From an uncultured Thermomicrobium sp. (lineage in GTDB: Bacteria > Chloroflexota > Chloroflexia > Thermomicrobiales > Thermomicrobiaceae), in the NCBI GenBank assembly GCA_938028665.1, contig CALIMB010000068.1:1-32882 (forward strand): a stretch of DNA of 32,882 nt, read 5' to 3'. The position numbers and the translations under genes are program-made. The stretch's first letter is position 1. Each line of letters starts with the position of its first letter. Under the pieces are notes generated by a model. It saw only the letters and a program-made list of their open reading frames with translations, was not told where the DNA came from and ran no database searches. Below are positions 1-32,882 of this stretch, one piece after another.

Positions 1-70
1 CGGCGAGTAGTGCAACGCTCAGCCCGCCAACGAACGCCGCAAGCCGGAGTGTGCGGTGGAGCGGAGACAC
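1..70 (-). CDS. Possible 5' end of a gene leaving the window (signal-peptide-like start)
   Basis: Reading leftward from a GTG at 70, the frame stays open to the window edge and gives 23 residues. It has an early Arg/His-rich stretch followed by a hydrophobic core (LAAFVGGLSVALLA). This looks like the start of a signal peptide or first membrane segment. No clear ribosome binding site precedes the GTG, and an in-frame stop lies a little upstream (near 115). It could therefore equally be a gene remnant. No function can be assigned from so short a piece. Confidence 0.22.
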   Translation of the reverse strand, partial: MSPLHRTLRLAAFVGGLSVALLA

Positions 71-1173
71 GAGTGGCCGAAGACCGCAGAAAAACCGTTG
101 CGGGGACAGTGAATATTACAACTATTGTGAGCAGAGCGCTGCATAGAGGGACAAATAGGGTCCAACAAAAGGTTCTGTGAGGGAGAGTGATTCGAGTGTG
201 ACGTGCCCTGCGGACAGGGCAACGGGGAGTACGTGATCAGCAAGCCAGCCAAGTCGCCCAACAGACTCGTGCCGGGGAAAGGGCAAAAGAACAGTCCTGC
301 TTCCGTGCAGCACTGAACCAAGCATGAGGAGGGTGTCGAACATGTGTGTGAGACTCAGCATGTCCTTCTGCCTCCACTGAAGCGACAAAGAGCAGCCTGG
401 GGGGAACAGCGTGCATCCGAAGAGCAGACGATGGCGTGCTGTTTGCAGCATCGGCCTGAGAAGTGCCATGCGCGGTGAGAAGAGCCCTGTGGGCATCTCG
501 GTATGGGGAAGCGTGAATGTGACGGAGTCGGGGGACGAAGTGGCTGGTCAGGCGAACGGTGGTACGGCTTCAGCCGCAAATTGCTTGTGCGATGACACCG
601 TAGAACATGGCGGCAGCCTGCTCGCATTGGCCAAGACACCCTACTGTGAAGACAGCCAGGCCAAGAGGAGAGCGAGGGTCACCATCGGTACGATGAAGAG
701 GATGCTGTGCAGCGAGGAAACAGGCCAGCCCATGCGCTGAGAACCGTAGTGAATGATCCTCTCCCTCAAAAGTAGACCAGAGAGAAGGTAGGCTACGTCG
801 AGAAGATCGCGGAACGTCTGCTTACGCAGCCACCGTCTGCGCACGACGACTTCCTCGCGGGGAAGAGCACTGTGCAACTGGGAGCTCACTGAAGGCGAGG
901 TAACCGCACTTGAGGCTGGCACGAGCGATCAGTCCCGCGCTTGGCTAAGTCACCCGACCGCCTTTGGACACTCTGTGGTGCTCACGGTGCTCCCACGTGG
1001 CTCGTTGCTCCTTTGCTCCTCATAAATTGCTCAGTGGATTCGGCTAGCTGCGCGGTAATGGCGAGAAAAGAGGTGGACCAGACACGTACAGTGCTGGTGT
1101 CATCTCTCTTGAGACCCATCCCAGTCGCGTGGCTCAAGACACCAGTGTTCCTCCTGTGCCCCTATGGCAACTC
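71..1173. other. About 1.1 kb without a recognisable gene
   Basis: No frame on either strand gives a protein I recognise or has a good start with a ribosome binding site. The minus strand between 922 and 641 reads through a basic stretch into a hydrophobic tail (IVPMVTLALLLAWLSSQ) and then stops. It could be a remnant of a membrane protein, but the neighbouring minus-strand frames do not join it convincingly. No tRNA, repeat or transposase signature was seen. Confidence 0.4.
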
Positions 1174-1202
1174 TTGACTACGAACGTGTGTTCTACTACT
1201 AT
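1174..1202 (+). promoter_or_regulatory. Sigma70-type promoter of the imuA-imuB-dnaE2 cassette
   Basis: A -35 element TTGACT (1174-1179) is followed, after exactly 17 bp, by a -10 element TACTAT (1197-1202). The predicted transcription start is near 1209. The promoter lies inside the 5' part of the longest open frame (ATG at 1164), so that ATG would not be on the mRNA. It also coincides with two LexA-type operators, described separately. The boxes and spacing are seen directly; use of the promoter is inferred. Confidence 0.6.
1181..1194 (+). promoter_or_regulatory. LexA (SOS) box 1, inside the promoter spacer
   Basis: The site reads C-GAAC-GTGT-GTTC-T, a perfect GAAC-N4-GTTC inverted repeat. 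It matches the Bacillus-type LexA/DinR consensus CGAACRNRYGTTYG at every defined position but the last. It sits between the -35 and -10 elements, where a bound repressor would exclude RNA polymerase. Confidence 0.7.
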
Positions 1203-1207
1203 GAATC

Positions 1208-1221
1208 CGAACATATGTACG
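1208..1221 (+). promoter_or_regulatory. LexA (SOS) box 2, at the predicted transcription start
   Basis: The site reads C-GAAC-ATAT-GTAC-G, 13 of 14 positions identical to the ideal Gram-positive SOS box (one T to A change in the right arm). It lies 27 bp from box 1 start-to-start, just after the -10 element. Two boxes about 2.5 helical turns apart suggest strong or cooperative repression by LexA. Confidence 0.65.
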
Positions 1222-1250
1222 AGATACGGTGGGCACGGAAAGGGGGACAC

Positions 1251-2342
1251 GTGCCAAAGGTTGGGGCTCCTCCGTTATTGGTGAACACTCGAATGGACAA
1301 TGTTCCACATGCACCCAGGAGATCGTCTTGTGCGGGGACAGCCGGCACGCTGCCTGCGGTCGATCCTCGCCGTGAGCGCATTGCTTTCCTCCGCCGGCTG
1401 CTGGTTGAACGGTTTGGACCGCAGGTCCTGCTCGACTGGACAGAGTCTTCCTCCTCACTCTCAAGGCATACCGAGCATGCTCCCACACAGTCCGTCCTGA
1501 ATCCACGTGCTCTGCCAACCGAGCTTCTGGGGCTCGATCTTGCACTCGGCGGCGGGATCCCACGTGGGCGACTCACCGAACTTGCTGGCCCACCCTATTC
1601 TGGGAAGCGGACCCTGGCGGGCTGGCTTGTCCGGGCCACCCAGCAGATCGGTGGGTGGGCAGCGTATCTCGATGCCGCGCATGGTGCTGACTTCGACCGC
1701 CTCCATCGCTGGGGTGTCAACCTGTACGAGTTCCTCATCGCACTGCCACGCTCACTCCCTGAGGTGTTGGAACTCGCTCGTCTCCTTCTCCTCGCTGATG
1801 CCCTTGATCTTGTTGTGCTCGACCTTCCTCCACACTGGGCAACTCGACCAGAACTGGAGCGTGGGCTCCGACAGCTTCGCCCGCTCCTCCGTGGTCGGCT
1901 AACTGCTCTCGTTGTCGTCCGCGACCGTGTGAGCGGACCGGGGCTCGCAGCAGCCCAGGTGCGCCTACGACTTGAGCCTCTCACGCAACTTGTTCTGCCG
2001 AATCCATGTGGTTCAGCCTTGCTGCCGAGCGGGCTCCGCGTCCGCATCCGGGTGGAGCGGAGTCACTCCTGGCCACTCTGCGAGCCGCCTGTTCCGATTG
2101 AGCTGAGTGAGCGCGAGGGAGTTCGTCTGGCTCTTGAGCGGATCGATCTTGCGCTTGCGGCAGGCATCCTCGTTCACCATCCACTCGGTCTGACCTTCAC
2201 TAATACTGTGCTCGGCCGAAATCGCGAAGCGGCAGCAGCGCGACTTGCAAGTGATCCAGCACTCTGGTCACAACTGGAGGAGGAGCTCCGTGCGCGTTGG
2301 CTATCTCTGGCTCGATCGCTTACCGAGCGTCTCACTTGCTGA
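1251..2342 (+). CDS. imuA: ImuA-like RecA-fold protein of the mutagenesis cassette
   Basis: This gene encodes a RecA-related protein of about 363 residues, the first gene of an imuA-imuB-dnaE2 cassette. In characterised bacteria such cassettes drive SOS mutagenesis and translesion synthesis, with ImuA as an accessory partner of ImuB. The RecA-like core starts with LDLALGGGIPRG and a P-loop-like GPPYSGKRT (residues about 113-121). The residue after the P-loop Lys is Arg instead of Thr/Ser. The segment equivalent to RecA's DAEHA, which carries the catalytic Glu, reads DAAHG. ATP hydrolysis is therefore probably weak or lost. GTG 1251 was chosen because AAGGGGG (1239-1246) precedes it and because the promoter and LexA boxes lie upstream at 1174-1221; ATG 1293 is an alternative. 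The 3' end overlaps imuB by 53 nt. Confidence 0.75.
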   Translation: MPKVGAPPLLVNTRMDNVPHAPRRSSCAGTAGTLPAVDPRRERIAFLRRLLVERFGPQVLLDWTESSSSLSRHTEHAPTQSVLNPRALPTELLGLDLALGGGIPRGRLTELAGPPYSGKRTLAGWLVRATQQIGGWAAYLDAAHGADFDRLHRWGVNLYEFLIALPRSLPEVLELARLLLLADALDLVVLDLPPHWATRPELERGLRQLRPLLRGRLTALVVVRDRVSGPGLAAAQVRLRLEPLTQLVLPNPCGSALLPSGLRVRIRVERSHSWPLCEPPVPIELSEREGVRLALERIDLALAAGILVHHPLGLTFTNTVLGRNREAAAARLASDPALWSQLEEELRARWLSLARSLTERLTC

Positions 2343-3540
2343 GATACTCATCCCACTCACTCCAGCCATACAGCAAGACGAGGAGAGAACGGGTGTTTGG
2401 TTCGAGGCGAGCGGTGTCCGGCTCCTCTATGGCGACGAGCAGCGCTATGGCCAAGCGATGCTCGCTGCCCTGGTGGCCGCTGGAGGGGCTGGCCGGCTTG
2501 GCATCGCCGCGACACCGTGGATTGCCCGCATCGCAGCACGACTCGCGGCAATTGGGGAAGTCACGCTTGTCCCCGACGGCGAGACACGTGCATTTCTGCG
2601 GCCGCTCCCACTCGAGTGGCTGCCACTCCCAAGCCGAGTGCTGGCACGACTTCGCGCGCTTGGTATTTCGACAATCGGCCAGTTCGCTGACTTGCCACCG
2701 GGAAGTATTCGGCGACGCTTCGGCACAGAGGCACTAGTGGCTTACCGCCTGGCCCATGGTGACGATCCCACCCTATTCCGAGGGCGAGCGCCAGTTGAGC
2801 CGCTCTGCTTGGAACGGACGCTTGAGCCGCCGGCTGTGACGAGTGACGCACTCGTAGGCGTACTACACGTGCTGGCAGCACAGGCAATGGAGGCGCTCAG
2901 TCGGCTCGGTCATGTCGCCTGGTGCCTACGGCTCGAACTTGTGGCTGAGGATGGGCGGAGTACGTCGCGCAGTCGATATTTCCCATATCCGCTGCGGACG
3001 ACAGAGGAGCTCGCCGCGGTTGCTCGTACGCTCGCGCTGCGTTGCGTGCCCACTGGTCCGGTCGCACTCCTCCGACTTGTCATCGACGAGCATGGTACTG
3101 TCGCAGCGTACCAACCGAGTTTGCTGCCGGGTGCGATGAATCGTATTCCTACGGTTCCGAATTGGCGACAGGCGTCCGAGCGGGTCTTTGAGCGTGCACG
3201 GCAATATGTACCAGGACGCGTCTTCCGGGTCGTTGAGCATTGTCCAGTTGCACCGCTTCCTGAGCACCGTTGGCGCTTGGAGGGGATTGCAAGTGAAGAG
3301 ATGCATCCATCGCGCGGTGAGCCAGTGCGGTTGATTCGGCGTGCCCAAAGCTGGTGGCTGGAAGTTGCTGGACGGCGCCTACGTGTCATCCGTCGTGGCC
3401 CCTGGGAGCGGATCGATCTGTGGTGGCCACAGAGACAACATCGCCGGATAGGTTGGGTGGAGCTTGCTGACGGCCAGCGCTTGCTTCTCATGTGGGACGG
3501 GCGTGATCACCAGTGGCGACTAGTTGGTCGCTTGGATTAA
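2290..3540 (+). CDS. imuB: ImuB-like inactive Y-family polymerase subunit
   Basis: The protein has about 416 residues and follows the ImuB pattern. It has an N-terminal beta strand YLWLDRLPSV, a palm-like part with VRLLYGDE, a thumb/HhH-like segment (LRALGISTIGQFADLP), a little-finger region and a typical C-terminal beta domain. ImuB normally bridges ImuA, DnaE2 and the sliding clamp rather than copying DNA itself. The Y-family catalytic acidic residues are not visible. Q-P-S-L-L at about residues 275-279 could be a clamp-binding motif. Compared with usual ImuB (about 500 aa), most of the region between the first strand and the palm is missing, so this is a short form. GTG 2290 has GGAGGAGGAG just upstream; it overlaps the end of imuA, implying translational coupling. 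Confidence 0.78.
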   Translation: MRVGYLWLDRLPSVSLAEILIPLTPAIQQDEERTGVWFEASGVRLLYGDEQRYGQAMLAALVAAGGAGRLGIAATPWIARIAARLAAIGEVTLVPDGETRAFLRPLPLEWLPLPSRVLARLRALGISTIGQFADLPPGSIRRRFGTEALVAYRLAHGDDPTLFRGRAPVEPLCLERTLEPPAVTSDALVGVLHVLAAQAMEALSRLGHVAWCLRLELVAEDGRSTSRSRYFPYPLRTTEELAAVARTLALRCVPTGPVALLRLVIDEHGTVAAYQPSLLPGAMNRIPTVPNWRQASERVFERARQYVPGRVFRVVEHCPVAPLPEHRWRLEGIASEEMHPSRGEPVRLIRRAQSWWLEVAGRRLRVIRRGPWERIDLWWPQRQHRRIGWVELADGQRLLLMWDGRDHQWRLVGRLD

Positions 3541-3575
3541 GCAGGCATAAGGAAGGCACCCTACAGGAGGATCGC

Positions 3576-6500
3576 ATGGCTGCACCGTATGCCGAGCTCC
3601 ATACCCATTCCTGCTTCTCGTTGCTCGATGCACCCTGCCAGCCTGAGCAACTAGTTGAGCGGGCTGCCGCATTGGGCTATCAACATCTTGCACTCACTGA
3701 CCACGATGTCCTCCATGGTGTTGTCCGCTTCGTCCGTGCAGCGGAGCGAGCAGGGATCCATCCTGTGGTGGGAGCGGAGGTCACGATGGAGGATGGGAGC
3801 CATCTGACGCTCCTGGCCGAGAATAACCGTGGCTATGCGACACTTGCTCGCCTCCTCTCAGCGGCTCGCTTGGGCTGGCTTACTCCTGATGGCCCTGCGC
3901 AGAGTGACACGCAGCTTGCGCTTGCCGGTTCACGTGAGCGGCGCTCGGTTGCACTTCCCTGGCAATGGTTGGTCGAATGGCACGATGGGCTGATTATTCT
4001 CACCGGTTGCCGAGAAGGGCCAATCGCTCGTGCGCTTACTCGCGAAGGGCGAGCCGCAGCATGGGCCTGGGCTACCCGTCTGGCCCGCCTCTTCGGTCCA
4101 GAGCGCTGCTTTGTTGAGCTCCAGGACCACGGTGAGCGGGGTGACCGCGAGCGGGTAAGCGAGTTAGTTGGGCTGGCTGAAGCTGCTGGGCTCTCGGTCG
4201 TCGTAACCGGAAACGTCCATTATCTCGAGGAGCGAAGCTGGCGTCTGCAAGACGTCCTTGTCTGTATTCGCGAGGGGATTACCGTCGACACGCCACATCC
4301 AGCCCGCAAGACTTCTTCGGCCTACCGGCTCGTCGCACCGACGGCAATGGCCCAGCGGTTTCGCCGCCTCCCGGAGGCTCTGATCAACACGGTACACCTT
4401 GCTGAACGCTGCTGCGTCTCGCTCGATTTCCGCGACGTTCGTTTCCCACCGCTTCCTCATCTCGTCCTGCCTGGCGAGACAGCAATGCAAGCCTTACGCC
4501 GCCAGGCTTATGAGGGGGCACAACGCCGCTATGGCACACTCTCGGAGCCGGTTGTGCGGCAGCTTGAGCATGAGCTTGGGGTTATCGAGCGGCTCGGAGT
4601 CGCAGAGTTCTTCTTGATCTGTGCAGACCTCGCTAACCGCTTCTGTGGGCGTGGACGAGGCTCCGCTGCCGATTCGCTAGTAGCCTACTGTCTAGGAATT
4701 ACGCAGGTTGACCCCCTTGCCCACCGCTTGCTCTTCGAGCGCTTTCTCAACGAAGAGCGCCCCTCCATGCCAGACATTGACATTGACTTTGGCCTTGAAG
4801 ACCGCGAGCGAGCTCTCGCCTACGTCTATGCCACCTATGGCGTCGAACATGCTGCCATGGTGTGTAATTACGTCACTTTCCAGGCTCGGAGTGCGGTCCG
4901 CGACCTGGGTCGTGTTTTCGCGTTACCATCGGAGCTTATCGATGAGCTCGCCAAGAGTCAGGGGCGTCTGGGTGAGCCACTGGCAGCAGTCGCGCAGACG
5001 CTCGCGCCACAACTGAACGAGGAGGAGCGACGTCGACTGAACTGGCTGGTGCGCCTTGCTCCAGAGCTAGAAGCTATTCCGCGGCACCTTTCGGTCCATG
5101 TCGGCGGCATGGTTATCGCTGGTCGACCAGTAGTGGAACTGACTACGGTCGAGCCCTCCCGAATGCCTGGGCGGATTGTCCTTGGCTGGGACAAACGGGA
5201 TATTGAAGAAGTGGGCCTGATCAAAACCGATTTACTCTGCGTGCGTGCCATTTCGGTTGTTCATGAGGCGGTTGAACTCATTGAGCGGGTAAGCGGCATC
5301 CGGATCGATCTGGAGCATCTACCGCTTGACGATCCAGCCGTCTACCGGCAGCTGCAGGAGGCGGACACAGTTGGGACGTATCAGGTCGAGAGTCGCGCAC
5401 AACAGCAGAGCCTGCCGCGCACACGCCCCGCACGGTTTGAGGATTTGATCGCTCAGGTGGCGATCATTCGGCCTGGCCCGATTCAGGGGGGTATGGTGCA
5501 TCCCTATATTCGCCGCCGCCAAGGACTTGAGCCAGTGCGGTATCTCCACCCCAAGCTTGAGCCGATTCTGCGCGAGACACTTGGTGTCATTCTCTACCAG
5601 GAGCAGGTCTTGGAAGTGGCCATGGCCATCGCAGGGATGACAGCTGGTCAGGCTGACGCCTTCCGGCGCGCGATGGGAAGCAAGCGCTCACGTGCAGCGA
5701 TGGAAGCGTTACGCGGTGACTTCCTCGCCGGAGCTCAACGGAACGGTATCCCACGATCGGTGGCGGAGCGCATCTTTGCGCAGATGGCAGCATTCGCAGA
5801 GTTTGGTTTTTGTAAGAGCCACGCTGCTGCGCTAGCGCGCACAGCCTACGAGACATTGTGGCTCCGTGCACATTACCCGGCTGCTCTGCTCTGCGCTCTC
5901 TTGAACAACCAGCCAATGGGTTTTTATGCACCGGAAGTGCTCATCTGGGATGCACTGCGCCGTGGGATCCGTCTTTTACCGCCGGATGTCGTTTCAAGTG
6001 AGGTGCGGGCGACACTAACCGGTGACCCGGTGCATGGTCCAGTGCGACTCGGTCTTGCTGGTGTTCGTGCCATTGGGCGAGCTGCGGCGGAACGCATCGT
6101 CTCGGAGCGCGCAAGACAACCGTTCCGCGACCCGGCTGATGTCGTCCGGCGGGCTGCGCTCACCGCGGAACAAATCGAGGCTCTCGTGCTCGTCGGCGCG
6201 TTTGCGTCGCTTGCCCCCGGGCGAGGCCGTCGCGAACTCCTTTGGGAGCTCCTCGGGGAAGCAGTGGAACGCACGTCACCGCCGCGCCTCATCGAGACTC
6301 CCGAGCCGACCGTTCCACTGGTCGAGCCGGATGCAGTTGAGCAAACGTTTCTCGACTATGCCATTCTCGGCTTTTGCCTCGATCGTCACCTCATGGAGCT
6401 CTATGCACGCCAGCGGCAGCTTTTACATGTCGTGCCAGCTGCGCGGCTGCGGACGTTATCCCACGGTACAACGGCTCGCGTTGCAGGCCTAGTGGTCTGT

Positions 6501-6761
6501 CGGCAGGCACCGCCAACGGCGCGAGGTGTTTTATTCTTGACACTCGAAGACGAGACCGGGCTGGTGAACGTCATTGTCCCACCCCCGGTCCGTGAGCAGC
6601 ATCGGACGCTCCTTCGTCGTCAGCCTGTGCTGGTGATTGATGGGCGAGTTGAGCGGGAAGGATCTCTGACTAGTCTAGTTGCTGAGGAGATACGCCCACT
6701 CGGACGACCAGCATTCCCGCTCTCGACACGTGCCGGCGCTTTCTCGCACGACTTCCGATGA
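3576..6761 (+). CDS. dnaE2: Error-prone DNA polymerase III alpha subunit DnaE2
   Basis: This is a 1061-residue C-family polymerase, the catalytic member of the mutasome that extends past DNA lesions. The PHP domain opens with ELHTHS (His9, His11) and LTDHD (42-44). The polymerase core has PDIDIDF with Asp400 and Asp402, and a third catalytic Asp in KTDLL (about residue 552). A C-terminal OB-fold (VAGLVV...FLTLEDETGLVNVIV) leads to the short HDFR ending typical of DnaE2 rather than the replicative DnaE1. Length fits the DnaE2 family. ATG 3576 has a perfect AGGAGG (3565-3570) at 5-nt spacing; an upstream in-frame ATG at 3513 would overlap imuB and lacks such a site. The gap to imuB is 35 nt, so the three genes are probably one LexA-controlled transcript. 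Confidence 0.93.
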   Translation: MAAPYAELHTHSCFSLLDAPCQPEQLVERAAALGYQHLALTDHDVLHGVVRFVRAAERAGIHPVVGAEVTMEDGSHLTLLAENNRGYATLARLLSAARLGWLTPDGPAQSDTQLALAGSRERRSVALPWQWLVEWHDGLIILTGCREGPIARALTREGRAAAWAWATRLARLFGPERCFVELQDHGERGDRERVSELVGLAEAAGLSVVVTGNVHYLEERSWRLQDVLVCIREGITVDTPHPARKTSSAYRLVAPTAMAQRFRRLPEALINTVHLAERCCVSLDFRDVRFPPLPHLVLPGETAMQALRRQAYEGAQRRYGTLSEPVVRQLEHELGVIERLGVAEFFLICADLANRFCGRGRGSAADSLVAYCLGITQVDPLAHRLLFERFLNEERPSMPDIDIDFGLEDRERALAYVYATYGVEHAAMVCNYVTFQARSAVRDLGRVFALPSELIDELAKSQGRLGEPLAAVAQTLAPQLNEEERRRLNWLVRLAPELEAIPRHLSVHVGGMVIAGRPVVELTTVEPSRMPGRIVLGWDKRDIEEVGLIKTDLLCVRAISVVHEAVELIERVSGIRIDLEHLPLDDPAVYRQLQEADTVGTYQVESRAQQQSLPRTRPARFEDLIAQVAIIRPGPIQGGMVHPYIRRRQGLEPVRYLHPKLEPILRETLGVILYQEQVLEVAMAIAGMTAGQADAFRRAMGSKRSRAAMEALRGDFLAGAQRNGIPRSVAERIFAQMAAFAEFGFCKSHAAALARTAYETLWLRAHYPAALLCALLNNQPMGFYAPEVLIWDALRRGIRLLPPDVVSSEVRATLTGDPVHGPVRLGLAGVRAIGRAAAERIVSERARQPFRDPADVVRRAALTAEQIEALVLVGAFASLAPGRGRRELLWELLGEAVERTSPPRLIETPEPTVPLVEPDAVEQTFLDYAILGFCLDRHLMELYARQRQLLHVVPAARLRTLSHGTTARVAGLVVCRQAPPTARGVLFLTLEDETGLVNVIVPPPVREQHRTLLRRQPVLVIDGRVEREGSLTSLVAEEIRPLGRPAFPLSTRAGAFSHDFR

Positions 6762-7933
6762 ACAGTTGTGACCTCTGATGGACAGTGAACCAAGTAGCTT
6801 CCTGTGATTCTTCAAGAAGGCCTTCAAGGCCTTATTCATGCCACTATTCCAATCAAATCCAGACTCAATGGAGCGGCATCGTTCTTGTGCCCTTTGGCTC
6901 CTACCTTGGCATTGTGGGTCGCCTTTAGCTCTGTGCCCCTTGATCAGTTTGACTGTTGATCACGATCACCTACTACGAATGAGGGCCATTTCCGCGGCCA
7001 TGGTACCCATGGTCTGCAGCGAGAGACACCAGAGTTCACAATGCCCAGGGCGAGCTGCGCCTCGTCTTCTTCGGTTTGGTCTACTCACATTTCTCGGCGC
7101 TATGATGCTCATCTTAGGCGTTGTTCGGCCATGATCGAACGCTGCTTTCTCTGTCCAGTCTTGTCCTCCTGAGCTGGTGTTGCCCCCAGTAGGGGGATCT
7201 TCTGGCATTGGCAGATAGAAGCGGAAAGCGGTGTACAGCATCTTCAGCGGCCAGTACGCAACGCATGGTGGCTAGACGTTACCGCTCGCTGGCGTCGAGT
7301 TGGGCCCACACGGCGAAGTGCTCGCGTCGAAGTTCAATCGTCGGATGCAGCGTCCGCCGGTACACACCAAGGAAGTAGGCTGTCAGGCTACTGGTTGGCA
7401 TCACAGTGATCCCGATTAGATAGGAAGCGCAGCTCCCAATTGGACCGCACCGCTCTAAGGCGCAACATCGCCCTAGCCATCAGTTGTGGCCGTGACCATT
7501 GCCTACCTCAACGCATCACTGTCGCTCCAGGCATCTCGTGCGACAAACCAAAAGACGATATTCCCACGTGACAATATCGACTGCTCCTACTCAGGACCTC
7601 ACTCAGCCCGTTCTGGCGAGCGTTTGTCTGGGGCTCGCGTCCTGCCTGCCGGAGCTAGACACTGACGCGCAGCCTGCGGAGCAGATGGACCAGACGCAGT
7701 AGCCGTGCTATCCCCAGAATGTCCCGGGCATGATGGCAACAAGCTTGAACCCATGCTCCCACACAACGTGGCGTCAATCTATTGCATGGATCAGCGGACC
7801 ACGGAGTCGACAGCACAGATACCTCCTACTGCCAGAACTCGCGAGCTCTGTCTCCAGTAACGACGCGAGGGGCAACAGCTAGACTGTAGCGAGAGCGCGT
7901 GCAGCCTTCACCGACACGGAAAACCTCTTCTGG
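6762..7933. other. Gene-poor stretch of about 1.2 kb with possible gene remnants
   Basis: No intact gene is recognisable. Around 6870-7134 on the plus strand, short hydrophobic runs appear in different frames (for example VLVPFGSYLGIVG, LRLVFFGLVYSHF and LTFLGAMMLILGVV). This is what a frameshifted membrane-protein gene would look like. A minus-strand fragment at 7279-7401 is listed separately. No clear rho-independent terminator was found after dnaE2. Confidence 0.35.
7279..7401 (-). pseudogene. Possible C-terminal fragment of a membrane protein
   Basis: Read on the minus strand, this gives about 40 residues. A hydrophobic, coding-like stretch (SSLTAYFLGVYRR) is followed by a polar tail ending FAVWAQLDASER and a stop. 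The frame stays open upstream to about 7460 with another apolar stretch (ASYLIGITV) but has no good start or ribosome binding site. Composition resembles the last membrane helix and cytoplasmic tail of an integral membrane protein. I cannot name the family. It may be a remnant left by gene decay. Confidence 0.25.
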
Positions 7934-8287
7934 GTTCTCAGTTGTCATAGCTGCATTTGAGACGGTGCACGGCGATCAGGTGACGATCGCCGATCCTGGT
8001 TCTCAGTTGTCATAGCTGCCTTTGAGGCGCGATCAGGATGATCAATGCAACCAGCGTGAGCGAGTTCTCACTTGTCATGGCAGCATTTGAGACCGCGAGC
8101 AAGGTGCTCCTCGAGGCTGGCCTCAAGGCGTTCTCAGTTTTCATGGCTGCATTGAGACGGTTCGCTCCTCTTTCGCTGCACCATCTGACATGGTTCTCAG
8201 TTGTCATGGCTGGATTGAGACCGCGGAGATACCGCTCGCTCAGGCGCTAGCTCTCGAGTTCTCATTTGTCGTGGCTGTATTGGGATC
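7934..8287 (+). CRISPR. Degenerate orphan CRISPR-like array, six repeats and five spacers
   Basis: Six 29-30 bp repeats begin GTTCTCA and end TTGAGAC or a variant: 7934-7963, 7999-8028, 8064-8093, 8130-8158, 8193-8221 and 8258-8287. The five intervening sequences are 35, 35, 36, 34 and 36 bp and unrelated to each other. Repeats 4 and 5 end ATTGAGAC, close to the ATTGAAAC 3' end that forms the crRNA handle in many type I and III systems. This suggests plus-strand transcription, with any leader upstream of 7934. No two repeats are identical: the first three carry an extra T, and the last is the most diverged. No cas gene is in the window. I read it as a decaying array; another spaced repeat of about 65 bp period cannot be excluded. 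Confidence 0.62.
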
Positions 8288-8528
8288 TTACTTCTCCGTC
8301 TTGTTCCGACGAGTATCGCGGATCACCGATGCCGTTGCTCCTTCTCTGCATTCATGAAGCCCGTACCCAACTGCGCACCGCAGTATTGGTACACACCCCT
8401 TTTGGACTTAGTCCCAACGTTTACTCCTTGTTCCAACGGCGAGAGGCGCAACCCCTACCGGGACATGATCGGCTGCTGACCGCAGCGTAACACCACACGC
8501 GAGCGCGATATGCTGGCGGAAAATAATC

Positions 8529-8557
8529 TTGATATCTTCATGAGTACATGATAAAAT
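8529..8557 (+). promoter_or_regulatory. Promoter of the Rrf2-hemerythrin operon with an internal palindrome
   Basis: The -35 TTGATA (8529-8534) and -10 TAAAAT (8552-8557) are separated by 17 bp and each differ from consensus by one base. A TG two bases before the -10 makes an extended -10. The spacer holds an inverted repeat TCATG-AGTA-CATGA (8538-8551), well placed for an operator, most simply for the Rrf2 regulator encoded just downstream. The untranslated leader would be only about 15 nt, enough for the AAAGGAG ribosome binding site. Confidence 0.6.
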
Positions 8558-8579
8558 TCCACCTAGAAAGGAGCTCAAG

Positions 8580-9080
8580 GTGCTCTCGCAGACAAGCCGC
8601 TATGCCTTGACCGCTGCACTCGCTCTCGCCCAGCGCCCTGATCGCTGGGTGCGGGCACAGGATCTCGCTGTGGAAACGGGTATCCCGGCGAATTACCTCA
8701 CGAAGATCCTGCACACAATGGCACGGGCACGCCTTCTCCGGTCCCAACGTGGCCGTCAGGGTGGCTTTCGCCTCGCTCGGCGGCCGGAAGCAATTTCCCT
8801 GCTCGAAGTCGTCTCGCTCTTTGAGGAGCCTCACTTTTTGAGTTACTGCCTCCTGGGTACTGAGAGTTGCCCGGCAGATCGTCCGTGTCTGGCCCATCAG
8901 CGCTGGCTCGCCGCAGTGGAGGCGATTGCTCGGTTTCTTCATGACACCAGTCTGGCCGACATCGCCACCACGCCTGATGGGAGTCCCGTCGGTCCCCTCA
9001 CAGTTCAGTGGTCGGAGAGCGCATCACGAACGTCTGTGGGTTTTGCGGAACAGGAGGAATCCTATGGGTCTCAGCGCTGA
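8580..9080 (+). CDS. Rrf2-family transcriptional regulator with Fe-S cysteines
   Basis: The 166-residue protein has the Rrf2 winged-helix domain: an N-terminal SRYALTAALALA helix, a recognition region around residues 26-50 and the wing GRQGGFRLAR. Three cysteines, Cys90, Cys97 and Cys103 (spacing CX6CX5C), match the [2Fe-2S] or [4Fe-4S] ligand cluster of IscR/NsrR-type members. Such proteins sense nitric oxide, redox state or iron-sulphur supply. The start is GTG 8580, with AAAGGAG at 8567-8573. It is the first gene of an operon with a hemerythrin/DUF2249 protein and an NnrS-like protein, which favours an NO or nitrite sensor role. The palindrome in its own promoter suggests autoregulation. 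The family is certain; the NsrR-like role is inferred. Confidence 0.87.
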   Translation: MLSQTSRYALTAALALAQRPDRWVRAQDLAVETGIPANYLTKILHTMARARLLRSQRGRQGGFRLARRPEAISLLEVVSLFEEPHFLSYCLLGTESCPADRPCLAHQRWLAAVEAIARFLHDTSLADIATTPDGSPVGPLTVQWSESASRTSVGFAEQEESYGSQR

Positions 9081-9702
9081 AGAGATTCGACAACATCATC
9101 GGGCACTCTACGAGCATCTCATTGCACTCGTGCCCGAAGACGACGCGGTGTCTAATCCTGAAGGGCTAGTGCGCTTCCTTCGTGAGGAGCTGTTGCCGCA
9201 TGCACAGGAGGAGGAGCGGGAGCTCTACGATAGGATCGAGTCCCACATCCCGCCTGGAGAAGTGACCCGGACCATGCGTCTCGACCACGAGGCGATTGTC
9301 TGGTACACCGAAGAGCTCGCTCGGCTGGCCGCGACCCTCCCGTCTGCCGAGGGGGACGAGCGCGTACAACAGACTCGGCGGTTTGTGCGCCGGGCCCAGG
9401 AACTTGCGGCGATCGTCCGTCTGCATCTCGAGAAAGAAGAGCGGGCTTACTTGCCAGTCTATGAGCAGCTCACTCGAGAACGTGTTCTCGATGTCCGTAC
9501 AGTTCCACCCTCACAGCGTCATTCCTTGATCTTCCAGACCTTCGAGTCGCTTCCTCTCGGAGAAGCGTTTATCTTGGTCAATGACCATGATCCAAAGCCG
9601 CTGTACTACCAGTTCCAGGCAGAACGCGCTGGCACCTTCAGTTGGGACTACGTGGAATCCGGCCCTGAGGTGTGGCGTGTTCGGATTGGAAAGGTCGGCT
9701 AG
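9064..9702 (+). CDS. Hemerythrin-like domain fused to DUF2249
   Basis: The protein has 212 residues. An N-terminal four-helix hemerythrin-type domain carries the expected metal ligands (His11/His12, His46 and nearby Glu, His75, His121 with Glu125 in HLEKEE). A C-terminal DUF2249 domain (about 143-210) starts DVRTVPPSQRH and contains the typical FILVNDHDPKPLYYQF segment. Hemerythrin domains bind a di-iron centre; this fusion is often found near NO- or nitrite-responsive genes and may bind O2 or NO. ATG 9064 has AGGAGG (9052-9057) and overlaps the end of the Rrf2 gene by 17 nt, implying coupled translation. An in-frame upstream ATG at 8926 lies deep inside the Rrf2 gene and is unlikely. Confidence 0.88.
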   Translation: MGLSAEEIRQHHRALYEHLIALVPEDDAVSNPEGLVRFLREELLPHAQEEERELYDRIESHIPPGEVTRTMRLDHEAIVWYTEELARLAATLPSAEGDERVQQTRRFVRRAQELAAIVRLHLEKEERAYLPVYEQLTRERVLDVRTVPPSQRHSLIFQTFESLPLGEAFILVNDHDPKPLYYQFQAERAGTFSWDYVESGPEVWRVRIGKVG

Positions 9703-9724
9703 GCCTCGTCTTCAGGAGGTGAGG

Positions 9725-10915
9725 ATGGTCTCGGGCACGCCGCAGCGCCTTCCGCGGTGGATTCCACGACTCATCATGGCTGCCGGCGCACTGCTCGCAG
9801 CAGCTGGTGTGCTCGCTGGTCTTGCTCGTATGGATTGGCACATCCCCGTTCCGCACCGCGTCCAGCTCACCGTCGAACATGGCCCGCTCCTGGTCGTTGG
9901 CTTCTTCCTGACGCTGATCGGCCTGGAGCGGGCCGTCGCGGTGGGCCGACGTTTTATGCTGCTCGGGCCCTTAGCGGCTCTTGCCAGTACAGCCGGTCTG
10001 ATCGTTGCTGCACCCCCACTCATCGTTAAGGGTTTGTTGTTGTTAGCCTACCTTGGTTTTGCCGCTACTTTCGGCTATCTCCTGTGGATAGCGCGTACAG
10101 CGCACCACATGGTGATGTTTGGTGGTGCACTCAGCTGGCTGACTAGCGGCGTTCTCTGGGCAATGGGATTCTCCTTGCCAACCATAGTTCCATGGTGGAT
10201 ATCCGGCTTCGTTCTTATCATCACTGGTGAACGACTAGAACTGGCGCGAGTCCTTCGGCCTGGTCGAACCACCCGTTTCTGGTTCTTTACGGCGATACTG
10301 CTGTTGCTGGTCGCCACCGCCGTCGAGCTCGTGTTTTCCGACGTGGGAGCTCGGCTTCGCGGGTTCGCCCTGCTGCTGCTCGCTGCCTGGCTCCTGCGTT
10401 TTGATGTGGCTTGGCGTGGACTGCGTCAGCATGGAGTGCACCGTTATAGTGCTGTCTGTCTGCTGCACGGTTATGCTTGGCTTGTCGTAGGCGGGCTGCT
10501 TGCGCTGGTCTTTGGGCACCAGCGAGGTGGCTTCCTCTACGATGCCCACATTCATGCTGTTCTGCTCGGTTTCGTTTTCTCCCAGGTCTTCGCGCATGCG
10601 CCGATCATCGTCCCTGCTGTTGCTGGTGTGCGTCTTGTGTTCGTGCGGTTTACCTATGCAGTCCCGCTTGCTCTTGGCCTTTCGCTTGCGGTACGACTCG
10701 CAGGTGATCTACTTACTGATTCGGAACTGCGTCGAATCGGTGGACTTGGTAACGCGCTTGCTCTCGCCCTCTTCGCTGTCGCGACTGTTTTCTCTGCCTT
10801 CCAGGCGCGTCGCAGTGCCTCCCCTCATCGCTCCATCTCGGCTAGACTGGCTCCGCAGTTGCCTCGAGCGGGTGGCGAGCGAGGGGAGAACGATAATGCA
10901 GGTCTGTCTCGGTGA
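9725..10915 (+). CDS. NnrS-like polytopic membrane protein
   Basis: The product has about 396 residues with some ten to twelve hydrophobic segments. Conserved-looking histidines lie at membrane edges (VEHGPLL, TAHHMVMFGG, YDAHIHAVLLGF, VFAHAPIIVP). This arrangement resembles the NnrS family of haem- and copper-containing membrane proteins linked to nitric oxide stress. The context fits: it follows the Rrf2 and hemerythrin genes by 22 nt with AGGAGG at 9714-9719. The similarity is by eye; a more distant uncharacterised membrane family is possible. It overlaps the next gene by 20 nt. Confidence 0.6.
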   Translation: MVSGTPQRLPRWIPRLIMAAGALLAAAGVLAGLARMDWHIPVPHRVQLTVEHGPLLVVGFFLTLIGLERAVAVGRRFMLLGPLAALASTAGLIVAAPPLIVKGLLLLAYLGFAATFGYLLWIARTAHHMVMFGGALSWLTSGVLWAMGFSLPTIVPWWISGFVLIITGERLELARVLRPGRTTRFWFFTAILLLLVATAVELVFSDVGARLRGFALLLLAAWLLRFDVAWRGLRQHGVHRYSAVCLLHGYAWLVVGGLLALVFGHQRGGFLYDAHIHAVLLGFVFSQVFAHAPIIVPAVAGVRLVFVRFTYAVPLALGLSLAVRLAGDLLTDSELRRIGGLGNALALALFAVATVFSAFQARRSASPHRSISARLAPQLPRAGGERGENDNAGLSR

Positions 10916-11540
10916 CCAGGTATGGACGAACGATGCCCATAAGGCAGGGACAGTCGAGTGGATGCTGCTGGATCCAACGGCACAACGTGTGAATGCCGTG
11001 GTTATCCGGCGAGGACTCATTCTCAGGCACAGCCTCGTTGTCCCACTGACAGAACTACAGGTTGTAGAGATGGACGAGCAGGAGGAGCGGCTCGTTATTC
11101 GCCGCTCGCGTGCCGAGCTTGATCTACTGCCGGAGTTCCGGCGGGAGCTCTTTACTGGCGCATTGGCGTGGCAGCTTACGGGTGAGCGGGCTACTCCTTT
11201 CTTTCTTCCCGGTTGGCTGCCGCCGGTCACTCCGCAGCAACCTCCACCCTCGACGGAAGTCGTTGAGCTTGGCGAGCTGGTGCGCACGATCGACCAGGCA
11301 AATGCGGTCTTGCATCGCGGTGCAGCAATTGTGGCTGCCGATGGGCAGCGGATCGGCCACCTACAGCAACTCTGTGCGGAGCTGCCGGGCGGCCAGGTCA
11401 TCCGCGTGACAGCACGACCCGGCCTGTCCCTGCAGGAGATCGAAATCCCGGTGGGGGCTCTTAGCGGGGCCGATGACGGCCTGCTCTTTCTGCGTTGGTG
11501 GCGCCAGGACTTTGAGCAGGCGATGCGCTCTGCTCGATGA
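10896..11540 (+). CDS. PRC-barrel-like protein, two tandem domains
   Basis: This 214-residue soluble protein has two similar beta-rich halves. The first half (about 1-70) reads GDQVWTNDAHKAGTVEWMLLD and VVPLTELQVVEMDE. The second (about 120-205) reads AAIVAADGQRIGHLQQL and IEIPVGALSGADDG. This resembles duplicated PRC-barrel domains, which mediate protein contacts or bind RNA or surfaces. A hydrophobic, Pro-rich linker joins them. ATG 10896 has GAGGGGAG (10881-10888) and starts inside the 3' end of the NnrS-like gene (20-nt overlap), while its stop overlaps a possible ATG of the next gene. The frame stays open upstream to 10500, but only as a shadow of the previous gene. Confidence 0.65.
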   Translation: MQVCLGDQVWTNDAHKAGTVEWMLLDPTAQRVNAVVIRRGLILRHSLVVPLTELQVVEMDEQEERLVIRRSRAELDLLPEFRRELFTGALAWQLTGERATPFFLPGWLPPVTPQQPPPSTEVVELGELVRTIDQANAVLHRGAAIVAADGQRIGHLQQLCAELPGGQVIRVTARPGLSLQEIEIPVGALSGADDGLLFLRWWRQDFEQAMRSAR

Positions 11541-11584
11541 CTGCCACGGTGGCGATTCGGTCTGAGGAGGGAAGGTTGAACCGC

Positions 11585-12547
11585 ATGAGTTGTCAGGAGG
11601 TCCGAGGGATTGTTGTCGGGAGCCGCAACGCTGCGGTTGGTTTCCCGGCGGCGATCGAGATCCTTCGCGCTGGTGGTTCCGCCGTTGACGCGGCAATCGC
11701 CGCGGTCAAAGCGGTCGAGGATGATCTCCGTGATCAGGGTGTAGGAACTGGTGGCATTCCAAATCTCCTTGGAGAGGTTGAGCTTGATGCCAGCATCATG
11801 GATGGGCGCACACTTGCCGCTGGAGCTGTAGGCGCTGTCAAGCACTATCCTCACCCGATCGAGATCGCGCGCCGCGTGATGGAGGACACGCCGCATGTGC
11901 TCTTGGTCGGGGAAGGGGCTGAGCTCTTTGCACGCCTGCACGGGTTTACACCAGCAAACTTGCTTACGCCGGAAGCGGAAGCGATCTGGCGGGCGGTCAT
12001 CCGTGGCGAACGCGTGCCTCAGCAGAACGTCTACGAAGACCGGTACCAGCTCTATATGGAGGTCGTCCGCCGCTGGACGGAGCTTTTGCGCCGTGAACTC
12101 TTCGGAACGACCAACGTCATTGTTCGTGATCTGCAGGGGAGCATCGCTTGTGCTGTCTCCACAAGCGGGTGGGGCTTCAAGTGGCCTGGGCGGCTGGGTG
12201 ACTCGCCCATTATCGGAGCGGGGAACTACGCCGACAATCGCTACGGTGCAGCTGCTTGTACCGGACGTGGCGAAATGGCCATCCGCTGTGTGACGGCTCA
12301 CAGTGTGGTGATGTACCTACGCTTCGGTCTGCCGCTCGAGGAAGCACTCCGGCAAGCCATGCATGATCTCCGATACCTTGATGATCCATTTGCTGAGGCC
12401 GAGACAGTCATGAACATCGTCGCCATGGATCGAACTGGCAATGTCGCAGCTGCTTCGACCTCGCCTGATGCCACATACATTGTGCAGACCATCGATATGG
12501 AGACCTTTGAGGAACGCCCCCGTCTGTTTGTTCCACTCCGTGAGTAA
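11585..12547 (+). CDS. Ntn-hydrolase of the isoaspartyl peptidase / glycosylasparaginase family
   Basis: The protein (about 320 residues) is a self-cleaving N-terminal-nucleophile amidohydrolase acting on asparagine side-chain amides or isoaspartyl peptides. Family landmarks are GGSAVDAAIAAVKAVED near the N-terminus, the cleavage site FG/TTN with Thr175 as predicted nucleophile, Thr193, the loop PGRLGDSPIIGAGNYADN with Arg203 and Asp206, and TGRGE (226-230). The usual HDT-x-G motif around the nucleophile is changed to FGTTN. Three starts are possible: ATG 11537 (overlapping the previous stop), TTG 11576 (AGGAGG at 11565-11570) and ATG 11585 (GAAGG at 11571-11575). The last was chosen because the family fold begins just after it. 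It is the last gene of the Rrf2-hemerythrin-NnrS run. A link to nitrogen-oxide stress is not obvious. Confidence 0.85.
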   Translation: MSCQEVRGIVVGSRNAAVGFPAAIEILRAGGSAVDAAIAAVKAVEDDLRDQGVGTGGIPNLLGEVELDASIMDGRTLAAGAVGAVKHYPHPIEIARRVMEDTPHVLLVGEGAELFARLHGFTPANLLTPEAEAIWRAVIRGERVPQQNVYEDRYQLYMEVVRRWTELLRRELFGTTNVIVRDLQGSIACAVSTSGWGFKWPGRLGDSPIIGAGNYADNRYGAAACTGRGEMAIRCVTAHSVVMYLRFGLPLEEALRQAMHDLRYLDDPFAEAETVMNIVAMDRTGNVAAASTSPDATYIVQTIDMETFEERPRLFVPLRE

Positions 12548-12669
12548 GCGCGCTCTGACCTGTCTATGACCAGTACTGGAGCACTGTGTAGTCGTAACGG
12601 TGCTCCTTTGGTGAGGGTACCTCTCGGGGCAGTGTTCTCGAGAGTGTCTGAGGACGAGAAAGAGGCAAT

Positions 12670-14142
12670 ATGACACAGAGACTCGCCATTCGTACCCAGG
12701 ACGGAAAACGGCGTGACCTTCAGCCTGAACACGTCGATCATCTCCGCGCCGCGCTGAGCGGTGCGCTCTTGAATCGGAGCTGAAGCGATTATGGTCAGGC
12801 GCGCCGGATCTGGAACAGTCGGATCGACCGAGATCCCGCGCTGATCGCACGTTGGGCAAGGACGGAAGATGCGCAACGCGTTGTCACCGTTGCCCAGGGG
12901 CAAGAGGCTATTCGTGCAGTGCATGGCGGTGAGCACAGTTTGCTCGGGTACTCTACCTTTGACGCGGGCATCGTGTTGGACCTCTCGCTAGTGCGGAGTG
13001 TGCGTGCGGCTTCGCCCAAGAGGACAGCACAGCCGCAAGCAGGCCTTTGTTGGGGTGAGCTCGATGCAGTTACGGAGCAACACAGGCTGGCGCTCACTGG
13101 CGGTCAGGTCTCACACACTGGAATTGCTGCCCTCACACTGCGCGCTGGTATAGGCTGGCCAGCGCGGCAATTTGACCTCATGACTGATCATCTCCAGGCC
13201 GTCGCCTGATTGTCGATACTGTGGAACACACGAAATTTGACCTCATGACTGATCATCTCCAGGGCGGCTGATGTTCTGACGGCTGACGGTCAACTGCACC
13301 GTGCTGCCTAAGATGCGGATACCGACATTTTTGGGGCAGTTAGGGGCGGCGGGAGAAACTTTGACGTGGTTACGATGTTCGACTACAAGCTCGATCCGCT
13401 GGAGGCTTCAATCACCGTGCTTGCAGGAGCCTTTCCTATTCACAACGCAGCCAATGGATTCCCCGTAAGGGAGACACGAGTTGCGACGGCGCCCGATTCG
13501 GTCTCTGGAACCGTTGTCTTTCTGCGGACGCCAGAAGGCTTTCCACCCGCTGCCTTGACACTCATCGTAACGGACCCGTCGAACGATGCGGTGCGACTCC
13601 GTGAGCCGGTTTTCGCCGTCTCGGTCAAGCGATCTTCGGAGCAATTATCCACTCACCCTACACCTCGCTGCAGTGTATGCTTGATGAGATTGTTACAGTA
13701 TGATTCCGTTACTATGCTCGGAGTAACTGCTTCATGAGCGTAATGCCAGAGGTCGTTAGGCTACTGACTACCCATCACGGGACAGCGCCTTTACCCTCAA
13801 GTGTCGTTCTCTTTGTGCGACTTGGTGGGGCCGTGGCCGGTGTTCCACCGGAGGAGACCGCATTTGGGCACCTCTCTTTTTTTCGTGGTCTTTCACTGCG
13901 CTGGGGATCTAGTGAGATCCAGGAACAGATGAGGCAAATCGTAACCGGATTGAACGGACGTAGAGTCGCTGACCGGCTCTTCCTTCAGCCGTGCACGTCA
14001 ACGAGCTTGATGAGGAGGGATCGGTAAGTGTCCGTGCCGCCTATGGTGGGAATTCCATACGGCTTGCCACTCTCAAAAAGCGTACGATCCCAATAACTTT
14101 TTTGTCGTGACCAGAATGTCCTCCTTCCTTGAGACTGTTTGA
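12670..14142 (+). pseudogene. Wrecked FAD-linked oxidase (berberine-bridge-type) gene
   Basis: The whole gene can be followed in pieces. It runs from ATG 12670 through LRAALSGALLNRS-stop and a frame change to ARRIWNSRIDRDPALIARW. Next are the FAD-binding part (AVHGGEHSLLGYSTFDAGIVLDLS, WGELDA, GGQVSHTGIAALTL), then DVLTADGQLHRAA-stop, AVRGGGRNFDVVTMFDYKLDPL, LGGAVAGVPPEETAFGH and a BBE-like end (ELDEEGSVSVRAAYGG, YDPNNFF). At least two in-frame stops and several frameshifts separate these. A 30-bp direct repeat interrupts the FAD domain. The intact family uses covalently bound FAD to oxidise alcohols, sugars or alkaloids. The product cannot be functional unless the assembled sequence is wrong. 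Confidence 0.88.
13169..13263 (+). repeat. Perfect 30-bp direct repeat inside the oxidase pseudogene
   Basis: Positions 13169-13198 and 13234-13263 are identical over 30 bp (start AATTTGACC, end CTCCAGG) with 35 bp between. The repeat encodes the FDLMTDHLQ part of the FAD domain. The extra 65 bp is not a multiple of three, so it breaks the frame. It looks like a local duplication or template-switch scar, and one of the events that killed the gene. Confidence 0.85.
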
Positions 14143-14199
14143 CACATCTCCCGTATAGCTGATAGCCTGTGGCTCATCCTGGGGGTCAGTTCTCCAGGT

Positions 14200-15333
14200 T
14201 TAGCTGCCCAGCGTTACTCCAAAAAGCCGGCCCACGCTAAAGGTGATCGCGGCTGCTGTCAGTCCAATCAACACCTGTCGTAGTCCTGAGCGGAGCGCAC
14301 TCCGACCGGTGATGACGGTGATGCCTGCACCGAGTGTAAATAAGGCGATCGCACTTACTACCACGCTCGCCGCAGCTGCCTGAAGCCCGCCCGTCACCAG
14401 GTACGGAAGCACCGGCACGACTGCACCGACGGAAAACAGTGCAAAGGATGCGACGGCTGCCTCCCAAGCCGAACCGCCGAGTTCCTCCGGATCTATGGCA
14501 AGTTCCTCGCGTACAAGCGTCTCGAGGGCAGGTGCGCCTTCGCGGATCAAGCGGTCAGCTAATTGGCGAGCTGCTTCGGCCGGGACTCCCTTGGCCCGAT
14601 AGATGAGCTCCAGTTCCTCACGCTCTTCTTCTGGGAACGCGATCAGGTCCTCACGCTCAATGCGGATCTGATGCTCGTAGAGTTCCCGTGCGCTCTGCAC
14701 TGACAACCATTCACCCATCGCCATCGAGAGTGAGCCTGCCAGTAAGCCAGCGATTCCAGTAAGGAGGATTGCCCGGGGGGCGAGATCAGCTCCAGCCACG
14801 CCCATCACAAGACTCAGGTTCGACACCAAGCCATCGTTCGCACCAAGCACGGCAGCTCGGAGCGCATTCCCGCCGATGGCGCGATGTCGGCCCTCGAGTA
14901 GGGCTAACGCACTTCCGGGCAGCCCGCTGGGGCGTTCACGCCCAATCAGTTGCAAGATGCGGGCGTGCTGGTGTTCCGCTTCAGGAAGACCGAAGCTGGC
15001 GGCTTCTACTTGAGTATCGTATTTCGCCTGATCTGCCCATTCCCGGGCGGTGACCGTTGGCAGCACGAGGGCCGGGCCAAATCTCCGCGCGATCCAAATC
15101 AGCACGCGGGTGCGCCAGCTCGGACGTGCCGTGGGGATCAGAGATCCTGTCTCCTCCAGCTTCTGTCGCCAGAACTCAGCGTGCTCCTGCTCCATCTTCG
15201 CGAGACGGCGAAATACTTCCCGGAGCTCTGGTGAGGTCTCCGCCTCCGCCAGCGCTGCGTAGAGCGCGGCACTGTCTACTTCGTCGTGAAAATTCCGGCT
15301 ATAGCGCGCAATTGCTGTGCGATCCCATTCCAT
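14200..15333 (-). CDS. Ferritin-like/VIT1 fused iron (manganese) transporter
   Basis: The 377-residue product joins two parts. Residues about 1-150 form a rubrerythrin/ferritin-like helical domain with metal-ligand motifs (HDEVDSAALY, MEQEHAEFW). Residues about 155-377 form a VIT1/CCC1-type membrane domain (AAVLGANDGLVSNLSLVMGVAGA, SLSMAMGEWLSVQS and a C-terminal helical pair). Such fusions (MbfA/Er-VIT type) export iron or manganese and limit metal toxicity. ATG 15333 or GTG 15342 are possible starts; GGAGGAAGGG (15342-15351 on this strand) lies just upstream. It is divergent from the DUF554 gene, with about 85 bp between. The family is clear; the metal is inferred. Confidence 0.88.
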   Translation of the reverse strand: MEWDRTAIARYSRNFHDEVDSAALYAALAEAETSPELREVFRRLAKMEQEHAEFWRQKLEETGSLIPTARPSWRTRVLIWIARRFGPALVLPTVTAREWADQAKYDTQVEAASFGLPEAEHQHARILQLIGRERPSGLPGSALALLEGRHRAIGGNALRAAVLGANDGLVSNLSLVMGVAGADLAPRAILLTGIAGLLAGSLSMAMGEWLSVQSARELYEHQIRIEREDLIAFPEEEREELELIYRAKGVPAEAARQLADRLIREGAPALETLVREELAIDPEELGGSAWEAAVASFALFSVGAVVPVLPYLVTGGLQAAAASVVVSAIALFTLGAGITVITGRSALRSGLRQVLIGLTAAAITFSVGRLFGVTLGS

Positions 15334-15417
15334 CGCTTCCACCCTTCCTCCAGTTGCCCGTTTCGACAGTACCATTGGCCGGGTGTCGTGTGGAGTGCAT
15401 GCTGGATGGGGGAGGGG

Positions 15418-16173
15418 ATGGAACTCGCAGACTTTTGGGCACGGACGAGTGGGACATGGATCAATGTGGGAACAGTCGCGCTTGGCACCACGTTCGGCTT
15501 AGTCCTGCACGGTCGGCTTCCTGAGCGGATGCAGCGGATCACCGTCCAAGGAGTGGGGCTCATCACTGTCTTCATCGCACTCTCGATGGCCGGCAGTCTC
15601 GCTCGTGCGACAGTGGGACGGCTTGATGGGATCGTCTTGGGTCTTCTAACGTTAGTTGTCGGGGGACTCCTCGGCGAGTGGTGGCGTCTGGAGGAAGTGC
15701 TTGAAGGGCTCGGGAATTGGATCAGACATCGAGTCGGTGGTGGTGGGGCCTTCACTGAGGGCTTCGTCGCTGCCAGCTTGCTCTTCTGTGTCGGCCCGAT
15801 GACGTTGATCGGTTCGCTCAACAACGGACTTACTGGCGATGCGACGCTGCTTATCATTAAGGCGACGTTAGATGGGCTTTCGAGTGTTGCGCTTGCCAGT
15901 GCGTATGGGATCGGTGTGGGTTTCTCGATTCTGGTCATCCTCCTGTATCAGGGCGGGGTCTCACTCGCGGCAGGTGCGTTAGCGCAAGTTCTTCCTGATC
16001 CAGCCAACGACCCGCGTATTCTGCTCGTCACCGGAGTTGGTGGTGTCATGATGATCGGTATTGCTATCAATCTGCTTGGTCTCGGGCGGGTTCGTGTTGC
16101 CTCATTTTTACCGGCACTTGCTCTCGCCCCACTTGTCTCGACGTTTGCACGTTGGTTCAGCTCGTTGTTCTAG
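15418..16173 (+). CDS. DUF554 family membrane protein
   Basis: A 251-residue integral membrane protein of the DUF554 (YdfK-like) family, with about six hydrophobic segments. Features typical of the family are the opening GTWINVGTVALGTTFGLVLHG, the glycine-rich LVVGGLLGEWW, the central FVAASLLFCVGPMTLIGSLNNGL with its many small residues, and ALASAYGIGVGFS. The function is unknown; a transporter has been suggested by fold. ATG 15418 sits right after a GGGGGAGGGG run; ATG 15406 is four codons upstream and also possible. It ends 13 bp from the opposing gene at 16187. Confidence 0.85.
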   Translation: MELADFWARTSGTWINVGTVALGTTFGLVLHGRLPERMQRITVQGVGLITVFIALSMAGSLARATVGRLDGIVLGLLTLVVGGLLGEWWRLEEVLEGLGNWIRHRVGGGGAFTEGFVAASLLFCVGPMTLIGSLNNGLTGDATLLIIKATLDGLSSVALASAYGIGVGFSILVILLYQGGVSLAAGALAQVLPDPANDPRILLVTGVGGVMMIGIAINLLGLGRVRVASFLPALALAPLVSTFARWFSSLF

Positions 16174-16186
16174 CTTGTCACCACAC

Positions 16187-17650
16187 TCACTGCACGTAGA
16201 TCGTCACGGTTGCCCAAGCAACCCACGGTTCGGTCCCAAGCTCGCCAGGGGTGGCGAGCGAGAAGCTAACCTGAAGTTGCGAGCTGTCGAGGAGGTATGG
16301 CTTGTCGATGACCCATGCGACTGTCCCCCATTCGCCGTGCGGGAAAGGACTTGTACCCTCCCACACTGTGAGCCCATTGATCCCGATCCGTAGCACTGGC
16401 AGAAGCTGCCCTGGATTTGTCATTCCCTCCGCGACGATCACCAGCCGCCCCGCGGGTGTGGGAGTGTTGAGCCAGATGCGCCCGTTGCTCGCACCGCTCT
16501 GCAGTCCGTAGAGCACGCCAGCGTTGGTTGGTAACCCAAGCTCTGCCGTCGCACCGACGCTAGCTGGTGCAGTTCCTGCGAGCCCATTTCCGGGGAATGG
16601 GAACATGGTCATTGTTCCCAAGAGTCCGGCGACTGTGGGCACCGGCACAGGTTGCCCCGCCCGGGCCATGGGTGGCAGGGCTTGCCACGGATCTGGGGTG
16701 GGCGATGGGATCACGGTTGGTGTCGGAATCGGTGATGGAGTGGGGGTCGGCGAGGGCCATGGCCAAACGGTTGGTGTTGGGGTGGGTTCAAAGGATGGAT
16801 TGCGTTCCTGTTCAAGCACAGGTGAGGGCCGGCTGGTCACCGGAGTTGGCGCGGGAGCGACGGGCACGATGGCTGAGCTCGGTGTGGGAGAAGTTGTCGT
16901 GGGTGGCGTTGTGGTGGGTATCAGAGTTGGCGTCGGTTCCAGCTTCGGGGTCGGTGAAGGGCGTGGAGCAGGTGTTGGTGTGGGAGGAGTGGCGCGGCTG
17001 ACCGATAAGCCGGGAAGTTGCGGAAGTTGCGCTGGAGCAGGGAATGGGCTAGGCGTTGGAGTTGCGCGCTCGGTGCGTATGGTAAAGGCTGGGGCGGAGG
17101 CAGTGAGGCGTTGCCCTGCGTCAACGGTCGGTCGGTTGCCACCGAGCGTGCCGGCTAGTACGATGCCGGCCCAGAGTCCGCCGATGAGCGCAGCTATCGT
17201 TACCGCGACCGCAATGGGGCGCCGTATCAACTCGTTGAATCGTCCAGGGAGCTCTGGAGGCTCGGTAGTAGACGTTCGGGTTCTAGCGGTGCGATGGATC
17301 ATGCCCGGAATGGCTCTTTGAGAAGATGACATCACGGTCGACGTGTGCTGCGATTGTCTCTGCGCCTGCTCATTCTCAATCTGTTGCTGTGCAAGGAGTT
17401 CCAGAAGGAGTGTCCCCGCTGCTAGCGTGGGCTGACCACGAGCACTCCTGAAGTGCGGGCAGCTTTCGTACGATGCAAGGCAGTAGGATGCCTGCCACGC
17501 CAGATCTGGCAAGGGACGCTGATTAGCACGGCAAAGTCGTTGTTGGCTGAGCGAGAGAGCGTGCGTTTCAGGATCGGCCAATAATCGGAAGTACGGGCAG
17601 GCTGGCCGTCGCTGGGCTGCTCGGTCGTCGTGCTGAGCCTCAGCGATCAT
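16187..17650 (-). CDS. Four-cysteine-motif, single-pass protein with Pro/Thr-rich stalk
   Basis: The product (487 residues) has three parts. Residues 18-66 hold a cysteine motif C-X21-C-X16-C-X6-C: CPYFRLLADPETH (Cys18), Cys40, SYCL (Cys57) and SCPHF (Cys64). I recognise this type from Chloroflexota surface and LysM proteins; it may bind a metal. One hydrophobic segment (about 144-170, IAVAVTIAALIGGLWAGIVLAG) follows. A long Pro/Thr/Ser-rich stalk (about 190-340) leads to a beta-rich C-terminal domain (370-487) with GRIWLNTPTPAGRLVIVAEG. Topology is probably Cys domain inside, stalk and beta domain outside. ATG 17650 has AAGGAG upstream. The stalk produces long antisense open frames that are not genes. 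No known function. Confidence 0.75.
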   Translation of the reverse strand: MIAEAQHDDRAAQRRPACPYFRLLADPETHALSLSQQRLCRANQRPLPDLAWQASYCLASYESCPHFRSARGQPTLAAGTLLLELLAQQQIENEQAQRQSQHTSTVMSSSQRAIPGMIHRTARTRTSTTEPPELPGRFNELIRRPIAVAVTIAALIGGLWAGIVLAGTLGGNRPTVDAGQRLTASAPAFTIRTERATPTPSPFPAPAQLPQLPGLSVSRATPPTPTPAPRPSPTPKLEPTPTLIPTTTPPTTTSPTPSSAIVPVAPAPTPVTSRPSPVLEQERNPSFEPTPTPTVWPWPSPTPTPSPIPTPTVIPSPTPDPWQALPPMARAGQPVPVPTVAGLLGTMTMFPFPGNGLAGTAPASVGATAELGLPTNAGVLYGLQSGASNGRIWLNTPTPAGRLVIVAEGMTNPGQLLPVLRIGINGLTVWEGTSPFPHGEWGTVAWVIDKPYLLDSSQLQVSFSLATPGELGTEPWVAWATVTIYVQ

Positions 17651-18071
17651 CCTCGGTGCTCCTTCAGCTTTGGCTCTCAGTTGTCGGCCATCGTGCTGCA
17701 CGTCGTTTCTTCTCCCCGGTGTACCGTGCCCGTGCCTTGCTCGGAAGGGGACTCCGGTCCTAAAACAGACCGTGACGATACGCTCACCTGCCACGTACTG
17801 CCTGGTCCGGTGGCTAACGTGTTGTAGCGCCATGATCCCGCATCCAGAGGGGTGTAGAAGAAGTACGATTCATCAGGCCGGGTATCGTGTGCCAAATGCA
17901 GCCGCGGTGTAGATGGCCTACGGACAGCATCTTCCCAGCGCACCATCAGCGTCGCTACGTTTGGGTGCGATCTCTCGGCCTTTCAACTTGTCGCCTTGTC
18001 AGGAAGGAATAACTGCCCTCGAATAGAGCGTCTGTCACCGTGGACGGATTACAAAATAACAGTACAGCGTT
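17651..18071. other. 421-bp intergenic stretch, minus-strand neighbours
   Basis: The stretch lies between the start of the Cys-motif gene and the 3' end of hyuB. No start with ribosome binding site, repeat or RNA gene was recognised. The promoter of the Cys-motif gene should lie here, but I see no convincing pair of boxes. No strong T-tailed hairpin follows hyuB. Confidence 0.4.
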
Positions 18072-19676
18072 TTAACCCGCGGTACCCCAGCCACCGCCGC
18101 CAGGAGTTTCGATGCGAATCCGGTCACCCCGATGTACGGTCAGGCGATGCTTGCTGCGCAGGGTAATAGTTTCTTCCTTACCGTCAGTGGATTGTCGGAT
18201 GAAGAGGTTGCGCCCGGTCATACCTGACTCTCCTCCTTGCAAGCCCCATGGGGCGAAGCGGCGGCGCTCGGTGAGCAAGGTCACTTCCGCGTCGGTGAGA
18301 AACTCGAGCTCACGGATAAGGCCGTCGCCGCCACGGAAACGACCGTGCCCGCCGGAGCCCTCGCGGAGCGCGTACCGTGTGACTCGGAGCGGATAGGCAT
18401 ATTCCAATGCCTCTACCGGTGTGTTGCGTGTATTGCTCATGTGTACATGGATACCGGAGAGCCCATCGAGTCCCGGGCGTGCACCCATCCCGCCACCGAG
18501 GGTCTCGTAATAGGCGAACGGCTGCCCGGTGCGCGGGTCGATTCCACCAATGGTTATGTTGTTCATCGTTCCTTGGCTTGCTGCTGGGATCAAATCGGGG
18601 AGTGCCTGGGCGAGTGCCCCAAAGAGTACATCAACGATCCTTTGGGAGGTTTCGACGTTACCACCTGCCACAGCCCGCTGGGGTCGCGCGTTGACGACAG
18701 TGCCGGGGGGCGCAATGATTCGTACCACGCGGAAGACGCCATGGTTCATGGGCGTATCCTCTGGCATCAAGCAGCGGAGAACGTAATACACCGCTGATTT
18801 GGTCACCGTCTCTACCGTGTTGATAGTGCCGGGTCGTTCGGAGGCCGTTCCAGAGAAGTCAACCACGAGTGTCTCACCGTCGGCTGTTACCGTAACCGCA
18901 ATAGGGACAGGCTCGTCACTCGTTCCGTCGTCATCGAGGAAGTCAGTGAAGCGGTAGGTTCCGGGAGGAATCAGGCGGACAGCCTCGCGGGCGAGTCGCT
19001 CGCCGTAATCGAGGACGGCATGGCTGAGCTTTCGGTACGTGGTGGTCCCGTAGCGAGCTACGACTTCACGCAGGCGACGGATGCCGGTGCGGTTCGCTGC
19101 ATACTGCGCAAGGAGGTCCCCCCGACGCTCGTCTGGCGTTCGTACATTGCGCAAGATCAGTCTGAGTGCGGCCTGGTTGAGTTTGTCTCCCTCCCACAGC
19201 TTGATCGGTGGAATGATGATCCCCTCTTGAAAGAGTTCGGTGGCAATAGGCATGGAACCAGGACTGATTCCTCCAACATCGGCATGGTGGGCCCGGTTGG
19301 CTACGAAACCAAGGAGTTCGCTTGTGGGATCATCAGTCAGAAAAACTGGACTAACTAGTGTAATGTCAGGGAGATGATTGCCTCCAAGGTAGGGATCGTT
19401 GAGGATCACAACGTCCCCTGGAGCGAATGGTGCACACTGGTCGAGTGCAGTGCGAACAGAGTCAGGCATGGAGCCGAGGTGTGCCGGGATATGTGCGGCC
19501 TGGGCGATCATCTGGCCTTCGGGATCAAAGACAGCACAAGAGAAGTCCAATCGTTCCTTAATGTTCGGCGAGTAACTGGAGCGCTGCAGAGCTGCCCCCA
19601 TCTCTTCGGCAATTGCACTGAGCGCGGCAGTAAAGACAGCGAGCGAAATCGGGTCGATCGTCTCAGAAGCCGTCAT
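18072..19676 (-). CDS. hyuB: HyuB-type subunit (N-methylhydantoinase B / 5-oxoprolinase beta)
   Basis: The 534-residue protein follows the HyuB family from its start (DPISLAVFTAALSAIAEEMG) through VILNDPYLGGNHLPDITLV and ANRAHHADVGGISPGS to the glycine-rich end IRIETPGGGGWG. With HyuA it forms an ATP-dependent enzyme that opens cyclic amides such as hydantoins or 5-oxoproline, or in related acetone carboxylases carboxylates a ketone. The substrate cannot be told from sequence. ATG 19676 has GGGAGGT, which overlaps the stop of hyuA; the two genes are 4 nt apart and surely co-translated. Confidence 0.92.
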   Translation of the reverse strand: MTASETIDPISLAVFTAALSAIAEEMGAALQRSSYSPNIKERLDFSCAVFDPEGQMIAQAAHIPAHLGSMPDSVRTALDQCAPFAPGDVVILNDPYLGGNHLPDITLVSPVFLTDDPTSELLGFVANRAHHADVGGISPGSMPIATELFQEGIIIPPIKLWEGDKLNQAALRLILRNVRTPDERRGDLLAQYAANRTGIRRLREVVARYGTTTYRKLSHAVLDYGERLAREAVRLIPPGTYRFTDFLDDDGTSDEPVPIAVTVTADGETLVVDFSGTASERPGTINTVETVTKSAVYYVLRCLMPEDTPMNHGVFRVVRIIAPPGTVVNARPQRAVAGGNVETSQRIVDVLFGALAQALPDLIPAASQGTMNNITIGGIDPRTGQPFAYYETLGGGMGARPGLDGLSGIHVHMSNTRNTPVEALEYAYPLRVTRYALREGSGGHGRFRGGDGLIRELEFLTDAEVTLLTERRRFAPWGLQGGESGMTGRNLFIRQSTDGKEETITLRSKHRLTVHRGDRIRIETPGGGGWGTAG

Positions 19677-19680
19677 CGTG

Positions 19681-21711
19681 TTACCTCCCTTTGCCACTTG
19701 TGTGTCGCTCGGCTTCCACCTCGCGGCTATGGAGCACGATGTTCTCGTTTCCATCGACCATGCCGCGCCAGCCTGGGGGAATAACGATGGTCGTGTCGTA
19801 CTGTGTTACAAGAGCAGGGCCGACGAGAATGGCTCCTGGGCCGAGCTGGTCACGCTGGAAGCGGGGTACCTGTTCCCGTACGATGTTGTCATGGAGTTCG
19901 AGAATGATGCTGCGCTGATCAATCGGGGTCGGTTCCCAGAGATGGGGTGTAGGGGCTGGCTCCCAGCGGATTCGACGTGCCGGGACGATGACGCGGAGTC
20001 GTACATTGACGACCGTGACCGGTTCAGTCGGCTCGGCGTAGCCGTAAAGCCGTTCGTGGAGCTTGTGGAAGCGATGCACTGCTGTTTGGGTGTCTCCAGT
20101 GAAAGGAACGGTGAGGTCATAGGATTGGCCGTGATAGCGGAGGTCAAGGGCGGGATGGAAGGTGGCATCCCTGGGAAGGATGCCGTCGCTGGAGAGATCA
20201 CGAACTGCCTGGGCGGTGAGGTCGGCGAGTGCTGATTGGAGGGAAGGTTGGGCCGATTCTGCCGGGACCATGACGGTGCGCAGGTAGTCGCGGATCAGGT
20301 CGGTGGTGAGAAGGCCGAGGGCTGAGAGGACACCGGGCGTGGGTGGAATGATCACAGCGGGGATATGTAGCTTGGAGGCGAGCCGGCACGCAACCATCGG
20401 CCCCGCTCCCCCAAAGGCAACCAGCCCGTACTCCCGCGGATCTTCCCCCCTCGCCACCGAGACCACTCGAATCGCTCCCGCCATGTTCGCCTCAGCAACT
20501 TCCATGATCCCTAACGCCGCTTCTTCTTCTCCCTTCCTGAGAATCCCTGCTATCCGCCCGATGACCCGCCATGCCGCGTCCACATCCAGTTCCATCGCCC
20601 CACCAAGGAATGCATCCGGTACCAGCCACCCCAGCACGACCGCTGCATCGGTCACGGTCGGCTCCTCCCCACCCTTCCCATAGGCTGCTGGACCTGGATC
20701 CGCACCAGCCGATCGCGGTCCGACGTGCAACACTCCACCCCCATCCAACCAGGCAATCGAACCGCCGCCAGCTCCGACCGTGTGAATGTCCAGCATCGGC
20801 ATACGCACAGGAAATTCTCCAATCGTCCCCTCGCTCCGCTCCCGCGGTACCCCATCAATCAGGCAGACATCAGTCGATGTGCCTCCCATGTCAAAGCTGA
20901 TCACCCGATCGTAGCCTGCACTTCGCGCCACCGCTCGGGCCCCTACTACCCCGGCAGCTGGTCCCGAGAGCAGCGTGCGGACCGCCTCCCGCGCCGCCGT
21001 CCGACCGCTCAGCACACCACCGTTCGATTGCATGACATGCAACACGACACCTGGCGGAAGGGCGCTTCCTAACCGCTCTAGGTATCTCCCCATGAGCGGG
21101 CCCACATAGGCATTGAGCACCGTTGTCGACGTCCGCTCGTATTCCCGATATTCTGGCAGAACCTCGTGAGATGCCGAGACCCAAAACCCCGCCTCACGCA
21201 GTAATTCAGCGGCCCGCCTCTCATGCGTCGGATTGGCAAAAGCAAATAGGAAGCAGATCGCCACCGACTCTACTCCAGCGGCGCGGAACTCTCCGATCGC
21301 ACGCAGTACGTCTTCTTCCTCCAGGGGAAGGAGGATCCGCCCACACTCGTCCAGACGCTCCCGAGCCTCTCGTCGCCACTCCCGCGGGACGAGCGGTGCC
21401 GGTTTCACTTGTCGAAGATTGTAAAGTCGTGGCCGATTCTGCCGTCCAATCTCCAGGACGTCGCGGAATCCGGCTGTCGTCAACAACCCGGTCCGCGCCC
21501 CCCTCCGCTCCAACACCGCGTTCGTCGCCACTGTGGAGCCATGCACCAGCCATTCGACTCGGTCCTGCAGACCGAGTGCTGCAAGCCCTTGCAGGATCGC
21601 GCGGACTGGATCCTCCGGCGTCGAGAGCTCTTTGTGCACCACAATCCGTTTGCCATCCAGCACGACGAAGTCAGTGAACGTTCCTCCTGTGTCAACCCCG
21701 ACGACGACCAT
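19681..21711 (-). CDS. hyuA: HyuA-type subunit (N-methylhydantoinase A / 5-oxoprolinase alpha)
   Basis: The 676-residue product is the ATP-binding partner of HyuB. It begins VVVGVDTGGTFTDFVVLDG, the first phosphate-binding loop of the ASKHA fold. It then shows LVHGSTVATNAVLERRGARTGL, VMQSNGGV, LLSGPAAGVVGA, the second loop FDMGGTSTDVCLIDG and GAGGGSIAWLDGGG. Length matches the family (about 680). ATG 21711 was chosen because family proteins start a few residues before GVDTGGT; upstream in-frame codons up to 21786 add a tail without family likeness. The ribosome binding site is weak (GGGGT). It is the promoter-proximal gene of the hyuAB pair. Confidence 0.92.
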   Translation of the reverse strand: MVVVGVDTGGTFTDFVVLDGKRIVVHKELSTPEDPVRAILQGLAALGLQDRVEWLVHGSTVATNAVLERRGARTGLLTTAGFRDVLEIGRQNRPRLYNLRQVKPAPLVPREWRREARERLDECGRILLPLEEEDVLRAIGEFRAAGVESVAICFLFAFANPTHERRAAELLREAGFWVSASHEVLPEYREYERTSTTVLNAYVGPLMGRYLERLGSALPPGVVLHVMQSNGGVLSGRTAAREAVRTLLSGPAAGVVGARAVARSAGYDRVISFDMGGTSTDVCLIDGVPRERSEGTIGEFPVRMPMLDIHTVGAGGGSIAWLDGGGVLHVGPRSAGADPGPAAYGKGGEEPTVTDAAVVLGWLVPDAFLGGAMELDVDAAWRVIGRIAGILRKGEEEAALGIMEVAEANMAGAIRVVSVARGEDPREYGLVAFGGAGPMVACRLASKLHIPAVIIPPTPGVLSALGLLTTDLIRDYLRTVMVPAESAQPSLQSALADLTAQAVRDLSSDGILPRDATFHPALDLRYHGQSYDLTVPFTGDTQTAVHRFHKLHERLYGYAEPTEPVTVVNVRLRVIVPARRIRWEPAPTPHLWEPTPIDQRSIILELHDNIVREQVPRFQRDQLGPGAILVGPALVTQYDTTIVIPPGWRGMVDGNENIVLHSREVEAERHTSGKGR

Positions 21712-22952
21712 TTCTACCCCAACCCTCACTGACTCACTGCCACCTGGTTCGATCTCTCTGCCTACTGGCGAAGCGATCGTTACCACGCAACAGTACCATC
21801 GCCCACCTCATTTGCTAGCAAGAGCGTGCATCAGTTGGCATGAGGATCAGTTCCACCGTGTTCACCGAAAAAATCCGCATTGTTGACAGCAGCGCTCATA
21901 ACCGGTAACTCTGCTGTCGGGCGGACCATCGTGCTCGTATTCATGACCAACGTCGGCCCGATGCCTGTGAGTACCCGATCACTGGAGGAGCCCTCCAAGC
22001 GCCCGAACACAACCGACGCACGTGAAGCATGGCAAGACACGCTTCCCTGCTCTCGGGCACCAAGCATCGTCGGACTCGGATCGCCTTCTCGATGCTTGTG
22101 GAATCAATATCGTATCCACTCCTTCCGGACCCATCGAGCCGGCCACCTTCAGTGCCCACAAGGTGGCTAAGGCGTGCCCACCGTGACATGCCCTGCCTCG
22201 TATTTTTCTCTGCTTTCCGCAGTGTGTGGGAATCCTACTGGAGAGTCATGAAGACACGAACCTTGCACGATCAGGCGCCGATTTCCTGCTCCTGATACCA
22301 CACTGGGGTGACTCCGAGCAACCTCTATCTCATGGAGGGCAGCAGAAGGCTGATAACCCTCATTCCGGCAGGTGATTCCCCAGAGAAAATGCTAGTCGTC
22401 CCAACGATCATCTGCGGCTCACAAGCTTTATCAAATGATTACTCACCCTTACTGTACCGGTCGTACCACCGCCCGCAACAGGACCGAGCCCTGCTTTCGT
22501 CCGCATCTGCCTTTCACTCACCTCTGCACACGGTGCTCCTCCACTGTACTGGGCAGCTCGTAAACGTCGACCCTTGCCAGGCCATTCCACACCGTGACAT
22601 CAGACACACCATGACACAGTTTGCGGCGGATCCGGACCGGTTCTCTTTGACCGAATCGAAGCACACCACAGTCATCAGCCCTCACCATGTCACCAGCGAT
22701 GGCCGCCTCTCCTCTCGCCGTGCAGCCCTCACGTCGCTTGGGCAAGATCCCCAGCGCCAGCTGGTGCACTTGTCGCTCGCCCTCGTTTCAGTCACGGTAT
22801 GCGCGAGAGCTCTCGGCTGACAGAAAGAACGTTGCCACTTCTGATGAACAAACGTCTTATATGACCCAAGTGCGAGCCACCGTTCCGGAGAGCTTGCGAG
22901 CGCGCTACAATGACCAGAGTGAAGCATCCGTTGGACGAGAAAGGAACGTAAG
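21712..22952. other. Gene-poor 1.2 kb between hyuA and the amidohydrolase; possible CapA-like remnant
   Basis: No intact gene is seen. On the plus strand, scattered frames around 22065-22330 read LLDACGINIVSTPSGPIEPA, then after stops ARSGADFLLLIPHWGDSEQ. This is reminiscent of the CapA (metallophosphatase-like) family with its HWG motif. The match is weak and the frame is broken, so I list it only as a possibility. A -10-like TACAAT lies at 22906-22911, upstream of the next gene, without a good -35. Confidence 0.25.
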
Positions 22953-23795
22953 ATGAGCGATACCTTGCGCATCGGTTTGATACAGATGAATTCCCGGTCT
23001 GATAAGGCAGAGAATCTTGCCGTAGCCGAACGTCTGATTGCCGAGGCGGCTGCACAAGGCGCCGAAGTCGTCGCGCTACCCGAGTATGTCAACTTCCTCG
23101 GTCCACGTGAACTCCATGAGGCCAACGCGGAGCTGATCCCTGGCCCGACAACCGAGCGCTTTGCCGCCGCTGCGCAGCGCTATGGTATCTACCTCCTCGG
23201 CGGCTCAATCCTCGAGCGTTCCGCTGTCCCGGGGAAATACTTCAACACCAGCGTGCTCTTCGCACCAACCGGCGAGATCCTTGCCACCTATCGCAAGATT
23301 CACCTCTTCGATGTCGATCTCACCGGGAATGTGACGAGCAACGAGTCGGCAACCATTCTTGCTGGCGACCGCATCGTCACCGCCGAGATTGCTGGTCATA
23401 CAGTTGGGCTCACCATTTGCTATGACCTGCGGTTTCCCGAGCTGTATCGGCTGCTGGCACTTGCCGGGGCCGAGCTCGTCTTCGTCCCGGCAGCCTTTAC
23501 TCTTTATACGGGGAAGGATCACTGGCATGTCCTGCTCCGTGCTCGGGCTATCGAGAATCAGTACTACATCGCGGCACCGGCGCAAATCGGGCCACATGAC
23601 CCTGGTCAACAGTGCTATGGCCATGCACTGGTTGCCGACCCCTGGGGCACCGTCATTGCCGAGGCTGTCAACCGTGTTGGCGTCGTGGTAGCGACGATTG
23701 ACTTCACCTATCTCCGAGAGGTCCGTGCCCAACTTCCCTCATTGGCCAATCGCCGCCCAGAGGTTTACGGAAGTCTAGCGCTCACACCCTGGTGA
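22953..23795 (+). CDS. Carbon-nitrogen hydrolase (nitrilase superfamily)
   Basis: The 280-residue enzyme shows the full nitrilase-superfamily triad: Glu44 in ALPEY, Lys115 in YRKIHLFD and Cys156 in TICYDLRFPE. Members hydrolyse amides or carbamoyl groups through a cysteine thioester. The KIHLFDVD and CYDLRFPE motifs resemble the omega-amidase/Nit branch, which repairs deaminated glutathione or acts on omega-amido keto acids. An N-carbamoyl amidase role alongside the nearby hyuAB is also conceivable. ATG 22953 has AAGGA at 22941-22945. The gene stands alone on this strand; a hairpin follows it. Confidence 0.9.
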   Translation: MSDTLRIGLIQMNSRSDKAENLAVAERLIAEAAAQGAEVVALPEYVNFLGPRELHEANAELIPGPTTERFAAAAQRYGIYLLGGSILERSAVPGKYFNTSVLFAPTGEILATYRKIHLFDVDLTGNVTSNESATILAGDRIVTAEIAGHTVGLTICYDLRFPELYRLLALAGAELVFVPAAFTLYTGKDHWHVLLRARAIENQYYIAAPAQIGPHDPGQQCYGHALVADPWGTVIAEAVNRVGVVVATIDFTYLREVRAQLPSLANRRPEVYGSLALTPW

Positions 23796-23796
23796 A

Positions 23797-23824
23797 GGCT
23801 GACGCCTCCTGGCGTTCGTGAGCC
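23797..23824 (+). terminator. Hairpin after the amidohydrolase gene
   Basis: GGCT(23797-23800)-g-ACGCC(23802-23806)-TCCT-GGCGT(23811-23815)-tcgtg-AGCC(23821-23824) can fold into a stem with an inner GC-rich arm and an outer 4-bp arm. It starts just after the stop codon. There is no T-tract, so it may be a weak terminator or an mRNA 3' stabiliser. Confidence 0.4.
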
Positions 23825-24942
23825 AAAGTTCAGGCAGCTGGTGTACCTGTCGGAGCAACATGCTATCTGCCTGAGCCACTGGCCGGGCGAAGAAAGGACT
23901 GCACGTCCCGGCTCTGGTTCGGGGCATAGAGTTATTTCTTGGTGCACTCGGTCGTGCCTATGACCAGGACACCACACCGACACGGTTGAAACAGAGCCTT
24001 TTCTGAGCATCGGCAGGAGAGGGACCAAAGACACTGCACCGTGTAGCCTTGAGCTTAGGTATCATCCATCCCGATGCGATCGCTCTCCTCCCTCGCCGGC
24101 AGGGCGCAGCTATGACGCATTTCCCAGCCGCACCTAGACGCCAGATTTGTCGCGCCGTCTCCAAACGGCTTCCCGCAAACGTCAGGTGGTTTTTTCAGCG
24201 TGGTTCCAGACTTACCTGAGCATGAATCCACAAGCGAAAACTCGTTTGAAGGCGTTTACCGATTTTGCAATGTTGCCGGAGGGGGCTGGTTCGTTGCCAA
24301 CTGGGATATGACGCATTCAATGGCCCGGCCTCCCTCAACACACCCTCACTCCTCACCACAGCCCCGCCTGTCCAGCGTTGCTCCAGATGCCTCCACCGCT
24401 GGCCACCACCTAGCAAACGCAGGCGTACTGCCACCCCCGCACTAACCAGTGAACGGTACCTTGGGTATGACGCCCTGGGTGATGCTGTTTTCCGCATCCC
24501 GCGCATACTGCGTCTTCTCACCACACGTCGCGTCCCGCGACGCCGTGTGTGAGAAGTGCAGCTGCACGCGCTCTAAAATGCGACATGTTAGTATCTCTTC
24601 TGCACAAGACCAGTAACCGGACGCGTACCAAGAGCCACAGCACATTGAGTGCCGCTCTCGGATTTGGGAGCCGCCATAACCGCTGGATCACAAATACCTG
24701 CGGCTAACCCTGTTCTCAGGCTCAGACCCGTCCTCCGAGGGCACACTGGCTCATCCTTTTCGCACCATCGTCTCAGCAATGCCCTGGTCAACGGATTGGT
24801 TTCCGTTATCCTCTGCCACGTGATCATACAAACTTATAGTCACGGTCCGGTGCGTGTCTCTTGGCTACAGGAAACCTTGCGTAGCCAACTTCTCCGCTCA
24901 CCCTTTTTGATCCCCGTTGTTCTGGTGCGCGCGTCTCGGAAG
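23825..24942. other. About 1.1 kb with no intact gene
   Basis: No frame gives a recognisable protein. Plus-strand fragments around 23890-24220 look partly coding in a broken frame (VRGIELFLGALGRAYDQD, LHRVALSLGIIHPDAIALL, VSKRLPANVRWFFQ). This could be the remains of a hypothetical gene. No repeat ends, transposase motifs or tRNA were seen. Confidence 0.3.
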
Positions 24943-25485
24943 TTACCCCGCCAATAGACCGACAAGCCCGCTGAGAATCGCCATCGGCAGCACAACGAAG
25001 AGAAGGTACACAATCCAGGAAACAATAGCCGTAAGAATCGCACGGCCGGTTGAGAAATCGCACGCCTGTCGGATAGCAATAACGCTAGCTACGAGGATCC
25101 AGACCGCGACGACAAAACCGATGATCGACCCGATCACCGGTATAATCCCGAGTACCCGAAGGATCCCTGGTGCTTGGGCGAAGCCGAGCGTTCGCAACAG
25201 CTGTCCCCAGGTCACCCGTGTTTCCGCCGTTGCGAAGACTTTCCCTCCGATGAGATACGCGATCCCTGCGTACAGCACAAACCCGATCACCGCAAAGATC
25301 ACTCCGACAAGAGCACCTCCAATGCCGGTCTCTCTCAGACTACCAATTCCATTAGCGATGCTCGCCAGCACCACAATGGCTAGTGCGGTCCCAGTCGCTG
25401 CCTCATCGTGTTCCACCGCCTCATAGGCCTGCGCGTCCAATCGCGCCACACCAATGACCCGCTCAAACGAACTTGCTGTCGCCAT
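24943..25485 (-). CDS. YIP1-like small membrane protein
   Basis: This 180-residue integral membrane protein has a polar N-terminus (SFERVIGVARLDAQAYEAVEHDEAAT) and about five hydrophobic segments. The segment FATAETRVTWGQLLRTLGFAQAPGILRVLGIIPVIG is typical of the YIP1 family. Bacterial members have no settled function. ATG 25485 has GAAGGGGGAAAG upstream. It is divergent from the lipoate ligase pair, with about 200 bp between. Confidence 0.75.
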   Translation of the reverse strand: MATASSFERVIGVARLDAQAYEAVEHDEAATGTALAIVVLASIANGIGSLRETGIGGALVGVIFAVIGFVLYAGIAYLIGGKVFATAETRVTWGQLLRTLGFAQAPGILRVLGIIPVIGSIIGFVVAVWILVASVIAIRQACDFSTGRAILTAIVSWIVYLLFVVLPMAILSGLVGLLAG

Positions 25486-25686
25486 CTTTCCCCCTTCGGC
25501 TCGACTCCGTGGTCAGTCATTTCCAGTTTCAAACATGAAAGCCTGCCTGTCAATAGGGATTCGGCAAACACTGGTGAACATCATGTGTCAACAGAGCGCT
25601 TGGAGCGGAAGCCTCCTCTCGCCGCACCCGACGCTACACTTAAGCTGGACCTAGCAGCGTCTCGCAGTGCTCCGGGGAGTGAGTAC

Positions 25687-25971
25687 ATGCACGGTGAATA
25701 CAAGACGCCAGGAGGAAAACTTGTACAGGTTGATCTCGACGTCGTCGACGGACGTCTCCAAAACGTTCGTGTCACCGGCGACTTCTTCCTTGAACCCCCT
25801 GAAGCGCTCGAGATCATCGCCGGAGCGCTGGAGGGCGCACCCAGCAATGCGAGCGAAGACGAACTCGCCTGCAGAATTGCCCAGGCTCTCAAGCGACTGC
25901 ATCAACCCGTCGAGCTTCTCGGTTTCTCTCCAGAGGCAGTCGCACGCGCAGCACGGAGGGCGATCTCGTGA
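25687..25971 (+). CDS. lplB: Lipoate-protein ligase accessory subunit (C-terminal-domain type)
   Basis: The 94-residue protein is a stand-alone version of the small C-terminal domain of lipoate-protein ligase. It reads KTPGGKLVQVDLDVVDGRLQNVRVTGDFFLEPPEAL, with the family's GDFF motif near residue 31. In the archaeal two-part enzyme LplA-LplB, this subunit is needed for lipoate activation. ATG 25687 has GGGGAG about 7 nt upstream. Its stop overlaps the GTG start of the next gene (GTGA), so the two parts are made together. Longer upstream frames look non-coding. Confidence 0.83.
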   Translation: MHGEYKTPGGKLVQVDLDVVDGRLQNVRVTGDFFLEPPEALEIIAGALEGAPSNASEDELACRIAQALKRLHQPVELLGFSPEAVARAARRAIS

Positions 25972-26747
25972 GCGAACTGGCACGCTGGCGGAAGTATCGC
26001 TGGCAGTTGATCTACGGCGAGGCCTTCGATCCCGCGATGCAGATGGCACTTGATGAAGTCCTGACCTACCGTGTGGGACGAGGCGAACGTCCCCCTACCG
26101 TGCGTTTCTGGGAGTGGACCGCACCCGCTGTTGTGATTGGCCGCTTTCAGTCGCTGCGCAACGAGGTCGACCTTGAAGAAGCCAACCGGCATGGCATTAC
26201 TGTGGTTCGCCGCATCACCGGCGGTGGGGCCATGTTGACTGAGCCCGGCCGTGTCATTACCTATTCCATCTACGCCCCACCCGAACTCGTCGCTGGGATG
26301 TCCTTTCAGGAATCGTACGCCTTTCTCGATGCCTGGGTTGTCGAGGCGCTACGAGCGCTCGGTATCGATGCCTGGTACCAGCCGATTAACGACATTACCT
26401 CAGCGCGTGGCAAGATTGGAGGCGCAGCTCAAGCTCGCCGCCATGGCGCGATCCTTCACCACACAACGATGGCCTACGATATCGATCCGGAAAAAGTCCC
26501 TCGTGTCATCCGCATCGGTCGCGAGAAATTGAGCGATAAGGGTGTCCGTAGCGCGGAGCGCCGGGTTGCACCACTGCGCCAACAGACGAACCTCCCGCGT
26601 GAGACGATCCAGGAATTCCTCATCCGAACATTCGCCGAACGCCATGGGCTCCAGGAAGGTGCCCTCCGTCCTGACGAAATTGACGAAGCACGGGAACTCG
26701 CACGCACCAAGTTTGGTACGTGGGAATGGACGGCGATCTTACCCTGA
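25968..26747 (+). CDS. lplA: Lipoate-protein ligase A catalytic subunit
   Basis: The 259-residue protein has the biotin/lipoate ligase fold: RRITGGGAMLTEPG (81-94), NDITSARGKIGGAAQ with the substrate-binding Lys149, and ILHHTTMAYDID. It attaches lipoate (or octanoate) to the lipoyl domains of 2-oxoacid dehydrogenases and glycine cleavage H protein. It lacks the C-terminal accessory domain, which is supplied by the overlapping upstream gene. GTG 25968 overlaps the stop of that gene. It ends 3 bp from the converging gene at 26751. Confidence 0.88.
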   Translation: MSELARWRKYRWQLIYGEAFDPAMQMALDEVLTYRVGRGERPPTVRFWEWTAPAVVIGRFQSLRNEVDLEEANRHGITVVRRITGGGAMLTEPGRVITYSIYAPPELVAGMSFQESYAFLDAWVVEALRALGIDAWYQPINDITSARGKIGGAAQARRHGAILHHTTMAYDIDPEKVPRVIRIGREKLSDKGVRSAERRVAPLRQQTNLPRETIQEFLIRTFAERHGLQEGALRPDEIDEARELARTKFGTWEWTAILP

Positions 26748-26750
26748 TCA

Positions 26751-27122
26751 TTACTGGAAAAGCTTTGAGCCCGTCCCGCGTCGGCGGCGCCCCTCTTCCA
26801 GGATCGCCGCGATCTCAGCTTTCGTGAACAGACGCTCGCAGAACGTCGGCACGAGGCGTGCTCCTGGCCGCGGCCGCTGCATCCCGCGCACCAGAACGCC
26901 GTGCTCGGTTTGCACGATCAGAACGTCCTGTAACTGCTCTTCGTCGATGAAGCGCCCGACCGCCCGTAGGATATCCTCATAGCGAAACACGAGGGGTTCG
27001 CCGCTCGTTGTTACCACACGCTCCTCACCGAGCGTCTGCCCATAATCGGTCGGTGTTGTGTCTTCGGGCTTTCTCTCCTCGGCTCGCGCTAGTGCACCCC
27101 GGCCGGTAAGTCGCCGCAGCAT
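26751..27122 (-). CDS. Small hypothetical protein, last gene of the ATPase/MoxR/VWA run
   Basis: This 123-residue protein is of unknown family. The first 30 or so residues are polar and likely flexible; the rest mixes strands and helices (PLVFRYEDILRAVGRFIDEEQLQDVLIVQTEHGVLVRG). It ends in a helix (LFTKAEIAAILEEGRRRRG). No membrane segment or cysteine pair was seen. ATG 27122 has AAGGAGGGG spanning the stop of the VWA gene, 9 nt upstream, so it is co-translated with it. Its job is presumably tied to the VWA-MoxR module. Confidence 0.7.
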   Translation of the reverse strand: MLRRLTGRGALARAEERKPEDTTPTDYGQTLGEERVVTTSGEPLVFRYEDILRAVGRFIDEEQLQDVLIVQTEHGVLVRGMQRPRPGARLVPTFCERLFTKAEIAAILEEGRRRRGTGSKLFQ

Positions 27123-27131
27123 TTCCCCTCC

Positions 27132-29225
27132 TTACCGTAGACGAAAGCGCTTGTTCGCCACATAGTCCATCACAATGTATTCACCAAGATGGTCGGGCGT
27201 CGCGAAAAAGGCGCGTCCCTTATTGATCCGTGTCATCTCGTTTACAAAGCTTGCCAAATAGGGACTCCGTTCTAGCATGAAGGTATTGATCACAATCTCT
27301 TCACGTGTGCAACGAGCGACCTCCTTCATGGTCTCTTGAAACGTCTGGTATGTCGGCGGGTAAGAAAAGCGTACTTGCTCACCATCGAAATAGGCAGTCG
27401 GCTCCCCATCCGTGATCAAGATGATCTGCCGCGTCCCTCCGCGGTGTCGCGACAGCAATTGCCGTGCCAGCATGAATCCGTGCTGCATGTTTGTCCCATA
27501 GTTGTACTCGTCCCAGGTGATATGGGGCAGCTCCTCCGGGGTGAGCACCGAAGCCAGGTACGAAAAGCCGATGATGTAAAGCGTGTCCCGAGGAAACTGC
27601 GTCCGTATCAAGCTATCCAGTGCCAACGCGACCTTCTTCGCGGCGAGGAAGCAGCCGTTGTAGAGCATTGACCGGCTCATATCCACCATTAACACTGTTG
27701 CCGCACGGCTTGTCGACTCGGTACGGAAGACCTCAAAGTCAACCGGTTGCAACCGTACCGGCGTTCCCGGCCCTTCTCGCTGCACGGCATTCATCACTGT
27801 TCGCGGAAGGTGCAGCAAGAAGGGATCGCCGAATTCGTATGGCTTCGTCTCTTCAACCGGTTCCCCACCACGGCCGCTCCGTTCAATTTGGTGTTGCCCG
27901 AAACGATCACGCTTCAGGTGTTGGAAGATCTCCCGCAGCGCCTTCTGCCCAATCTTCCGGATTGCTCGCGGCGTCAGTTCGTACCCGCGTCGTGTCCGTT
28001 GAATGTATCCGGCCTCCTCCAGTAATCGCGTTATCTGTCGCAGTGCCTCAAGCTGCGCTGCCAGCTCATCACCATACAGCTCACGCAGTCGCTCCAGATC
28101 AACTCGCCCCAGATCGCGCCAGTCGCGTACCGCCTCTAGCTGCTCCTCCATCTCTTGCATGGCCCGTAGCTGGTCCATAAGGCGCAGGGCCTGTCCAAGT
28201 GTAAGCTCCTCACTCCCACTAAACGCTTGAGCTTGTCGATACGGATTGTCCGGCAGAAGCTGCCCAAGCAGTCGACCAAGCTGGCGAAGCTCGCGTTGCA
28301 GCTCGGGATCACGCAGCGCCGCATCCAGCGCCTCTTCCAACTGCTGACGCATCTCCGGCGGAAGCGAGTCCAACAGACTCTGCACCGCCGCCATCTGGCG
28401 CGCTAGGTGGTCCAGCAGCTCGTCCACACTGTTGAAGTCACGACCAAAGTAGTGACCCCAGCGATGCTTGAACCGCTCAATATCTGGTTGCCCACCTCGT
28501 GCATGCTCTTGCAAAAGCTCATTAAGGTCGCGCAGCATCTGCCGAAGCTCACCGATCGTCTCCGGCGTCAGGTTCTGAATCGCCTGATGAAGGCCTTGGA
28601 ACGTCTGTTCTAGAACCTGCCGCTGCAGTGAAGCAAGAAGCTCCTGGAATTTGCCCCGCGCCTCTGGGTCCATAAACTCATAGTCGCTCAGTGCGCGGAT
28701 CCGTCCCGCGGGGTCGGGCGGTAGCCGATCCAAGAAAGCAAGCTTCTGCTGCGCCAGTCGCTCGAGTAGCCGTTGCAGTGCTGGATCGGGCAGGCTTGTC
28801 TCCTCTGCCCCTCTCTCATCCGTGCGTTCTGCTCCCCCTGTTCGGGCGCCCTGCCCCTGCTGCTCCTCGGCGCGAGCGAGCCGCTCTCGCCCCTCCTGCA
28901 CACGCCGCTCAATCCCCGCCCGTTCGGTCTGGATGATCTCCTCCAGCTGGCGAGTCAGATCCTCGAGCACCGACCCCGGATCATACCGCTGTAGTAACTG
29001 CCGTCGTCGCTCCCGGAGCTGTTCCAGAAGTTCGCGGAAGCCCGGCATACGAGCATCCGGCCGATCCATACCCCACCGGAAGAGCCGCTGCAGAGCGCGA
29101 TTCACGTCCCCTTCCGCGAGGAGGTCATCAGCCATCGCTTCAAGGAGTTCCTCAGCGGTAAACACCTCAAGGTGCTGCGTTCCGTCCCAGCGAGAGTAGC
29201 GGAACCGGTAAGGTGTTGTCCCCAT
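27132..29225 (-). CDS. VWA-domain protein with long helical N-terminal region
   Basis: This 697-residue protein works with the MoxR ATPase encoded just upstream. Residues about 60-440 are rich in Glu, Arg, Leu and Gln and predicted helical or coiled-coil. Residues about 505-697 form a von Willebrand A domain with an intact MIDAS: DMSRS (Asp515, Ser517, Ser519), the GTNMQHG threonine, and ITDGEP. MoxR-VWA pairs act as chaperone-like machines for metal insertion or complex assembly. No signal peptide is present, so it is cytoplasmic. ATG 29225 has AGGAGGT at good spacing; the MoxR gene ends 24 nt upstream. Confidence 0.88.
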   Translation of the reverse strand: MGTTPYRFRYSRWDGTQHLEVFTAEELLEAMADDLLAEGDVNRALQRLFRWGMDRPDARMPGFRELLEQLRERRRQLLQRYDPGSVLEDLTRQLEEIIQTERAGIERRVQEGRERLARAEEQQGQGARTGGAERTDERGAEETSLPDPALQRLLERLAQQKLAFLDRLPPDPAGRIRALSDYEFMDPEARGKFQELLASLQRQVLEQTFQGLHQAIQNLTPETIGELRQMLRDLNELLQEHARGGQPDIERFKHRWGHYFGRDFNSVDELLDHLARQMAAVQSLLDSLPPEMRQQLEEALDAALRDPELQRELRQLGRLLGQLLPDNPYRQAQAFSGSEELTLGQALRLMDQLRAMQEMEEQLEAVRDWRDLGRVDLERLRELYGDELAAQLEALRQITRLLEEAGYIQRTRRGYELTPRAIRKIGQKALREIFQHLKRDRFGQHQIERSGRGGEPVEETKPYEFGDPFLLHLPRTVMNAVQREGPGTPVRLQPVDFEVFRTESTSRAATVLMVDMSRSMLYNGCFLAAKKVALALDSLIRTQFPRDTLYIIGFSYLASVLTPEELPHITWDEYNYGTNMQHGFMLARQLLSRHRGGTRQIILITDGEPTAYFDGEQVRFSYPPTYQTFQETMKEVARCTREEIVINTFMLERSPYLASFVNEMTRINKGRAFFATPDHLGEYIVMDYVANKRFRLR

Positions 29226-29249
29226 GATGCACCTCCTGACGAGCGCGCC

Positions 29250-30650
29250 TCAGCTGCGATAGCGCGCCGGCCCGCGCCCACTCGCACGCTCCTTATTGAG
29301 GCGCCGATTGAGATGGAGCCCCTCCAGCACAAACTCCACCGCTGCTGCCACCAGTCCAGGATCGCCCGTCGCTCCCAGCCGTTGCGTCGCCCGCCGGAGA
29401 CTCTCAATGTGTGATACCTGGTGCACATAGCGCATCGCTGGCTGCAAGTCAGACGCCTCAACCGTGAGTCCGTTCTCGAACGCCAGCAGAAGATCGTCGA
29501 AATCACGCACCGAAAAATAACGATTAAAGGTTGCCGCTACTGCGCCGTTGATCAATTTTTCGATAATCCGCTCTTCCTGTACTTCGCCCAGCGTCTCGAA
29601 TTCGAGTTTCCCAAGTGTCGAGGCAACCAGCACTGGTAAGTCGCTGATGCGGGGTACTGCGTGCTTCTCGCCAAGCCGAATCGCTCGCTTCACCGCGTTA
29701 CTCACCAGTGTCTCATAGTTAGCTATTGACATGCGGGCGCTCACGCCTGACCGCTGACTAATGTCCGGGCTGCGTCGGGCTAGGTGCGTGATCTCGGCAA
29801 CAATCTCGCGCATGTACGGCGGCACCGTCACCGTGATTCCTGGGACTTCTACCGGCGTTCGCTCTTGCTCCATGATCTCAATCTCGTGCTCAATGGTCCG
29901 CGGATAATGCGTCCGGATTTGCGCTCCAAAGCGATCCTTGAGTGGCGTGATGATCCGACCGCGGTTGGTATAGTCCTCCGGATTGGCACTCGCCACGACG
30001 AACACATCGAGCGGCAAGCGCACCCGGTACCCCCGGATCTGCACATCGCGCTCCTCCATGATGTTGAGCAATCCGACCTGAATCCGCTCGGCAAGATCCG
30101 GAAGTTCATTGATGACGAAAATCCCCCGGTTCGTCCGCGGGATGAGTCCGTAGTGGATCGTCAGTTCATCTGCAAGATATCGCCCTTCAGCCACCTTAAT
30201 CGGATCGATCTCACCAATGAGATCGGCGATCGTGGTATCTGGCGTGGCCAGCTTTTCGGCATACCGTTCCTCACGCTGAATCCAGACGATCGGCGTTTCA
30301 TCACCCATCTCGGCCACTAGATCACGCGCATACTTGGAAATCGGCGCAAAGGGGTTATCGTTGACTTCGCTTCCCGCAACGATCGGAATCTCCTCGTCAA
30401 GGAGATTTACCAGGAGCCGTGCCATCCGTGTCTTCGCTTGACCACGTTCACCCAGGAAAATTATGTCCTGCCCAGCCAAAATCGCATTTTCCAGCTGGGG
30501 AATCACGGTCTCTTCATATCCAATGATCCCTGCAAAGATCGGCTCCCCTGCCTGAATCTTGACAATCAGGTTCTTCCGCATCTCCTCCCGTACCGGGAGG
30601 ACACGGTACCCGCTCTCGCGCAGCTCGCCCAGCGTTCGCGGCTTGTCCAT
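29250..30650 (-). CDS. MoxR/ChlI-like AAA+ ATPase
   Basis: The 466-residue ATPase shows Walker A GERGQAKT (67-74), a Walker B-like FVINELPDL, a sensor region FVVASANPEDYTNRGRI and an arginine-finger region KDRFGAQIRTHYPRT. It resembles magnesium-chelatase ChlI/BchI and MoxR AAA+ proteins more than sigma54 activators. It most likely remodels a target together with the VWA protein encoded next. ATG 30650 (MDKPRTLGEL) follows GGAGGTCGAGGG; an in-frame ATG at 30737 would overlap the preceding gene and add a basic tail without likeness. The upstream ATPase gene stops 28 nt before this start. Confidence 0.9.
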   Translation of the reverse strand: MDKPRTLGELRESGYRVLPVREEMRKNLIVKIQAGEPIFAGIIGYEETVIPQLENAILAGQDIIFLGERGQAKTRMARLLVNLLDEEIPIVAGSEVNDNPFAPISKYARDLVAEMGDETPIVWIQREERYAEKLATPDTTIADLIGEIDPIKVAEGRYLADELTIHYGLIPRTNRGIFVINELPDLAERIQVGLLNIMEERDVQIRGYRVRLPLDVFVVASANPEDYTNRGRIITPLKDRFGAQIRTHYPRTIEHEIEIMEQERTPVEVPGITVTVPPYMREIVAEITHLARRSPDISQRSGVSARMSIANYETLVSNAVKRAIRLGEKHAVPRISDLPVLVASTLGKLEFETLGEVQEERIIEKLINGAVAATFNRYFSVRDFDDLLLAFENGLTVEASDLQPAMRYVHQVSHIESLRRATQRLGATGDPGLVAAAVEFVLEGLHLNRRLNKERASGRGPARYRS

Positions 30651-30678
30651 GCTAACCCTCGACCTCCGTACGCTCGCT

Positions 30679-31587
30679 TCATTCCCAGTTCGCCTCTGGC
30701 GTCTCCTCAATCCTACTCTCCTCGTAGACTGCGTCAACTGCTTCTGTTAACTCAAGGGCACGAAGCTCTGCAAGTGCCTGACGGAAGGCTGCTAATCCAC
30801 CTACCCCCTGGGCAACCCATCGAGCCAATTGCTGCTGCCGCCAGGCCAGTCGACGACTCGCCTCTTCCAGGGGAAGACCAAAACGCTCGGTCAGCACCGC
30901 CAAACACGCAGCTGGATTGACTGTCAAGGGTGACCGCAGTGTTTCGCGTCTGGCAAGGACCTGCGGCGTGCGTTCCGTTCCACGAACTCGAACAGCCTCG
31001 ACACACAGAACACGACGGAGCAAGCCCTCTTGTGTGATTCCCATCCCAAGCGTCACGACCACATCTATCATGTGCAGGTACTCAGAAGGCACTTCCAGGG
31101 GGAAGCCTTGTAACAGTGAGAATACTTCTTCCGCACCCTCCGCATGTACCGTTGCTCCCAAACGCCAACCCTCGGCCAGCAGAGCAAAAACCCGCCGTAC
31201 TCCTTTTCCCCAGAGGTAGATAGGCAAGTGATCACTGATCTCGTTGACAAGGAGATACGTTGTGTTAGGGTCGTGGGTTGTCACAAACGCAAAGCGCTCA
31301 TACCAACCACGCAAGTAGTACCGTTTCACCTCAACCGGAAGCAATTCCACCAACGCACTCAGAAGTGTCGTTTTACCCGCCCCGTGCTCGCGAGCCGCTA
31401 CGAGCAGTGTGGCCCGCTGCTCCATTGCCATCCACAGGAAGGCAGCGGTTGCCGCATCAAGACTCCCAAGCCGAACTAGATCAACCAGCGACAGACTACT
31501 GCCGGGATCAACACGCACGCGGCCCCACCAGTCGATTGGGGGGGCGTGCACATCATCCTCTTCGCCAAAACGCCACTGTCGTTCCAC
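30679..31587 (-). CDS. Divergent VirB11/GspE-like secretion-type ATPase
   Basis: The protein has about 302 residues. LSLVDLVRLGSLDAATAAFLWMAMEQ leads to a P-loop REHGAGKTTLL (66-76), in which the usual first Gly is Arg. LLVNEIS follows as a Walker B-like segment, then ATVHAEGAEEVFSLL, which matches the His box of type II/IV secretion and TadA-type ATPases. The N-terminal domain of true secretion ATPases is missing. No pilin, prepilin peptidase or inner-membrane partner is visible. GTG 31587 was chosen because upstream codons to 31680 run into citrate synthase and look unlike the family. A -10-like TATAGT (31600-31595) just before the GTG could give a nearly leaderless mRNA. First gene of the run with MoxR and VWA. 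Confidence 0.68.
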   Translation of the reverse strand: MERQWRFGEEDDVHAPPIDWWGRVRVDPGSSLSLVDLVRLGSLDAATAAFLWMAMEQRATLLVAAREHGAGKTTLLSALVELLPVEVKRYYLRGWYERFAFVTTHDPNTTYLLVNEISDHLPIYLWGKGVRRVFALLAEGWRLGATVHAEGAEEVFSLLQGFPLEVPSEYLHMIDVVVTLGMGITQEGLLRRVLCVEAVRVRGTERTPQVLARRETLRSPLTVNPAACLAVLTERFGLPLEEASRRLAWRQQQLARWVAQGVGGLAAFRQALAELRALELTEAVDAVYEESRIEETPEANWE

Positions 31588-31654
31588 GCTCTCAACTATA
31601 CATGTCGGTGAGGCAGAGCAACCTACCCCACCGACATCGATCTCCAGGCCTCCC

Positions 31655-32767
31655 CTAGCCACGACGGTCGATCGGCACATAATGCCGATTGATCGGCCCC
31701 ACGTACTCCGCCCTCGGGCGAATAAGACGGTTGTCGGCCTGCTGCTCCAGAATATGCGCCGTCCACCCGCTCACGCGGCTCGCGGCGAAAACCGGCGTCA
31801 TCAGCTCCTTTTCAATCCCAAGATAGTGGTACACCGAGGCTGCATAGAAATCGACGTTGGGAAAGAGTCCTTTCTCACGCGCCATCGCTTCAGCAATCGT
31901 CACCGAAAGCTCATACCAGCGCCTGTCACCCCGTGCCTCGCCGAGTCGATGCGAGAGATCACGTAGCCACTTTGCCCGTGGATCCTCCCCCTTGTACACA
32001 CGGTGCCCAAAACCCATGATCCGCTCTTTGCGTGCCAGCTTGTCCTTAATATAAGGCTCCACCTGGTCAACTGTTCCGATCTCCTCAAGCATCTGCATTA
32101 CCGCAGCATTGGCACCACCATGCAGCGGTCCTTTCAGCGCCGCTATCGCCGCTGTCACCGCTGCATGCATATCCGCCAACGTCGCCGCAACCACTCGTGC
32201 CGTAAAGGTCGAGGCGTTGAACTCGTGGTCCGCGTGGAGCACCAGGATCTTGTTCATCGCCTCCACTTCCAGCTCGCTCGGCTCGCGATCGTAGAGCGTG
32301 CGCAAGAAGGCCCGTGCCGTGCTGAGCTCGTCGAGCGGCGGCACGACCGGCGCGAGACCACGACGAAGCCGCGCAATCGTGGCCACAATCGTCGGCACCT
32401 GCGCCACCAAGCGCAGACCCTTGGCAATTGCTGCCTCACGCGCGACGGTATTGGGCTCTTCCTCGTACCAGGCGAGTGCGGAGACCGCTGTCCGCAAAAG
32501 ATCCATCGGCACCGCATGTGGTGCCTGCAGTAGCAGCTGGATCACCCCGTCCGGCAGCACCCGTTGCGCCGCCAACTGCTGTTCGAGTGCAGCCAACTGC
32601 TCACGCGTCGGAAGTTCCCCATGATACAGCAGGTGGACTACCTCTTCGTAGGATGCCTCAGCAGCCAACTCGTCGATCTCGATCCCGGCGTACGCCAAAG
32701 TGCCATCGATGATCGAACTCAGCCGCGTGGTACCCGCGACGACCCCTTCCAGACCTCGAGCCACCAT
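31655..32767 (-). CDS. Citrate synthase
   Basis: The 370-residue enzyme condenses acetyl-CoA (or propionyl-CoA in the methylcitrate variant) with oxaloacetate. Catalytic and substrate residues are visible in HADHEFNAS, GPLHGGAN, GFGHRVYKGEDPRA and NVDFYAASVYHYLG, where the Asp is the catalytic acid. Its size and lack of the N-terminal extension fit the short type found in Gram-positives and archaea, which can include 2-methylcitrate synthases. Possible starts are ATG 32767 and ATG 32773; GGAGG sits at a better distance for 32767. It has its own promoter and a set of 10-bp repeats upstream. It precedes the VirB11-like ATPase gene by 67 bp on the same strand. Confidence 0.93.
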   Translation of the reverse strand: MVARGLEGVVAGTTRLSSIIDGTLAYAGIEIDELAAEASYEEVVHLLYHGELPTREQLAALEQQLAAQRVLPDGVIQLLLQAPHAVPMDLLRTAVSALAWYEEEPNTVAREAAIAKGLRLVAQVPTIVATIARLRRGLAPVVPPLDELSTARAFLRTLYDREPSELEVEAMNKILVLHADHEFNASTFTARVVAATLADMHAAVTAAIAALKGPLHGGANAAVMQMLEEIGTVDQVEPYIKDKLARKERIMGFGHRVYKGEDPRAKWLRDLSHRLGEARGDRRWYELSVTIAEAMAREKGLFPNVDFYAASVYHYLGIEKELMTPVFAASRVSGWTAHILEQQADNRLIRPRAEYVGPINRHYVPIDRRG

Positions 32768-32788
32768 CGTCATCCTCCCTCCACCCAC

Positions 32789-32823
32789 TTGACTTGACGA
32801 ACCTTGACGTTCCTTGACGAAGC
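32789..32823 (-). repeat. 10-bp iterated repeat in the citrate synthase leader
   Basis: Plus-strand sequence shows TTGAC at 32789, 32794, 32804 and 32814. The last three form 10-bp units, TTGACGAACC, TTGACGTTCC and TTGACGAAGC. One helical turn per unit puts all copies on the same DNA face. GAACC-TTGAC-GTTC within it is also an inverted repeat (GAAC-N6-GTTC). It lies just downstream of the predicted transcription start and 21 bp before the ATG, so it could bind a regulator or act in the mRNA leader. Confidence 0.55.
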
Positions 32824-32841
32824 TGGAACGTCTCCCACTCC

Positions 32842-32870
32842 CTTTTACTGCAGGATCGTCGCGCTGTAAA
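32842..32870 (-). promoter_or_regulatory. Promoter of the citrate synthase gene
   Basis: On the minus strand, TTTACA (32870-32865) and TAAAAG (32847-32842) are separated by exactly 17 bp. This gives a predicted start near 32835 and a leader of about 68 nt that contains the 10-bp repeats. Boxes and spacing are seen directly; activity is inferred. Confidence 0.5.
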
Positions 32871-32882
32871 CCTCTTCTCCAC

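Follow-up and report, generated by a model that had tools for sequence, protein, structure and literature searches.

Gene order separates a candidate nitric oxide/nitrite response operon from a PRC-barrel-hydrolase pair at one locus of an uncultured Thermomicrobium sp.

We analyzed a window of 32,882 nucleotides, the whole stretch to which all positions refer, from an uncultured Thermomicrobium sp. (assembly GCA_938028665.1, contig CALIMB010000068.1). The open reading frames placed five genes in the order previously described from the sequence alone, encoding an Rrf2 regulator, a hemerythrin-DUF2249 fusion, an NnrS-like membrane protein, a PRC-barrel protein, and an Ntn hydrolase (Table 1). 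The first three junctions were exactly as that sequence-only reading gave them, with a 17-nt overlap, a 22-nt gap, and a 20-nt overlap. We refer to the first three genes as unit A (8580-10915) and to the last two as unit B (10896-12547).

Table 1 Features of the locus with their positions in the window.
Feature	Position	Strand	Basis
Predicted sigma-70 promoter, TTGATA-17-TAAAAT	8529-8557	+	Consensus promoter scan
Palindrome, consensus CATATNNTCATGANNATATG, candidate Rrf2 operator	8531-8550	.	Upstream regions of 9 Rrf2 genes
Rrf2-family regulator, 166 aa, GTG start	8580-9080	+	Pfam, NCBIfam, orthologue alignment
Hemerythrin (HHE)-DUF2249 fusion, 212 aa	9064-9702	+	Pfam, orthologue alignment
NnrS-related 12-helix membrane protein, 396 aa, predicted haem-copper-oxidase subunit I fold	9725-10915	+	Profile and predicted structure
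TAGACT, -10-like element, candidate separate start for PRC-hydrolase	10843-10848	+	Conservation
PRC-barrel protein, 214 aa, two barrels in model	10896-11540	+	Pfam, predicted structure
Ntn hydrolase, glycosylasparaginase/isoaspartyl peptidase type, 320 aa	11585-12547	+	Pfam, alignment

The Rrf2 gene product matched Pfam PF02082 (E 1.1e-31, 110.2 bits against a cut-off of 30). Residues C90, C97, and C103 (CX6CX5C) were kept in 9/9 aligned orthologues and are, judged by sequence, candidate Fe-S ligands. The protein fell under the NCBIfam cut-offs of the IscR, SUF-regulator, RirA, and NsrR models, with 35.4 bits against a cut-off of 182 for the NsrR equivalog and better scores for IscR and SUF-regulator than for NsrR. 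Within 8300-12900 the consensus scan returned two promoter-like matches on both strands together (shuffles averaged 1.1), and the one upstream of the Rrf2 gene was the sole match on the + strand. The palindrome sits mostly within the -35/-10 spacer of this predicted promoter, and its best match starts 42-51 nt 5' of the start codon in 9/9 Rrf2 genes. The weakest site had five mismatches (L061, equaled by 3% of shuffles) and two others had four (L059 and L065, 0.5%), though these shuffle values are partly circular, as one set of nine upstream regions served both to draw the consensus by eye and to score it. A whole-genome search is the cleaner test, and at ≤2 mismatches it gave one site in the whole of this genome and none in six other genomes of the genus. 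In a by-eye comparison, the published NsrR operator consensus was not found upstream of the Rrf2 gene and the palindrome differed from it.

Both domains of the fusion protein were recognized by Pfam (hemerythrin, E 2e-11, 44.9 bits against a cut-off of 25.3; DUF2249, E 5.4e-31), and the His and Glu residues that fit a hemerythrin di-iron site were kept in 9/9. Its scores on the RIC and DnrN equivalog models were under the cut-offs (13.4 vs 204.7 and 13.2 vs 300 bits, respectively).

The third protein had no match in Pfam or NCBIfam, and 0/20 members of its family matched PF05940 at E 0.1. Profile-to-profile comparison joined this family to NnrS with hhalign probabilities of 96.2 and 96.8%, against ≤0.5% for five control families, over an alignment of ~306 columns in which His residues of the HGP/HGH and HA..GFV motifs were aligned. 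His52, His277, and His291 were the only three invariant His in 24/24 members. The predicted structure (pLDDT 85.9) aligned with cbb3 oxidase (Z 29.6) and cNOR (Z 27.8) over ~350 residues, and as modeled the protein has the 12-helix fold of haem-copper oxidase subunit I. Catalytic haem-copper oxidases carry six His for two haems and CuB; this pattern was absent from the NnrS-like family, as was any COX1 Pfam match. A sequence-profile comparison with this family's COX1 proteins gave an hhalign probability of 0.1%, so the oxidase relation is drawn solely from the predicted structure. Literature titles among the matches listed contained nothing on the fold of NnrS.

The PRC protein matched Pfam PRC (E 3e-08) and its orthologue was confined to this genus. 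The top Foldseek matches of its model were the archaeal PRC-barrel proteins CdpB1/CdpB2, which we take only as a common fold. The hydrolase matched Pfam Asparaginase_2 (E 2.4e-70, 237.6 bits), and its Thr175, the nucleophile by alignment, pairs with the Thr that opens the mature beta chains, placing the protein among the Ntn hydrolases of Asparaginase_2. A possible 4-nt overlap between the PRC and hydrolase genes had been proposed, and the ATG that would create it exists in the window at 11537, but it is probably unused. In the four relatives compared (G119, G123, G120, and G121), the hydrolase starts at the equivalent of ATG 11585, which follows a purine-rich sequence resembling a ribosome-binding site. 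At the overlap position, an ATG is missing from G119 and G121. Since the start is not conserved, we discarded the idea that a 4-nt start-stop overlap couples the hydrolase to PRC. With ATG 11585, the gap is +44 in the window and +24 to +61 in these relatives.

Open reading frames of relatives were chosen by homology; a codon-model gene caller had missed the NnrS-like gene. The five-gene order was kept within the genus (the window, G119, G123, and G124, and in G120 from the contig edge) but not outside it. The NnrS-like and PRC genes overlapped by 20-47 nt in 5/6 genus genomes. The tight packing of the five genes is not chance, because the gene order recurs in relatives. Unit A was contiguous in 9/11 family genomes having the NnrS-like gene, the other two being G120 (contig edge) and G121 (deletion). 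Unit A also adjoins the hydrolase in G125 and lies 6.5 kb from it on one contig in G116; the neighborhood is thus older than the genus.

Unit B was kept where unit A was missing. The Thermomicrobium roseum locus reads channel-PRC-hydrolase-FAD oxidase without unit A, an absence that refers to this locus (the T. roseum record searched was that of its plasmid, and one search detects only close copies). In the sister genome G121, a 2.8-kb deletion removes the promoter, the Rrf2 and HHE genes, and most of the NnrS-like gene, and leaves PRC and hydrolase intact. The dN/dS values of G121 against G119 (PRC 0.105, hydrolase 0.086) say little because the two genomes are close and part of the divergence may predate the deletion. 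Across the class, the hydrolase was present in 122/158 genomes vs 24/158 for the NnrS-like gene, and g2, g3, and g4 genomes of the family had the hydrolase where the NnrS-like gene was not found. An iron-type VIT1 neighbor goes with the hydrolase backbone and not with unit A. We ruled out an obligate partnership of the PRC protein with the NnrS-like one, as PRC stays where the module has gone from the locus.

Ahead of PRC and of the hydrolase, the consensus scan called no + strand promoter in the window; the coding strand of the G121 stretch gave none either, nor did T. roseum, and co-transcription of all five genes is therefore likely in the window's species. For a separate promoter of unit B there is only a conserved -10-like lead, which the scan did not call: in the window, TAGACT lies 47 nt before the PRC ATG, among the final codons of the NnrS-like reading frame. 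The element reads TAGACT in 6/6 genus genomes and TAGAAT in T. roseum (7/7 altogether). Seven terminator-like sites were found, not clearly over the shuffle background (mean 4.2, sd 2.1).

Outside the family, the NnrS-like gene adjoins a cupredoxin/Cu-oxidase gene resembling that of Cu nitrite reductase at two loci (L071 and L073) and, by clustering, has a gene of this type ~3 kb away at a third (L079); others lie near COX1-like, protoglobin, and DUF2249 genes. On C. necator pHG1, a relative of this gene sits beside Rrf2, DUF2249, and hemerythrin genes, with a NO reductase gene ~5 kb away. In P. fungorum, a canonical Rrf2-NnrS-hemerythrin-DUF2249 set adjoins a second one of metal-sulfur factor, DUF2249, and NnrS-like genes, which also has a hemerythrin gene. 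The window's own genome had no Cu nitrite reductase above the NCBIfam cut-off, and our literature search found no paper joining DUF2249 with NnrS and none on T. roseum with hemerythrin. The kinship with NnrS and the Cu-nitrite-reductase-like, NO reductase, and DUF2249 genes near relatives bear out the suggestion that unit A fits a defense against NO or nitrite, and it is from these neighbors that we infer a NO signal for unit A.

We consider it probable that the two units are neighbors by history, unit A being a self-regulated NO/nitrite response operon and unit B a functionally separate PRC-hydrolase pair. The putative Fe-S Rrf2 repressor would sit on the palindrome between the -35 and -10 elements of its own promoter and leave it upon damage to the cluster by NO or nitrite. 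Release would turn on the hemerythrin-DUF2249 protein, a putative di-iron protein likely to act in NO/nitrite handling or Fe-S repair, together with the NnrS-type membrane protein, which would bind haem. Unit B may retain an upstream element of its own, and may receive read-through from unit A without being functionally part of it. More tentatively, and less likely than not, the NnrS-like protein could represent an undescribed family common to Thermomicrobia and proteobacteria, with the haem-copper-oxidase fold and three invariant His but without the CuB histidines, that serves as a NO/nitrite sink or relay with hemerythrin/DUF2249 partners, controlled by an Rrf2 protein that has an operator type of its own.

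The five genes probably do not serve a single stress pathway. One stress operon, with PRC and hydrolase working alongside the NO module (in isoaspartyl repair, for example), would suit the short gaps of the conserved genus order and the single strong predicted promoter of the window. We regard it as very unlikely given that T. roseum and G121 keep unit B at a locus lacking unit A, that the NnrS-like gene was not found in g2, g3, and g4 genomes having the hydrolase, and that the PRC orthologue is restricted to one genus. The class-wide counts and the intact pair in T. roseum and G121 leave unsupported the earlier idea that the hydrolase repairs damaged asparaginyl residues under the same stress, and the retention of unit B favors the other option raised there, of two operons joined by position. 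Partial read-through, by which the unit A promoter would make unit B NO-inducible in the five-gene species with no role in NO defense, is compatible with two historical units and has about an even chance: the NnrS-like/PRC overlap and the terminator counts agree with it, whereas the TAGACT/TAGAAT element suggests that unit B may keep its own start.

The higher IscR and SUF-regulator scores, all under cut-off, and a palindrome that is not NsrR-type would fit an Rrf2 protein that responds to Fe-S, iron, or redox status and not to NO, with unit A guarding iron metabolism generally. We think this improbable in view of the NnrS kinship and denitrification neighbors of the NnrS-like family and of a VIT1 gene tied to the hydrolase backbone. 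Read as two units, the locus argues against tying NO defense functionally to a protein-repair hydrolase, a link that one might draw from gene packing alone. This reading also assigns to a protein family lacking any Pfam model a place in NO metabolism that can be tested, through its NnrS kinship, oxidase fold, and recurring partners across phyla. The named strain T. roseum DSM 5159, with unit B and no unit A at the locus, is a natural control.

We take COG4309 to be the DUF2249 family. The hydrolase shares with bacterial glycosylasparaginase (AGA; PDB 1p4k, 9gaf) its Asparaginase_2 family, the aligned nucleophile Thr, and the GDSPIIGAG and TGxGE motifs; the same search also matched isoaspartyl peptidase/L-asparaginase entries, and the substrate class is a prediction from sequence. 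In the NsrR regulon, an Rrf2-type NsrR goes with nnrS, hemerythrin-like dnrN/ytfE, and COG4309, and COG4309 is linked to NO reductase genes (PMC1274295). The likeness is that an Rrf2 regulator adjoins NnrS-type, hemerythrin, and DUF2249 genes in both systems, and the operators differ, being CATATNNTCATGANNATATG here and gATGyAT-N5-ATrCATc in the NsrR regulon (PMC1274295). Our locus further differs in the fusion of hemerythrin to DUF2249, in its NnrS protein, a divergent relative whose family has a third invariant His (291) compared with NnrS (PF05940), and in the single operator found in the genome. Thermus DrpA/DrpB and haloarchaeal DUF2249 proteins are tied to nitrate respiration and denitrification, with mention of DUF2249 combined with hemerythrin domains (PMC6282519, PMC11218638). 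Compared with these proteins, the DUF2249 domain of the window is fused to hemerythrin and its gene adjoins that of an Rrf2 regulator.

The Rrf2, hemerythrin-DUF2249, and NnrS-like genes (unit A) form an NO/nitrite operon of a known kind in which the NnrS-type member is divergent, and the PRC-barrel and Ntn hydrolase genes (unit B) are a separate gene pair after it. The sequence-only reading had presented all five as one overlapping stress operon, with a chance fusion of operons as an alternative. That linkage holds within the genus, where read-through co-transcription of all five genes is likely, but it is absent beyond the genus, and a shared function of the two units is not likely. The proposed 17-nt overlap, 22-nt gap, and 20-nt overlap among the first four genes are exact in the window sequence. 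The 4-nt PRC/hydrolase overlap (ATG 11537) most likely gives way to a later start, as the hydrolase begins at the ATG equivalent to 11585 in genus relatives G119, G123, G120, and G121, preceded in each by a purine-rich stretch resembling a ribosome-binding site. Where such an ATG would overlap the PRC stop, G119 and G121 lack one. With the later start, the PRC-hydrolase gap is 44 nt in the window and 24 to 61 nt in these four relatives.

Genes of units A and B in the window
Gene	Position	Strand	Basis
Rrf2	8580-9080	+	read from window sequence
hemerythrin-DUF2249	9064-9702	+	read from window sequence
NnrS-like	9725-10915	+	read from window sequence
PRC	10896-11540	+	read from window sequence
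Ntn hydrolase	11585-12547 (start most likely)	+	start from comparison with relatives

The hydrolase was present in 122/158 class genomes and 18/21 family genomes, and the NnrS-like gene in 24/158 class genomes. PRC orthologues (≥60% identity) occurred in 6/7 genus genomes, and the remaining class genomes in the search had none; T. roseum also has one (61%). In g4, g5, and g6 genomes, hydrolase loci without PRC retain the window's downstream neighbors: the FAD oxidase (g5) and, where the stretch reaches, VIT1-family and hydantoinase-type genes (all three). T. roseum DSM 5159 has the order potassium channel, PRC, hydrolase, FAD oxidase, VIT1, without unit A, and tblastn for unit A in that stretch gave only chance-level matches (best E 0.16, inside a polymerase gene). 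Relative to G119, G121 has a 2.8-kb deletion that brings the channel gene up against the final NnrS-like codons and leaves PRC and hydrolase intact. In the hydrolase tree, T. roseum, G123, and G120 form one group (support 0.988), so that unit A was probably lost from the T. roseum channel-PRC-hydrolase locus; the concatenated tree leaves the placement of T. roseum open.

A lead for a separate start of unit B is TAGACT, which in the window sits 47 nt upstream of the PRC ATG; the motif is identical, at about equal distance, in 6/6 genus genomes. T. roseum has TAGAAT closer to the ATG. The motif lies inside NnrS-like codons in the window and is non-coding in T. roseum. A promoter scan of window 8300-12900, the G121 stretch, and T. 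roseum called neither.

At the position matching window ~6800-7700, the potassium-channel gene lies on the - strand in G123, G124, T. roseum, and, as two separate ORFs, G119; no counterpart ORF turned up in the window. Downstream, an FAD-binding oxidoreductase (FAD_binding_4/BBE) is split into three ORFs at 12919-14027 and is intact in L058 (10890-12284) and T. roseum L184 (11085-12479). Six degenerate 32-nt direct repeats at 7933-8288, spaced 63-66 and matching the first copy at 69-100%, look like decaying CRISPR-like repeats; the repeat (≤3 mismatches) was not found elsewhere in the window's own genome, G119, or G121.

Control of unit A. The sole promoter-like match on the + strand in 8300-12900 is at 8529-8557 (10/12 matches, 17-nt spacer), and a palindrome at 8531-8550 falls mostly inside the predicted spacer. 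In 9/9 Rrf2 genes the best match to CATATNNTCATGANNATATG, which has 1 to 5 mismatches, starts 42 to 51 nt upstream of the start. At ≤2 mismatches there is one site in the own genome and none in six other genus genomes; the Rrf2 sites measured there (L058, L059, and L061) depart from the consensus at 3 to 5 positions. This pattern fits a putative self-regulator with a single local target.

Protein identities. Rrf2, hemerythrin and DUF2249, PRC, and Asparaginase_2 each exceeded Pfam cut-offs. The Rrf2 protein fell far under all NCBIfam equivalog cut-offs, NsrR and IscR included; its Cys 90, 97, and 103 are conserved in 9/9 orthologues. The hydrolase aligned best to glycosylasparaginase structures, with Thr175 in the nucleophile position. 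The NnrS-like protein had no match in Pfam and NCBIfam searches, and PF05940 matched 0/20 family members. A profile of 22 relatives matched that of 11 phylum NnrS proteins at 96.2% over 307 columns (96.8% once C. necator and P. fungorum members joined), versus ≤0.5% for five control families. In the structure model of the NnrS-like protein (pLDDT 85.9), 12 helices take up the predicted fold of haem-copper-oxidase subunit I (cbb3: Z 29.6, rmsd 3.6, 352 residues; cNOR: Z 27.8); Foldseek E-values were weaker (best 2.6e-03), and the sequence profile did not reach COX1 in profile comparison. Haem-copper oxidases carry a six-His pattern. The only invariant His in the NnrS-like family (24/24) are His52, His277, and His291, in modeled helices 2, 10, and 10, and the family apparently lacks the CuB ligands. 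Separately, G000:C86:2682-3110 (L165) in the own genome has a weak, sub-cut-off NnrS (PF05940) match (26.6 bits, one TGA); matches above cut-off occur in G119, G121, and G123.

Eleven family genomes carry the NnrS-like gene, preceded by Rrf2 and hemerythrin-DUF2249 genes in nine; the G120 contig starts within the hemerythrin-DUF2249 gene, and G121 lost the block. Among 13 carrier genomes outside the family (some on short contigs), no Rrf2 was detectable near the NnrS-like gene, and DUF2249 adjoins it in three (G052, G025, and G028). A hemerythrin-DUF2249 search of the phylum returned 30 loci; 27 were re-scanned, leaving out three from the genus itself, and four had an NnrS-like gene, one of them (L038) the G052 locus again. 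Neighbors outside the family include COX1-like proteins, a protoglobin-ThiS protein, and cupredoxin/Cu-oxidase proteins (L071 and L073), which domain order makes candidate Cu nitrite reductases. The protoglobin with a ThiS-type domain lies at L070 5964-6845, near the G028 NnrS-like gene, with the same cluster in G025.

Published work links COG4309 to NO reductase genes and places nnrS in the NsrR regulon (PMC1274295), and links DUF2249 proteins to denitrification (PMC11218638 and PMC6282519). On C. necator pHG1, an NnrS-like relative adjoins Rrf2, DUF2249, and hemerythrin genes, with an NO reductase gene ~5 kb away. On a P. fungorum plasmid (L187 1381-7619), a canonical Rrf2-NnrS-hemerythrin-DUF2249 set is adjoined by a second set, metal-sulfur factor-DUF2249-NnrS-like, that also has a hemerythrin gene.
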